48,071 nt of DNA from Flavobacteriales bacterium (GCA_022402535.1 JAKRSD010000003.1:1-48071); one strand, 5' to 3'. Positions 1-48,071 are shown, counted from the first letter of the stretch. The notes: generated from the sequence alone by a model not told the origin. Numbers and translations: made by a program.

Positions 1-130
1 ATATACCGCCCCTACGGGGCTTATTTCGCATGGGATATATACATGCTACCCATATGCCGCACCCGACGATAAATGTCGGGGCTTGCTTGCATTTAGTTTG
101 GGATCATTAACCTTTTTTAATTACACTTTA
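1..130. repeat. Dispersed GC-hairpin repeat, copy C (partial)
   Basis: This A+T-rich spacer holds two short GC-rich inverted repeats. One is the CCCCTACGGGG element near position 9. The other is CCCGACGATAAATGTCGGG near 63. The first is followed by a TTATTTCGCATGGGA...ACATGCTACCCATAT stretch that recurs at 1218-1256. It is therefore a copy of the same element seen at 1126-1330 and 1957-2110. It lies downstream of the minus-strand gene ending at 170. The left end may be cut by the window edge. Confidence 0.6.
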
Positions 131-169
131 CAAATCCCAATGAATTGATAATATACTTAAAATTCACTT

Positions 170-958
170 TTAAAAATTGTACCCCATACTTATGCCTAAT
201 TTAAACATAAATTTAGCCATGGATTGGTCTTGATACCCCGTTGTTTTAAAGTAGTTAAAAATATTTACCCCGATTCCCATGTCCATAGTCATATTAAAAC
301 ATTCAATCGGATTTATTGACATACCCACATTTGCTGCTGCTGTATTAATAAATGAAGGCCTGTTCTGAGTGTAAATGTTTGTGGGATAATTATAATATGA
401 ATTTGTGAAATCGTAATATTTATCTTTTCCTACTCCTAACAGAATTTCTGGTCCCGCAAACCCTTGTATTATTTTGCTTCTATTAAAATAGTATTTGGGC
501 ATAAATCCAATCATAAAGCTTTGGTTATATGAAGCTACATTCATTTCGAATGGAATTTTAAGGGCAAAAAATGGAGTCAGCCGCCTTTCGTACCAGATAC
601 CTACCGTTGTGAATGTTCTGATATCATCAGTAGAGCCAACATATGGTAAAAAATATGATACAGCAATTCGATTTTTTTGTGGAATGATTTCTCGACTTGT
701 TTTCCCCCTTTTTGAATTATTTTTAGATATTAATTCTATAGTTCCGTCTTCATAAATAATACTGTTAATTTCCCTAATATCTATTGAATATAAAGGCCCA
801 TTGCTAAGTTTGCTCTTTAGATACTTAATTTCAGATGAAGTAATTTCAATTACTTTTCCGTCAGTTTGGCTTCCATCCCGGAAAACGATTTTATCCTGTG
901 AAAATAACAGATTTGAGTATAAAAGTAAAGTGCCGATAATGAATAATTTGAATTTCAT
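170..958 (-). CDS. Predicted outer-membrane beta-barrel-type exported protein
   Basis: The 262-residue product has an N-terminal signal peptide: lysines, a hydrophobic core, and a cleavage-like LLFSQ near residue 21. Residues 22-80 resemble the short domain KIVFRDGSQTDGKVIEI, common in Bacteroidota exported proteins that begin with a 'make this attribute/unit' motif. The rest alternates aromatic and polar residues (YFLPYVG, IWYERRLTPFFALKIPFE, LGISMGYNF) and ends in a phenylalanine, typical of small beta-barrels. The function is unknown. The gene is A+T-rich compared with genes beyond 2,800 and stands alone on the minus strand between repeats, suggesting an accessory gene. The ATG at 958 is preceded by TATACCT, a start context shared with the genes at 4760 and 5266. 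Confidence 0.7.
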   Translation of the reverse strand: MKFKLFIIGTLLLYSNLLFSQDKIVFRDGSQTDGKVIEITSSEIKYLKSKLSNGPLYSIDIREINSIIYEDGTIELISKNNSKRGKTSREIIPQKNRIAVSYFLPYVGSTDDIRTFTTVGIWYERRLTPFFALKIPFEMNVASYNQSFMIGFMPKYYFNRSKIIQGFAGPEILLGVGKDKYYDFTNSYYNYPTNIYTQNRPSFINTAAANVGMSINPIECFNMTMDMGIGVNIFNYFKTTGYQDQSMAKFMFKLGISMGYNF

Positions 959-1385
959 AGGTATAGTATTTTGGCAAGAAAACGTATAAGAATTGGTTTT
1001 ATTTTAACGTTTGGTAACATTGTTTTTTACTTTAAGTTCGGTTACAGTTTCAGGTTTTTTACACCAACCTCTCCAAGCCCCGTACCCATAGGATAACAAA
1101 CCGTTTTACAAAAAAGCATAGTGAGAGCGGAGAATATCCCACTATTGCATCCTTCTACTGACCCCAGCGGGGTTGAATATAATATACAGATTGCGATGTT
1201 TTTATTTCGCCCCTACGGGGATTATTTCGCATGGGAATACACATGCTACCCATATATCGCCCCTATGGGGCTTGTATTTTTGAACAATGTCAACCTAACT
1301 TATAATACCATACAATTCACGAAGGGATGGCAATATTGAGAGAAAAGGAGGTTGAAATGCGAATAAATACAAGACTATTTGTATA
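959..1385. other. Spacer of 427 bp with repeats, no convincing gene
   Basis: No reading frame here looks coding: a 72-codon frame at 1121-1339 is made of repeat sequence. The spacer holds the repeat copy at 1126-1330. It also has an ACACCAACCTCTCCAA-like stretch near 1061 that recurs as ATCACCAACCTCTCCAA near 2734. A weak hairpin, ATACAA/TTGTAT, at 1367-1384 could end minus-strand transcription from the toxin gene. Confidence 0.6.
1126..1330. repeat. Dispersed intergenic repeat, copy A
   Basis: Positions 1126-1182 match 1957-2013 with one difference that I can see (GGGTTGAATA against GGGTCGAATA). After that the copies stay alignable in blocks: TTTATTTCGC, GGGCTTGTATTTT, AACAAT.TCAACCTAAC and TAATACCAT. 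Copy A also carries two CCCCTACGGGG-type GC hairpins. Its 1207-1256 part matches copy C at the window start. The copies flank the toxin-antitoxin pair as direct repeats. Confidence 0.8.
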
Positions 1386-1682
1386 TTATTTATTTTGGTT
1401 TTTATTTTCCTGCTTGCCGTGCCATATTCGCAACACCAAAATTTCGTTGGGCAATATTTCATAAAAAAGGAGGTAATCTCTCACAAAACAAACCCGTATA
1501 TTTTCATCGTAATCTGTAGGTTTACCCAATTGTGGAAATTCACAGGCAAAAGCTAATGTTTTTTTAAAAAGGCGGTTTAATTTTTGGCTGTAAAGGGTGG
1601 ATTGGTTTCGTGTATTCCAATATTCAAAAATGTCTTTACGGTCTTGCTGCGCTTTTTTTGACCAGATTAATCGTTTACCCAT
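1386..1682 (-). CDS. RelE/ParE-family toxin
   Basis: The 98-residue basic protein matches the RelE/ParE toxin fold. It has an N-terminal strand (KRLIWSKKAQQDRKDIFEYW), a long helix pair (residues 15-50), the FPQLGKPTDYDENIRVCFVRDYLLFYEI core, and a last strand ending LRIWHGKQ. ParE members poison gyrase and RelE members cleave ribosome-bound mRNA. The IFEYW and RIWHGKQ elements fit ParE-like proteins better, but the target cannot be read from sequence. It overlaps the upstream antitoxin gene by 16 bp, the usual arrangement for translational coupling. The pair sits between direct repeats, typical of mobile or stabilising modules. Confidence 0.87.
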   Translation of the reverse strand: MGKRLIWSKKAQQDRKDIFEYWNTRNQSTLYSQKLNRLFKKTLAFACEFPQLGKPTDYDENIRVCFVRDYLLFYEILPNEILVLRIWHGKQENKNQNK

Positions 1683-1900
1683 TTTTCAATGTCTTTATCC
1701 GCTTCTTCATCGTTTAAAAACTCTCCTTTGTCATATTGGGTACGTGCTTCTTTTACTGCTTGCAGTTGTTCCTCGTTCATTACATAGGGTTCATTATCCG
1801 TGAAGGACTTAATGAAATCAGACAAAGCCATCAGCAGCTCATCGTCTTGCGTATGGTTAATGCGGTGTATCAGATCCTGTTTTAATTCGGCAATGTTCAT
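1667..1900 (-). CDS. Antitoxin of the RelE/ParE pair
   Basis: The 77-residue acidic product is encoded directly upstream of, and overlapping, the toxin. Its N-terminal half is helical (MNIAELKQDLIHRINHTQDDELLMALSDFIKSF). The C-terminal half is a negatively charged tail (EEQLQAVKEARTQYDKGEFLNDEEADKDIEKWVND), which in this class of small Bacteroidota antitoxins is expected to wrap the toxin. I see no clear ribbon-helix-helix or HTH motif, so DNA binding is uncertain. The start is the only ATG that gives a complete helix. The assignment rests largely on size, charge and gene order. Confidence 0.82.
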   Translation of the reverse strand: MNIAELKQDLIHRINHTQDDELLMALSDFIKSFTDNEPYVMNEEQLQAVKEARTQYDKGEFLNDEEADKDIEKWVND

Positions 1901-1956
1901 AAAATCGCTCTTTGGGCTAAAGTACGAATTTTCTTCAAACGGTAAGCGTCCCCATT

Positions 1957-2110
1957 AGCGGAGAATATCCCACTATTGCATCCTTCTACTGACCCCAGCG
2001 GGGTCGAATATAAAGTATAAACGATATTTTATTTCGCTCCCGACGATGAATGTCGGGCTTGTATTTTGGGAACAATATCAACCTAACCGATAATACCATT
2101 CGAATCAGCA
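1957..2110. repeat. Dispersed intergenic repeat, copy B
   Basis: This is the second copy of the element at 1126-1330, in the same orientation. It is almost identical for the first 57 bp and then shorter: a single CCCGACGATGAATGTCGGG hairpin replaces the two CCCCTACGGGG hairpins. It lies directly upstream of the antitoxin gene, so the toxin-antitoxin pair is bracketed by direct repeats about 831 bp apart. The hairpin type seen here also occurs in copy C near position 63. Confidence 0.8.
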
Positions 2111-2188
2111 GAAATTAAAAGGTTTAAATTATAAATACTTCATTAAAAAGAATCAAAATATTTACATTTACGTGTACCAAAAATTCGT

Positions 2189-2590
2189 ATGCAAACCCGA
2201 CTTTTCCCAATTTCAGATATGGCGCAGCAATTTGCAGAAGCCTGTGTGATGAAAAACATGCCCCAAATACAAAATATGTTGTGTGACCAAGGTGTTTATG
2301 AAATCCAAAACGAAGAATTAGAGATAGAAGAAGTGGGTAAGGAAGCCTTTATGGAATGGTTCTTTCCCATAATGATACAACAACTGTATCTTCCTTTTTA
2401 TTTAGATCAATGTAACGGGTGTATGAAAGGAAAACCGGTAATTATTTTCCTAGACGGTAAATTTCCCCGATCGCGATGGAAATTAGGTGATATGCATAAA
2501 TCAGGGCTAATGATAGAGGAAAAGGATAATAAAATTGTGAAGATTATGTTTTGTTATTCCTTCTGTGAAACAACAAACAGTTGGAAATAA
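2189..2590 (+). CDS. Hypothetical protein, possibly NTF2/SnoaL-like
   Basis: The product has 133 residues and no signal peptide or membrane segment. The first half (AQQFAEACVMKNMPQIQNMLCDQGVYEI followed by EEVGKEAFMEWF) has the shape of an NTF2-like/SnoaL-like domain: paired helices, then a strand and a GKEAF-type helix. The second half is strand-rich and has cysteines in NGCMKG and FCYSFCE. I do not recognise a specific family. The gene is A+T-rich and isolated between repeat copy B and a hairpin-bearing spacer. A near-promoter box TACATTTA lies just upstream at about 2163. Confidence 0.6.
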   Translation: MQTRLFPISDMAQQFAEACVMKNMPQIQNMLCDQGVYEIQNEELEIEEVGKEAFMEWFFPIMIQQLYLPFYLDQCNGCMKGKPVIIFLDGKFPRSRWKLGDMHKSGLMIEEKDNKIVKIMFCYSFCETTNSWK

Positions 2591-2789
2591 GTATTTTAGA
2601 CATTAACACTCCCGATCTTCCGGATTACTACGTGCCCCTTGATAGCCATCTGGGGCTGCGCTTTGTGCTATCCTAAAGCCCTTCGTTTTGCATTTGTAAT
2701 GCAATAAATACGTTTCTGCCTCAAGTTTTTATTATCACCAACCTCTCCAAAGGCCGGTTCTTCTTCGGGCAAAAAATCAACCTAAACAA
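2591..2789. other. Spacer with two hairpins and a possible coding remnant
   Basis: Two inverted repeats are visible: GATAGC (2641-2646) with GCTATC (2667-2672), and a tight hairpin TTGCATT-TGT-AATGCAA (2688-2704). The plus frame starting near 2569 stays open to a TAA at about 2673. It gives a protein-like tail (DLPDYYVPLDSHLGLRFVLS) but has no start codon and a stop just upstream. It could be the degraded 3' end of a lost gene or part of a dispersed non-coding element. Confidence 0.35.
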
Positions 2790-2819
2790 AAAAGCAGACT
2801 CTTTACAGAATCTGCTTTT
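2790..2819 (-). terminator. Rho-independent terminator for the gene at 2838-3962
   Basis: AAAAGCAGA (2790-2798) and TCTGCTTTT (2811-2819) form a perfect 9-bp stem with a 12-nt loop. Read on the minus strand, the stem is followed by a T-run (TTTTTTG) and lies 18 bp past the stop codon at 2838. Confidence 0.75.
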
Positions 2820-2837
2820 AAAAAAGGGTTATACTCG

Positions 2838-3962
2838 TTATTTGGCTAAACCGGCTTTAAACGCGGTGGCTTTATCGCAGGGAACGGGTCCGCCGGGCAT
2901 GCCGATGTACGATACGGGTCCGGTTACTTTACCTGTGGCAGGATTGGGTTTGCCGTTTTCGTACATTTCCACGTAATACATCAAATCGGCGCGGCACTCC
3001 CCGGATGGACTTTTTCTCACAATAACCACATGCAGTTCGCGGTGGTGGTCGTAGAGTTTTCCCAGATTGTCCTTAGCCTGTTTTACCTGCCATTCGTTTC
3101 CGTGAACATAACAGTACATGTGCGTCCACCCTTTATTGATGGCATCATATTTTTCAGAATAAGTGCGTAAAGCCTGATCCTGCAATATTTTGGTATTTAA
3201 CTTTCCGATGGTAGGCATGGCGGTACCGGCTTTTTTCTTGTCTTCCACTTCTTTGTAAACGGCATTTATGCCTTCCACATGTTCGCGGATTTTTTTCTTG
3301 AAGGCTTCTTTATCGGGATTGGCCCATTTGTCTAAATCTTCTTTATTCTTTACATAAAACCTTCCTTCTTCCAGTAAATAATCCCAATCCATGTTATCCC
3401 AATTTACCTGACCCGTAAATGCACTGTTCATATTATTGGGGGCAACATATAACACGCCTTCTTCCATGCTGAAAATATTGGAAACATTTCCTGAATTGCG
3501 GAAAAACAGTTGTTTGGTGCGCGTTAGGTAGGTGGGGTGTGCATAATCCCATAAATCTCCCGAAGATGATTCGGCTTTTACATCACCGGACGAATACAAT
3601 ACGGAAAGTTCCATGTTTAATTTTAAACAGGCGGGCAGATCCTGAGCCCCTTTTGCATCACTTTTTTCGGTGCATACGCTCACTTCAAACAAGTTGAGGT
3701 ACACATTCCCGGTGCTTTTCGATTTACGGTAATAATTTCCGCTTATACCGAATTCATCAGCTGTGAAATTGGTGCTGATAATGCCTTCGCCCAATATTTT
3801 GTTACCGCCTTTGTTCTGTTTGCCGGATTCCTGGGTTCCCTGGCTCTGATTGCTCTGTCCGGAGCCCGCATTAGTCAGTTTTTTCAGGATTTGGGCTTCC
3901 GCCGCAGGCGAAGCTGCCAATGTACAGGCACCGATAACGAGTGCTAAAAAATGCTTTTTCAT
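2838..3962 (-). CDS. Exported hypothetical protein
   Basis: The 374-residue product begins with a clear signal peptide (MKKHFLALVIGACTLAASPAAEAQ, cleavage after AEA near residue 23). A Gly/Ser/Gln/Asn-rich linker follows (about residues 33-55). A globular part then combines strands (GIISTNFTADEFGISGNYYRKS), a lysine-rich helical region (about 215-260), and a C-terminal YYVEMYENGKPNPATGKV segment. Cysteines at CTEK, PACLK, MYCYV, GECRA and VPCDK suggest disulfides outside the cytoplasm. The family is not recognised. It is a single-gene unit ending at a good terminator. Confidence 0.72.
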   Translation of the reverse strand: MKKHFLALVIGACTLAASPAAEAQILKKLTNAGSGQSNQSQGTQESGKQNKGGNKILGEGIISTNFTADEFGISGNYYRKSKSTGNVYLNLFEVSVCTEKSDAKGAQDLPACLKLNMELSVLYSSGDVKAESSSGDLWDYAHPTYLTRTKQLFFRNSGNVSNIFSMEEGVLYVAPNNMNSAFTGQVNWDNMDWDYLLEEGRFYVKNKEDLDKWANPDKEAFKKKIREHVEGINAVYKEVEDKKKAGTAMPTIGKLNTKILQDQALRTYSEKYDAINKGWTHMYCYVHGNEWQVKQAKDNLGKLYDHHRELHVVIVRKSPSGECRADLMYYVEMYENGKPNPATGKVTGPVSYIGMPGGPVPCDKATAFKAGLAK

Positions 3963-4205
3963 GCGTTTTGTGTTTTAATTACTACAGGACAAAAGTTCTG
4001 CAAATAGCCACAACTTCAGGAAAGGATTCATCAATCCCTGACTTTAGTACACGAAAAGCGGGTTTATTTCTACAATAAGGTTTTGCTTAGATTGGTGTTA
4101 TCGTCAAAAATGTACAATCCCTCTCCTTCAAGTGATGAACAAAAGCAGAGTGAGAAGCAGAATGATAGCGATGTACCTTATGGCAATGAAAATAACAAAA
4201 TCATC

Positions 4206-4760
4206 TTAATCCTTGGAAACAATATACCACTCGCAACGGTAATAGCCGCCTTCGGTGATGAAGGGAGCGGGAGAAAAATAAGGAATAAATTGTCCGGGAA
4301 ACCATCCTTCGGTGCGCTCGGCAGTAATCCGGAGTTCTTTTCCGGTTTTATCAGATAAAATTCCCGATCCCATATCGGGATTGAAACCGATGCCATTATA
4401 GCGCCAGCGCAGAAAAAGTTTGATGCCCTCGTCGGTCTCACCACATGCAGATAAGAATAGGTTTTCACCTCCATTCGCATAGACCATTTTACCGCCAAAA
4501 TCGTCAAATTTTCCCTTTTCAAAATGCAGGGTTCCCCAGTTGTACAGGGTTGTGTCCAATGTAATCGGGGAATTGATATCACTCTCTGTATGGCGGATGA
4601 TACGGAGTTCGCGCACCTCCCATGGACTGTTTCGTGTGAGAGTTTTATAGGGCCGTCTGGCGGGTTCTTCGTCAATAAATACACCGCACGAAGCGACAAA
4701 AGCAGCCGTGGCAATAAATACCATGACGCGCAGTAAGGGATTGGATTGTTTGATAAACAT
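4206..4760 (-). CDS. Lipoprotein, paralogue of the adjacent gene
   Basis: The 184-residue product has a lipoprotein signal ending FVASC, with lipidated Cys25. The mature protein is strand-rich: TRNSPWEVRELRI, LDTTLYNWGTLHFEKG, a GGENLF region, and a closing YYRCEWYIVSKD. The same markers in the same order (NSPWxV, TTxxNxGxLxF, TGKxLRxxxE, YxxEWxIVS) occur in the next gene at 4775-5266, so the two are tandem paralogues. The layout recalls small lipocalin-like lipoproteins of Bacteroidota, but I cannot name a family. It is second in a two-gene minus-strand unit, with a 14-bp gap after its neighbour's stop. Confidence 0.75.
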   Translation of the reverse strand: MFIKQSNPLLRVMVFIATAAFVASCGVFIDEEPARRPYKTLTRNSPWEVRELRIIRHTESDINSPITLDTTLYNWGTLHFEKGKFDDFGGKMVYANGGENLFLSACGETDEGIKLFLRWRYNGIGFNPDMGSGILSDKTGKELRITAERTEGWFPGQFIPYFSPAPFITEGGYYRCEWYIVSKD

Positions 4761-4774
4761 AGGTATAGGTTGTT

Positions 4775-5266
4775 TTATTTTTCAGATACTATATGCCATT
4801 CGTAGGTGTACCATCCCGGATCATTCACAAATAGAAATGGCGGAGTTCCCATCATTTTATTCAGGGTTTCCAAACGCAGGTCTTTTCCCGTTTCATTAGA
4901 AAAACGATACGTGGCATCGAACGTGGAACTCATTAACATGCGCAGATTCACTAATCCGTTTACGGAACCCACCTGATAGCCGAAATCATAGTTTTGTCCG
5001 TTTACGGTATAATCTCCGGAACCTTCGTAGAAAAAATCAAACGGGTCGTTGGTAAATTTCAGTACTCCGTAATTAAACACGGTGGTGTCCCATACGGCCG
5101 TCTGGTCCGACTCCTGATTATATTTTACCGCTTTAAATGATTCCACCCTCCATGGGCTGTTTTTCCATAAATTCCGGAAAGAAACATCCTCCGGTTTTTT
5201 TTCGCAGGAAACGAGGATGAAGGCCACCCACACCAAAACCGGAAACCCAATTATTTTTCTAATCAT
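4775..5266 (-). CDS. Lipoprotein, first of a tandem paralogous pair
   Basis: The 163-residue product has a signal peptide ending ILVSC, with lipidated Cys21. Its mature part mirrors the downstream gene: KNSPWRVESFKAV, WDTTVFNYGVLKF, NETGKDLRLETL, and a final YTYEWHIVSEK. This gives a small strand-rich lipid-anchored domain, perhaps a calycin-like barrel, with no known ligand. Both genes share the start context ACCTATG. The pair most likely arose by tandem duplication and has diverged strongly, with only the framework motifs kept. Confidence 0.75.
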   Translation of the reverse strand: MIRKIIGFPVLVWVAFILVSCEKKPEDVSFRNLWKNSPWRVESFKAVKYNQESDQTAVWDTTVFNYGVLKFTNDPFDFFYEGSGDYTVNGQNYDFGYQVGSVNGLVNLRMLMSSTFDATYRFSNETGKDLRLETLNKMMGTPPFLFVNDPGWYTYEWHIVSEK

Positions 5267-5374
5267 AGGTAGAATTTGGAGCGAAATTTAGGAAAAATCT
5301 AATTTTTACGTAAGAAGAAATGTAAGGAAATATTCAGCCAATCTGTACAATGAAAAAAATGCATAACATTCAAT

Positions 5375-5382
5375 TAACTTTG
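5375..5382 (+). promoter_or_regulatory. Promoter -7 box for the Na/Pi cotransporter gene
   Basis: TAACTTTG matches the Bacteroidota consensus TAnnTTTG exactly. It ends 5 nt before the ATG at 5388, so the transcript would start at or next to the start codon, giving a leaderless or almost leaderless mRNA. I see no clear -33 TTTG. Confidence 0.55.
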
Positions 5383-5387
5383 CCCTA

Positions 5388-7040
5388 ATGGAAGGATTCA
5401 ATATATGGCAACTGCTGGGTGGGGTTACCGCTTTCCTGTTTGCCATGTCGCTCATCAGCGGTTCGCTCCGTGCCCTTTCGGGGCGTTCATTCAAAAAGTT
5501 TCTTCAAAAACAAACCTCTACGTCTCTTCGTGGCTTACTGAGCGGCACACTTGTTACGGCTGTTATGCAGAGCAGCTCTGTGGTGGTGCTTATGGTGTTG
5601 TCTTTTGTGGGCGCCGGCATCATTCCGCTGCGTAATGCCCTGGCGGTGGTATTGGGTTCTAATCTGGGGACTACAACCAACAGTTGGATTGTGGCCGTAG
5701 CAGGTTTCAAAACCAATTTACAATCGCTCGCTTTTCCGCTGTTGGGGCTTGCCCTGAGCCGTTTTGTGCTTTTCCCCAAAAACGAAATGGCTAAGTCCAT
5801 CGCTGATTTTCTTATCGGTATAGCCCTGCTTTTTATCGGACTCAACTGGATGCAGGAGGGTAACCGGGGACTTGCAGATTTTTTTCGTGCGGAAGATTTT
5901 TTAGATCACTCGCATTATTGGTTTATTCTCATCGGTTTTGTAATTACCGTGTTGCTGCAATCCAGCGGAGCTACTTTTGCACTCACGTTGGCCTCGGTAC
6001 ACGAGGGGGTGTTGCCGCTGCTTCCTGCCGCAGGCATGGTGTTGGGCGCCGAATTGGGAACCACCATTAAAATCCTTATCGGTTCTATCGGCGGCACTCC
6101 CGATCAAAAGCGGATGGCAGTAGCCAACTTCGGATGGAATTTCATTACGGCAGCCATAGTCGCCGTATTGTTAAGACCCTTCCTGTTTTTGGTGACAGAT
6201 GTGTTCCGCATGCAGGATCCGTATATGAGCCTGGCTCTCTTTCAGTCAATGGTAAATCTGTTGGCTATAGTCCTTTTCTTTCCGTTTGTGAAACAGGCGG
6301 CCTTGTTGACGAAGAAAATATTCAGGGTTTCCGAGGGAGAAATTGACCTTCAGTTTATCCGCAACCGGGAAACGGGAAAAGCTGAAAATAAACTCCAATT
6401 GGCCGAATTGGAAATTATGCGTCTGCTGCGTCTGGTGATGGAATATAACTTAAACCTGATCAGCAATAAACAGGAACATGGCGAAAAGGGGTTATGGGGA
6501 TGGTGGAACAGACTGTTTAGGCCCGTTTCGCGAACGGAACAATATAAACGCCTTAAAGAACTGCATGGAGAAATTTTAGATTATCTGGTAGAATTGAATG
6601 AAGGTGAAATGACTCCAGAAGAAAATGAACGTTGTGTTATGCTTATTAATGCTTCGCGTTATATCATAGTAGGGGCAAAAGATGTAAAAGATGTGGAACA
6701 TAATCTTACCGAACTGCGCTCAACCGTTCAGGATGAACAATATGCCATGATGGAGCGATTTGAGCTGTTTGAATCCGATTTTTTCAACCATTTGAAAGAA
6801 TTGTTCATCTCCGAAGCCGGAGCTGTTGTCGCTGAAAAACTGAGTAATTGGCAGCATCACAACAAGAGCTGGCAGCTTACCCAAAATCAGTATGTATATA
6901 ATCTACTGGATCATGATAAGCTGGATCATAAAGACGCTTCCACGTTGTTGAATGTGATACGTTCCCTATATTCTTCGCATAAATCTATTCTGAAAGCGCT
7001 GGATGTGATGTTTCACAGAAACGGAGGTCATAATGCGTAG
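5388..7040 (+). CDS. Na/Pi cotransporter family protein with PhoU-like tail
   Basis: The 550-residue membrane protein is of the NptA/YjbB type, which imports or exports phosphate with sodium. Two inverted repeats carry the family signatures. The first has QSSS at residue 61 and GSNLGTT near 91. The second has QSSG at 191 and GAELGTT near 221. Hydrophobic helices fill residues 8-310. The cytoplasmic C-terminal part (about 330-550) is all-helical and PhoU-like (LQLAELEIMRLLRLVMEYNLNLI, EENERCVMLINASRYII), as in the long family members. The only plausible start is the ATG at 5388, right behind a -7 box. There are no phosphate-regulon neighbours. Family assignment is firm; direction of transport is not known. 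Confidence 0.92.
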   Translation: MEGFNIWQLLGGVTAFLFAMSLISGSLRALSGRSFKKFLQKQTSTSLRGLLSGTLVTAVMQSSSVVVLMVLSFVGAGIIPLRNALAVVLGSNLGTTTNSWIVAVAGFKTNLQSLAFPLLGLALSRFVLFPKNEMAKSIADFLIGIALLFIGLNWMQEGNRGLADFFRAEDFLDHSHYWFILIGFVITVLLQSSGATFALTLASVHEGVLPLLPAAGMVLGAELGTTIKILIGSIGGTPDQKRMAVANFGWNFITAAIVAVLLRPFLFLVTDVFRMQDPYMSLALFQSMVNLLAIVLFFPFVKQAALLTKKIFRVSEGEIDLQFIRNRETGKAENKLQLAELEIMRLLRLVMEYNLNLISNKQEHGEKGLWGWWNRLFRPVSRTEQYKRLKELHGEILDYLVELNEGEMTPEENERCVMLINASRYIIVGAKDVKDVEHNLTELRSTVQDEQYAMMERFELFESDFFNHLKELFISEAGAVVAEKLSNWQHHNKSWQLTQNQYVYNLLDHDKLDHKDASTLLNVIRSLYSSHKSILKALDVMFHRNGGHNA

Positions 7041-7138
7041 CCTTCATTGCTCGGTTTCATTTTCATGCTGATAATACGTTAATTCTATCGGCAATTAGTT
7101 TAAAATTGTATATTGTAACTTCAATACGATAATTAATT

Positions 7139-7951
7139 ATGAAAAAAGTACTTTTTCTTTTTTTCATTCACCTGTGTATTTCAGGGTTTGCCCAGCCCGG
7201 AAATTTTAATATGCAGGAATTCAGTAAAAAAACAGATTTAGCCCGTTGGCTATATTGGTATGATATGGTGGCATGGATTACTACAGACAGCGTAATGCTC
7301 CAGCCGGAAGAAGAGTTGAGGAAAATGGGGCAGGAGTGGTTTTGTTATAGACAGGATGATATGTGGCATGCATTCTATGGAAAATTGGAGGGGGATAATT
7401 ATCAAACGGTTTTTCATTATACTGCCGATAATGAAGGGAAAATAAGCCGAAATTTTTCTGCATTTGACACGTTAAAAGTGAACCGTCATGCAATAGCCCT
7501 TCGAACGGCTCTCAATACAATCAATCCCATCAGAGACACCCTGAATATTAGGTTTAATCATTTCATCCGTCAAAATGAAGACAGCACGTTTAATGTTTGG
7601 ATTTTTCCCGCGTTTCAACCCAACAGTGTGGCAATTTATGGCAGAGAATTTATTTATACCCTAGATAAAAGCGGTAGGCAAATAATTGCTGATGATAGTT
7701 ATTTTCAAGGGAGTTACCGGGGTTTTAAAGTAGATAATCCACGAGAAATTTGGTTGAATTATACCGAATTGGAACAACCCACTTTAGGGTCTATTTTTTT
7801 TGGATGGTATTACAAATCTTATTTCACTAAAATTATGATTGAAAATGCGGGATCTATAAGTTCGCCAATCAAAACCAGCAATGACTGGACATGGATTACG
7901 GTGTTAAAGGAAAAAGATAAAAAGAAAAAGAAAGTCAAAAAAAAGAAATAA
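7139..7951 (+). CDS. Exported hypothetical protein with lysine-rich tail
   Basis: The 270-residue product has a signal peptide (MKKVLFLFFIHLCISGFAQ). The mature domain is tryptophan- and tyrosine-rich (ARWLYWYDMVAWITTDSVML, QEWFCYRQDDMWHAFYGKLEGD) and strand-rich after that. The last 15 residues are nearly all lysine (KEKDKKKKKVKKKK), an unusual basic tail on an exported protein. It may bind acidic surface polymers or be a low-complexity extension. The family is not recognised. The gene is more A+T-rich than the upstream transporter. Confidence 0.65.
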   Translation: MKKVLFLFFIHLCISGFAQPGNFNMQEFSKKTDLARWLYWYDMVAWITTDSVMLQPEEELRKMGQEWFCYRQDDMWHAFYGKLEGDNYQTVFHYTADNEGKISRNFSAFDTLKVNRHAIALRTALNTINPIRDTLNIRFNHFIRQNEDSTFNVWIFPAFQPNSVAIYGREFIYTLDKSGRQIIADDSYFQGSYRGFKVDNPREIWLNYTELEQPTLGSIFFGWYYKSYFTKIMIENAGSISSPIKTSNDWTWITVLKEKDKKKKKVKKKK

Positions 7952-8007
7952 TAACTTCCATATTCTTTGGGTAACTCTTTATATAAGTTCTTTCAATCAT
8001 TATAACC

Positions 8008-8400
8008 ATGCATGCTGAAATTCAGAAATACAACAATAGTCAAACAACTGAAGATAAAGCAATCTGCGATTTACTTGCAAATATCATTTGTGCTGAATTA
8101 AGAGGAGCTGAGTGCAAAATTTGGCATGCACATCCGGTTTGGTTTTTAGAAGGGAATCCAATTGTAGGTTATAGCAAACAGAAAAAAGGAATACGCCTGA
8201 TGTTTTGGAGCGGAGCTGATTTTGAAGAAGAGGCGTTATCTATTGTAGGAGGCAAATTTAAGGATGCATCTATTTTCTTTAATGATGTATCTGAAATACA
8301 AGAACAAAACCTGATCCGTTGGCTTCATAAATCAGCCCAAATCCAATGGGATTATAAAAATTTGATAAAGCGAAAAGGTAAATTAGAAAAACTAAAATAA
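8008..8400 (+). CDS. DUF1801 domain protein
   Basis: The 130-residue cytoplasmic protein contains the DUF1801/YdhG-like signature. This is a helix pair, then AECKIWHAHPVWFLEGNPIVGYSKQK with the conserved H-P-V-W-F, then GIRLMFWSGADFEEEAL. The C-terminus is basic (LIKRKGKLEKLK). The family is widespread, adopts an alpha/beta fold related to iron-chaperone-like YdhG proteins, and has no settled function. It is A+T-rich like the gene before it but has no operon link, with a 57-bp gap. Confidence 0.8.
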   Translation: MHAEIQKYNNSQTTEDKAICDLLANIICAELRGAECKIWHAHPVWFLEGNPIVGYSKQKKGIRLMFWSGADFEEEALSIVGGKFKDASIFFNDVSEIQEQNLIRWLHKSAQIQWDYKNLIKRKGKLEKLK

Positions 8401-8484
8401 TTTACCTTAATGATTTAAAAATAATTGAAACAATTTATTTAGCACAAAAATTTTAAGCAAAGTGCTTTATGCTGGGCTGTATTA

Positions 8485-9933
8485 TTACAAATTATTCATC
8501 CGGAATAATCGAAACGTTTCATTTTCAAAAACCACAATATCTTCCATTTCCAACGTTTTTTCATTACCCTCCTGATAGGGATATCCGTTCCGGAAAAGCA
8601 GAATATAACGCACCCCGTTTCTTTTCATGATTTCCCGGTTTTCCATCGCTGAAAAATCGGCTGATAATATTAACGAAGGCCTTTGGGTAAAATAGGCCAA
8701 TACCCTGGGTTTAACAAAGGCAATTCCTTCTTGGGCTTGCGTTTCCTTTCGGATAAAGTCAAAAACCGCCCGTGCATCGGCATCAAAAGGACCTGGAAGC
8801 GTTTTGTGGGAATACCGCTGCGCTTCGGCAAATGCCGGAATAGCCTGTATGATGAAAATAAATAATGCTGTTCCAAATACCATCCCCGATACAAAGGGTT
8901 TTCTGATCCGGACAAGCAATGTGCGGACTGCGAAAAAGTAATAAAAAAGGAGTAAAGGAAGTATCGGAATCAGAAACCGTAAGGTGTAATGGGGCCATAC
9001 AATCAATAAAATCAGGTATCCCATTACATAATAGTCAAAGGGCTCGGCCTGTTTTATCAAACGGTAAATCAATGTGATTAACAGGATAACCGAAAAAATT
9101 ACCCCCAATATGGGTCCGGTAATTTCAAACGAAATCCATGGTGAACTGAGGGTTTGTGCATACAGGGAAACGTTGCGCCATAGCGTTTCGGATGTTATAT
9201 ACGAAGCCTGATCTCCATAACTTATACCTACAGGCATTCCCATGATTTTTGATGTGCCCCAATAGGCCAAAGGAACGAGAAATGTGCCTGCAATATGAAG
9301 GCTTTTAATGCGCAACGGAGCTTTGTTCCGCAAAAGATGAATCCATAACATAGGCAAGAGTATCCAGCCGGAACTTCGGAATAAAACGGATAAAAAAACC
9401 AATGCCAGCAGCAGCAAAAGTTTACGGTAATTGGCATTTTCGGGCGAATACCTTCCCGCAACATACAAAGCAGAAAAACTAAGCGCCGCGTAAGGAATTT
9501 CGGACAGTAACTCGGATTTGAATAACAAAAAATCGCGACTATAAAACACGGCCAGCAACAAGAAGGCTGTCCACAAAGGCGGAAGTGTTTTTTGAAAAAG
9601 GAAATAAGAAATGCATAACCAAATCACGGCCACAATCGAAATTGCCGTAAGCAGAAATGCCACATCAAAACCACCCAGGGCTAAGAGCACGCTCAAAAAA
9701 AGCGGAAATCCGGGAGGGTAAGCTTTGGGACCCAGCCCTTTGGCATATTCCTGATATAAATATCCGTTTTCGCATTGGGGTTTACCTTGCAGGATGTTAT
9801 CCGCCTGCAGCAGATACATCGCGTAATCATCGCCCCAGTCGGTATGATTTTTTATGTTAACCGAAAAAGCGGGCAGGCAAAAAATCAACAGAAAAAGAAA
9901 TTCCCCGGGTATTTTACATGAAGGGAATTTCAT
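8485..9933 (-). CDS. Polytopic membrane glycosyltransferase, ArnT/PMT-like
   Basis: The 482-residue protein has about 11 hydrophobic helices. The first external loop carries the acidic pair of GT39/ArnT-like enzymes (NHTDWGDDYAMYLLQADNILQGKP). PPGFPLFLSVLLALGGF follows, and later a LRFLIPILPLLLFYYF segment. A soluble C-terminal domain (about 380-482) closes the protein. Such enzymes transfer a sugar from a polyprenyl-phosphate donor to lipids or proteins outside the inner membrane. It starts 5 bp after the stop of the UDP-glucuronate decarboxylase gene, so it very likely works with ugd and that enzyme in one glycan pathway. The exact donor and acceptor are unknown. Confidence 0.82.
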   Translation of the reverse strand: MKFPSCKIPGEFLFLLIFCLPAFSVNIKNHTDWGDDYAMYLLQADNILQGKPQCENGYLYQEYAKGLGPKAYPPGFPLFLSVLLALGGFDVAFLLTAISIVAVIWLCISYFLFQKTLPPLWTAFLLLAVFYSRDFLLFKSELLSEIPYAALSFSALYVAGRYSPENANYRKLLLLLALVFLSVLFRSSGWILLPMLWIHLLRNKAPLRIKSLHIAGTFLVPLAYWGTSKIMGMPVGISYGDQASYITSETLWRNVSLYAQTLSSPWISFEITGPILGVIFSVILLITLIYRLIKQAEPFDYYVMGYLILLIVWPHYTLRFLIPILPLLLFYYFFAVRTLLVRIRKPFVSGMVFGTALFIFIIQAIPAFAEAQRYSHKTLPGPFDADARAVFDFIRKETQAQEGIAFVKPRVLAYFTQRPSLILSADFSAMENREIMKRNGVRYILLFRNGYPYQEGNEKTLEMEDIVVFENETFRLFRMNNL

Positions 9934-9938
9934 GCGAT

Positions 9939-10880
9939 TTATACTATGGCTTTGAAGTAATCGAGCGTGATTTTTAATCCTTCGCTCCGGCTTACTTTAG
10001 GCTCCCAGCCTAAGATGTTTTTTGCTCTTGTGATATCCGGTTTACGCTGTTTGGGATCGTCGGTAGGCAGCGGTTTGTATATGATTTTGCTTTTGGAACC
10101 GGTGAGGGCCACTACTTCTTCGGCAAACTCTTTAATGGTAATTTCTACCGGGTTTCCGATGTTCACCGGCTGCGGATAATCGCTCATCAGCAGGCGATAA
10201 ATACCTTCCACCAAATCGCCCACATAACAGAAGGAGCGGGTCTGACTTCCGTCGCCAAACACGGTGATATCCTGCCCCGTAAGCGCCTGATGCATGAATG
10301 CGGGTAGCGCTCTTCCATCGTCCAAACGCATGCGCGGACCGTAGGTGTTAAATATCCGCACGATACGGGTTTCGAGTCCATGATAGGTATGATAAGCCAT
10401 GGTAATGGCTTCCTGAAAACGTTTGGCTTCGTCGTACACACCGCGTGGTCCGATAGGGTTAACATTTCCCCAATAATCTTCGGTTTGCGGATGCACCAAC
10501 GGATCGCCATATACTTCCGAAGTAGAGGCAATCAGAAAACGGGCATTTTTCACCCGGGCTAAACCCAGCAGGTTGTGGGTTCCCAGTGAACCTACTTTCA
10601 GGGTCTGAATGGGAATTTTTAAATAATCGATGGGACTTGCCGGCGAAGCAAAATGCAGAATATAATCCACTCTTCCGGGTACGTGCACAAATTTGGTTAC
10701 ATCGTGATGATAAAACTCAAAATCGGCCAGTGGAAACAGGTGTTCAATGTTTTTCAGATTTCCGGTAATCAGGTTGTCCATTCCCACCACTTTGAAGCCT
10801 TCGCTGATGAAACGGTCGCATAGGTGAGAACCCAAAAAACCGGCGGCACCGGTGATTAATATTGTTTTTTTATCGGCCAT
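9939..10880 (-). CDS. UDP-glucuronate decarboxylase (UDP-xylose synthase), SDR family
   Basis: The 313-residue extended SDR converts UDP-glucuronate to UDP-xylose with NAD. It shows the Rossmann motif GAAGFLG at residues 11-17 and the UXS-type segments [14 protein letters not shown] and [20 protein letters not shown]. It also has STSEVYGDP with the catalytic Ser/Thr near 119-121, and YDEAKR with Tyr149 and Lys153. [16 protein letters not shown] and [15 protein letters not shown] complete the family pattern. The gene is 2 bp downstream of ugd, whose product makes its substrate. Distinction from dTDP-glucose dehydratases rests on the ASPASP..Y and NTYGPRM segments. Confidence 0.93.
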
Positions 10881-10882
10881 GT

Positions 10883-12202
10883 TTAGTTTGATTTGATGAT
10901 TTCGCGCCCGATGCTGATGTACTCATAGCCCAGTTCGCGCATAGATTCCAGTGAATAAATATTTCTTCCGTCGAAAATGAGTCTGTTTTTCAGGCGGGCA
11001 TTCAGCTCGTCGAAATCGGGGCTGCGGAATTGCGACCACTCGGTGGCAATGACGAGCGCATCTGCCCCATTCAGGGCATCATACGCATTTTCGGAATAGG
11101 TAATACCAAGTCCCGGATGTTGCTTTTTGGCATTTTCCATTCCTTCGGGATCATAGGCGCATACTTCAGCCCCGGCAGCCGTTAGAGCTTCCATAATTTC
11201 GAGCGAGGGCGCTTCGCGGATATCGTCCGTATCGGGTTTGAAGGAAATGCCCCATACTGCGAATTTTTTACCGCTGAGGTCGGAACCCATTCTGTTTTTA
11301 ATTTTTTCCACCAGCACGCTTTTCTGGGTGGCGTTTACTTCCATCACCGATTTCAGAATTTTGAAATCATACCCATATTGGGAAGAAGTTTGGGCCAATG
11401 CCTGCACATCTTTGGGGAAACAGCTTCCGCCGTATCCGATACCCGGAAATAAAAAGCGTTTTCCAATGCGGTCGTCCGAACCGATACCGAGGCGCACACT
11501 GTCCACATCGGCCCCTACGCGTTCACACAAATTCGCCATTTCGTTCATGAACGAAATTTTCATGGCCAGAAAGGAGTTGGCGGCATATTTGGTTACTTCT
11601 GCCGAACGCTCATCCATAAACAGGATGGGATTTCCCTGACGGGTATAGGGTTTGTAGAGTTCTTCCAATACTTTTTTGGCGCGTTCGCTGCGGGTTCCGA
11701 TTACCACGCGGTCGGGTTTCATAAAGTCATCCACGGCAAAACCTTCGCGCAAAAACTCGGGGTTCGATACCACGTCAAATTCGCCTTTAAAGTTTTTGGC
11801 TACTGCTTCGCGCACCAAATCGGCGGTTCCTACGGGTACGGTACTTTTATCGATGATGATTTTATAATCTGTCATGATTTTTCCCAGATGATCAGCCACC
11901 CCCAATATGTAAGAAAGGTCGGCAGAACCGTCTTCTCCTGGAGGCGTGGGTAAGGCTAGGAAAATGATATCCGATTCGGCTACGGCTTCCTCTAATCGGG
12001 TGGTGAAGGTGAGCCGACCCTGTTTGATGTTGCGTTCAAAAATTACATCCAGATGCGGTTCGTATATGGGCACAACGCCCTCCTGCATTTTGCGCACTTT
12101 TTCAGCGTCGATGTCCACACAAATGACCCGGTTTCCGGTTTCGGCAAGGCAGGTGCCTGTTACCAATCCCACGTATCCGGTGCCCACTACGGCTATATGC
12201 AT
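10883..12202 (-). CDS. ugd: UDP-glucose 6-dehydrogenase
   Basis: The 439-residue enzyme oxidises UDP-glucose to UDP-glucuronate using two NAD. It has the N-terminal GTGYVG nucleotide motif (residues 7-12), [15 protein letters not shown], and the catalytic cysteine C261 in [10 protein letters not shown]. The C-terminal UDP-binding domain has [16 protein letters not shown]. Length and motifs are those of a full-size enzyme. It is the first gene of the unit ugd - decarboxylase - membrane glycosyltransferase. A -7 box lies 35 bp upstream of the ATG. Confidence 0.96.
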
Positions 12203-12237
12203 AAGCTTTTCAAGTATTTATTTTTGCCCAAGGCGCA

Positions 12238-12245
12238 CAAAAATA
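12238..12245 (-). promoter_or_regulatory. Promoter -7 box for the ugd operon
   Basis: On the minus strand this reads TATTTTTG, an exact TAnnTTTG match, about 35 bp before the ugd ATG at 12202. A TTTTG at 12264-12260 lies only 14 nt further up, closer than the usual -33 spacing. Confidence 0.55.
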
Positions 12246-12325
12246 GCCGTTTTGCAGCGCAAAACCCCACGATTTCTCATTTTTTTTGAGAAAGGTTACA
12301 ATTCAATAAAACTGAATATGAGAAA

Positions 12326-12838
12326 TCAGTTGCAGAAGGTTTCCTGGGTGTTGTATATAACTCCGTATCGGGAATCAATCATGTCGCCAAACTGGGCATC
12401 CTGCATAGAGGCAGGTAAACAATCCTCCCTGAGGATATACAGTTTGGTTTTAAAACAAAGAGGGTCTTTTTCATTCCAGCCCAAGGCCATTTCCACATCG
12501 GTCATACCGCTTACCTTACCGCCCGAAGGGCCATTTCCGTTCCAGGCAAACCGATAATCTTCGGTACTGTATTTCAAGATACCGTCTTTTTTTACCTGAA
12601 GCTTAAAATGGGTGACACTATCCGGAATTTCGCCGGGAGTGGTTACGATAAATAATCTGTACTCATCATTAAGGTTGTCTCCATTGGGCGTAATGACCAT
12701 AGGCAGAAAAAACGTACTGGCATCTCCGATAAATGTATGGTTCACCGGATTAAATAAATCGGGTTTATAGGGTGTACAACTATGCCAAAGAGTGATGATG
12801 AGTAAAGACAAAAGTGCGATTACAATCCGATATTTCAT
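12326..12838 (-). CDS. Small lipoprotein with gliding-associated (CHU_C-like) domain
   Basis: The 170-residue product has a signal peptide ending LWHSC, with lipidated Cys21. The mature protein is built around FFLPMVITPNGDNLNDEYRLF. This closely resembles the start of the T9SS type-B/CHU_C C-terminal domain (F.PNGDG.ND.F). Strands with LQVKKDGILKYST and FAWNGNGPSGGKV follow, a match to the domain's W.G pattern. Normally this domain is the C-terminal tail of very large secreted proteins. Here it is almost the whole protein and is lipid-anchored. It ends in cysteine (CLPAS...TFCN). The role is unknown. Confidence 0.72.
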   Translation of the reverse strand: MKYRIVIALLSLLIITLWHSCTPYKPDLFNPVNHTFIGDASTFFLPMVITPNGDNLNDEYRLFIVTTPGEIPDSVTHFKLQVKKDGILKYSTEDYRFAWNGNGPSGGKVSGMTDVEMALGWNEKDPLCFKTKLYILREDCLPASMQDAQFGDMIDSRYGVIYNTQETFCN

Positions 12839-12845
12839 TTCAATC

Positions 12846-12865
12846 TACATTTGTTAACAAATGTA
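12846..12865. promoter_or_regulatory. 20-bp perfect palindrome with opposed -7 boxes
   Basis: TACATTTGTTAACAAATGTA equals its own reverse complement. Each half contains TACATTTG, an exact TAnnTTTG box. Read on the minus strand, the box at 12865-12858 precedes the lipoprotein ATG (12838) by 20 nt, a normal promoter distance. The plus-strand box points into the 3' end of the dioxygenase gene. It may be an operator overlapping the promoter. A related half, GTTAACAAATGT, occurs at 17520-17531. Confidence 0.6.
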
Positions 12866-12875
12866 AAAAAATAAT

Positions 12876-13808
12876 CTATCCCTTTCCCCATTCTTCCAAT
12901 TCTTCTGCCGACCAGAGTTCGGGGAAGAAAATACGACGCTGAAAACGTGGAGGCAGGTATTTCTGCCAATTGGTTCCGCCCGTAGCGGCAATGTCTTCGG
13001 GTTTTTTCTCCAGATAGCGGGCCGCACTTTTCATGTGTACCATGGGCCAGTTCACGTTTACATCCAAATCGAGCTGCCGCAACGCTTTGCGGAGAGGTTC
13101 ATGATTTCGGGCCTCTTCTGGGAGTGACTGAATCACTTTCCAAAGATTGCAATCCGAAACTTTGTGGGCTAAATCCACCAGGGTATCGGTGTATTTTTCT
13201 TCGAACTGACGAAGTGTGAGCGTCTTTTTGCCTGAAGCCAGTTCCGTGGCGCCGCGTTTCCAGTAGATATGCGAAAACAACTCTTCGATCGAGGCGTTTT
13301 TGGCAGCCAATTCTTGGCGTACGCTGCGTTCGGTAAGGTTGATTAAATCGGTACAGTGGATTTCAATCATGCGGTACTGCGCACTCTGGAAACCGCTCGC
13401 CGGCAACAACGACATGCGGAACTTGAGAAACTGCTCCTGTTCCATGCCGTTAATCATGATTTCGAAACTTTTCGTGAGGGCTTCAAAATAGCGGTTGATG
13501 CGGGTAATACGGGCCGTTAAAAACTCCGTGCTGCGGTTTTCGCCAAAACAAATCTGACGCAGTTCGTGCAACGAAAGTTTAAAATATAACTCCGTAATCT
13601 GATGATACATGATAAAAATTTCTTCATCCGGAAAGGGCGTTTTAGGCTTTTGGATAGACAACAGTGTGTCAGTCTGGATGTAGTCCCAATACGTGGTTAC
13701 ATCGGCGTATAACAAACCGTCCAGGTAAGAATTCATGTCTTGCCCCATGGCCTCATACTTGGCGTGCAGCAGCTGCAGTTTGTTTTTTATTTCGTCTGTG
13801 ATTTCCAT
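12876..13808 (-). CDS. kynA: Tryptophan 2,3-dioxygenase
   Basis: The 310-residue haem enzyme opens the indole ring of tryptophan to N-formylkynurenine, the first step of the kynurenine route. Diagnostic segments are the substrate helix MYHQITELYFKLSLHEL and FRMSLLPASGFQSAQYR with the substrate-carboxylate arginine. Also present are VHMKSAARYL, with the histidine expected to bind haem iron, and the TGGTNWQKYLPPRF loop. Length is that of bacterial or short eukaryotic forms. No other kynurenine gene is nearby. The start is the ATG at 13808, directly bordered upstream by a 7-bp-period repeat array. Confidence 0.95.
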   Translation of the reverse strand: MEITDEIKNKLQLLHAKYEAMGQDMNSYLDGLLYADVTTYWDYIQTDTLLSIQKPKTPFPDEEIFIMYHQITELYFKLSLHELRQICFGENRSTEFLTARITRINRYFEALTKSFEIMINGMEQEQFLKFRMSLLPASGFQSAQYRMIEIHCTDLINLTERSVRQELAAKNASIEELFSHIYWKRGATELASGKKTLTLRQFEEKYTDTLVDLAHKVSDCNLWKVIQSLPEEARNHEPLRKALRQLDLDVNVNWPMVHMKSAARYLEKKPEDIAATGGTNWQKYLPPRFQRRIFFPELWSAEELEEWGKG

Positions 13809-13814
13809 GTTTCG

Positions 13815-13842
13815 AGTATTTGGTATTGAGTATTAAGTATTA
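13815..13842. repeat. 7-bp-period array next to the kynA start
   Basis: Four consecutive heptamers read AGTATTT, GGTATTG, AGTATTA, AGTATTA. They begin 7 bp upstream of the kynA start codon. The same heptamer family builds the 13-unit array at 19026-19116. Confidence 0.75.
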
Positions 13843-14020
13843 AGACACTGATAAATCTTGATATCTTATGAATTGTATTTATGCAGTTTCAAAAGAATGG
13901 GATTAACGGGATATAAAACATGATAAATGTCATTGGGTGGGATTATTAGTTCGGCTGTCTAATTGTTTCGTGTTCTTTTGTTATGGTTCAATCCATTCTT
14001 GGTTTTTGAATCTTATTTAT

Positions 14021-14133
14021 CAGCACATTGAAAAATTACCACCTTAAAAGGTAAAAGGCAATTGTTCCATTTTCAAATTTTCAAATCATCAAATTACCAA
14101 ATTACCAAATCATCAAATTGTCTTTAATCCTTG
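14021..14133. repeat. 113-bp direct repeat, copy 1
   Basis: This copy shares CAGCACATTGAAAAATTA, CCTTAAAAGGTAAAAGGCAAT, an 8-bp array and ATCCTTGTTC with 14207-14319. The 8-bp array is 14070-14117: six perfectly phased octamers TTTTCAAA, TTTTCAAA, TCATCAAA, TTACCAAA, TTACCAAA, TCATCAAA. Confidence 0.8.
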
Positions 14134-14206
14134 TTCCTTATTATTGTTATCTGTTAATGGTTATCTGTTATTTGTAAAAGGTAAGAGCGGCATTTCATCA
14201 GCACAT

Positions 14207-14319
14207 CAGCACATTGAAAAATTAGTACCTTAAAAGGTAAAAGGCAATAGTTATTAGGCAATAGTTCCATTTACAAATTTTCAAATAATCAAATTACCAA
14301 ATTATCTTTCATCCTTGTT
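14207..14319. repeat. 113-bp direct repeat, copy 2
   Basis: This second copy differs from copy 1 by an extra TTATTAGGCAATAG duplication. It has four octamers (TTTACAAA, TTTTCAAA, TAATCAAA, TTACCAAA at 14270-14301) instead of six. It ends against the leuS stop codon. Confidence 0.8.
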
Positions 14320-17300
14320 CTATATCACAATATTCACAATCTTTTTCGGCACCACGATTACTTTTTTCGGGCTTTTACCTTCCAGCCATTTGGCGGTACG
14401 TTCGTCGGCCATTACGGCCTCCTCCACCGATTTGGGGTCGAGTGTGGAAGGCAGTTCCATCTGAAAACGCATTTTCCCGTTGAACGAAACCGGATAGCTG
14501 AAGCTGTCTTCTTCCAAAAAAGCTTCGTTATGCACCGGCCAGGCTTGCACAGAAACCGAACCGGAATGACCCGCTTTGTGCCAGAGCTCTTCGGCAATAT
14601 GCGGGGCAAAAGGCGAAAGCAATACCAGCAGGGGTTCCAGTACTGACCGTTTGTTACATTTTACTTCGGTAAGTTCGTTGCAGCAGATCATGAAATGACT
14701 CACACAGGTATTGAAGCTGAAATTCTCGGTATCGATGCTGATTTTTTTGATGGCGGTATGCAGGGCTTTCAACTCTTTTTTATCGGCCGCTTCTTCGCTC
14801 AAAGTAAATGTACCGCCCGCATGAAACAGATTCCAGAAGCGTTTCAGAAAGCGGTGTACACCCTCTATGCCGTTGGTGTTCCACGGTTTACTCTGTTCCA
14901 CCGGACCCAAAAACATTTCGTACATGCGCAGGGTATCGGCGCCGTATTTCACACATAAATCATCGGGGTTGACTACGTTTAGTTTTGACTTCGACATTTT
15001 TTCAACCTCTATAGTCAAAATTGCCTTATTCTCATGAACTTTATAACTATTCAAAATCTCTGAGAGTATTTCTTTGCTGGATTGAATATTATTATTAGTT
15101 GTAGCATTGTTACTCTGATTAGGAAGATTAAGATTTGTAACAGGGGCAGGAATCCATTCTGGCTTATTCATTCTATCTGAATTAGCCATTCGTATTGAGT
15201 TTAATACATTATTTTGATTAAAAATAATTTTATTCAATCCTTCGAGGTCGATTATTTTAAGATTACCTAACTGAGGATAAATTTTGGAGGCCAAATTCAA
15301 ATCCTCTGTAGTTATAGTGAAATACTCTTTGTTTTGTATTGTTTCTCTATTACAATATTCAATTGGAAAATTAATTATGTAATTGTGAAAAAAATCAAAA
15401 TTAATATCGCTATTAACTATATAACTTTCTGTTGTAAAGTCTGAATTGACAATTTTAACAATTTTAGCTTTCGCACTCATTCCCTGTATCATCCCCTGAT
15501 TCACCAATTTTTTAAAGGGTTCCACGGTGGGTACATACCCTAAATCGTACAGGAATTTGTGCCAAAAACGGCTATATAACAAATGGCCTACGGCATGTTC
15601 GGTGCCGCCTATGTATAAATCTACATCCTGCCAGTAGTTCAAAGCTTCTTTGGAGGCAAATTCTCCGTTATTTTCCGGGTCCATATACCGCAGAAAATAC
15701 CAGCTGGAACCGGCAAAACCGGGCATGGTATCGGTTTCGCGGCGTGAGCCGTCGGGAAGGTTTACCCATTCGGTCAGTTTGGCTAAAGGCGATTCGGGTC
15801 GGCCCGTAGGTTTAAAATCGTCCATGGCGGGCAGTTCCAACGGCAGTTCTTCTTCCTTCAGCGTTTCCACGCTTCCGTCGGCCCGGTGAATCACCGGAAA
15901 GGGTTCGCCCCAATAGCGCTGACGGCTGAAGTTGGCATCGCGCAGGCGATAATTTATTTCGCGTTCGCCGATTCCCCTTTTTTCTGCTTCTTCTATAGCC
16001 CGGGTAATGGCTGCTTTTACAGTCAGTCCGTTCAAAAAATCAGAGTTAATACATACGCCTTCTTTTGCCGAAAAGGCATCTTCCAACACTTCGGATAATT
16101 CGGCATCAGTCGGTTTTACCACCGGCACGATGGGTAAATTAAAATGTTTCGCAAAACGGAAATCGCGTTCATCGTGTGCCGGAACACCCATTACGGCTCC
16201 GGTTCCATACCCGGCCAACACATAATCTCCTATCCAGATGGGAATCGGTTCACCCGAAAACGGATGCACGGCATAACTGCCTGTAAATACCCCCGAAACG
16301 GTTTTTACGTCCATCTGTCGTTCTCGTTCGCTGCGGTTTTTGGCCTGTTGTACATAGGCTTCCACTTCGGATTTTTGTTCTTCTGTGGTTAACTCCGCCA
16401 CCAGTTCCGATTCGGGGGCTAATACCACAAAACTCACTCCGAATATGGTGTCGGGGCGGGTGGTGAAAACCTCTATTACAGCCCCTTTATCCTGTACGCC
16501 AAAGCGCATTTTCGCACCCTCGCTTTTTCCGATCCAGTGGCGTTGCATTTCTTTCATGGAATCACTCCAATCCAGCGTATCCAGGTCTTTCAGTAAGCGT
16601 TCGGCATACATGGTGATGCGCAGAAACCATTGGGCCAATTGTTTACGTTCCACGGGATGACCGCCCCGCTCCGAAACTCCGTCTTTCACCTCATCGTTGG
16701 CTAACACGGTACCGAGGGCTTCGCACCAGTTTACCCAGGCAAAATCCTGATAAGCCAGGCGGTAACACATCAATACTTCTGATTTTTCTTTGGGTGTAAA
16801 AGCCTTCCAATCTTCGGCTGAAAAAGATTTCAGATTTTGCTCCACATTGCCCGATATGGTCATGCTGTCGTACCCCGCATTACCCTGCTTTTCAAAAATG
16901 GATATCAATTCGGAAATGGGTCTTGCTTTCTGAATATCCTTGTCGTACCAATGGTTAAACAGCTTCACAAAAATCCACTGTGTCCAGCGGTAATAGGAAG
17001 GGTCGGATGTATTTACCTGACGATCCCAATCATACGCAAAACCTATGTTTTTGAGCTGATCGATATAACGGGCAATATTTTCGGCGGTGGTATCGGCCGG
17101 GTGGCGGCCGGTTTGAATGGCATATTGTTCTGCCGGCAAACCAAAGGCATCAAAACCCATGGGATGTAGCACATTATGCCCCTGATGGCGTTTAAAACGG
17201 GCCATGATGTCGCTGGCAATATAGCCGAGCGGATGCCCTACATGCAATCCGGCACCCGATGGATACGGAAACATATCCAACACATAATATTTGGGTTTGT

Positions 17301-17385
17301 CGGAATGATTTTGGGCGGCAAAGGTTTTATCCGCTTCCCATTGTTTTCTCCAACGGGCTTCTATCTCATTAAAATTGTATTCCAT
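14320..17385 (-). CDS. leuS: Leucyl-tRNA synthetase with enlarged insert before KMSKS
   Basis: The class I synthetase charges tRNA-Leu. From the ATG at 17385 it has 1021 residues. The HIGH-type motif HVGH is at 48-51. The editing domain has TTRPDTIFG and GVPAHDERD, with the editing-site aspartate. KMSKS begins at residue 796. The longer frame from TTG 17406 is rejected because that TTG is the end of the -7 box TACCTTTG. Between MIQG (632) and KMSKS there are 164 residues, by my recollection about twice the length in other Bacteroidota. The DNA (15001-15492) is strikingly A+T-rich: 27-28% G+C in two 60-base lines counted by hand, against 58% at 15721-15780. The insert is in frame and Asn/Ile-rich, so the gene looks functional. 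Confidence 0.95.
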   Translation of the reverse strand: MEYNFNEIEARWRKQWEADKTFAAQNHSDKPKYYVLDMFPYPSGAGLHVGHPLGYIASDIMARFKRHQGHNVLHPMGFDAFGLPAEQYAIQTGRHPADTTAENIARYIDQLKNIGFAYDWDRQVNTSDPSYYRWTQWIFVKLFNHWYDKDIQKARPISELISIFEKQGNAGYDSMTISGNVEQNLKSFSAEDWKAFTPKEKSEVLMCYRLAYQDFAWVNWCEALGTVLANDEVKDGVSERGGHPVERKQLAQWFLRITMYAERLLKDLDTLDWSDSMKEMQRHWIGKSEGAKMRFGVQDKGAVIEVFTTRPDTIFGVSFVVLAPESELVAELTTEEQKSEVEAYVQQAKNRSERERQMDVKTVSGVFTGSYAVHPFSGEPIPIWIGDYVLAGYGTGAVMGVPAHDERDFRFAKHFNLPIVPVVKPTDAELSEVLEDAFSAKEGVCINSDFLNGLTVKAAITRAIEEAEKRGIGEREINYRLRDANFSRQRYWGEPFPVIHRADGSVETLKEEELPLELPAMDDFKPTGRPESPLAKLTEWVNLPDGSRRETDTMPGFAGSSWYFLRYMDPENNGEFASKEALNYWQDVDLYIGGTEHAVGHLLYSRFWHKFLYDLGYVPTVEPFKKLVNQGMIQGMSAKAKIVKIVNSDFTTESYIVNSDINFDFFHNYIINFPIEYCNRETIQNKEYFTITTEDLNLASKIYPQLGNLKIIDLEGLNKIIFNQNNVLNSIRMANSDRMNKPEWIPAPVTNLNLPNQSNNATTNNNIQSSKEILSEILNSYKVHENKAILTIEVEKMSKSKLNVVNPDDLCVKYGADTLRMYEMFLGPVEQSKPWNTNGIEGVHRFLKRFWNLFHAGGTFTLSEEAADKKELKALHTAIKKISIDTENFSFNTCVSHFMICCNELTEVKCNKRSVLEPLLVLLSPFAPHIAEELWHKAGHSGSVSVQAWPVHNEAFLEEDSFSYPVSFNGKMRFQMELPSTLDPKSVEEAVMADERTAKWLEGKSPKKVIVVPKKIVNIVI

Positions 17386-17403
17386 GGCACTTTTAAAACG
17401 GGG

Positions 17404-17411
17404 CAAAGGTA
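17404..17411 (-). promoter_or_regulatory. Promoter -7 box for leuS
   Basis: On the minus strand this reads TACCTTTG, an exact TAnnTTTG match. Transcription would begin about 6 nt further on, giving a leader of roughly 13 nt to the ATG at 17385. The box overlaps the TTG at 17406, excluding that codon as the start. Confidence 0.65.
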
Positions 17412-17546
17412 ACGGAATTAGGCTATTTTTCAGAAGGATTCCCAGGGGAGTCCTCAGGCTATTTTTTCAACTTTTTTCACAGAAAAAGGAAGTTTGGAAA
17501 ACTTTTGGTCAAAACTTTCGTTAACAAATGTGAAAATCGGAGCATT

Positions 17547-17960
17547 ATGGAACTGATACAAGCACAAAAAATTATCCATGGGTACAGTAAACTATTGGAA
17601 AAAGTAAATCCCCGGAAGCTTTTTATGAGTAAAACCGAACTTCCCTGTTCGGACGCCATGATTAAGTATGCTTTTTACACGTATGTAGACGAACTGGTGC
17701 GTATGCATAAAATGAACGGTCCCACCGCAGAAAGCCTGATTGTGGCCTATGCACACTTAAGTTTTTTTGTAGAGCAGGATCAGGTGGCCGCATTAAATAA
17801 AATAGCCAACCGTGAGTATGAAGACTGTGATGAAGCAGATGCCTTGGATTTGTTGGAAAAAAACAAAACCACACTCAACCTGCTGAGCCGCAAAAAAGAA
17901 AATATGGTGAAGGAACTCACGGAATACATCCGCGACTGTATCCGTGTGGTGCAGAATTAA
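17547..17960 (+). CDS. Hypothetical helical cytoplasmic protein
   Basis: The ATG at 17547 gives a 137-residue product. The frame stays open back to a TTG at 17505, but MVKTFVNKCENRSI does not look like part of the domain. The product is mostly helical, with no signal peptide (MELIQAQKIIHGYSKLLEKVNPRKLFMSK...). A SDAMIKYAFYTYVDELVRM helix and an acidic EDCDEADALDLLEKNKTTLNLLSRKKE stretch follow. No family is recognised. A GTTAACAAATGT half-site of the palindrome at 12846 lies just upstream (17520-17531). It converges on the nucleoid-associated protein gene with a 2-bp gap between stop codons. Confidence 0.65.
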   Translation: MELIQAQKIIHGYSKLLEKVNPRKLFMSKTELPCSDAMIKYAFYTYVDELVRMHKMNGPTAESLIVAYAHLSFFVEQDQVAALNKIANREYEDCDEADALDLLEKNKTTLNLLSRKKENMVKELTEYIRDCIRVVQN

Positions 17961-17962
17961 GC

Positions 17963-19021
17963 TTATTTCTCCTCGTGGAAATACAATTTATAAAAGCCCA
18001 TTTTTTTCTTCTCATCGTAGCCTTTTTCCGATAATTCGGGCTTGGCATGGATGTATATGTGGAAGTTATTGTCTAGTTTGATTACACTCCGGAATTTTTT
18101 CTGCACTTCTTTTTTCACTTCGGGAACGATCTGAAAATCTTCCTCCAGTTCGGGCATGTGAAACTCTTCTTTGAAGCTCTCTTTATACTCTTTGAAGGTT
18201 TCAATGATTTCGGGTTCCTGAAGCACTTCCTTGGCAAAATCTTCCATCACGAAGGTGTCTTTTTCTTCAAAATAGCGTGAGGCTTTTGCCCTAAAATCGA
18301 CCTGTTCGCGTTTGTCCACATTGTTTTCCGTGCTCAGACAGTCTGTACTGAAACTTTCCACCAGATTCAGGAAATTTTTGGTCATATAAAAATCATCGGG
18401 ACGGGCGGCAAGGCGCAGAAAATCATCTTTCCAAAATACGGCATCCTGCGATGAACTGAGTTTATCGGCCGTAACCACTTTGTATCCCTGTTCGGCTTCC
18501 GTATTAAAAATAATACACCCTTTATCGAGTTTGTTGATGTTGATTCCGTCTTCGAAATCCACTTCAAAATTATCGCCCTGCTGCATCACGCGCAGGTATT
18601 TATCCTTGTTTTCGCTTTTGAAAATGCCCAATCCGTCGCAAAGTTCATCTTCCACCAGACAATCTTTGAAATACACCACATACAGCTCTCCGCTTTTGAT
18701 ACGTGGATTGGTACTCACTTCATAGAGATGATTGGCAATATTCACCGATTCGTTGTGCAGGGCGCCGCGGGTGGCAAAAATATTACGGGCAAACGTATAC
18801 ACCTCGTTCAGGTTTAAATCGGCGGCATGGGTAAAGTTATACATCACCTTACCATCGAAAGGTTTGGTGAAATACATCATCAGCAAATCGCGGATAAACT
18901 CTTCGTGTATGACCAATTCAGTTTTGGAAAGTTTTACGCCTTCGTCGCGGCCTTTATTGCCCACTTTGTGCACCACGATGCGGTCGATGCTTGTATTTTC
19001 AAAATTCAGGTTGCTATCCAT
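17963..19021 (-). CDS. Nucleoid-associated protein, NdpA/YejK (37-kDa) family
   Basis: The 352-residue protein fits the 37-kDa nucleoid-associated family. Near the N-terminus is IDRIVVHKVGNKGRDEGVKLSKTEL. LNEVYTFARNIF, GELYVVYFKDCLVEDELCDGLGIFKSENKDKYLRV and an EEKDTFVMEDFAKEVL segment follow. The C-terminal domain is FRSVIKLDNNFHIYIHAKPELSEKGYDEKKKMGFYKLYF. Family members bind chromosomal DNA and are expected in the cytoplasm. Their precise role is not settled. The start codon is directly bordered upstream by a 91-bp array of 7-bp units. Confidence 0.88.
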   Translation of the reverse strand: MDSNLNFENTSIDRIVVHKVGNKGRDEGVKLSKTELVIHEEFIRDLLMMYFTKPFDGKVMYNFTHAADLNLNEVYTFARNIFATRGALHNESVNIANHLYEVSTNPRIKSGELYVVYFKDCLVEDELCDGLGIFKSENKDKYLRVMQQGDNFEVDFEDGININKLDKGCIIFNTEAEQGYKVVTADKLSSSQDAVFWKDDFLRLAARPDDFYMTKNFLNLVESFSTDCLSTENNVDKREQVDFRAKASRYFEEKDTFVMEDFAKEVLQEPEIIETFKEYKESFKEEFHMPELEEDFQIVPEVKKEVQKKFRSVIKLDNNFHIYIHAKPELSEKGYDEKKKMGFYKLYFHEEK

Positions 19022-19025
19022 TATT

Positions 19026-19116
19026 AGTATTGAGTGGTTAGTATTGAGTATTTAGATTTTAGTATCAGGTATCAAGAAATTAGTATTGAGTAGTAAGTAT
19101 TTAGTATTGAGATTTG
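19026..19116. repeat. Array of thirteen degenerate 7-bp units
   Basis: An uninterrupted 7-bp frame runs through AGTATTG, AGTGGTT, AGTATTG, AGTATTT, AGATTTT, AGTATCA, GGTATCA, AGAAATT, AGTATTG, AGTAGTA, AGTATTT, AGTATTG, AGATTTG. It begins 5 bp from the start codon of the nucleoid-associated protein gene, so it would form that gene's 5' leader or promoter region. Confidence 0.85.
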
Positions 19117-19145
19117 ATATCCGCTATTTGCGTAATTCGCTATTC

Positions 19146-19180
19146 TTGATTCTTGTGTCTTGATTCTTGGTTCTTGATTC
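19146..19180. repeat. Array of five 7-bp units, TTGATTC type
   Basis: Consecutive heptamers read TTGATTC, TTGTGTC, TTGATTC, TTGGTTC, TTGATTC. The period equals that of the neighbouring AGTATTG array but the unit differs. Confidence 0.8.
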
Positions 19181-19339
19181 TCCCGTCCTTTATCCTTGTT
19201 CTTTGCTCCTTGTTCCAATCAGCACATTTTCCAATCATCAAATTAATTTCTCACCCTTCGAGTTTTAATCTGCTCGTTCCTTCACAAATTACCTCAGGGC
19301 TTCGGAATTAGCACATTTTCAAATCATCAAATTTTCAAA

Positions 19340-20494
19340 TTAACCCAACACCTTCCTCGCCACCAGCTCTTTCATGATTTCGTTGGTACCTGCGTAAATG
19401 CGTTGTACACGGGCGTCGGCGTAAGAACGTGCGGCACGGTATTCCCAGATGTATCCGTAGCCTCCGTGCAGCTGCACACATTCATCTGCTACGCGGCATT
19501 GCATATCGCTCATGCGTTGTTTGGCCATACTCGCCATGGCGGCATCCAATTTTCCTTCGCAGTGCAGTTCTATACAACGCTCCACAAACATGCGTCCTTC
19601 CTGTACATCGCCAAACATTTCGGCCAGTTTGAATCGCGTATTTTGCAGTTCCGCGATTGATTTTCCGAACGCCATGCGGGTTTTGGTGTATTCTACCGTT
19701 TCCATAAAAACACCTTCCGCAGCGGCTAATGCGCCAATAGCCACCACCAGACGCTCCTGCGCCAATTCGGTCATCAGGTATTTGAAACCTTCGCCTTCTC
19801 GGCCCAGCAGATTGCCTTTAGGCACTTTCACATTATCAAAAAAGAGTTCGCAGGTATCCTGGGAATGCAGTCCCATTTTGTGGAACGGACGTCCTTTGGT
19901 AAACCCTTCCATACCTTCTTCAATCACCAGCAGGCTGATGCCTTTGGCTCCGAGTGCCGGATTGGTTTTCACGGCTACCACGGCTACATCGCTCAGGTAT
20001 CCGTTGGTGATGAATGTTTTGGAACCGTTCACCAGAAAATGGTCGCCCATATCCACGGCGGTGGTTTTCATCCCCTGCAGGTCGCTGCCGGCTCCCGGTT
20101 CGGTCATGGCTACGGCCAATATTTTTTTACCGGCCACACAGTCGGGCAGCAGGCGGTGTTTGAGTTCTTCGGTGCCGTAATGCTCAATGTACGGACAAAC
20201 GATATCGGTATGTAATGAAAATCCGATGGCGGGACCCGCACAGCCGGTTTTGGCTACTTCTTCAATAAAAATGGCGCTGTAGCGGAAATCTTTGAGCCCG
20301 AGGCCTCCATATTGTTCATCCACCTGCATGCAGAGAAATCCGTTTTCGCCCAGTTTCTGCCAGATTTCGCGGGTTACCATCTGTTGTTTTTCCCATTCGG
20401 GATCAAAAGGTACAATTTCTTTGGCGGTGAATTCGGCTACGGAACGGCGGAATAATTCGTGTTCTTCGTTGAAAATGCGGGATGGTACAAACAT
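19340..20494 (-). CDS. Acyl-CoA dehydrogenase, long-chain type
   Basis: The 384-residue flavoenzyme introduces the alpha-beta double bond into acyl-CoA and passes electrons to ETF. The FAD/substrate signatures AMTEPGAGSDLQG (about 129-141) and FITNG are present. So is QLHGGYGYIWEYRAARSYADARVQRIYAGTNEIMKE. The position that carries the catalytic Glu in medium- and short-chain enzymes (Y-E-G-T) is alanine here. Instead Glu247 in ELAQERL matches the helix-G base of long-chain and isovaleryl-type enzymes, so the protein should still be active. A -7 box lies about 25 bp upstream. No other beta-oxidation genes are adjacent. Confidence 0.93.
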   Translation of the reverse strand: MFVPSRIFNEEHELFRRSVAEFTAKEIVPFDPEWEKQQMVTREIWQKLGENGFLCMQVDEQYGGLGLKDFRYSAIFIEEVAKTGCAGPAIGFSLHTDIVCPYIEHYGTEELKHRLLPDCVAGKKILAVAMTEPGAGSDLQGMKTTAVDMGDHFLVNGSKTFITNGYLSDVAVVAVKTNPALGAKGISLLVIEEGMEGFTKGRPFHKMGLHSQDTCELFFDNVKVPKGNLLGREGEGFKYLMTELAQERLVVAIGALAAAEGVFMETVEYTKTRMAFGKSIAELQNTRFKLAEMFGDVQEGRMFVERCIELHCEGKLDAAMASMAKQRMSDMQCRVADECVQLHGGYGYIWEYRAARSYADARVQRIYAGTNEIMKELVARKVLG

Positions 20495-20518
20495 GGTTTG
20501 AAAATTTTAAAAGAGTGA

Positions 20519-20526
20519 CAAATCTA
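20519..20526 (-). promoter_or_regulatory. Promoter -7 box for the acyl-CoA dehydrogenase gene
   Basis: The minus strand reads TAGATTTG, an exact TAnnTTTG match, 24 nt before the ATG at 20494 and inside the 51-bp gap to the upstream gene. It implies a separate transcript from the DUF5995 gene. Confidence 0.55.
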
Positions 20527-20545
20527 CATTAAAAAGGGAAGAAAT

Positions 20546-21292
20546 CTATCCGTTGTTCAGAACAGCCAAAACCGCCGAAGGTTCAGTGGGTTCAAACCAT
20601 TTCACCAAGCGGAAAAGCAGATTGGGCCAGAATCCCGGATAGATAATTTTTTGAGCCAGGGCATGGGTGGCTTTATCTAAATTGAGCATGTATTGACTGC
20701 GTTCATTGGCAGGGAGCACATGCAGTGCATTGGCCGAAGCCCAGGCTGCATCGCGTGCCATGGTGATGCTGAAATTTGCCACGGCCTCATCGTTCTCTTT
20801 TCCGATGTTGTCCACAAAACGCATGGGCCAGCTCAGCGTGTTTATCTTTTCCTGAAACTCCTGAGCCAGACTGCCAATGACTTCATTAATGCGGTTAAAA
20901 TCGTTATGCAAAGGCGCTAAGGGCTGATTCTGCATGGTTTCGGAGGCGGCTATGGATAAATCTAAGTTGATATGGGCATTGATTCCGCAGAGTACGTGCT
21001 GCAATACGCTGATGCGGTTGTTGCGGGTTTCCTCGAAAGCGATCTGCCACGAAGAGGAACAGGGTTGTCCGTTTTTCCAGTCCTGATAGGCATCCACATA
21101 TCTGCCGGCAAAAATCACGACGAGTTTTTCCATGCGCGGACTATCTTCAAAAGCATTGTTATCCACACCATTTTTCACGGCACGGGTCATCTGCAGATAC
21201 AGGGAAGCAAAATATCCGGAGCGGGCATTATGGGTTTTGGCTTCTTCCACCAGTTGTGAAAGAGCGGTTATTACATCAGTCAGGGTATTCAT
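20546..21292 (-). CDS. DUF5995 family protein
   Basis: The 248-residue protein has no signal peptide and is all-helical. Segments resembling the DUF5995 family include YFASLYLQMTRAVKNGVDNNAFEDSPRMEKLVVIFAGRYVDAYQDW, interrupted by a Cys-Ser linker. VLQHVLCGINAHINLDL and PLHNDFNRINEVI follow. The repeated His/Asp/Asn pattern (NAHINLDL, HNDFNRIN) suggests a buried metal or haem-oxygenase-like helical bundle, but no function is established. It is monocistronic between a divergent lipoprotein gene and the acyl-CoA dehydrogenase. Confidence 0.8.
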   Translation of the reverse strand: MNTLTDVITALSQLVEEAKTHNARSGYFASLYLQMTRAVKNGVDNNAFEDSPRMEKLVVIFAGRYVDAYQDWKNGQPCSSSWQIAFEETRNNRISVLQHVLCGINAHINLDLSIAASETMQNQPLAPLHNDFNRINEVIGSLAQEFQEKINTLSWPMRFVDNIGKENDEAVANFSITMARDAAWASANALHVLPANERSQYMLNLDKATHALAQKIIYPGFWPNLLFRLVKWFEPTEPSAVLAVLNNG

Positions 21293-21346
21293 GGGTTAAT
21301 AAATTTTTGTAATATTGCGCATAACCATTTTTAATTTTAACACAAT

Positions 21347-22387
21347 ATGAAAAAAACTTTTAATTACTCCTTAATCTTTTTAGTATTTCTATTGGCAGTA
21401 TATAGTTGCAGAAAAGAAAATGAGTTCAATTTGTTTAATACAAATAAACCAAAATCCGGCTCAGAAAATTTTGTAGATACCGCTAGGCATTATTCTGAAA
21501 TTTTCAAATTGTACAGAGAAAATGATACTATTTTCCCAAATGTACTTTTTGATGCCGAAAGGGGTGTAGAACTCTTATCACTGGCTCTCTCTTATGACTT
21601 TATGGAAAAAGGAGACAGTACTCTTAATTTTGTTTCCAGATCAAAACATTCTGTTTCATACGATGTTGAGGGAAATTATATTCATGGACGTGATTTGTGT
21701 GAAACATACAAAGCAATATATGAGATTGTTTCACCTAAGGTGGATGGCAAAGACTCAGCCTTTTGGAATGCAATCCTTAATATAGAAAGCAACAATATTG
21801 AAGTGAGTCTAACTATTATCAAAAAAATGACTCCTAATGATCCTTCAATTTGTCAAGACCTTACTCCATGGATAGAAGGAAATGTATTTCGAGGAATAAG
21901 GCGAAATATTGTAGCCAATAGAATTTGTGGAAGCAATGGCATTGATTATTGGATGACTGACCAAACAAATAATGATTTTAACATAATTTTTTTAACAGGC
22001 ACAATTGATGGTTCTCCTGATATGAATATCCCGAATTCGGGATATGCATCAATGATATGGTGGATGAATTTAGATATATCATCAGGAGGTCCTGGCTATT
22101 GTTGGTTTAATCATACTTCTGGAATAGCTTTACCCTATATTGATTACAGTATTATTCAAACATACATAGAAAGATATTCTGAATTAGGGCAACAAATGAT
22201 TGATAATTATTATGATTCAAACGTTCCTTCAATATTTAAAGTCACGGATCCTAATTTTAAATTTTATAGCGTTGAAGTCATGAAAATGTTTGGTGGGTAT
22301 ATCAATTATCAACAACAGCAAACAGCAGCTTATCATCAGTTAAATTTATATTATTATCATGTTGAGTGTACACCCTTTGAGAGATAA
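21347..22387 (+). CDS. Lipoprotein, unknown function, A+T-rich
   Basis: The 346-residue product has a lipoprotein signal (MKKTFNYSLIFLVFLLAVYSC, lipid Cys21) followed by RKENEF. The mature part is mixed helical and aromatic. It contains DLCETYKAIYEIV, a cysteine-bearing SICQDLTPWIEGNVF and a tryptophan-rich YASMIWWMNLDISSGGPGYCWFNHTSG. The family is not recognised. Two 60-base lines in its second half (21961-22020, 22201-22260) count 25-28% G+C, well below its neighbours, hinting at transfer. It overlaps the next gene by 29 bp if that gene starts at 22359. The two probably form one secreted or surface unit. Confidence 0.68.
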   Translation: MKKTFNYSLIFLVFLLAVYSCRKENEFNLFNTNKPKSGSENFVDTARHYSEIFKLYRENDTIFPNVLFDAERGVELLSLALSYDFMEKGDSTLNFVSRSKHSVSYDVEGNYIHGRDLCETYKAIYEIVSPKVDGKDSAFWNAILNIESNNIEVSLTIIKKMTPNDPSICQDLTPWIEGNVFRGIRRNIVANRICGSNGIDYWMTDQTNNDFNIIFLTGTIDGSPDMNIPNSGYASMIWWMNLDISSGGPGYCWFNHTSGIALPYIDYSIIQTYIERYSELGQQMIDNYYDSNVPSIFKVTDPNFKFYSVEVMKMFGGYINYQQQQTAAYHQLNLYYYHVECTPFER

Positions 22388-24023
22388 ACTAAAATATCTG
22401 ATGATATTATTATTCAGTCTTTTTCAAAGAGCTGAAGCCCAGAATATATATCGTTCGGGTTATATTTCAGGCAACGAAACCTGGGCTGCCGATACCGTTT
22501 TTGTGACAGACACCTTATTCATTAGCTCTACGGGCAGGCTGCATATCATGCCCGGAACCACCATTTTGGCCGGGAACAACCCTATATATTCTGACGGATA
22601 TTTTCAAGCTTCGGGCACTCCCGAAAATCCCATTGTGTTTACGCATATTGACACCACGGGGCTTTACGATCCGGATAATGACTCCGGAGGATGGAAAGGA
22701 ATCTGGTTTATTAATTCAGACAGCACCGTGCGCGATACGGCATTGTTCAGCCATTGTGTTTTTTCGCATGCCAAACCGCAGCCGTTCAGAAATGGGGGCG
22801 CACTGCGGTTTGAAGGCTGGCAGCATGCCGACTTTTTCGGCTGCTCTTTTGTGCGCAACGTTAATGCCCTTTATCCGGCCGGTATTTGGATGGTAAAATT
22901 CGGTTCCTGTATCATTGATTCTTGCCTTTTTGCCGGAAACAGAACCAATAACGAGGGCGGTGCCGTTTTGATTCGGGCCGATAGCGTGAGTATTACCCGC
23001 TCTGTTTTCTTCTATAATAAGTCTTTTTTTGGAATACCCTTTGTCGGTGCCCAGGGAAAGTTTGGAGCAGGCCAAGTCGGAGGAGGGAATCCATCGGCTA
23101 GTTTTTCTTCATTGGTAGCAGATACTTCTTATGCATTAATATCAGGAAATATATTCGCATACAATTTTTCTGTAAGTAATGTTTTTAGCGTTGGAAGTAA
23201 AAAGGCTGATGTTTATAACAATGTTTTTTTGGGAAATATTGGGGGAGGTTTAGGAACAGGTAGCAGCAATATGCAAAATGAGTTTAAAAGGGTATGTTTT
23301 AATACGTTTGTGAATAACACACAATTTGCGGTCAGATTTCATTCAGACCATATTTACTTTTTCTCTAACCTCTTATGGAACAATGGTATGAATATATTAC
23401 CGGCAAGGGAAATGGATGGTGAGTTTAAACCCGGGGGCCAAAAATATTTTCCAAATTTCTTTAAAAATAATATCATCAAAGGAGGTCATCCTAATGATGA
23501 AAACACAATTACAGAAATGCCCGCGTTTGTATATTCTCCTTATTTTGTGCAGCCGGGTGAGCATTCTGATTTGTTTTCTGACCCGCCCGATACGTCCCTG
23601 TGGCGGCTCTATGATTTCAGGCCGGCGGAAGGGTCGCCCTCTATTGATAACGGACTGGCTGAAATGCAGTATTATCCCCCCATCATTCAAGATTTTTACG
23701 GAAATCCCCGTTTTATGGGATTGTCTCCTGACATTGGTGCCGCCGAATTTTTAGATTTTTCTAATCTGGCAAATCATAAAACCTCTGCAGGGTGGAGTGT
23801 ATATCCCAATCCGGCAAAAGAGGATGTATATATCACAGATCCCGCCGGTGCGGAGTTATATTCGATAGAACTTTCTGATTTTTCAGGGAAAGTGTTTTTA
23901 AAAAAGGAATTTTCCCCTTCGGAACAATACCATTTCCGGATGGAAGATTTTACCCCGGGAATTTATATTCTCCGTTTACAGACAAGCCAAGGCACAATCA
24001 CCCAAAAACTGCTGAAATTATAA
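22359..24023 (+). CDS. T9SS-secreted right-handed beta-helix protein
   Basis: The 554-residue protein starts at the ATG at 22359, because this gives a proper signal peptide: basic RDKLK, then LMILLFSLF, cleavage after RAEA. The ATG at 22401 would remove the positive charge. The body is a parallel beta-helix of pectate-lyase-like shape with repeated short strands (DFFGCSFVRN, SCIIDSCLFAGNRTNNEGGAVLI, SITRSVFFYNKS, DVYNNVFLGNIGGG). The end is a T9SS type A sorting domain (WSVYPNPAKEDVYI ... FTPGIYILRLQTSQGTITQKLLKL). I see no catalytic lyase motif, so it may bind or only structure. The central part (about 23010-23530) is much more A+T-rich than both ends. Its stop shares TTATAA with the convergent SDR gene. 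Confidence 0.85.
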   Translation: MLSVHPLRDKLKYLMILLFSLFQRAEAQNIYRSGYISGNETWAADTVFVTDTLFISSTGRLHIMPGTTILAGNNPIYSDGYFQASGTPENPIVFTHIDTTGLYDPDNDSGGWKGIWFINSDSTVRDTALFSHCVFSHAKPQPFRNGGALRFEGWQHADFFGCSFVRNVNALYPAGIWMVKFGSCIIDSCLFAGNRTNNEGGAVLIRADSVSITRSVFFYNKSFFGIPFVGAQGKFGAGQVGGGNPSASFSSLVADTSYALISGNIFAYNFSVSNVFSVGSKKADVYNNVFLGNIGGGLGTGSSNMQNEFKRVCFNTFVNNTQFAVRFHSDHIYFFSNLLWNNGMNILPAREMDGEFKPGGQKYFPNFFKNNIIKGGHPNDENTITEMPAFVYSPYFVQPGEHSDLFSDPPDTSLWRLYDFRPAEGSPSIDNGLAEMQYYPPIIQDFYGNPRFMGLSPDIGAAEFLDFSNLANHKTSAGWSVYPNPAKEDVYITDPAGAELYSIELSDFSGKVFLKKEFSPSEQYHFRMEDFTPGIYILRLQTSQGTITQKLLKL

Positions 24024-24779
24024 TTTTTTCACCTGAGTAGGCGAAGCCTGTGCCGTGGGAAATACGGTTAAATCGGCAATATTTACATGGTAAGGTCGGG
24101 TTACCACAAAACGGATGATGTCGGCAATATCTTCCGCTTTTAGGGGCTGATATCCTTCATACACTTTTTTGGCCCGCTCCGCATCGCCTTTGAATCGTAC
24201 CAGCGAAAATTCGGTTTCCACCAAACCCGGATGTACGGCTCCCACCCGGATTCCATACTGGTTCAAATCCATACGCATGCCTTTGTTCAGCGCATCCACG
24301 GCATGTTTGGTGGCGCAGTACACATTGCCGTTGGGATATACCTCTTTGCCGGCAATGGAACCGATATGGATGATATGTCCCGACTGCCTTTCTGCCATGC
24401 CGGGAATCACCGCCCGGGATACGTAAAGCAAACCCTTCACATTGATATCAATCATAGCCTCCCAATCGTCTACATCGGCGCTTTCAATGGGCGAAAGTCC
24501 GTGCGCATTTCCGGCGTTATTGATGAGTATATCGATTCGGGAAAAGGCTTCCGGAAGGGAATCTATGGCTTGTTGAACCGCCTGTCTGTCCCGCACATCG
24601 AAACATAATGTATGCACGGGCACTTTTGCCGACAGTTCGTTGCTTATTTCTTCTAAACGATCCTGTCGTCTGCCGCAGAGAACAAGCGAAAACCCTTCAT
24701 CGGCCAAAGCATACGCCGTCGCTTTTCCGATACCCGAAGTGGCTCCGGTAATCAGGGCAATGGTAGGTTTAACACTCAT
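24018..24779 (-). CDS. SDR-family NAD(P)-dependent oxidoreductase
   Basis: From the ATG at 24779 the product has 253 residues, a normal classical SDR length. The frame stays open upstream, but those residues are basic and unlike any SDR. Motifs are TGATSGIG near the N-terminus, NNAGNAHG, and catalytic Ser/Tyr/Lys in HIGSIAGKEVYPNGNVYCATKHA. It resembles the YdfG/3-hydroxy acid dehydrogenase group (LCGRRQDRLEEI, VHPGLVETEFSLVRF). The substrate cannot be fixed. The start overlaps the stop of the upstream gene as ATGA, indicating translational coupling. Confidence 0.92.
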   Translation of the reverse strand: MSVKPTIALITGATSGIGKATAYALADEGFSLVLCGRRQDRLEEISNELSAKVPVHTLCFDVRDRQAVQQAIDSLPEAFSRIDILINNAGNAHGLSPIESADVDDWEAMIDINVKGLLYVSRAVIPGMAERQSGHIIHIGSIAGKEVYPNGNVYCATKHAVDALNKGMRMDLNQYGIRVGAVHPGLVETEFSLVRFKGDAERAKKVYEGYQPLKAEDIADIIRFVVTRPYHVNIADLTVFPTAQASPTQVKKL

Positions 24780-25258
24780 TTTACCGTTTGTTTTGTAGTA
24801 AATATTTCCTGTATGAAGTAATCGCGGTCTTCCGGATTGTCCTTGTACGTTACTTCGTATTTTTTGCCTTTTAGGCGGGTAACCGTAAGTTCTCCTTCGG
24901 AAGGTTTTCGGCATCCGCCTTCAACACAAAAACACATTCTGCAGCGGACGGTGTTATATTTTTCCAGTTCTTTTTTGCCGGATGCTGTTATATTCCGGGT
25001 TCGGGCCGGGATTTCAAAATACAGTATATGGGTGCTTTCTCCGTCGGCAATCTGCGGATTTCGGGCGCTTTGCCATTCATAGAAAAACACCAGGTTTTTG
25101 CCTTTTACGGTTTCAAATTCGACCACGGGCGCATCGGCTACATCTTTCACCCGCAAAGCAGATTGGGTTTTATATTGAAATGTTTTTTTTGGGGGAGTCT
25201 GCGCCGCAGCTATACCGACAATGCCCAACAACAAACCGATGAAAACGCTTTTGATCAT
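24776..25258 (-). CDS. Exported hypothetical protein with Cys cluster
   Basis: The 160-residue product has a signal peptide (MIKSVFIGLLLGIVGIAAAQ). The mature domain is strand-rich, with VVEFETVKGKNLVFFYEWQSARNPQIADGESTHILYFEI. A cysteine cluster, VRCRMCFCVEGGCRKPSEGEL (C-x2-C-x-C-x4-C), could bind metal or form disulfides. No family is recognised. It sits between manC and the SDR gene with 4-bp ATGA overlaps on both sides, so the three are co-translated although their functions look unrelated. Confidence 0.72.
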   Translation of the reverse strand: MIKSVFIGLLLGIVGIAAAQTPPKKTFQYKTQSALRVKDVADAPVVEFETVKGKNLVFFYEWQSARNPQIADGESTHILYFEIPARTRNITASGKKELEKYNTVRCRMCFCVEGGCRKPSEGELTVTRLKGKKYEVTYKDNPEDRDYFIQEIFTTKQTVK

Positions 25259-26346
25259 AAGAATTTTTCGCCTTTTGAAAGTTTGATTTCGTTTACGTAG
25301 TGTTTGATTTTTTGTTCTTCGTCCTTTTTGCAGATGAGAAGCATATCGTCGTATTCCGAAATAATCAAATTGCGGAGGCTGCCTAAGACAACCAGTTTTT
25401 CGTTGGGGCAGTTTACCAGACAGGTTTTGGTGTCGAAAGTCATCACGTTTTTGCCGATGATGGCATTATTCCCCGGCGTTTTAGGAAGCTGCTCATACAG
25501 CGACATCCAGGTGCCCAGGTCGCTCCAGCCCAATTCGGCTCCCATTACCCATACGTTATCGGCTTTTTCCATAATGCCGTAATCAATGCTGATGCTTTTG
25601 CACTGGGTATATACTTTGGCGATGAATTCTTTTTCGGCGGGAGTATAAAAAGCATCCGGTTTTTCTTTGAACAGCGAAATAATTTCGGGTTGAAAAGCTT
25701 CAAAGGCAGCGAGAATAGAAGAAGCGGTCCACACAAACATTCCGGAATTCCATACAAATTCGCCGCTGGTTACAAAGGCATTGGCCAGTTCTTCGTTGGG
25801 TTTTTCGGTAAAGGTTTTAACGGGTTTAAATTTTCCGTCGCCCAATTCGCCACCGTTCACATCAAACTGAATGTATCCGTAGCCCGTATCAGGACGGGTA
25901 GGTTTGATGCCCAGCGTAAGGAGTTTGTTTCCCGTGCGGGCTTCCTCAAAGGCCCTGTTCATGACGCGGGTAAACTCCTCTTCTTTTGAAATCAGATGGT
26001 CTGATGGAATCACGGCCATCACGGCATCGGGATTTTTCAGGTTGATTTTATAGGCAGCATATGCCACACAGGGTGCTGTATCCCGGCGCAGCGGTTCTGA
26101 TAAAATGTTTTCGGGTAATGCATTCGGTAACTGTTCACGAATCAAGGATTCGTACATTTCATTTCCCACCACCACAATATTTTCGGGTGCACAAAAAGCG
26201 GTAGCCCGCCTCCAGGTGGACTGAAGCAGGGTTTCGCCGGTGCCTAAAATATCAATAAACTGTTTCGGTTTCTGCTGACGGCTCATGGGCCAAAAACGGC
26301 TACCCACGCCGCCTGCCATTATCACACAATACGTATTCTTATCCAT
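25255..26346 (-). CDS. manC: Mannose-1-phosphate guanylyltransferase
   Basis: The 363-residue enzyme makes GDP-mannose from mannose-1-phosphate and GTP. The nucleotidyltransferase signature is complete: IMAGGVGSRFWPMSRQQKPKQF at residues 9-30 (interrupted by no gap), VIPSDHLI, FTEKPNEE, WNSGMFVW and DYGIMEKADNVWVMGAELGWSDLGTW. The protein has only the transferase domain and short beta-tail, without the phosphomannose isomerase domain of bifunctional forms. It feeds mannose or fucose donors for surface polysaccharide, consistent with other sugar genes in the window. Confidence 0.94.
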   Translation of the reverse strand: MDKNTYCVIMAGGVGSRFWPMSRQQKPKQFIDILGTGETLLQSTWRRATAFCAPENIVVVGNEMYESLIREQLPNALPENILSEPLRRDTAPCVAYAAYKINLKNPDAVMAVIPSDHLISKEEEFTRVMNRAFEEARTGNKLLTLGIKPTRPDTGYGYIQFDVNGGELGDGKFKPVKTFTEKPNEELANAFVTSGEFVWNSGMFVWTASSILAAFEAFQPEIISLFKEKPDAFYTPAEKEFIAKVYTQCKSISIDYGIMEKADNVWVMGAELGWSDLGTWMSLYEQLPKTPGNNAIIGKNVMTFDTKTCLVNCPNEKLVVLGSLRNLIISEYDDMLLICKKDEEQKIKHYVNEIKLSKGEKFL

Positions 26347-26377
26347 TCAAAAATTCCTCTTCAAAAAATCATCAAAA

Positions 26378-27649
26378 TCAATAGATGCGGCTGAGTGCCG
26401 CACGCATATTTTCCAGCAGTCCCGGAATATCTTCCTGACGGCAGGTCCCCACCGAAACACGGAACCACTCCGTACCCGGACTGTTTCCGAATGCCGTGAA
26501 AGGTACAGCGGCAAATCCTGCATTTTCTAACAAATAGGAGAATATGTCGGTGGTGGTCTGTATAGTTTCTCCGTCGGGTGTTTTTTTGCCCAACAGGTTG
26601 AATTTTACGCTTAGGTAAATGGCTCCTTCGGGTTGTATGCTCATTACGGGAAGTCCGTCACGGTTCATCTGCGAAATGCCCTGATGAAGCGCAAACAGAC
26701 GTCCCGAAACCTTTTGTTTGATATCTTCTATAAAGCCGTCAACGGCGTTTTCGTTGTTGAGATAATGGGCAGTGGCCACCTGCTCTGCTTTCGGCGCCCA
26801 GGCACCGATATGCCCCAGAATGGCCCGCATTTTCGCCATGATTTTAGTAGGACCGAATGCCCAGCCCACACGTACTCCTGTAGCCGCAAGCGATTTTGAA
26901 ATTCCATCCACATACACGGTGTAGTCTTTCATGGCAGGACGAAGTGAAACGGGATCAAAGTGTTCCACATTCCCAAAGGTGAGCATCCAGTAGATCTGGT
27001 CGTACATCAGATACACCGGTTTTTTATCGGGACCGCGGCGGGCATTTTCTTCCAGAATCAAATCGCAGATATCTTCTAATTGTTTGCGGCTGAAAACCGT
27101 TCCCGTCGGGTTCAGTGGAGAACACACGGCAACCATCACGGCTTCACCGATATAGGGTTCAATATCTTCGCGGATGGGCATGAAATTATTTTCCGGTTTG
27201 GCCTCAATCAATATCTGCTGCGCACGGGTAAGGTGGCAGTAGTGGTTGTTATTCCAGGAAGGAACGGGGAAAATCACTTTTTCGCCCGGATCTACTAACG
27301 TCTGGTAAATGCTGTAAATGATGGGACGTGCTCCTCCCGCAATCAGGATATTATCTGCCGGATAAGCCAGATTTCCGCGTTTCCACAAAAAATCGCTCAC
27401 GGCCTGGCGTAATTCACGTATGCCATCCGCCGGCGGGTAATTGGTTTTGTGTGAACGGTACGCCGAAACGATTTCATTCGTAAGTTCCTGCGGAATAGGG
27501 AAAATTTCAGGATCAAAATCACCGATGGTCATGTTGTGTACCTTGGCGCCTTCGGCAATCATGCGGTTGATTTCACCGCCCAGTTTTATAATTTCGGATC
27601 CGATAAGATTTTCCGCCATATCGGAAACGGGATAGTTCATTGTCTCCAT
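26378..27649 (-). CDS. PLP-dependent aminotransferase, class I/II
   Basis: The 423-residue enzyme has fold-type I features. These are TNYPPADGIRELR, SPLNPTG (Asn180, Pro181), MYDQIYW (Asp217, Tyr220), and the Schiff-base Lys252 in DGISKSLAATG, with Arg260 nearby. It resembles aspartate-aminotransferase-like enzymes, but FNLLGKKTPDG and the absence of a sharper signature leave the substrate open. The start may also be the ATG at 27640 (NYPVSDMAENL). It lies 15 bp after the trpS stop and 31 bp before manC in the same dense minus-strand run. Confidence 0.9.
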   Translation of the reverse strand: METMNYPVSDMAENLIGSEIIKLGGEINRMIAEGAKVHNMTIGDFDPEIFPIPQELTNEIVSAYRSHKTNYPPADGIRELRQAVSDFLWKRGNLAYPADNILIAGGARPIIYSIYQTLVDPGEKVIFPVPSWNNNHYCHLTRAQQILIEAKPENNFMPIREDIEPYIGEAVMVAVCSPLNPTGTVFSRKQLEDICDLILEENARRGPDKKPVYLMYDQIYWMLTFGNVEHFDPVSLRPAMKDYTVYVDGISKSLAATGVRVGWAFGPTKIMAKMRAILGHIGAWAPKAEQVATAHYLNNENAVDGFIEDIKQKVSGRLFALHQGISQMNRDGLPVMSIQPEGAIYLSVKFNLLGKKTPDGETIQTTTDIFSYLLENAGFAAVPFTAFGNSPGTEWFRVSVGTCRQEDIPGLLENMRAALSRIY

Positions 27650-27664
27650 GTTTATCTTAAAGTA

Positions 27665-28648
27665 TTAGAGGGCTGAGTAGCCCAACAAGTTACGAACAGT
27701 TTTTAATTTAGCAACAGCCAATGCCCGGGCTTTTTCGGCGCCTTCCTTCAATTTTTTATCCAGTTCTTCCGTGTTTTCCATGTAGTGATTGTAGATTCTG
27801 CGCGGTTCCTCGTATTTTTTGAGCAACAATTCATACAAGGCGGTTTTGGCATGTCCGTACCCGAAATTTCCACCCAGATAATTTGCCCGTAGGGTTTCAA
27901 CTTCTTCCGGCGAAGCCAGCAGAGCATAAAGTTTAAACACATTGCAGGTGTCCGGATTTTTAGGCTCTTCGAGCGGTGTACTGTCCGTAACAATCTGCAT
28001 CACATTCTTTTTCAAATCTTTATCCGACTGAAAAAGGGTAATGGTGTTACCGTAGGATTTGCTCATTTTTTGTCCGTCGGTGCCGGGAACCGTTTTTACG
28101 GATTCTTCCACTTTGGCCTGAGGCACCACAAACGTTTCGCCATACATGCGGTTGAATGATTCGGCCAGGTCGCGGGCCATTTCCAAATGTTGCACTTGGT
28201 CTTTGCCTACGGGCACAAAATCGGCATCGTATAAAATAATATCACAGGCCATGAGCACGGGATAGGTAAACAACCCCGCATTTACATCGCTCAGACGGTC
28301 AGATTTATCTTTAAAGCTATGGGCATTGGCCAACATCGGAAACGGCGTAAGGCAGTTGAGATACCAGGTGAGTTCGCATACCTCGGGAATATCGCTTTGC
28401 CGATAGAACGTGTTTTTATCCGTATCGAAACCAAAGGCGAGCCACGTAGCGGCCACCGCACGCACATTGCTCAGGCGCTGTTCGGCATTTTTAATGGTGG
28501 TGAGTGAATGCAGGTCGGCAATGAACGCAAAAGCTTCGTTGGCCGGGTCCTGACTGAGTTTTACCATGGGCTCAATGGCACCCAGAATATTTCCGAGGTG
28601 CGGAGCCGAGGTGCCTGTGCTTTGTATGCCTGTTAAAATTCTGGCCAC
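27665..28648 (-). CDS. trpS: Tryptophanyl-tRNA synthetase
   Basis: The class I synthetase charges tRNA-Trp. The HIGH-equivalent PHLGN is in LTGIQSTGTSAPHLGN, and the KMSKS motif is in GQKMSKSYGN. DKSDRLSDVNAGLFTYPVLMACDIILYDADFVPVGKDQVQHLEMARDLA-type segments surround the active site. I choose GTG 28648 (VARILTG, 327 residues) because the TTG at 28672 is the end of the -7 box TATTTTTG and so lies upstream of the transcript. One residue is added in the HIGH region (TGTSAPHLGN, against TGTPHLGN as I remember it for the family). Confidence 0.94.
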   Translation of the reverse strand: MARILTGIQSTGTSAPHLGNILGAIEPMVKLSQDPANEAFAFIADLHSLTTIKNAEQRLSNVRAVAATWLAFGFDTDKNTFYRQSDIPEVCELTWYLNCLTPFPMLANAHSFKDKSDRLSDVNAGLFTYPVLMACDIILYDADFVPVGKDQVQHLEMARDLAESFNRMYGETFVVPQAKVEESVKTVPGTDGQKMSKSYGNTITLFQSDKDLKKNVMQIVTDSTPLEEPKNPDTCNVFKLYALLASPEEVETLRANYLGGNFGYGHAKTALYELLLKKYEEPRRIYNHYMENTEELDKKLKEGAEKARALAVAKLKTVRNLLGYSAL

Positions 28649-28669
28649 GGTGTTTTTTCGATTTGCGGC

Positions 28670-28677
28670 CAAAAATA
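28670..28677 (-). promoter_or_regulatory. Promoter -7 box for trpS
   Basis: The minus strand reads TATTTTTG, an exact TAnnTTTG match, between the kinase-like gene's stop (28701) and trpS. It implies a leader of about 15 nt to the GTG at 28648 and shows that trpS can be transcribed apart from the gene before it. Confidence 0.6.
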
Positions 28678-28700
28678 GCTTTTTTGGGACAGATTCTCCG

Positions 28701-29543
28701 TTAATGTTTCCAAATCTGCCGGGGAAGGCTGTCCAAGGGGTCTTGCACGAAAATTACATCCGAAAATCCTGCCTCTTTTAACATTTCTGAAAGAAGGGTC
28801 TGAAACCCGAATGCCACGGAACCGATTAAGCCGGCCTGTAAAAAACCCTTTTTGTGCAGAGGAAGCAGATGACGTTGGATAAATTCATCAAAGGTATTTC
28901 TGAGCATTGCCTGAATAAACGGAAGGGATGGGTATTGAACTGCCACCTCGGCATAAGCGGCCAGTTTACCGCCGGAAGCCTGCGGACCATAAAAAGTCTC
29001 TAACACCGACTCGCTTGTGGTGCCGGGAAAAAGCGTTTCAAACGCGTTTTTTAAATCGGTCGGAAGTTCGTTGTATAGGTAGGCCGTGAGCAGTTTTCGT
29101 CCCAACGAAGAACCGGCGCCTTCGTCGCCGAGTATATAACCCAGGGAGGGTGTGGCGCGGAAAATTTCGCTTCCGTCGAAACCGGCGGCGGCAGAACCGG
29201 TACCCAAAATACCTACAGCCACGGGTTCGCCTTGATATACTGCCAAACATGCCGCCATCAGATCCGATTCAATGTGAATTTCGGCATGGGGAAATAGGCG
29301 TTTGAGTCCGTGCAGCAGTTTCTCTTTTGCCGAAGCGAGGCGGCAGCCCGCCCCAAAAAAATCTACCCGGGTAACCGATTGGGTTTGCTCTGGAGTCCAT
29401 AAACGGGCATTTTCCTCCAGACGCCGGTTCAGGTCGGCATCGCTCATTACGGTAGGATTTAAACCCGGTCCGCTGAAACGGATAAGCCCTTCTTCCAGCA
29501 GCCATTTACAGGAGGTGCTTCCACAGTCGGCTATTACTCGCAT
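28701..29543 (-). CDS. BadF/BadG-type ATPase, N-acetylglucosamine-kinase-like
   Basis: The 280-residue protein has the actin/hexokinase-like ATPase fold. Phosphate-1 is DCGSTSCKWLL, the catalytic-region segment is IESDLMAACLAVYQ, and phosphate-2 is VGILGTGSAAAGF. LGYILGDEGAGSSLGRKLL is typical of the N-acetylglucosamine kinase / BadF group. The C-terminal part has AGLIGSVAFGFQTLL. It most likely phosphorylates an amino sugar, for example from peptidoglycan recycling, but the substrate is inferred from the family only. It is the first gene of the minus-strand run 29543-24018. Confidence 0.87.
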   Translation of the reverse strand: MRVIADCGSTSCKWLLEEGLIRFSGPGLNPTVMSDADLNRRLEENARLWTPEQTQSVTRVDFFGAGCRLASAKEKLLHGLKRLFPHAEIHIESDLMAACLAVYQGEPVAVGILGTGSAAAGFDGSEIFRATPSLGYILGDEGAGSSLGRKLLTAYLYNELPTDLKNAFETLFPGTTSESVLETFYGPQASGGKLAAYAEVAVQYPSLPFIQAMLRNTFDEFIQRHLLPLHKKGFLQAGLIGSVAFGFQTLLSEMLKEAGFSDVIFVQDPLDSLPRQIWKH

Positions 29544-29638
29544 AAAAACAGATTTCTACTGCAAGATTACAATTTCCGCTGAGAATGCTAACCGGTGTTA
29601 AAAACCTGTTACCGATGTAAAATGTAGCAAACGGGTCT

Positions 29639-29646
29639 TACATTTG
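29639..29646 (+). promoter_or_regulatory. Promoter -7 box for the TlpA-like gene
   Basis: TACATTTG matches TAnnTTTG exactly, 26 nt before the ATG at 29673. AAATGTA (29620-29626) and TACATTT (29639-29645) form a 7-bp inverted repeat overlapping the box, a possible operator. Confidence 0.5.
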
Positions 29647-29672
29647 GCTGACAAATTGATAGTATGTTCCGC

Positions 29673-30182
29673 ATGAAAAAAATCATTTTTATTCTTTTGA
29701 CGCTGGTTCCCATGGTGGTTATGGCGCAATCCGGTTTCAAAGTGCCTTCCGTTTCCATTAAAGATGTGAATGGCAATACCGTGTCGTCTGATATGTTCCA
29801 AAACGACGGCAAACCCATGATTATTAATTTTTGGGCAACCTGGTGTAAACCCTGTATTTTGGAACTGAGTACGATTGCCGACGAATACGAAGAGTGGGTG
29901 GAAGAAACCGGGGTAAAACTGATTGCCATTTCAATAGATGATTCAAGAAATACGGCCAAGGTGGCGCCTATGGTAAAAAGCCGGGGTTGGTTATACGAAA
30001 TTTATTTAGACCCGAACGAAGATTTTAAACGGGCCATGAACGTAAACAACCCGCCACATACCTTTGTGGTGAACGGAAAAGGCGAAGTGGTTTGGCAGCA
30101 TATTGCTTACCAGCCCGGCGACGAAAAACAACTCTATGACGTAGTGAAAAAAGTAGCTAAAGGTCTTTCGGTGGATAAGTAA
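29673..30182 (+). CDS. TlpA/ResA-like exported thioredoxin-fold protein
   Basis: From the ATG at 29673 the product has 169 residues: MKKIIFILLTLVPMVVMAQ is a clean signal peptide. An in-frame ATG 9 bp upstream only adds MFR. The active site WATWCKPC (cysteines 58 and 61) is in a thioredoxin fold preceded by VPSVSIKDVNGNTV and followed by VKLIAISIDDSRNTAKVAPMV. The cis-proline region is NNPPHTFVVNGKGEVV. Such proteins reduce periplasmic disulfides, including apocytochrome c CxxCH. It lies close upstream of the cytochrome-like operon. It ends at a strong bidirectional terminator. Confidence 0.92.
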   Translation: MKKIIFILLTLVPMVVMAQSGFKVPSVSIKDVNGNTVSSDMFQNDGKPMIINFWATWCKPCILELSTIADEYEEWVEETGVKLIAISIDDSRNTAKVAPMVKSRGWLYEIYLDPNEDFKRAMNVNNPPHTFVVNGKGEVVWQHIAYQPGDEKQLYDVVKKVAKGLSVDK

Positions 30183-30203
30183 ATTTTATAATTATTTGAA
30201 AAT

Positions 30204-30239
30204 AAAAAAGACAAACTCGGAAAAGCGTTTGTCTTTTTT
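30204..30239. terminator. Bidirectional Rho-independent terminator
   Basis: AAAAAAGACAAAC (30204-30216) and GTTTGTCTTTTTT (30227-30239) form a perfect 13-bp stem with a 10-nt loop and T-runs on both strands. It would end the TlpA-like gene on the plus strand and the tRNA-Arg transcript on the minus strand. Confidence 0.85.
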
Positions 30240-30241
30240 TG

Positions 30242-30313
30242 TGGTCCCGCCAAGAATCGAACTTGGATCTAAAGTTTAGGAAACTTCTATTCTATCCATT
30301 GAACTACGGGACC
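30242..30313 (-). tRNA. tRNA-Arg (anticodon CCU)
   Basis: The minus strand folds into a full cloverleaf of 72 nt. The acceptor stem is GGTCCCG/CGGGACC. The D stem is GTTC/GAAT. The anticodon stem is GAAGT/ACTTT with loop TTCCTAA (anticodon CCT). The T arm is CCAAG-TTCGATT-CTTGG, and the discriminator base is A. It decodes AGG. The 3' CCA is not encoded (CAC follows). It ends 2 bp from the terminator stem at 30204-30239. Confidence 0.95.
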
Positions 30314-30325
30314 CTTGAATTGGCG

Positions 30326-30333
30326 CAAAAATA
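30326..30333 (-). promoter_or_regulatory. Promoter -7 box for tRNA-Arg
   Basis: The minus strand reads TATTTTTG, 12 nt before the first tRNA base (30313). A TTTG further up (30348-30345) is only 11 nt away, closer than usual for a -33 element. Confidence 0.55.
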
Positions 30334-30378
30334 GAAAACTAAAACAAACGGCGCCGTACAATCAATGCATACTATTTA

Positions 30379-30386
30379 TACCTTTG
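30379..30386 (+). promoter_or_regulatory. Promoter -7 box for the OB-fold/cytochrome/YceI operon
   Basis: TACCTTTG matches TAnnTTTG exactly, 40 nt before the ATG at 30427. It is the only such box seen ahead of the five-gene unit. Confidence 0.5.
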
Positions 30387-30426
30387 ATAAGGTTTTGACG
30401 TTATTTGAATCTCACACAATTACCTG

Positions 30427-30861
30427 ATGAAAAAATATAAATACATCCTATTGGCCTTGCTGGTTCTGGGTATTGCCGGTGCCGGTATCTATGGCTACCG
30501 CTTATACAATAAGCCCCACCGGGGTATAGCTGATGAAAAACCGGCCTTTACCCTTACCGATAAAGAACTGGCCGATTCCTTTGAGGGCGATGCCGCCGCA
30601 CAACACCAAAAACTCAACAATCAGGTGATTGTGGTTTCGGGAACGGTAAAAAAAATGCAGGAAGAAAACGGCTTTACTTCCCTTAGCATGGATCCGGGTG
30701 GGGAGTATGTGATTTCTGTAACCCTGGATGAAAAAGAAACCGCAAAACCCGAAGCCGGAAAAACAATTTCCGTGAAAGGATTGTATGTAGGACATTTGGA
30801 GGGAGAACCTGATTTTGGTATTCCCGGAGAAATCAAATTGAAAAACGGTTTCATACAATGA
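30427..30861 (+). CDS. Membrane-anchored OB-fold (tRNA_anti-like) protein
   Basis: The 144-residue protein begins with one hydrophobic helix (residues 5-26, ILLALLVLGIAGAGIYGY), most likely a membrane anchor. The periplasmic part fits the tRNA_anti-like OB-fold family. A leading helix (LTDKELADSFEGDAAAQHQKLNNQ) comes first. Then come the strands VIVVSGTVKKM, FTSLSM, VISVTL, a GKTISVKGLYVGHL turn and IKLKNGFI. These proteins occur across Bacteroidota; function is not established, and the tRNA name does not imply tRNA binding. Its TGA overlaps the ATG of the next gene as ATGA. Confidence 0.85.
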   Translation: MKKYKYILLALLVLGIAGAGIYGYRLYNKPHRGIADEKPAFTLTDKELADSFEGDAAAQHQKLNNQVIVVSGTVKKMQEENGFTSLSMDPGGEYVISVTLDEKETAKPEAGKTISVKGLYVGHLEGEPDFGIPGEIKLKNGFIQ

Positions 30862-31562
30862 AAAAAACAGTATTTGGTTTCCTTTTATTGGGAGGCTTAT
30901 CTTTCCTGAGTTCGTGCAGGCATCAACCCGAAAATCCGCCTCCCCCTCCCGGACCTACCAATCCGCCCGTGAGTAATGCCTGCCATCCCGATACGGTGTA
31001 TTTTGTGAATACCATTCTGCCCATACTGAGCAGCAATTGCGCACTTTCGGGTTGCCATGATGCCAATACCATGCAGGATGGGATAAACCTGAGCAGCTAT
31101 GCAGGGATTATGTCCAGCGGGGTCATAAAAATAAGCGATCCGTGGGACAGTGATTTGTTGAAAGCAGTTACGGATAATGATCCCAATGATATCATGCCGC
31201 CCCCTCCGGCCAATCCGCTTACACCGCAGCAGATTAATGCGTTGTACACTTGGATGAGTCAGGGTGCGCAAAATAATGCCTGCCAGTCGGCCTGTGATAC
31301 TACCGTATTTACATTCAGCGGTGCGGTAAGCCCAATCATCCAGTCCCGTTGCGAGGGATGCCACAGCGGAGGAAATCCACAGGGCGGCATTCTGCTGACC
31401 AACTACGACCAGATTAAAGTACAGGCATTGAACGGTAAACTGTTCGGAACGGTGAGCCATGCTAATGGGTTTGTACCCATGCCTTTTGGTGGAAATAAAA
31501 TTCCCGATTGTGAAATTACCCAAATCAAAAAATGGATAGATAATGGCGCACTCAACAATTAA
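30858..31562 (+). CDS. Two-domain c-type-cytochrome-like lipoprotein
   Basis: The 234-residue product has a lipobox ending LSSC (lipid Cys20) and then a proline-rich linker. Domain 1 (about 42-140) has CALSGCH (Cys61, Cys66, His67), an unusual CX4CH, with IMPPPP (Met113) as possible sixth ligand. Domain 2 (about 145-234) has standard CEGCH (Cys165, Cys168, His169) and PMPFGG (Met208). The fold resembles the small Planctomycete-type cytochrome c modules. It would carry haem on the outer face of a membrane. Domain 2 is closely related to the next gene's product. It overlaps both neighbours, 4 bp upstream and 20 bp downstream. Confidence 0.85.
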   Translation: MKKTVFGFLLLGGLSFLSSCRHQPENPPPPPGPTNPPVSNACHPDTVYFVNTILPILSSNCALSGCHDANTMQDGINLSSYAGIMSSGVIKISDPWDSDLLKAVTDNDPNDIMPPPPANPLTPQQINALYTWMSQGAQNNACQSACDTTVFTFSGAVSPIIQSRCEGCHSGGNPQGGILLTNYDQIKVQALNGKLFGTVSHANGFVPMPFGGNKIPDCEITQIKKWIDNGALNN

Positions 31563-31929
31563 AACCTCTTTTTTGCTTGTCTTGGGGCTGTTTACAGGAA
31601 CGCTTTTTATGACGGGCTGCTATTACGATAAAGAAGAACTGCTGTATCCGCCAACCAATTGCGATACCACGGGCGTTACCTATTCGGGAACGGTGCTTCC
31701 CCTATTGCAAAGCAACTGCCTCGGCTGTCATAATCAGGCGGGCGGACAGGGCGGAATCATTTTAGAAGGACATGCCAACACGGTAATCCGGGTGAATGAC
31801 GGTTCGTTGATGGGCGCAATCAGTCATGCGTCGGGCTATTCGCCCATGCCAAAAAATGGTCAAAAACTGGCGGCCTGCGATATTCAGCGGATTCAAACCT
31901 GGATAAATGCCGGCGCCCCCAACAATTAA
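31543..31929 (+). CDS. Single-domain c-type-cytochrome-like lipoprotein
   Basis: The 128-residue product has a lipoprotein signal ending LFMTGC (lipid Cys26). One haem-binding motif is present, CLGCH (Cys59, Cys62, His63), with PMPKNG (Met102) as likely axial ligand. Its framework TYSGTVLPLLQSNC, GGQGGIILEGH, GSLMGAISHASGY, CDIQRIQTWINAGAPNN matches domain 2 of the upstream protein almost position for position. The two therefore come from one duplication. The gene overlaps its neighbour by 20 bp and shares the operon with YceI and the DUF5777 barrel. An electron-transfer role is inferred from the haem motif. Confidence 0.87.
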   Translation: MAHSTIKTSFLLVLGLFTGTLFMTGCYYDKEELLYPPTNCDTTGVTYSGTVLPLLQSNCLGCHNQAGGQGGIILEGHANTVIRVNDGSLMGAISHASGYSPMPKNGQKLAACDIQRIQTWINAGAPNN

Positions 31930-31992
31930 TATTTCCGGTCTGAAATTTGACTATTCCGCAATCATAATTATTAAAACAATAAAAAACGTATC

Positions 31993-32547
31993 ATGAAAAA
32001 ATTCATTCTGTCTGCCGTAGCCGTTCTGGCGCTTGCCGTTTCTACATTTGCCCAGGATAACACGTACTTTACCAAAACGGGCCACATCTCATTTTTCTCT
32101 AAAAGTCCGCTCGAAAACATTGAAGCCCACAACCGTCAGGTTACATGCATGCTGAATCTGAATACGGGCGAAATTGCTTTTAAAGTACTCATCAAATCTT
32201 TTGAATTTGAAAAGGCCCTGATGCAGGAACACTTCAACGAAAACTACATGCATTCTGAGAAATTTCCCAAATCTACATTTGACGGGAAAATTGTAAACCT
32301 GAAGGACATCAATTTCTCCAAAGAGGGCGTGTATGAAGCCAAAGTAGAAGGGACGCTTGAAATTCACGGCGTGAAAAAGGAAATTAAAGAAACCGGAAAA
32401 ATTGAAGTGAGCAAAGGAAAAATCACCACCAAATCGGTGTTTTTTGTTGCCCTGAAAGATTACAACATCAAAAACGATAAAATCGAAAATATTGCCGAAA
32501 ACATTCAGATTACCGTGGATGTAAAAATGGAACCTTATAAGAGATAA
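31993..32547 (+). CDS. YceI-family periplasmic protein
   Basis: The 184-residue product has a signal peptide (MKKFILSAVAVLALAVSTFAQ). The mature YceI domain is a lipocalin-like barrel that in known structures holds an isoprenoid such as a polyprenyl quinone. Family marks are GHISFFSKSPLENIEAHNRQV, the FEKALMQEHFNENYMHSEKFPKSTFDGKI segment split over two strands, GTLEIHGVKKEI and NIQITVDV. Here it follows two haem lipoproteins, so a quinone-related redox role is attractive but inferred. It is 63 bp downstream of the previous stop and 12 bp before the DUF5777 gene. Confidence 0.92.
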   Translation: MKKFILSAVAVLALAVSTFAQDNTYFTKTGHISFFSKSPLENIEAHNRQVTCMLNLNTGEIAFKVLIKSFEFEKALMQEHFNENYMHSEKFPKSTFDGKIVNLKDINFSKEGVYEAKVEGTLEIHGVKKEIKETGKIEVSKGKITTKSVFFVALKDYNIKNDKIENIAENIQITVDVKMEPYKR

Positions 32548-32559
32548 TCGCTTCTGCCT

Positions 32560-33504
32560 ATGAATTCTTGGAAAACTCGCTACACATTTTGCCTATTCAT
32601 TTTAGTATTCAGCATTCCCTTCAGCGGATATTCGCAGGGCCTGCTGGATGAACTGGAGAAAGAAACCGAAAAAGACGCCCCCAAAAGAGAGCCTGTTTCG
32701 GCCACTTTTAAAGGAACCCGTTTGATTAACGGTCATTCGGTGGAAATGCCGGCCAAAGGAGAACTGCTGTTCATTATTTCTCACCGTTTCGGTAAACTGA
32801 GTACGGGCTTTTCTGAACTTTTCGGATTAGACCAAGCGACTATCCGCTATGGTTTTGAATATAGTCCGACGCATTGGCTCAATATCGGGGTGGGGCGAAG
32901 TACCTATATGAAAACGTACGATGGTTTTATTAAAGCGCGGGTACTGAGGCAGAGTAAAGGCAAAAAACCCATTCCGATTACGATGGTTTTGTTGGCAGGA
33001 AGCAGTATTCATTCCCTGAAATGGCAGGATACAAACCGAAAAAATTATTTCACCTCGCGGATGGATTATTACTATCAGATTATGATAGCCCGCAAGTTTA
33101 CCGACCGCTTCAGTTTGCAGTTCATGCCTTCTATGGTGCATAAAAATCTGGTAACCAGGGCCAATGAAAGCAATGATATTTTTTCGCTGGGTATTGGCGG
33201 GAGGTACAAAGTTTCGAACCGGGTAGCCATCATGGCCGAATACCACTGGCTGGTGCCGGGGCAACGGCTTCCTTTTGTAAACGGTTTGCAGCCGCGCAGT
33301 CCATTGGCACTAGGTGTGGATATAGAAACCGGAGGACACATTTTTCAGTTGCAGTTTACCAATGCTCAGGCTATGTTTGAAAAAGGATTTATTGCCGAAA
33401 CCACAGGAAATATTCTGAAAGGCGATATCCATATCGGATTCAATATTACCCGTACATTTTCGTTTAGAAAATTTGAACCTAAAAAACGGTCCAAAAAGGG
33501 TTAA
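32560..33504 (+). CDS. DUF5777-family outer-membrane beta-barrel protein
   Basis: The 314-residue protein has a signal peptide ending SGYSQ. FKGTRLINGHSVEMPAKGELLFIISHRFGKLSTG follows (with no break), then the LFGLDQATIRYGFEYSPTHWLNIGVGRS pattern characteristic of DUF5777. The rest is alternating amphipathic strands (KARVLRQ, ITMVLLAG, YYYQIMIARKF, FSLQFMPSMVH, RVAIMAEYHWL, IHIGFNITRTF-like), consistent with a barrel of about 12-14 strands. It closes the operon OB-fold, two cytochromes, YceI, barrel. It probably forms the outer-membrane part of that system; transported or bound molecules are unknown. Confidence 0.88.
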   Translation: MNSWKTRYTFCLFILVFSIPFSGYSQGLLDELEKETEKDAPKREPVSATFKGTRLINGHSVEMPAKGELLFIISHRFGKLSTGFSELFGLDQATIRYGFEYSPTHWLNIGVGRSTYMKTYDGFIKARVLRQSKGKKPIPITMVLLAGSSIHSLKWQDTNRKNYFTSRMDYYYQIMIARKFTDRFSLQFMPSMVHKNLVTRANESNDIFSLGIGGRYKVSNRVAIMAEYHWLVPGQRLPFVNGLQPRSPLALGVDIETGGHIFQLQFTNAQAMFEKGFIAETTGNILKGDIHIGFNITRTFSFRKFEPKKRSKKG

Positions 33505-33525
33505 GTCAAAAAGTTATCTCCATAA

Positions 33526-33557
33526 TTTGGAACACATGTTCTAATCTTTTACTTTCG
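33526..33557 (+). promoter_or_regulatory. Promoter with embedded palindrome for the hydrolase gene
   Basis: TTTG (33526-33529) and a near-consensus -7 box TACTTTCG (33550-33557) are separated by 20 nt, the Bacteroidota spacing. Between them TTGGAACACATGTTCTAA (33527-33544) is an inverted repeat with one mismatch, a candidate operator. The promoter rules out the GTG at 33561 as start and supports ATG 33582. Confidence 0.5.
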
Positions 33558-33581
33558 TAAGTGAATATTATAATTTCGCTT

Positions 33582-34784
33582 ATGAACACCTTTACTTTTT
33601 CCCGCATTTCTTTTTTTCTTGGAGTATTTACTCTGCTGATTTTGGGCATTCCTTTTTCTAACTACGCCCAAACTTTTGCCATTGGCGAAGCCACATTTGA
33701 ATGGCCCGACCCCGACCGAAACAATCGAAATGTAAATATCAAAGCCTATTATCCGGCTACTTCGGCGGGCGCAAGTGCAACGCCCGCAGCCGGCACCTTT
33801 CCTGCTGTGGCCTTCGGTCATGGGTTTGCCATGAGTTATACCGCTTATCAAAATGTATGGGAATATTATGTGCCTAAAGGATTTATTTTTCTGATGGTGG
33901 ACATGGAAAACGGCTTCAGCCCTGTTCATGAGGAATTTGGGAAAGATATTTTGTTTACGGGTAAAGAATTTAAAAACCGTTCTGAAAACAACAACGGATT
34001 TTTATTGTATCAAAAACACAACGGCAGAACAGCCCTGATGGGACATTCCATGGGAGGTGGTGCCAGCGTGTTGGGTGCTTCTTTTGATCCTACTTTTCCG
34101 GATGCTGTATTAGGTTTTGCCTCCGCAGAAACCAATCCCTCCGCTATAGCTGCCGCTTCATCGGTTACGGCTCCTTTTCTGATGTTTGCCGGTTCGGGCG
34201 ATGCCGTAACGCCACCTGCCAATCATCAGGTGCCTATTTATAATGCGCTCGCTTCGCCCTGCAAAATATTGGTAAATATAACAGGCGGCGCACACTGTTA
34301 TTACGCCAATACGGATGTCGCCTGTGATTTTGGTGAATTGGTTTCGGGTGGAAATATTACCCTTGACAGAGCCGAACAGCAGGAAATCGTGAACAGCATC
34401 ATGCTGCCTTACCTGAATGTATTGTTGAAAGATGAGTCTAGTACTACAGAACTGTCTTCGGCGCTAAACCAATCGGGAATTACAAGTACCGTAGGCTGTA
34501 ACCTCAGTGTCGAAAATGCCGAATTAGAGTCAGGTTTTTCAATATTCCCTAATCCTGCATTTTCACAAATAAATATACAATATGAAATTACCGAGATTTC
34601 AGATATAACCATTAGCCTTTACAATATTTCCGGACAGCAGCTTGCTCAAACATTTATTGGAAAACAAACTCCCGGAAGTTATACTGTAGAACAATCCCTG
34701 GGTAACATAAAACCGGGAATGTACTATTATACACTGAACATAAATGGGGCGGTTGTAAGTAAACCGCTGATGGTATTACGTTAG
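33582..34784 (+). CDS. T9SS-secreted alpha/beta hydrolase, polyesterase/chlorophyllase-like
   Basis: From ATG 33582 the product has 400 residues. A signal peptide ends SNYAQ near residue 31. The alpha/beta-hydrolase core has PAVAFGHGFAMSY (oxyanion region), the nucleophile Ser156 in GHSMGGG, Asp207 in GSGDAVTPP and His238 in GGAHCYY, so the triad is complete. Cysteines at 227, 239 and 248 may form disulfides. The C-terminal part (about 318-400, FSIFPNPAFSQINI ... PGMYYYTLNINGAVVSKPLMVLR) is a T9SS type A sorting domain. The GHSMGGG core with a T9SS tail resembles the group that includes Bacteroidota polyester hydrolases and chlorophyllase-like enzymes; the substrate is not readable from sequence. 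Confidence 0.85.
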   Translation: MNTFTFSRISFFLGVFTLLILGIPFSNYAQTFAIGEATFEWPDPDRNNRNVNIKAYYPATSAGASATPAAGTFPAVAFGHGFAMSYTAYQNVWEYYVPKGFIFLMVDMENGFSPVHEEFGKDILFTGKEFKNRSENNNGFLLYQKHNGRTALMGHSMGGGASVLGASFDPTFPDAVLGFASAETNPSAIAAASSVTAPFLMFAGSGDAVTPPANHQVPIYNALASPCKILVNITGGAHCYYANTDVACDFGELVSGGNITLDRAEQQEIVNSIMLPYLNVLLKDESSTTELSSALNQSGITSTVGCNLSVENAELESGFSIFPNPAFSQINIQYEITEISDITISLYNISGQQLAQTFIGKQTPGSYTVEQSLGNIKPGMYYYTLNINGAVVSKPLMVLR

Positions 34785-34810
34785 AAAAACAAGTTTTTAC
34801 CGATTTTGAC

Positions 34811-35245
34811 ATGCCTGAAACGCTAGAAATTAAAAGAGGCGGTTACGCGGTAGCCTTTATTTATATTGCCCTTTATATTTTGGTGGCATTTGTGGCAAAA
34901 CAGCTTCAAATAACCAATGCCTATTTTTTCATGGTGGCGGCAGTGATAACGGTTATAGCCGGCTATTTTTTAACGCCTTGGGTATTTAAAAAACCCGTTA
35001 TCCAAGCAGATAAATATGGGCTTCATACCAAAAAATTGGGGGATGTTATGTGGAATGATGTCAGTCGGATTTATATACTTCGTGAACCCCGGTTTTCAAC
35101 CAAGGGATTAAACAAGGTAGATATTTATCTATGTATTGAAATCCATAACAATCAAACGGAGCGTTTCAATGCGATGTTTCTTGAAAATGGTGAAGATTCG
35201 GGCAAAGATCTGATTGCGTTCTGGCAAAAAAATACGTCTGTCTGA
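34811..35245 (+). CDS. Small membrane protein, unknown function
   Basis: The 144-residue protein has two hydrophobic helices close together (AVAFIYIALYILVAFVA and AYFFMVAAVITVIAGYFLTPWVF, about residues 13-30 and 37-60). A soluble PH-like domain follows (VIQADKYGLHTKKLGDVMWNDVSRIYILREPRF...). Two N-terminal helices followed by a 'bPH'-like strand domain is common in Bacteroidota membrane proteins, but I cannot place it exactly. It is 26 bp downstream of the hydrolase stop and followed by two more unknown genes in the same direction. Confidence 0.65.
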   Translation: MPETLEIKRGGYAVAFIYIALYILVAFVAKQLQITNAYFFMVAAVITVIAGYFLTPWVFKKPVIQADKYGLHTKKLGDVMWNDVSRIYILREPRFSTKGLNKVDIYLCIEIHNNQTERFNAMFLENGEDSGKDLIAFWQKNTSV

Positions 35246-35262
35246 TTTAAACAGTTTTTCCG

Positions 35263-36024
35263 ATGCATATAATAAAAATGCCATCAGGTTATAAGCCGGT
35301 CAGTCGGTTTATTAAAATTTCGCAGAATGATACGGTGTATGCTTTATCTACCGAAAAGTATGATGTAACCCTAGAGTATGCTTCGAGCAACTTTTATGCC
35401 CCCAGTTTTTATTATGTTACGGTAAAGGATAAAGAAGGAAAAATTGTCTGGAATGGCGGAAAATCCGTATTTCTTGAATATTTGTTCAGTTGTCAGTTCA
35501 TCAGCGACCGCTGTGATAAAATGATATTAAACCGTGTAAATGATACTTCAAACTCCAAGTCACAACAGATGATTTGGGTGGATTTACCTTCCGGAACAGA
35601 AACGGAATTGACGGGTGAAGGTTTTTACGGTTCTTTTGGACATTTTGAAAATTTTGATGCCGTATTTTTCAATGAAGTGGGCAACCGTATAACCTGTTTG
35701 GATTTTGAAAGGAATGTGAAATTCGATTTTAGTCATTTACTGGAAACGCATTTTCCAGGTTACACCACATGGGGGCTTTCGCCCATCCGACATGCCGTTA
35801 TGGTGTTAACTCCGACAAAAGAAAATAATTTGGTACTGTTCGATTTGTATAAAGAAGAAGTGATAGACCAATGTACGCTTGCCTTCGGCGAAGCCGAAAG
35901 AGTGAATTTCACCTTCGGCATTCCCGGTGAGTCCGAAACCCGAATCACGGTTTCTTACTCGAATAAAGCCGCCAACGGTTATTTTGCCCATGCCGGAACC
36001 GACTACTTCACCATTCAATTTTGA
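35263..36024 (+). CDS. Hypothetical cytoplasmic protein, beta-propeller-like strands
   Basis: The 253-residue product has no signal peptide. It is rich in short strands with W/F-rich turns: VTLEYASSNFYAPSFYYVTV, GKIVWNGGKSVFLEYLF, SQQMIWVDLPSGTETELTG, RITCLDFERNVKFDF, NLVLFDLYKEEVIDQC. The pattern resembles a partial WD/beta-propeller. The family is not recognised. An in-frame ATG at 35278 is an alternative start. It is 17 bp downstream of the previous gene and 20 bp before the next, so the three form one unit. Confidence 0.6.
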   Translation: MHIIKMPSGYKPVSRFIKISQNDTVYALSTEKYDVTLEYASSNFYAPSFYYVTVKDKEGKIVWNGGKSVFLEYLFSCQFISDRCDKMILNRVNDTSNSKSQQMIWVDLPSGTETELTGEGFYGSFGHFENFDAVFFNEVGNRITCLDFERNVKFDFSHLLETHFPGYTTWGLSPIRHAVMVLTPTKENNLVLFDLYKEEVIDQCTLAFGEAERVNFTFGIPGESETRITVSYSNKAANGYFAHAGTDYFTIQF

Positions 36025-36044
36025 AGGTTTTTTGATACAATGCC

Positions 36045-36362
36045 ATGAAGTATAAATACAAGTATCGAAAATCAGCACACTCCGAGAATTTTATTATCGA
36101 GTTTTTTCAACTTGACGATGCCGATGATTTGGTTTACACGCTCTTGGATTTGTTACGTGATATTAAGGCGAAGGTTAAACGTATCCCAGAAAACAGTTTC
36201 GACGATGAATATCAACTTGAGGTGGCCACTGATATAGGAAAATTTAGAATTTCCCGACAGGCATTTGACGGTGTGCTTATTTTTTCGGAAGAAAATAATA
36301 CGGTATTAGAAAAACTGAACGCACTGTTCAGTCATGATGTGCGTTTCGAGCGCATGCAATAA
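36045..36362 (+). CDS. Small hypothetical protein
   Basis: The 105-residue cytoplasmic protein begins basic (MKYKYKYRKSAHSENFIIEF). It continues with an acidic helix DDADDLVYTLLDLLRDIKAKVKRI and ends in strands (KFRISRQAFDGVLIFSEENN). No family is recognised. It is the last gene of the unit starting at 34811 and is followed by a weak A+T hairpin. Confidence 0.55.
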   Translation: MKYKYKYRKSAHSENFIIEFFQLDDADDLVYTLLDLLRDIKAKVKRIPENSFDDEYQLEVATDIGKFRISRQAFDGVLIFSEENNTVLEKLNALFSHDVRFERMQ

Positions 36363-36399
36363 AATATGATCGGTTATACTTTATTACCTATTAATTAAT

Positions 36400-36424
36400 A
36401 TCATGTTTATTATGATGTTTTTTC
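36400..36424 (+). terminator. Weak hairpin terminator after the three unknown genes
   Basis: ATCAT (36400-36404) and ATGAT (36412-36416) pair around a 7-nt loop, followed by GTTTTTT. The stem is short and A+T-only at its ends, so termination is uncertain. Confidence 0.35.
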
Positions 36425-36449
36425 CCAGATATTAACCTAATGGACAGAT

Positions 36450-36833
36450 TTATTCAACCTCACTGTCGGGCGAAATGAAATCGTCCATTTCGCGTCGTTC
36501 TTTTTTCGTAGGTCTTCCCGTTCCACGTTCCCGTTTTCCTTGTCCCATCACCCATTTCAGGGTTTCCAGTTTAAGTACTTCCGTTTCGGGTGTTATATCT
36601 TCGCAATACAGAGGAACTTCTTTAGCCCCTAATCTCCCTTTAGGAAATCCGATTACCTTATAGCTGCGGTGAATGGGGCCGCGTTTCATTTCTACCACGT
36701 CCCCGATTTTAAGTTCTTTCGCCGGTTTTATATTATCACCGCCCAATTTTACTTTTCCTCCGCTGCAGGCATCCGCAGCCTGTGTACGGGTTTTGAATAA
36801 CCGCACAGACCAGAGCCATTTATCACAACGCAT
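36450..36833 (-). CDS. S4-domain RNA-binding protein, HslR/Hsp15-like
   Basis: The 127-residue protein has an S4 domain at its start: MRCDKWLWSVRLFKTRTQAADACSGGKVKLGG, split by no gap, then IKPAKELKIGDVVEM. Hsp15 binds free 50S subunits carrying nascent chains. Its C-terminal basic-acidic tail (KRERGTGRPTKKERREMDDF) matches the family's charged extension. It starts 3 bp after the stop of the large T9SS gene, but the two functions have no obvious link, so co-transcription may be incidental. Confidence 0.9.
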   Translation of the reverse strand: MRCDKWLWSVRLFKTRTQAADACSGGKVKLGGDNIKPAKELKIGDVVEMKRGPIHRSYKVIGFPKGRLGAKEVPLYCEDITPETEVLKLETLKWVMGQGKRERGTGRPTKKERREMDDFISPDSEVE

Positions 36834-36836
36834 GGA

Positions 36837-39371
36837 TTATCGTTTTACAAAGCGATAATTACGGATTCCCTGATCGGAAATCACCCGGGCATAATATACC
36901 CCCGAAGCTAATCCCGAAACATCAAAGGTAACGGACGAAGAAATGGCATTCACGGGGATGCTGTTCACAATCACCCCGTTTGAGCTTACCACCAAAATGC
37001 GGTTTATAAACACTGATTCATTGGCGGATAAGGTAAAAATTCCCTCTCCCGGATTGGGATAAATCCGCATTTCATCCGAATTGGTTTGTTCTGTAATGCT
37101 GACACTATTGGGAATAAGCGGATTCTGAATCGGAATTTCCCATACCCCACGGCCATAAGTACAGGCACGCAACATCTGGTTGGCTTCGGTAATTTCAAGC
37201 TCGGTTACCTGCACATTCGGGAATTCCGTGCCGTATGGTGCCCACTCGGTCATGGTGTTATCTTTGAAAAATACGCCAAATTCAGTACCCACATATAAAC
37301 CTCTGTTTTCACTTTGTTCTGTTTCAATACAGAAGGTGGCAATATTCGGCAGATTGCCCGAAATGTTTTGCCAGTTTTGGCCTCCGTTGGTGGTTTTAAA
37401 CACTTTGTTTCCGTTTGAATATCCCGACAAGGTAACGTAAACCGTTTGGGCATCAAATGGGTCAACGGCAATATAACTGATGGCAATGCTGGAAGAAACC
37501 GGCAATCCGGAGGTTATATTAATCCACTCGGCGGCATAATCGATGCCTTTATAAATGGCTCTTCTGCGGGCCACATACGTGATAGAACCATCCGTACGGG
37601 GAACGGCAATGTTTCGGATATATTCATCACCGGAAAGAGTCAGTACGGGTGAAGCACTAAACCAGGTACCTCCACGGTTATACGAAACCATTACTTTGTC
37701 AAATCCCGAGTAAATAGACTGGGCATCCTGCGGATCCATAAAAAATGGGGTAACCCAAGCTCCTTCAAGGCCCGGAGAAACATCTATAAAAGCACCGCCC
37801 GCATCATCTGAACGGAAAAGGCTTCCGTAATAAATGGTGGCATATATTTTTTCAGGGTCCTCATGGTCAATCATGGCTTCCATCCCGTCTCCTCCATATA
37901 CACCTGCCCATCCGATGGTTTTTTTGAAATGGGTTCCGTTATCCTGAGAGCCGGCAATGATACGGAGTGGAGCTGTTTTCGCTGTGCCGAAGCGGTAATA
38001 TTGGGTAATACTCATTTTGGCACTTTTTATCACCCATAAACTTCCGTTTTGGGTCCATACGCCGCCATCGTTTCCTATCCAAAGTTTTCCGGTTGTGGGA
38101 TGAAATGCCAAAAAGTGCTGATCGGCATGAATGGGTGGCATACCGCCGTCTCCGGTCCAGTGTCCGGCAAGCAGCCAGGTTAATCCTCCGTTATTGGTTC
38201 TCCAGAGATTGATTCCCCCTACCCAAACTTTCAGCGGGTCGTTGGGGTCAATGGTGATATCCAAATCATACCAGGCTTGTCCGCCGGGTTCGGAACCATC
38301 GGCTGCATAACCAAGAATATTGGGACTTTCGGACATTATTGCCCAAGTGCTTCCCGAATCTACGCTCTGACAAAGTGCTCTGAAACCACTTTGCCCATTT
38401 CCCATTACTACATACGCATATTCCGGATTGGAAGGTGATACGGCAAGCTGAATGCGCCCCAGGTTATCGGTGGGTAAACCGGTTCCGGAACCCGTCCAGG
38501 TTTCGCCTGCATCCGTAGATTTGAATACTGTACTCTGGGCTACTGCCAGCAAGTGGGTAGAACTGCCCGTAATAAATTCGATATCGCGGGTTGAAGTTGA
38601 TGTTTTTTGTGTCCAGGTATCGCCTCCGTTTTCGGTTTTGTAAATACCCAGTGAAGTGGCGGCATATAAAACTTGTGTATTGGCCGTATCCATGATTAGG
38701 CGGGTAACCTGCACGGAACCGGGCAATGTAAACACCAAATCAGTAAGATTCCAGTTTTCGCCTCCGTCGGTAGATTTTAGTACGCCGTAAGATTCAGTGT
38801 CCCCGCCGTTGCGGTCACCGGAAGCGATATACATTTCATCGGGATTGTGCGGATTGATTACGATATCAGAAATTCCCAAATTGGAGAGCATGTCGGTATT
38901 GGTAGTCCAGTTGTTTCCTCCATCTACGGTTTTCCAGAGCCCTCCGGAAGGAGAGCCGGCCCATAAGGTGAGCGAATCGGTGGGATGAAATGCAATCACA
39001 TTTACCCGGCCGATACCGGCGCCATAATAGGCAAATGGTACGTTGATGGGTCCTACGGGTTCCCACGCATCGCCGATGCCTTTTTCATTTTTGATTTGCT
39101 GAACTGCGCGGTAATTTTTCCATTGAGTAACCGCACCGGGTGTTTTTCCTTCTTCATCCAAACGCTGTTCGGCCATCCATCTCCAGCGTTCATATTGTTT
39201 CATTCCGCTTCCGCGGGTTGCTTTTTTGTTACCGTTTTCGGCTTTGTACACGGCTTCTTTGGCATTAAAATCGGCTTCCGGGTTTTGAAACACCTCCAGC
39301 CAGGTGGCCTGACCAAATCCCGATAAGGTGGTAAGTATCAGAATGGCGATTACGCTTACACTTTTTCTCAT
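36837..39371 (-). CDS. T9SS-secreted BNR/VPS10-like beta-propeller protein
   Basis: The 844-residue protein has a signal peptide (MRKSVSVIAILILTTLSGFGQ). Residues about 100-750 are repeated BNR/sortilin-type blades with Asp-box-like motifs: LWKTVDGGNNWTT, VLKSTDGGENWNLT, IYKTENGGDTWTQK, VFKSTDAGETWTG, LFRSDDAGGAF, VFKTTNGGQNWQNI. Inter-blade phrases such as INPHNPDEMYIASG and VSPSNPEYAYVV recur. The end is a T9SS type A sorting domain (IYPNPGEGIFTLSANESVF ... GLASGVYYARVISDQGIRNYRFVKR). Such proteins may bind or cleave glycans or peptides; I see no catalytic sialidase residues. It is the largest secreted protein here. Confidence 0.9.
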   Translation of the reverse strand: MRKSVSVIAILILTTLSGFGQATWLEVFQNPEADFNAKEAVYKAENGNKKATRGSGMKQYERWRWMAEQRLDEEGKTPGAVTQWKNYRAVQQIKNEKGIGDAWEPVGPINVPFAYYGAGIGRVNVIAFHPTDSLTLWAGSPSGGLWKTVDGGNNWTTNTDMLSNLGISDIVINPHNPDEMYIASGDRNGGDTESYGVLKSTDGGENWNLTDLVFTLPGSVQVTRLIMDTANTQVLYAATSLGIYKTENGGDTWTQKTSTSTRDIEFITGSSTHLLAVAQSTVFKSTDAGETWTGSGTGLPTDNLGRIQLAVSPSNPEYAYVVMGNGQSGFRALCQSVDSGSTWAIMSESPNILGYAADGSEPGGQAWYDLDITIDPNDPLKVWVGGINLWRTNNGGLTWLLAGHWTGDGGMPPIHADQHFLAFHPTTGKLWIGNDGGVWTQNGSLWVIKSAKMSITQYYRFGTAKTAPLRIIAGSQDNGTHFKKTIGWAGVYGGDGMEAMIDHEDPEKIYATIYYGSLFRSDDAGGAFIDVSPGLEGAWVTPFFMDPQDAQSIYSGFDKVMVSYNRGGTWFSASPVLTLSGDEYIRNIAVPRTDGSITYVARRRAIYKGIDYAAEWINITSGLPVSSSIAISYIAVDPFDAQTVYVTLSGYSNGNKVFKTTNGGQNWQNISGNLPNIATFCIETEQSENRGLYVGTEFGVFFKDNTMTEWAPYGTEFPNVQVTELEITEANQMLRACTYGRGVWEIPIQNPLIPNSVSITEQTNSDEMRIYPNPGEGIFTLSANESVFINRILVVSSNGVIVNSIPVNAISSSVTFDVSGLASGVYYARVISDQGIRNYRFVKR

Positions 39372-39446
39372 TCAATAAAATTTTATGCAAAAAACTACAT
39401 TTGAAGATATTATTCAAACTTTGCGGTGATTTAATATGTTAATACT

Positions 39447-41696
39447 TTGAAAAACAGACCGCATTACTTATACATTTTACCAGCCGTAATTGTTCTGGGC
39501 ATCACCATTTTTTTTGGAACACGCATTCCTTTCATGGCGTTTGACTATGATCTGGAAAAGTTTTTTCCCAAGAATGATAAGGAAGGTAAAGCGTTTGAAG
39601 CGTTCCGCAGTGAATTTGGCAGCGATTACGATTATCTGCTGATTGGCATCGGGCATACGTCTTCCATATATGACACGGCTTTTTTAAATCGGGTTGGACT
39701 GTTGGCCGATTCGCTGGAACAAATCAGCGGCATCCAGGCGGTGGTTTCGCTTCCGCGGATTGAAATTCCGGTTTTTGGCGGTTTGATGGCCCGACGAAAA
39801 AAACTCGTTCACCTCAATGACCCCGAACTGCTCAAAGAAGACAGTGTCCTGATTTCCAAATCGGGTATGTTTGAAGGCTCGCTCATCGGGCGTAATAACC
39901 GTTCGGTTTGTCTGTACGTAGAAACCGATCCGGGCATCTCCAAAAAACGCTCGGACGAGGTGTTGGCCCAGATAGAGTCGGTATTGGCGCATTTTCAGTT
40001 TCCGGATACGTTCTCGGGTGGAAAAATCAAAGCCCAAAAGTATTTTATCGATAAACTTACGGTGGAACTGCTGCTTTTTCTGGGCATAGCGGGTCTTATG
40101 GTTATCATTATTCTCATTGCCATGTTCCGTTCATTTTCGGGTTTATGGATGCCATTAATAGTAGTAGGGTTTTCCCTTATCAGCACACTCGGGTTTATGG
40201 AAATTACCGGAAAAGGAATTGATATTCTGGGTTCGGTGATTCCCTGTGTGATGTTTGTGGTGAGCATGTCGAGCGCCATTCATTTTTATGGAAAATTCCG
40301 CGATGAACGTGCCGCCGGCAGGGAACGGGAAGAAGCCGTGATTACGGCATTTACGAAAATTGGGAAATCCACTTTTCTGACTTCGTTAACCACTGCCATC
40401 GGATTTTTATGCCTGCTTACCACGGGGTCTCCACCCGTAATGGATTTTGGATTATACTGCGCAGCCGGTGTGGGTTTTTCGTATTTGATTACCATGGGTC
40501 TCATGCCTTTCTTCCTGCGCTATTTCAGGGTAAAACCGATTGATACGTTCGGGCAGAAATCGGCCAAAGGATGGCTGTTTCTATGGAAAATCATTGAAAA
40601 AAGAAGAAAAGCCATACTCATAACTTTTGCCGTACTCACGGTGATATTTGGCGTGGGCACTTCGTTCATCGAGGCCAATAACCGCCTTACGGAAGATGTG
40701 CGAGAAAGCTCACCGCTTATGATAGACATGCGTAGGCTGGAAGCTGAATTTTCGGGCGTACGCCCTTTTGAAATGGTAATTGAAGGCGAAGATTTATTTT
40801 CGTACGAAAACCTTAAAAAAGCCGAACAGTTTGAACAGGAAGTGAAGGAAGGTTTCAAACTCGGGTATGTACAATCGCATGTTTCGTTGGCGAAAACCTT
40901 CAACATGTCTATGCACAACGGCAATCCCGAATATTTTCATTTGCCCAAAACGCAGGAAGAATATGACAAAATGATGTATCAGCTGAGGCTGAACAACGTG
41001 TTTGGAGAAGATGCCTTATTGGCATTTTTAAATAAAACCCAGACCCGGGCCCGTATCAGCGGAAAGGTGTACAACGTGACCGGGAAAGAAATGCTCCGCG
41101 CCGAAAAGGAATTTACCGAAAAGGTAAAATCCGAAAATTTCCCGTTCAACTTTGCCGTAACCGGAAGCGCCCGCCTGATTGACATTAATATCCAAAACCT
41201 CACGTTAAATCTGGCCTACGGACTGCTGCTTGGTTTTGTGATTGTGTGCATCATCATCGGAATTATTTTTAAATCCGTGCGGGTAGCAATTATTGGTTTA
41301 TTGCCTAATATTTTTCCGCTTTTGGCCGCAGGTGCCGTGCTTGGGTATTTTGGTATACCGCTCAAAACATCCACAGCCATCATATTCACTATCGGATTCG
41401 GAATTGCCGTGGATGATACCATTCACTTTTTATCCCGGTTGAAAATTGAAATGGGGCTTGGTAAGCCGTTTTACGAAGCCCTGAAAATCACCTTCACAGG
41501 CACGGGAAAAGCCATGGCCCTTACTACCATTGTGCTGGTTGCGGGCTTTATTCCGCTTACGGTTTCCGGGTTTTTGGCCACATTTTATCTGGGCTTACTG
41601 CTCAGCCTTTTGCTTGTGGTGGCTCTTGCTGCAGATATTTTTCTGTTGCCTGTGATTTTGCTCATGTTTCCGGGCAAACTGAAAAGCAAAAAGTAA
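39447..41696 (+). CDS. MMPL/RND-superfamily transporter
   Basis: The 749-residue protein has 12 predicted helices in two halves. One helix (LYILPAVIVLGITIFFG) is followed by a large loop (about 30-205) and five helices (210-360). The second half repeats the pattern (helix near 390, loop 410-585, five helices to 740). The RND/MMPL motif GIAVDDTIHFLSRLK has the paired aspartates expected to carry protons. Family members export lipids or hydrophobic compounds, here from the inner membrane. The start is TTG 39447; no ATG fits because the first helix begins at residue 7. Confidence 0.9.
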   Translation: MKNRPHYLYILPAVIVLGITIFFGTRIPFMAFDYDLEKFFPKNDKEGKAFEAFRSEFGSDYDYLLIGIGHTSSIYDTAFLNRVGLLADSLEQISGIQAVVSLPRIEIPVFGGLMARRKKLVHLNDPELLKEDSVLISKSGMFEGSLIGRNNRSVCLYVETDPGISKKRSDEVLAQIESVLAHFQFPDTFSGGKIKAQKYFIDKLTVELLLFLGIAGLMVIIILIAMFRSFSGLWMPLIVVGFSLISTLGFMEITGKGIDILGSVIPCVMFVVSMSSAIHFYGKFRDERAAGREREEAVITAFTKIGKSTFLTSLTTAIGFLCLLTTGSPPVMDFGLYCAAGVGFSYLITMGLMPFFLRYFRVKPIDTFGQKSAKGWLFLWKIIEKRRKAILITFAVLTVIFGVGTSFIEANNRLTEDVRESSPLMIDMRRLEAEFSGVRPFEMVIEGEDLFSYENLKKAEQFEQEVKEGFKLGYVQSHVSLAKTFNMSMHNGNPEYFHLPKTQEEYDKMMYQLRLNNVFGEDALLAFLNKTQTRARISGKVYNVTGKEMLRAEKEFTEKVKSENFPFNFAVTGSARLIDINIQNLTLNLAYGLLLGFVIVCIIIGIIFKSVRVAIIGLLPNIFPLLAAGAVLGYFGIPLKTSTAIIFTIGFGIAVDDTIHFLSRLKIEMGLGKPFYEALKITFTGTGKAMALTTIVLVAGFIPLTVSGFLATFYLGLLLSLLLVVALAADIFLLPVILLMFPGKLKSKK

Positions 41697-41715
41697 CTCT
41701 ACGCCCATAGTTCTG

Positions 41716-41723
41716 TATATTTG
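41716..41723 (+). promoter_or_regulatory. Promoter -7 box for ornithine aminotransferase
   Basis: TATATTTG matches TAnnTTTG exactly, 42 nt before the ATG at 41766. ACTTCGATTCGAAGA nearby (about 41737-41751) contains the inverted repeat CTTCGA/TCGAAG. Confidence 0.5.
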
Positions 41724-41765
41724 CCCCTTCACGAACTTCGATTCGAAGAATAAATATTTCAGATT

Positions 41766-43007
41766 ATGACACTTGTTTCATCGAAAATCCAATCTGCGGA
41801 AGCCATTGAATTAGAAAACCTTTACGGAGCCCACAATTATCATCCGCTACCTGTGGTGCTTGAACGTGCCCTCGGAGTAGAAATGTGGGATTGTGAAGGA
41901 AAACGCTATCTGGATTTTCTTTCGGCCTATTCAGCCGTCAATCAGGGACATTGTCACCCAAAAATTATCGGAGCCCTTACCGAGCAGGCGCAAAAACTGA
42001 CCCTCACTTCGCGTGCTTTTCACAATAACCTGTTGGGCCAATATGCCCGTTTTGTTTGCGATTATTTCCAATATGAACGCATGCTGCCCATGAATTCCGG
42101 GGTAGAAGCCTGCGAAACTGCCGTGAAACTGGCCCGCCGCTGGGGATATGATGTAAAGGGGATTCCTGACGGGAAAGCGAAAATCGTGTTTGTGGAAGGC
42201 AATTTCTGGGGACGTTCCATTGCGGCCATTTCATCCAGCACTGATCCCTCCAGCTTTAAAGGATTCGGACCGTATGTTCCCGGATTTGAAATTATCCCCT
42301 ACAACAATCTGCCGGCTTTGGAGAAAGCCCTGGAAGACCCTCATGTGGCGGCATTTATGTGTGAACCCATTCAGGGCGAAGCGGGCGTGGTGGTTCCTGA
42401 TGAAGGGTATCTGCCTGCCGTGAGCCGTTTATGCAAAGAAAAAAAGGTACTTTTTATCGCCGATGAAGTGCAGACCGGAATTGCCCGCACGGGTAAATTA
42501 TTGGCCTGCGACCATGAAAACGTAAAACCCGATATTCTGGTGTTGGGAAAAGCCCTCTCCGGAGGCGTGTATCCCGTTTCGTGTGTACTGTCTTCTTCGG
42601 AAGTGATTCTGACCATTCATCCGGGTGAGCATGGTTCCACATTTGGCGGAAATCCCTTGGCCTGCGCCGTGGCCATGGCGGCCCTTACCGTGGTGAAAGA
42701 CGAAAAATTGGTAGAAAATGCCGAAAAAATGGGCACCCTGCTCCGCAAAAAACTGGTGGAAATTGAAAGCAGCCGCATCAATGCCATCCGCGGAAAAGGA
42801 TTATTGAATGCCATTGATATCCGCACCAAAAACGGAGTATCCGCCTGGGATGTATGCATGAAAATGAAAGAAAACGGTTTGTTGGCCAAACCCACCCACG
42901 ATACCATCATCCGTCTGGCTCCACCATTAGTAATTACGGAAGCCCAGGTATTGGAAGCGGCAGAAATCATTAAAGAGAGTATTCTTTATTTTGACCGTAT
43001 CGGATAA
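41766..43007 (+). CDS. rocD: Ornithine aminotransferase
   Basis: The 413-residue class III aminotransferase turns ornithine and 2-oxoglutarate into glutamate semialdehyde and glutamate. [29 protein letters not shown] is typical of ornithine aminotransferases. [30 protein letters not shown] (Asp233 binds the PLP ring nitrogen), and Lys262 in [13 protein letters not shown] form the active site. [23 protein letters not shown] follows. Length and motifs are complete. It is separated by 3 bp from the membrane glycosyltransferase gene, a surprising partner. Confidence 0.95.
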
Positions 43008-43010
43008 CCG

Positions 43011-44477
43011 ATGCTGCGCAAACCTGAACATGTATTCCTGCTGTTTCTGCTGTGTTTTCTGGCAGTGCAGATTCCTTTTCTTCAAGCCGATCCCCATCCT
43101 GAAGTTTCGCCCTATTCGCGCGATGCATTTACTGACGAGGGGCTCAATACTTCGCAGGTAACCAATAAGGTAAATCACGGTTATTTTGGGGTGGATGAAT
43201 GCGATAACCTCATCAAAACGCCTTTGTTCAGCGCCTGGTTGTATCCTGCTTACAAACTGTTTGGCACCACCATTTTAGCAGGAAGAACCTGGGTGCTTTT
43301 GGGGTGTTTATTCCTCTTGTTTTGGATTTCCAGAAAACAACGTTTTCCTCTTGAAGTATTGATGTTGAGTCTGTTTACGGTGTTTTTGCAATACCATGTG
43401 TTTCAATACCTGCATTTTACCATGGCAGAAGCCTCCTCCACGTTGTTGATTTTGGCGGCTTTGGTCTGTATGCTTCAGTATGCAAAAGCCCCGAAGGTGA
43501 AATTTATTATGGGTGCTGCGGCTTTTCTGTGGGCGGCCGTATTTACTAAAAATCAGTTTGCTTATGCTCTTCCGCTTATGCCGGGTTGGATTATATTGAT
43601 TCATCTTCAGCAAAAGACATTATTTTCCGCAGCCGCATGGAAAAACCTGTTTATCTCTTTAGGAATGCTGGCGTTGGGGGCCTTGGTTTATTATCTGATT
43701 TGGTATTTGCCGGTAAAAGAAACTTACGATTATGTAATGGCCGATCAGGCGGATGGGCGTTTCATTCCGCTTGCGGAACTGAACCCGATGGCCACCGATC
43801 ATGCCCTTGAATTTTTAACCGGAAAATATATGCGGGCCTTCACCTGGTTTTGTCTGGCTTCTGTTCCCCTGTTTTTGGTGCATGTTTTCACATCCTCAAA
43901 TAAAACGTACACTACACTGAGTCTGCTGCTTTTGTTGTGGGCTTTATTTGAAGTCCACAAATTTGCGATGTGGTTTGTGCCTTCCCGTTATCTGGTGCCG
44001 GTGCTCATTTCCTGGGGATTGTTTGCCACCGTGCAGTTTGCCTGGGCTTTGCAAAATGCACTCAACGGAAAAGTGTATACGCGCCTTCTTTTTCTGTTTT
44101 ATTCTTTGTTTTTCTTATGGACGGTGGGTACTCATCTTTCCGCTGTGAATACATTATATCAAGAGCGAAGTTTCGCCATTTTGGAAACGAACCGTTATCT
44201 GGCCAAACTGAATCTGAAAAACAGAACCGTTGCGGGTCCATGGGCTCCCACACTGGCCAGGGAGAGCGGAGCCAAAGTAATTCCCGTGTGGTATGGCTAT
44301 TTTAATGATGAATTTCTGATGGAAAAACACAATCCCCGCATCATCATTTCCGAAAAAGGGGAAACCGATTCGGGCGGCGCTTTCGAAAAAAGAGGAATTT
44401 ATCTGCATGAACGGGCCGATTCCACAAGAGAAGTGAACGTGGCGCACTATAATCTGGTAATTTATTTTTTGCCTTAA
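43011..44477 (+). CDS. Polytopic membrane protein, GT39/ArnT-like glycosyltransferase
   Basis: The 488-residue protein has about 11 helices. A first external loop carries YSRDAFTDEGLNTSQVTNKVNHGYFGVDECDNLIKTPLFSAW, in which the acidic residues match the position of the catalytic Asp/Glu in GT39-type enzymes. YPAYKLFGTTILAGRTW and a late FVPSRYLVPVLISWGLF follow, with a soluble C-terminal portion. It resembles the product of 8485-9933 in size and layout but not closely in sequence. The donor would be a polyprenyl-phosphate sugar, by analogy. It is 3 bp downstream of rocD and probably co-transcribed. Confidence 0.78.
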   Translation: MLRKPEHVFLLFLLCFLAVQIPFLQADPHPEVSPYSRDAFTDEGLNTSQVTNKVNHGYFGVDECDNLIKTPLFSAWLYPAYKLFGTTILAGRTWVLLGCLFLLFWISRKQRFPLEVLMLSLFTVFLQYHVFQYLHFTMAEASSTLLILAALVCMLQYAKAPKVKFIMGAAAFLWAAVFTKNQFAYALPLMPGWIILIHLQQKTLFSAAAWKNLFISLGMLALGALVYYLIWYLPVKETYDYVMADQADGRFIPLAELNPMATDHALEFLTGKYMRAFTWFCLASVPLFLVHVFTSSNKTYTTLSLLLLLWALFEVHKFAMWFVPSRYLVPVLISWGLFATVQFAWALQNALNGKVYTRLLFLFYSLFFLWTVGTHLSAVNTLYQERSFAILETNRYLAKLNLKNRTVAGPWAPTLARESGAKVIPVWYGYFNDEFLMEKHNPRIIISEKGETDSGGAFEKRGIYLHERADSTREVNVAHYNLVIYFLP

Positions 44478-44498
44478 GGCTTCGTTCTTATTTTTTTA

Positions 44499-44506
44499 TA
44501 CATTTG
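44499..44506 (+). promoter_or_regulatory. Promoter -7 box for the lipoprotein gene at 44541
   Basis: TACATTTG matches TAnnTTTG exactly, 34 nt before the ATG at 44541, in the 63-bp gap after the glycosyltransferase gene. Confidence 0.5.
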
Positions 44507-44540
44507 AAATAATAATCAAACGGGTATATTTATCATTCAC

Positions 44541-44954
44541 ATGAACAAACGCATTTTATTTTTACTGCTTCCCGCTTTCGCTTTGTTTTTATTATTCTCT
44601 TGTAATCGCGAAAGCACTTACACTATCCAGCTTCATAATATTTCGAACAGCAATGTGCGGGTACAGGTAAAACTGGATCCCATGTTTGCCGCACCGGGTC
44701 AGAACCTGAATATTATGGACAAACAAATGTTTCAGGGACAGTATCTGGAAATTTATTACAACAAAGGCGTGGGCATTTCTTTGCCAACCAAAGATGATTC
44801 ACTGCTGCGCTACATCGTATTGGTGTCAAACGAAGACAGTATTTTCACCACGAAAAATTTCCGTCGCCTTTCTATTTACAGTCAGGTAGGAGACGAGAAA
44901 AAGAGAAATTTCATTTATGAGGCGAAAATATTTTCGGAAGATTTTCCGGAATAA
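44541..44954 (+). CDS. Small lipoprotein, unknown function
   Basis: The 137-residue product has a lipoprotein signal (ILFLLLPAFALFLLFSC, lipid Cys21). The mature part is strand-rich (YTIQLHNISNSNVRVQVKLDP, GQYLEIYYNKGVGISLP, RYIVLVSNEDSIFTT, NFIYEAKIFSEDFPE), like a small immunoglobulin- or barrel-type domain. No family is recognised. Its stop codon is directly adjacent to the stop of the convergent TIGR02757 gene, with no bases between. Confidence 0.68.
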   Translation: MNKRILFLLLPAFALFLLFSCNRESTYTIQLHNISNSNVRVQVKLDPMFAAPGQNLNIMDKQMFQGQYLEIYYNKGVGISLPTKDDSLLRYIVLVSNEDSIFTTKNFRRLSIYSQVGDEKKRNFIYEAKIFSEDFPE

Positions 44955-45743
44955 TCAGCTGAATTTTTCGAATACGCCCAAGCCATAAAGGGCAAAATCA
45001 TATTGAACGGGGTCTTTTGGATTTAATAATCTGAGAGACCCCGTTAATTCTTCCGCGGCATTCCGGTCGTCCTGTGTACGTGTCAAAAGACCTAATTTAC
45101 GGGCTGTCCGTCCGGAGTGCACATCCAAAGGACAAATCAATACCGAAGGAGAAATGTTTTTCCAGCAGCCAAAATCAACGCCGGCATGGTCTTCCCTCAC
45201 CATCCATCTCAAAAACATGTTTATGCGCTTGGCTGCCGAACCGGTTTCGGGGTCAGAAAGATGTTTGCGGGTCCGTGGCAGATGTTCCGTTCGGAAAAAC
45301 ACTTCTTTCACATGTGAAATGGCACCCATCATATCGCCCCGTTGTTGAAGTCCTTCATAGAAAAGGGCTTCCATATCCGGGTAATTCCTATATACTTCGC
45401 GAAGGGCATGGATAAACCCCAGACAATCGTCACCGTTAAACGTCCGGTGTACAAATTGGGAAAAGGGTTTTAAATCGGAGGGTCGGTGTTCAGTAATAAA
45501 ACGGTACGGTTCATTGCCCATCCCCTGCATCAGCCTGTCGGCATTTTTCAAGATGGTTACTCGTTGTCCCCAGGCTAAGGTGGCGGCAAAAAAACCGGCA
45601 ATTTCGCGGTCACGTTTTTCCACAAAACGATGCGGAATTGAAATCGGGTCGGTACTGATGAAATCCGGCGTGTTATATTTTTTTACATATACATCTAAAA
45701 AACGCTTCAGTTCCTGGGCGTTTTCCGGGTGTTTTATCTCCAT
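44955..45743 (-). CDS. TIGR02757 family protein
   Basis: The 262-residue protein matches the conserved family TIGR02757. Near the N-terminus are STDPISIPHRFVEKRDREIAGFFAATLAWGQRVTILKNADRLM (split over two elements). LDVHSGRTARKLGLLTRTQDDRNAAEELTGSLRLLNPKDPVQYDFALYGLGV follows near the end. The helix-rich layout and the LNPxDPVxYDFALxGLG end recall helix-hairpin-helix DNA-glycosylase folds, but no activity is established. It is third in the operon EamA transporter - pyrophosphohydrolase - TIGR02757, 10 bp after the previous stop. Confidence 0.9.
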   Translation of the reverse strand: MEIKHPENAQELKRFLDVYVKKYNTPDFISTDPISIPHRFVEKRDREIAGFFAATLAWGQRVTILKNADRLMQGMGNEPYRFITEHRPSDLKPFSQFVHRTFNGDDCLGFIHALREVYRNYPDMEALFYEGLQQRGDMMGAISHVKEVFFRTEHLPRTRKHLSDPETGSAAKRINMFLRWMVREDHAGVDFGCWKNISPSVLICPLDVHSGRTARKLGLLTRTQDDRNAAEELTGSLRLLNPKDPVQYDFALYGLGVFEKFS

Positions 45744-45753
45744 CAGTTACCAA

Positions 45754-46164
45754 TTATTTCAAATGTGATTCGATGATTTTATTAATATCCGGTTTAAAGT
45801 AGTGAGGTCCTTTCAGCACTTTGCCGTCTTCACGGTAAATGGGTTTTCCGTCAGCCCCCAATTTACTCATATTACTGCGGTGAATTTCGTCAAACACCTC
45901 TTCAATCACATGCTGAAGGCCGTGTTTAAGAATGGTTCCGCACAAAATATATAACTGATCGCCGAGAGCATCAGCAATTTCGGTAAGGTTTCCTTCGCGG
46001 CAGGCTTCCAGATATTCTTCATTTTCTTCGCGGATGAGCTCATAGCGGAGTAAGGCCCCTTCGAGTGAAATATCGGCCACGGGCGAATACTTATTTTCTA
46101 TACCGAAAGCATTATGAAATTCCTCCACGGAGGCAATCTGTTTTTGTAAAGCGGTTTTGCTCAT
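45754..46164 (-). CDS. MazG-like all-alpha NTP pyrophosphohydrolase
   Basis: The 136-residue protein has the all-alpha NTP-PPase metal site: Glu46, Glu47, Glu50 in REENEEYLEA, then Glu62 and Asp65 in EIADALGDQLY (the ExxE...ExxD pattern). It should hydrolyse (d)NTPs to monophosphate and pyrophosphate, as a house-cleaning enzyme. The C-terminal part (EVFDEIHRSNMSKLGADGKPIYREDGKVLKGPHYFKPDI) is typical of the phosphoribosyl-ATP-pyrophosphatase-like MazG-related group. The start overlaps the transporter stop as ATGA. Confidence 0.9.
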   Translation of the reverse strand: MSKTALQKQIASVEEFHNAFGIENKYSPVADISLEGALLRYELIREENEEYLEACREGNLTEIADALGDQLYILCGTILKHGLQHVIEEVFDEIHRSNMSKLGADGKPIYREDGKVLKGPHYFKPDINKIIESHLK

Positions 46165-47006
46165 GTTTTTATGTTTTTATTTCCCGAACGCACATTCACC
46201 ACCACTCCGGTAACGATCATCAGCATACCCAGCAGGGAAAGCAGGTTGTACGTTTCACCAAAGAAAAGAAATCCCCAGGCAAAAGAGAAAATCAGGCCCA
46301 GATATTTCATTCCGGAAGCGGCGGAAGCCGATTCGGCCATGAATGCCTTGGTCATAAACAATTGTCCGAGCTGGGTGCAGATACCCACGGCCAACAAAAA
46401 TAACCAATCGGTTCCCACGGGGGTTTTCCATACAAATAGGGATATAATCCCCATGACGGGAACCGCCACAATGGGAAACCAGGTAACCACCACAATGGGT
46501 TCCACTTTTCCTTTCATCACACCGATGCTGTAGTACGCCAATCCGGCAAATAGCGCCGAAACCACCCCCAATGCGGCATACAAAGGCAAAATGCGGTGAT
46601 CAAACCCCTGCATCACCACCACGCCGGCAAAAGAAAGTCCGAACATCAGCCAGCGGATCAAGGGCACTTTTTCTTTCAGAAAGAAAAATGAAAACACGGC
46701 CGTAAATACCGGCGATAAGTATTGAATGGTAGCGGCGCCTGCCAACGGTAGTTTTTGCAGGGTGATGAAAAACAGGGTGAGTGCAATGACACCCGTTACT
46801 CCCCGCATGAATAAAAACCGTACATCTCCTTTGAACGGGTTGATACGCATCCGGTAGAGATATTGGGCACTCAGCAGCAACGAAATCAGGGAACGGAAAA
46901 ATACGATTTCGGTGGGAGGCAGGTGCGGCAAAAACTTCACGCCCAAATTCATAAGCGAAAAGAAGAACACCGAAAGCAGCATGTATTTAACCATGGAACG
47001 GTTCAT
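46161..47006 (-). CDS. EamA/DMT-family transporter
   Basis: The 281-residue protein has ten hydrophobic helices in two EamA repeats. The first has FLPHLPPTEIVFFRSLISLLLS and LPLAGAATIQYLSPVFTAVFSFFFLKEKVPLIRW. The second has KGKVEPIVVVTWFPIVAV, GMKYLGLIFSFAWGFLFFGETYNLLSLLGMLMIVTGVV (read across the repeat end). DMT transporters export metabolites; the substrate is not predictable. A -7 box TATCTTTG ends 5 nt before the ATG at 47006, implying a leaderless mRNA unless M5 (46994) is used. It is first in a three-gene operon. Confidence 0.9.
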   Translation of the reverse strand: MNRSMVKYMLLSVFFFSLMNLGVKFLPHLPPTEIVFFRSLISLLLSAQYLYRMRINPFKGDVRFLFMRGVTGVIALTLFFITLQKLPLAGAATIQYLSPVFTAVFSFFFLKEKVPLIRWLMFGLSFAGVVVMQGFDHRILPLYAALGVVSALFAGLAYYSIGVMKGKVEPIVVVTWFPIVAVPVMGIISLFVWKTPVGTDWLFLLAVGICTQLGQLFMTKAFMAESASAASGMKYLGLIFSFAWGFLFFGETYNLLSLLGMLMIVTGVVVNVRSGNKNIKT

Positions 47007-47011
47007 GGGGC

Positions 47012-47019
47012 CAAAGATA
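47012..47019 (-). promoter_or_regulatory. Promoter -7 box for the EamA operon
   Basis: The minus strand reads TATCTTTG, an exact TAnnTTTG match, ending 5 nt before the ATG at 47006. The transcript would begin at the start codon, or use the in-frame ATG at 46994 with a leader of about 12 nt. Confidence 0.6.
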
Positions 47020-47046
47020 GGAGCCGTTCATTCTACGGCATTACTT

Positions 47047-47071
47047 TATAGGAAATAGCTTCCTATATTTG
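47047..47071 (+). promoter_or_regulatory. -7 box overlapped by an inverted repeat, upstream of the DUF2807 gene
   Basis: TATATTTG (47064-47071) is an exact TAnnTTTG box 16 nt before the ATG at 47088. TATAGGAA (47047-47054) and TTCCTATA (47060-47067) form a perfect 8-bp inverted repeat that runs into the box, a candidate repressor site. The EamA operon reads away in the other direction. Confidence 0.55.
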
Positions 47072-47087
47072 TAAAAATTGTATTCAG

Positions 47088-47801
47088 ATGAAAAACCGGA
47101 TTTTTCAATTGTGCGTAGTACTTTTCTCAGCTTCGATGCTGTATTCCTGTGTAAACGGAAAAGGGGAGATTATTACCGAAACCGTGGGAGTGAATAATTT
47201 CACAAAAATTGACCATGGCACCAAAGGCCGCATGACGCTGGTGGAAGATAATAATCAGTTTCTGGTGTTTACCGGACATCAGAATTTATTTGACATATTA
47301 AAAATCGAAGTGAGTTCGGGGGTTTTAAAAATTCGCACAAAAGCCGGGAAATCCATCGGTAAATTTGAAGAAATGCATTTTGAGGTACATACGCCGTTTG
47401 TAGAAGAAATTAAGGTGAGCGGCCCCGGTTCTGTATTAAGTGAAGGAAATATAACAGGCGACCGTTTTACCGGGGTGGTGAGCAGCAACGGAAAATTAGA
47501 AGTAAATCAACTCGATACCGATTTTACCGAAGCCGTAATTTCGGGTTCCGGAAGCCTTACGCTGCGCGGAAAAACAAACAAAGCGGAATTGGGGGTAGGT
47601 TCTGCCGGGCAGTTATACGCCTTTGAATGTATTGCCAAAGAAAATCTGGTGGAACTACGCGGAAACGGAATCATTGAAACCACCACCACCGATAAACTGG
47701 ATGTACGCCTGATTGGCAATGGGGGTATCTATTACAAAGGTAATCCCGTGATCAATACGATTGTGAATAGCGGACAGGGTGTGTTGGTGAATGCGAATTA
47801 A
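47088..47801 (+). CDS. DUF2807 (head GIN domain) lipoprotein
   Basis: The 237-residue product has a lipoprotein signal ending MLYSC (lipid Cys21). The mature part is the DUF2807 right-handed beta-helix. Typical phrases are VGVNNFTKIDHGTKGRMTLVEDNNQFLVF, GVLKIRTKAGKSIGKF, VEEIKVSGPGSVLSEGNI, AVISGSGSLTLRGKTNKAELGVGSAGQLYA and VELRGNGIIETTTTDKLDVRLIGNGGIYYKGNPVI, each one turn or more of the helix. It is likely an outer-membrane or surface adhesin-like lipoprotein; the role is not established. Single gene with its own promoter and operator-like inverted repeat. Confidence 0.9.
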   Translation: MKNRIFQLCVVLFSASMLYSCVNGKGEIITETVGVNNFTKIDHGTKGRMTLVEDNNQFLVFTGHQNLFDILKIEVSSGVLKIRTKAGKSIGKFEEMHFEVHTPFVEEIKVSGPGSVLSEGNITGDRFTGVVSSNGKLEVNQLDTDFTEAVISGSGSLTLRGKTNKAELGVGSAGQLYAFECIAKENLVELRGNGIIETTTTDKLDVRLIGNGGIYYKGNPVINTIVNSGQGVLVNAN

Positions 47802-48071
47802 GCGGTGTGTTTTTTTAAGTTGTACTTCTGCATGCAGTAATTTTCTTCTCACTTGCGCAGTACCATCCGCTTCAGTCAGGTTATACTTTGACTTGATGTG
47901 TTAGATTTTCTGCATTTGCAAATGAGAAAATACAATATCTTTTATTTTGTAGGAAAATAATAAACTGGGCATGATACCCCATTCTGGTCAATTCACAATA
48001 AGTTTTATGGATTGACTGTCTTAGACCCCTAAATTACCGGATAAATTTTTAAAAACAGATTAGGTCTGCTT
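47802..48071. other. 270-bp spacer to window end, inverted repeat inside
   Basis: No gene is visible. The only clear structure is the 12-bp perfect palindrome CATTTGCAAATG (47913-47924). It is flanked by TTTTC (47906-47910) and GAAAA (47926-47930), giving an interrupted 25-bp inverted repeat. It could be an operator for a gene beyond the window or a terminator-like hairpin. Confidence 0.45.

Follow-up and report, generated by a model that had tools for sequence, protein, structure and literature searches.

A core of a monoheme c-type cytochrome, a YceI protein and a DUF5777 outer-membrane barrel is kept together across classes of the Bacteroidota, and the five-gene operon described here carries that core together with an OB-fold protein and a diheme cytochrome lipoprotein. 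We propose, tentatively and at somewhat less than an even chance, that the cluster relays electrons at the outer membrane, with one step at the cell surface. The operon lies in a window of 48,071 nucleotides, the whole stretch of DNA that was analysed, from a Flavobacteriales bacterium (GCA_022402535.1, JAKRSD010000003.1:1-48071). Re-deriving the open reading frames of this window returned five plus-strand genes spanning 30427-33504, with exactly the coordinates, strand, overlaps and gaps given in a preliminary description of the DNA (Table 1). Neighbouring frames overlap by 4 bp (ATGA) and by 20 bp and are then separated by gaps of 63 and 12 bp, a spacing that supports one transcription unit. 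All five products are envelope proteins, as the same description had held. It had also placed the genes behind a -7 box; the sequence TACCTTTG is present at 30379-30386, but chance alone would give TANNTTTG 50 +/- 6 times in the window and it is found there 46 times, and the box was therefore dropped as being without value as promoter evidence. A sigma-70-like site was looked for upstream of the operon and none was found. Directly after the cluster comes a separate gene for an alpha/beta hydrolase with a type IX secretion (T9SS) tail.

Table 1. Features of the cluster and of the region upstream, in window coordinates
Feature	Position	Strand	Family
tRNA-Arg, divergent, upstream of cluster	30241-30313	-	
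OB-fold protein, periplasmic, N-terminal membrane anchor, 144 aa	30427..30861	+	Pfam tRNA_anti-like, PF12869
Diheme c-type cytochrome lipoprotein, 234 aa, lipidated Cys20	30858..31562	+	Pfam cytochrome family
Haem site 1, CALSGCH (CX4CH), C61-x4-C66-H67, diheme lipoprotein	31038..31058	+	
Haem site 2, CEGCH (CXXCH), C165-H169, diheme lipoprotein	31350..31364	+	
Monoheme c-type cytochrome lipoprotein, 128 aa, lipidated Cys26	31543..31929	+	Cytochrome family
Haem site 3, CLGCH (CXXCH), monoheme lipoprotein	31717..31731	+	
YceI-family secreted lipocalin-like protein, 184 aa, divergent Bacteroidota type	31993..32547	+	PF04264
DUF5777 outer-membrane beta-barrel, 314 aa, 12 strands	32560..33504	+	PF19089

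The YceI protein of the cluster matches PF04264 at 52.1 bits against a curated cut-off of 23.7, and the YceI profile matches the solved YceI structures 5ixg, 1y0g and 5ixh. Two further YceI proteins in the host genome are more canonical, scoring 171 and 96 bits to the 52 of the cluster copy. For relatives in the literature, ubiquinone-8 or other isoprenoids are the described ligands (PMC8981238, PMC9113575). The barrel protein belongs to DUF5777 with a Pfam score of 310 bits, over its cut-off, and the OB-fold protein to tRNA_anti-like with 28.0 bits (cut-off 23.5), a family also matched by 19 of 20 of its aligned relatives. Among the five, only the cytochrome-family match of the monoheme lipoprotein stays under the Pfam cut-off.

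The preliminary description had named gene-neighbourhood conservation as the check on its reading, which was to fall if the five families did not co-occur in other genomes. DUF5777 was found in 88 of 100 relatives; a phylum-wide sample of 392 Bacteroidota genomes had it in 162. Surroundings were taken for 113 DUF5777 genes of relatives and for 80 named GTDB loci (including those of Salibacter, Hymenobacter, Niastella, Pontibacter, Sinomicrobium, Yeosuana and Aquimarina), all selected by DUF5777 similarity and not by neighbourhood. Both YceI proteins and c-type cytochromes proved strongly enriched beside DUF5777 in the 195 loci: YceI accounted for 141 of the 1439 genes within four genes of DUF5777 versus 12 of the 1074 genes farther off, and cytochromes for 255 versus 6 of the same totals. 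When the loci were grouped at family level, YceI lay nearby in 42 and a cytochrome in 45 of the 51 groups of the window's class with a DUF5777 locus, with both in one locus in 34. YceI and a cytochrome share the operon in 103 of the 195 cases, in 57 of which the OB-fold protein is found as well. By side-by-side comparison of coordinates, at least 23 genomes that do not belong to the class of the window have YceI adjacent to DUF5777, and most of 20 further loci, mainly from other classes and chosen for a YceI or DUF5777 match, show cytochrome, YceI and DUF5777 together. The families thus do co-occur over much of the phylum and the reading survives this check, with one qualification to the five-family set as first described. 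Gene order is permuted, and the OB-fold gene (found in 67 of the 195 DUF5777 operons, and hence accessory) and the diheme gene come and go, so that the core comprises the monoheme cytochrome, YceI and DUF5777. No fusion between cluster families occurs among the first 195 loci. Downstream genes in some relatives were considered as cytochrome maturation genes and rejected, since in Pfam they are DUF4271, HemD, RNase P and YidD, which mark a syntenic backbone.

The two lipoproteins had initially been described as CxxCH haem proteins. Both are c-type cytochromes by motif, but the diheme protein carries a CX4CH site in addition to its CXXCH; with the single CXXCH of the monoheme protein this gives three haem sites in the set. 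In alignments of relatives, the two cysteines and the histidine of each motif are invariant, as is a downstream Met-Pro pair: Met113-Pro114 for site 1 and Met208-Pro209 for site 2 (15 relatives), and Met102-Pro103 for site 3 (26 relatives). Each lipoprotein therefore combines a CXnCH attachment motif with a conserved axial ligand, a pattern consistent with His/Met haems as far as sequence can tell. The host genome codes for CcmF- and CcmC-like cytochrome maturation proteins. The description had further spoken of a dedicated redox module, and this part is a fair inference from the conserved neighbourhood, the envelope location of the proteins, and the invariant haem ligands with their axial methionines.

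Lipoprotein tethers normally vary, and both haem families keep theirs conserved: the diheme tether reads CRHQPE (family consensus CKH[E/D]P) and the monoheme tether CYYDKEELLYP (consensus CYYDxEEELYP). At least three acidic residues at positions +2 to +8 were found in 91 of 175 monoheme versus 2 of 59 diheme proteins. Surface lipoproteins of Bacteroidetes bear an acidic export signal (LES) immediately after the +1 Cys, which flips them to the outside of the cell and has been defined by experiment, with an optimum of C-X-K-(D/E)2 (PMC5080379). The acid-rich CYYDKEE of the monoheme protein, which is a core member of the cluster throughout the phylum, is near the KKEVEEE of MucG and differs from the minimal LES motif. 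A second line of evidence comes from 26 loci in which DUF5777 has, within four genes and on the same strand, a gene for a T9SS-tailed protein that bears a haem motif; most of these proteins also contain a choice-of-anchor V/Reeler domain. Of the T9SS-tailed proteins, 29 of 56 near DUF5777 and 1 of 43 in the rest of the fetched loci have a haem motif (Fisher p 2.4e-8, a guide only because related loci are not independent). The presence of such neighbours points to the cell surface. Only 12 of the 26 loci hold YceI too, and no such protein is encoded in the window cluster itself; in a locus from the window's own family (L129) it occupies the place of the diheme lipoprotein, and the host genome has at least one, unlinked to the cluster. 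Involvement of the cell surface is accordingly supported in part by the LES-like tethers and by the T9SS-tailed haem proteins of related loci, with the reservation that the tether is not an exact export motif. Paralogous DUF5777 loci adjoin NrfD, 4Fe-4S and EB_dh electron-transfer proteins, which make up quinol-oxidising modules.

The AlphaFold2 model of DUF5777 is a 12-stranded barrel (pLDDT 91.6) whose nearest folds are the 12-stranded porins KdgM, FapF and NanC (Z 17.3-18.4). Inward and outward faces were assigned by loop length and strand parity, taking the less hydrophobic face as inward, and on this hydrophobicity-based assignment the inward face bears the conserved residues R76, R96, K125, R127, K179, R215 and K217 plus D121, E227 and E256. 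The pore looks polar and basic, and suits small anions better than quinones. The outward invariant residues H75, H260 and R298 were considered as a haem site and set aside, since they resemble residues of the membrane interface or of a barrel signal more closely. MtrAB, PioAB and MtoAB resemble the cluster in that an outer-membrane barrel is encoded with c-type cytochromes. However, those systems hold a multi-haem cytochrome within a large barrel, whereas here lipoproteins with one and two haem sites accompany a barrel of 12 strands. Judged by strand number, this barrel is probably too narrow to hold a cytochrome, which makes an MtrAB-style conduit unlikely; this exclusion we infer from barrel size.

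In the relay that we tentatively propose, YceI would keep a menaquinone-like isoprenoid in the periplasm, linking the quinone pool or the lipid phase to the haems, and the diheme lipoprotein would pass the electrons on. The acid-tethered monoheme lipoprotein would be turned to the cell surface, where some genomes would add T9SS-secreted haem proteins to it. DUF5777 might serve as the outer-membrane partner, either letting through a small and probably anionic solute or providing the spot for display of the monoheme lipoprotein across the membrane, and would not house a haem wire. As a net outcome, the periplasm could exchange electrons with donors or acceptors at the surface. In favour of the relay are the conserved neighbourhood, the invariant haem ligands, the acid-rich monoheme tether, the T9SS-tailed haem neighbours, the paralogous electron-transfer loci and the Ccm-like genes, together with the FoxE likeness of the diheme protein and the co-occurrence with COX1 that are described below. 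A polar and basic pore such as the one predicted here is not built for hydrophobic quinones, and this counts against the relay, as does a narrow barrel that leaves the electrons' way through the membrane unexplained. The scheme also gives no part to the OB-fold protein.

The chief rival, conceivable if somewhat unlikely, is that the cluster is an envelope antioxidant like BcnA and LcoA. Here a reduced isoprenoid quinone held by YceI would quench lipid peroxyl radicals of the outer membrane, and the cytochrome lipoproteins, standing in for the cytochrome b561 LcoA, would re-reduce the quinone or take electrons away. BcnA, which is of YceI type, and LcoA shield the envelope of Burkholderia cenocepacia from lipid peroxyl radicals, and a meningococcal YceI homologue binds ubiquinone-8 (PMC9113575). 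The two systems share a YceI gene linked to a cytochrome in an envelope redox setting. COX1 was present in all 162 DUF5777 genomes of the 392-genome sample and DUF5777 in none of its 16 genomes without COX1; restriction of the module to COX1-bearing genomes would fit an antioxidant, although the link is weak because most of the 16 come from one family and phylogeny confounds it. Some DUF5777 loci also have linked sensor kinase/LytTR or ECF regulators, which are typical of stress systems. However, BcnA-LcoA has a b561 membrane protein where the cluster has c-type haem lipoproteins plus a barrel and an OB-fold protein, and no match to the b561 family was found among the cluster proteins or the scanned neighbours of related loci. 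A PsrA-like aldehyde reductase was likewise not seen in the cluster. Moreover, an antioxidant role leaves the outer-membrane barrel, the acid-tethered surface-type lipoprotein and the T9SS-secreted haem neighbours unexplained, and the two more canonical YceI proteins of the genome could serve it instead.

We regard as improbable a third reading, in which FoxE-like haem lipoproteins oxidise or reduce a small substrate at the surface, for example a small anion or Fe(II)/Fe(III), which the basic DUF5777 pore lets in. It draws on the conserved basic inward face of the barrel, on best folds among which are the acidic-sugar porins KdgM and NanC, and on FoxE, a putative iron oxidase. This diheme c-type cytochrome of the foxEYZ operon (PDB 5mab) is the best match to the diheme lipoprotein by both sequence (E 1.5e-5, the closest solved relative) and fold; the other nearest solved relative by sequence is the alpha subunit of hydrazine synthase. 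The model of the diheme lipoprotein (pLDDT 80.7, pTM 0.56) aligns with FoxE at Z 10.4 across 91 residues with 24% identity, versus a Z of about 2 (2.3) for ordinary c6-type cytochromes; a search with Foldseek alone returned nothing significant for this model. That likeness covers one haem domain, alignment of the second being weak, and since hydrazine synthase has it too, it indicates membership of a domain family and not a substrate. Both haem motifs of FoxE are CXXCH, whereas the diheme lipoprotein has one CX4CH, and FoxE as described stands outside any YceI/DUF5777 cluster (PMC10654088). Neither foxY nor foxZ was found beside the cluster in the window or among the scanned neighbours in related loci, and the broad occurrence of the cluster in ordinary heterotrophs speaks against a dedicated iron oxidase. 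Least probable of all is a role in envelope assembly or lipid homeostasis with incidental cytochromes, YceI and the OB-fold protein moving lipid and DUF5777 acting as a general porin: lipid binding is established for YceI proteins, DUF5777 is porin-like, and the hemB, hemD, rnpA and yidD synteny of some groups is plain chromosome backbone, but cytochrome-type genes are the commonest DUF5777 neighbours in the first locus set (91 loci versus 73 for YceI) and their invariant haem ligands are unlike those of incidental passengers.

Beyond these comparisons, Cbp2D and Cbp2E of Cellvibrio japonicus are secreted redox proteins that join a YceI-like domain, X158 (ubiquinone-8), to a c-type cytochrome domain, X183 (PMC8981238, PMC12542752). 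In contrast to the cluster, these are single multidomain proteins with cellulose-binding modules, proposed as LPMO feeders, and they come without a barrel or lipoprotein set. The differences tested from BcnA/LcoA, Cbp2D, foxEYZ and MtrAB make the set a variant among YceI-cytochrome envelope redox systems. The preliminary description knew of no system with this set, and in the open-access literature, which omits most subscription journals, we found no description of the five-family set and no paper naming DUF5777; a study of iron limitation in Riemerella lists a YceI-like gene, not the five-gene cluster. Each family is known, and it is the combination that is without description in the literature searched. 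There is a modest chance that the set is something categorically new. A more specific version of the relay, which we consider unlikely, is a surface electron exchange particular to Bacteroidota, of undescribed build and without a multi-haem wire, in which haem lipoproteins on DUF5777 are fed by a YceI-quinone pair. Display in that case would rely on the lipoprotein export signal, type IX secretion or both, while the quinone shuttles across the periplasm.

DUF5777 is common, yet it has no described role in the literature searched, and its tie to cytochromes and YceI offers a testable redox function for the family. Should the surface reading be true, it would give many environmental Bacteroidota a means of extracellular electron exchange that needs no multi-haem wire.

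Haem-motif proteins bearing a type IX secretion (T9SS) tail recur within four genes of DUF5777 (at L034, L100, L106, L126 and L129, loci from other Bacteroidota genomes, and at 21 further loci), and most of those adjoining DUF5777 carry a choice-of-anchor V/Reeler domain. These neighbours are possibly surface cytochromes of a separate kind. At L086, L101, L105 and L107, operons combine DUF5777 paralogues with NrfD, 4Fe-4S and EB_dh proteins, and no obvious catalytic subunit was seen in them.

Genes flanking the cluster, in the window and at two other loci
Feature	Position	Strand	Placement
TlpA/ResA-like thiol-disulfide oxidoreductase	window 29664-30182	+	directly upstream of tRNA
PETase-like/dienelactone-type alpha/beta hydrolase, T9SS sorting domain	window 33561-34784	+	directly downstream of cluster
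514-aa protein	L155:8381-9922; L208:4621-6162		directly after cluster

The TlpA/ResA-like oxidoreductase could have a role in cytochrome maturation, though a divergent tRNA stands between its gene and the cluster. The 514-aa protein has an N-terminal cytochrome domain and a weak T9SS tail, the latter being its sole Pfam match; its His motifs are suggestive of copper monooxygenases.

At L152, L195 and L200, the cluster is adjoined by a second YceI gene, accompanied by a LytTR response regulator and a sensor histidine kinase of the Reg_prop/Y_Y_Y type, an arrangement that suggests expression under the control of a signal.
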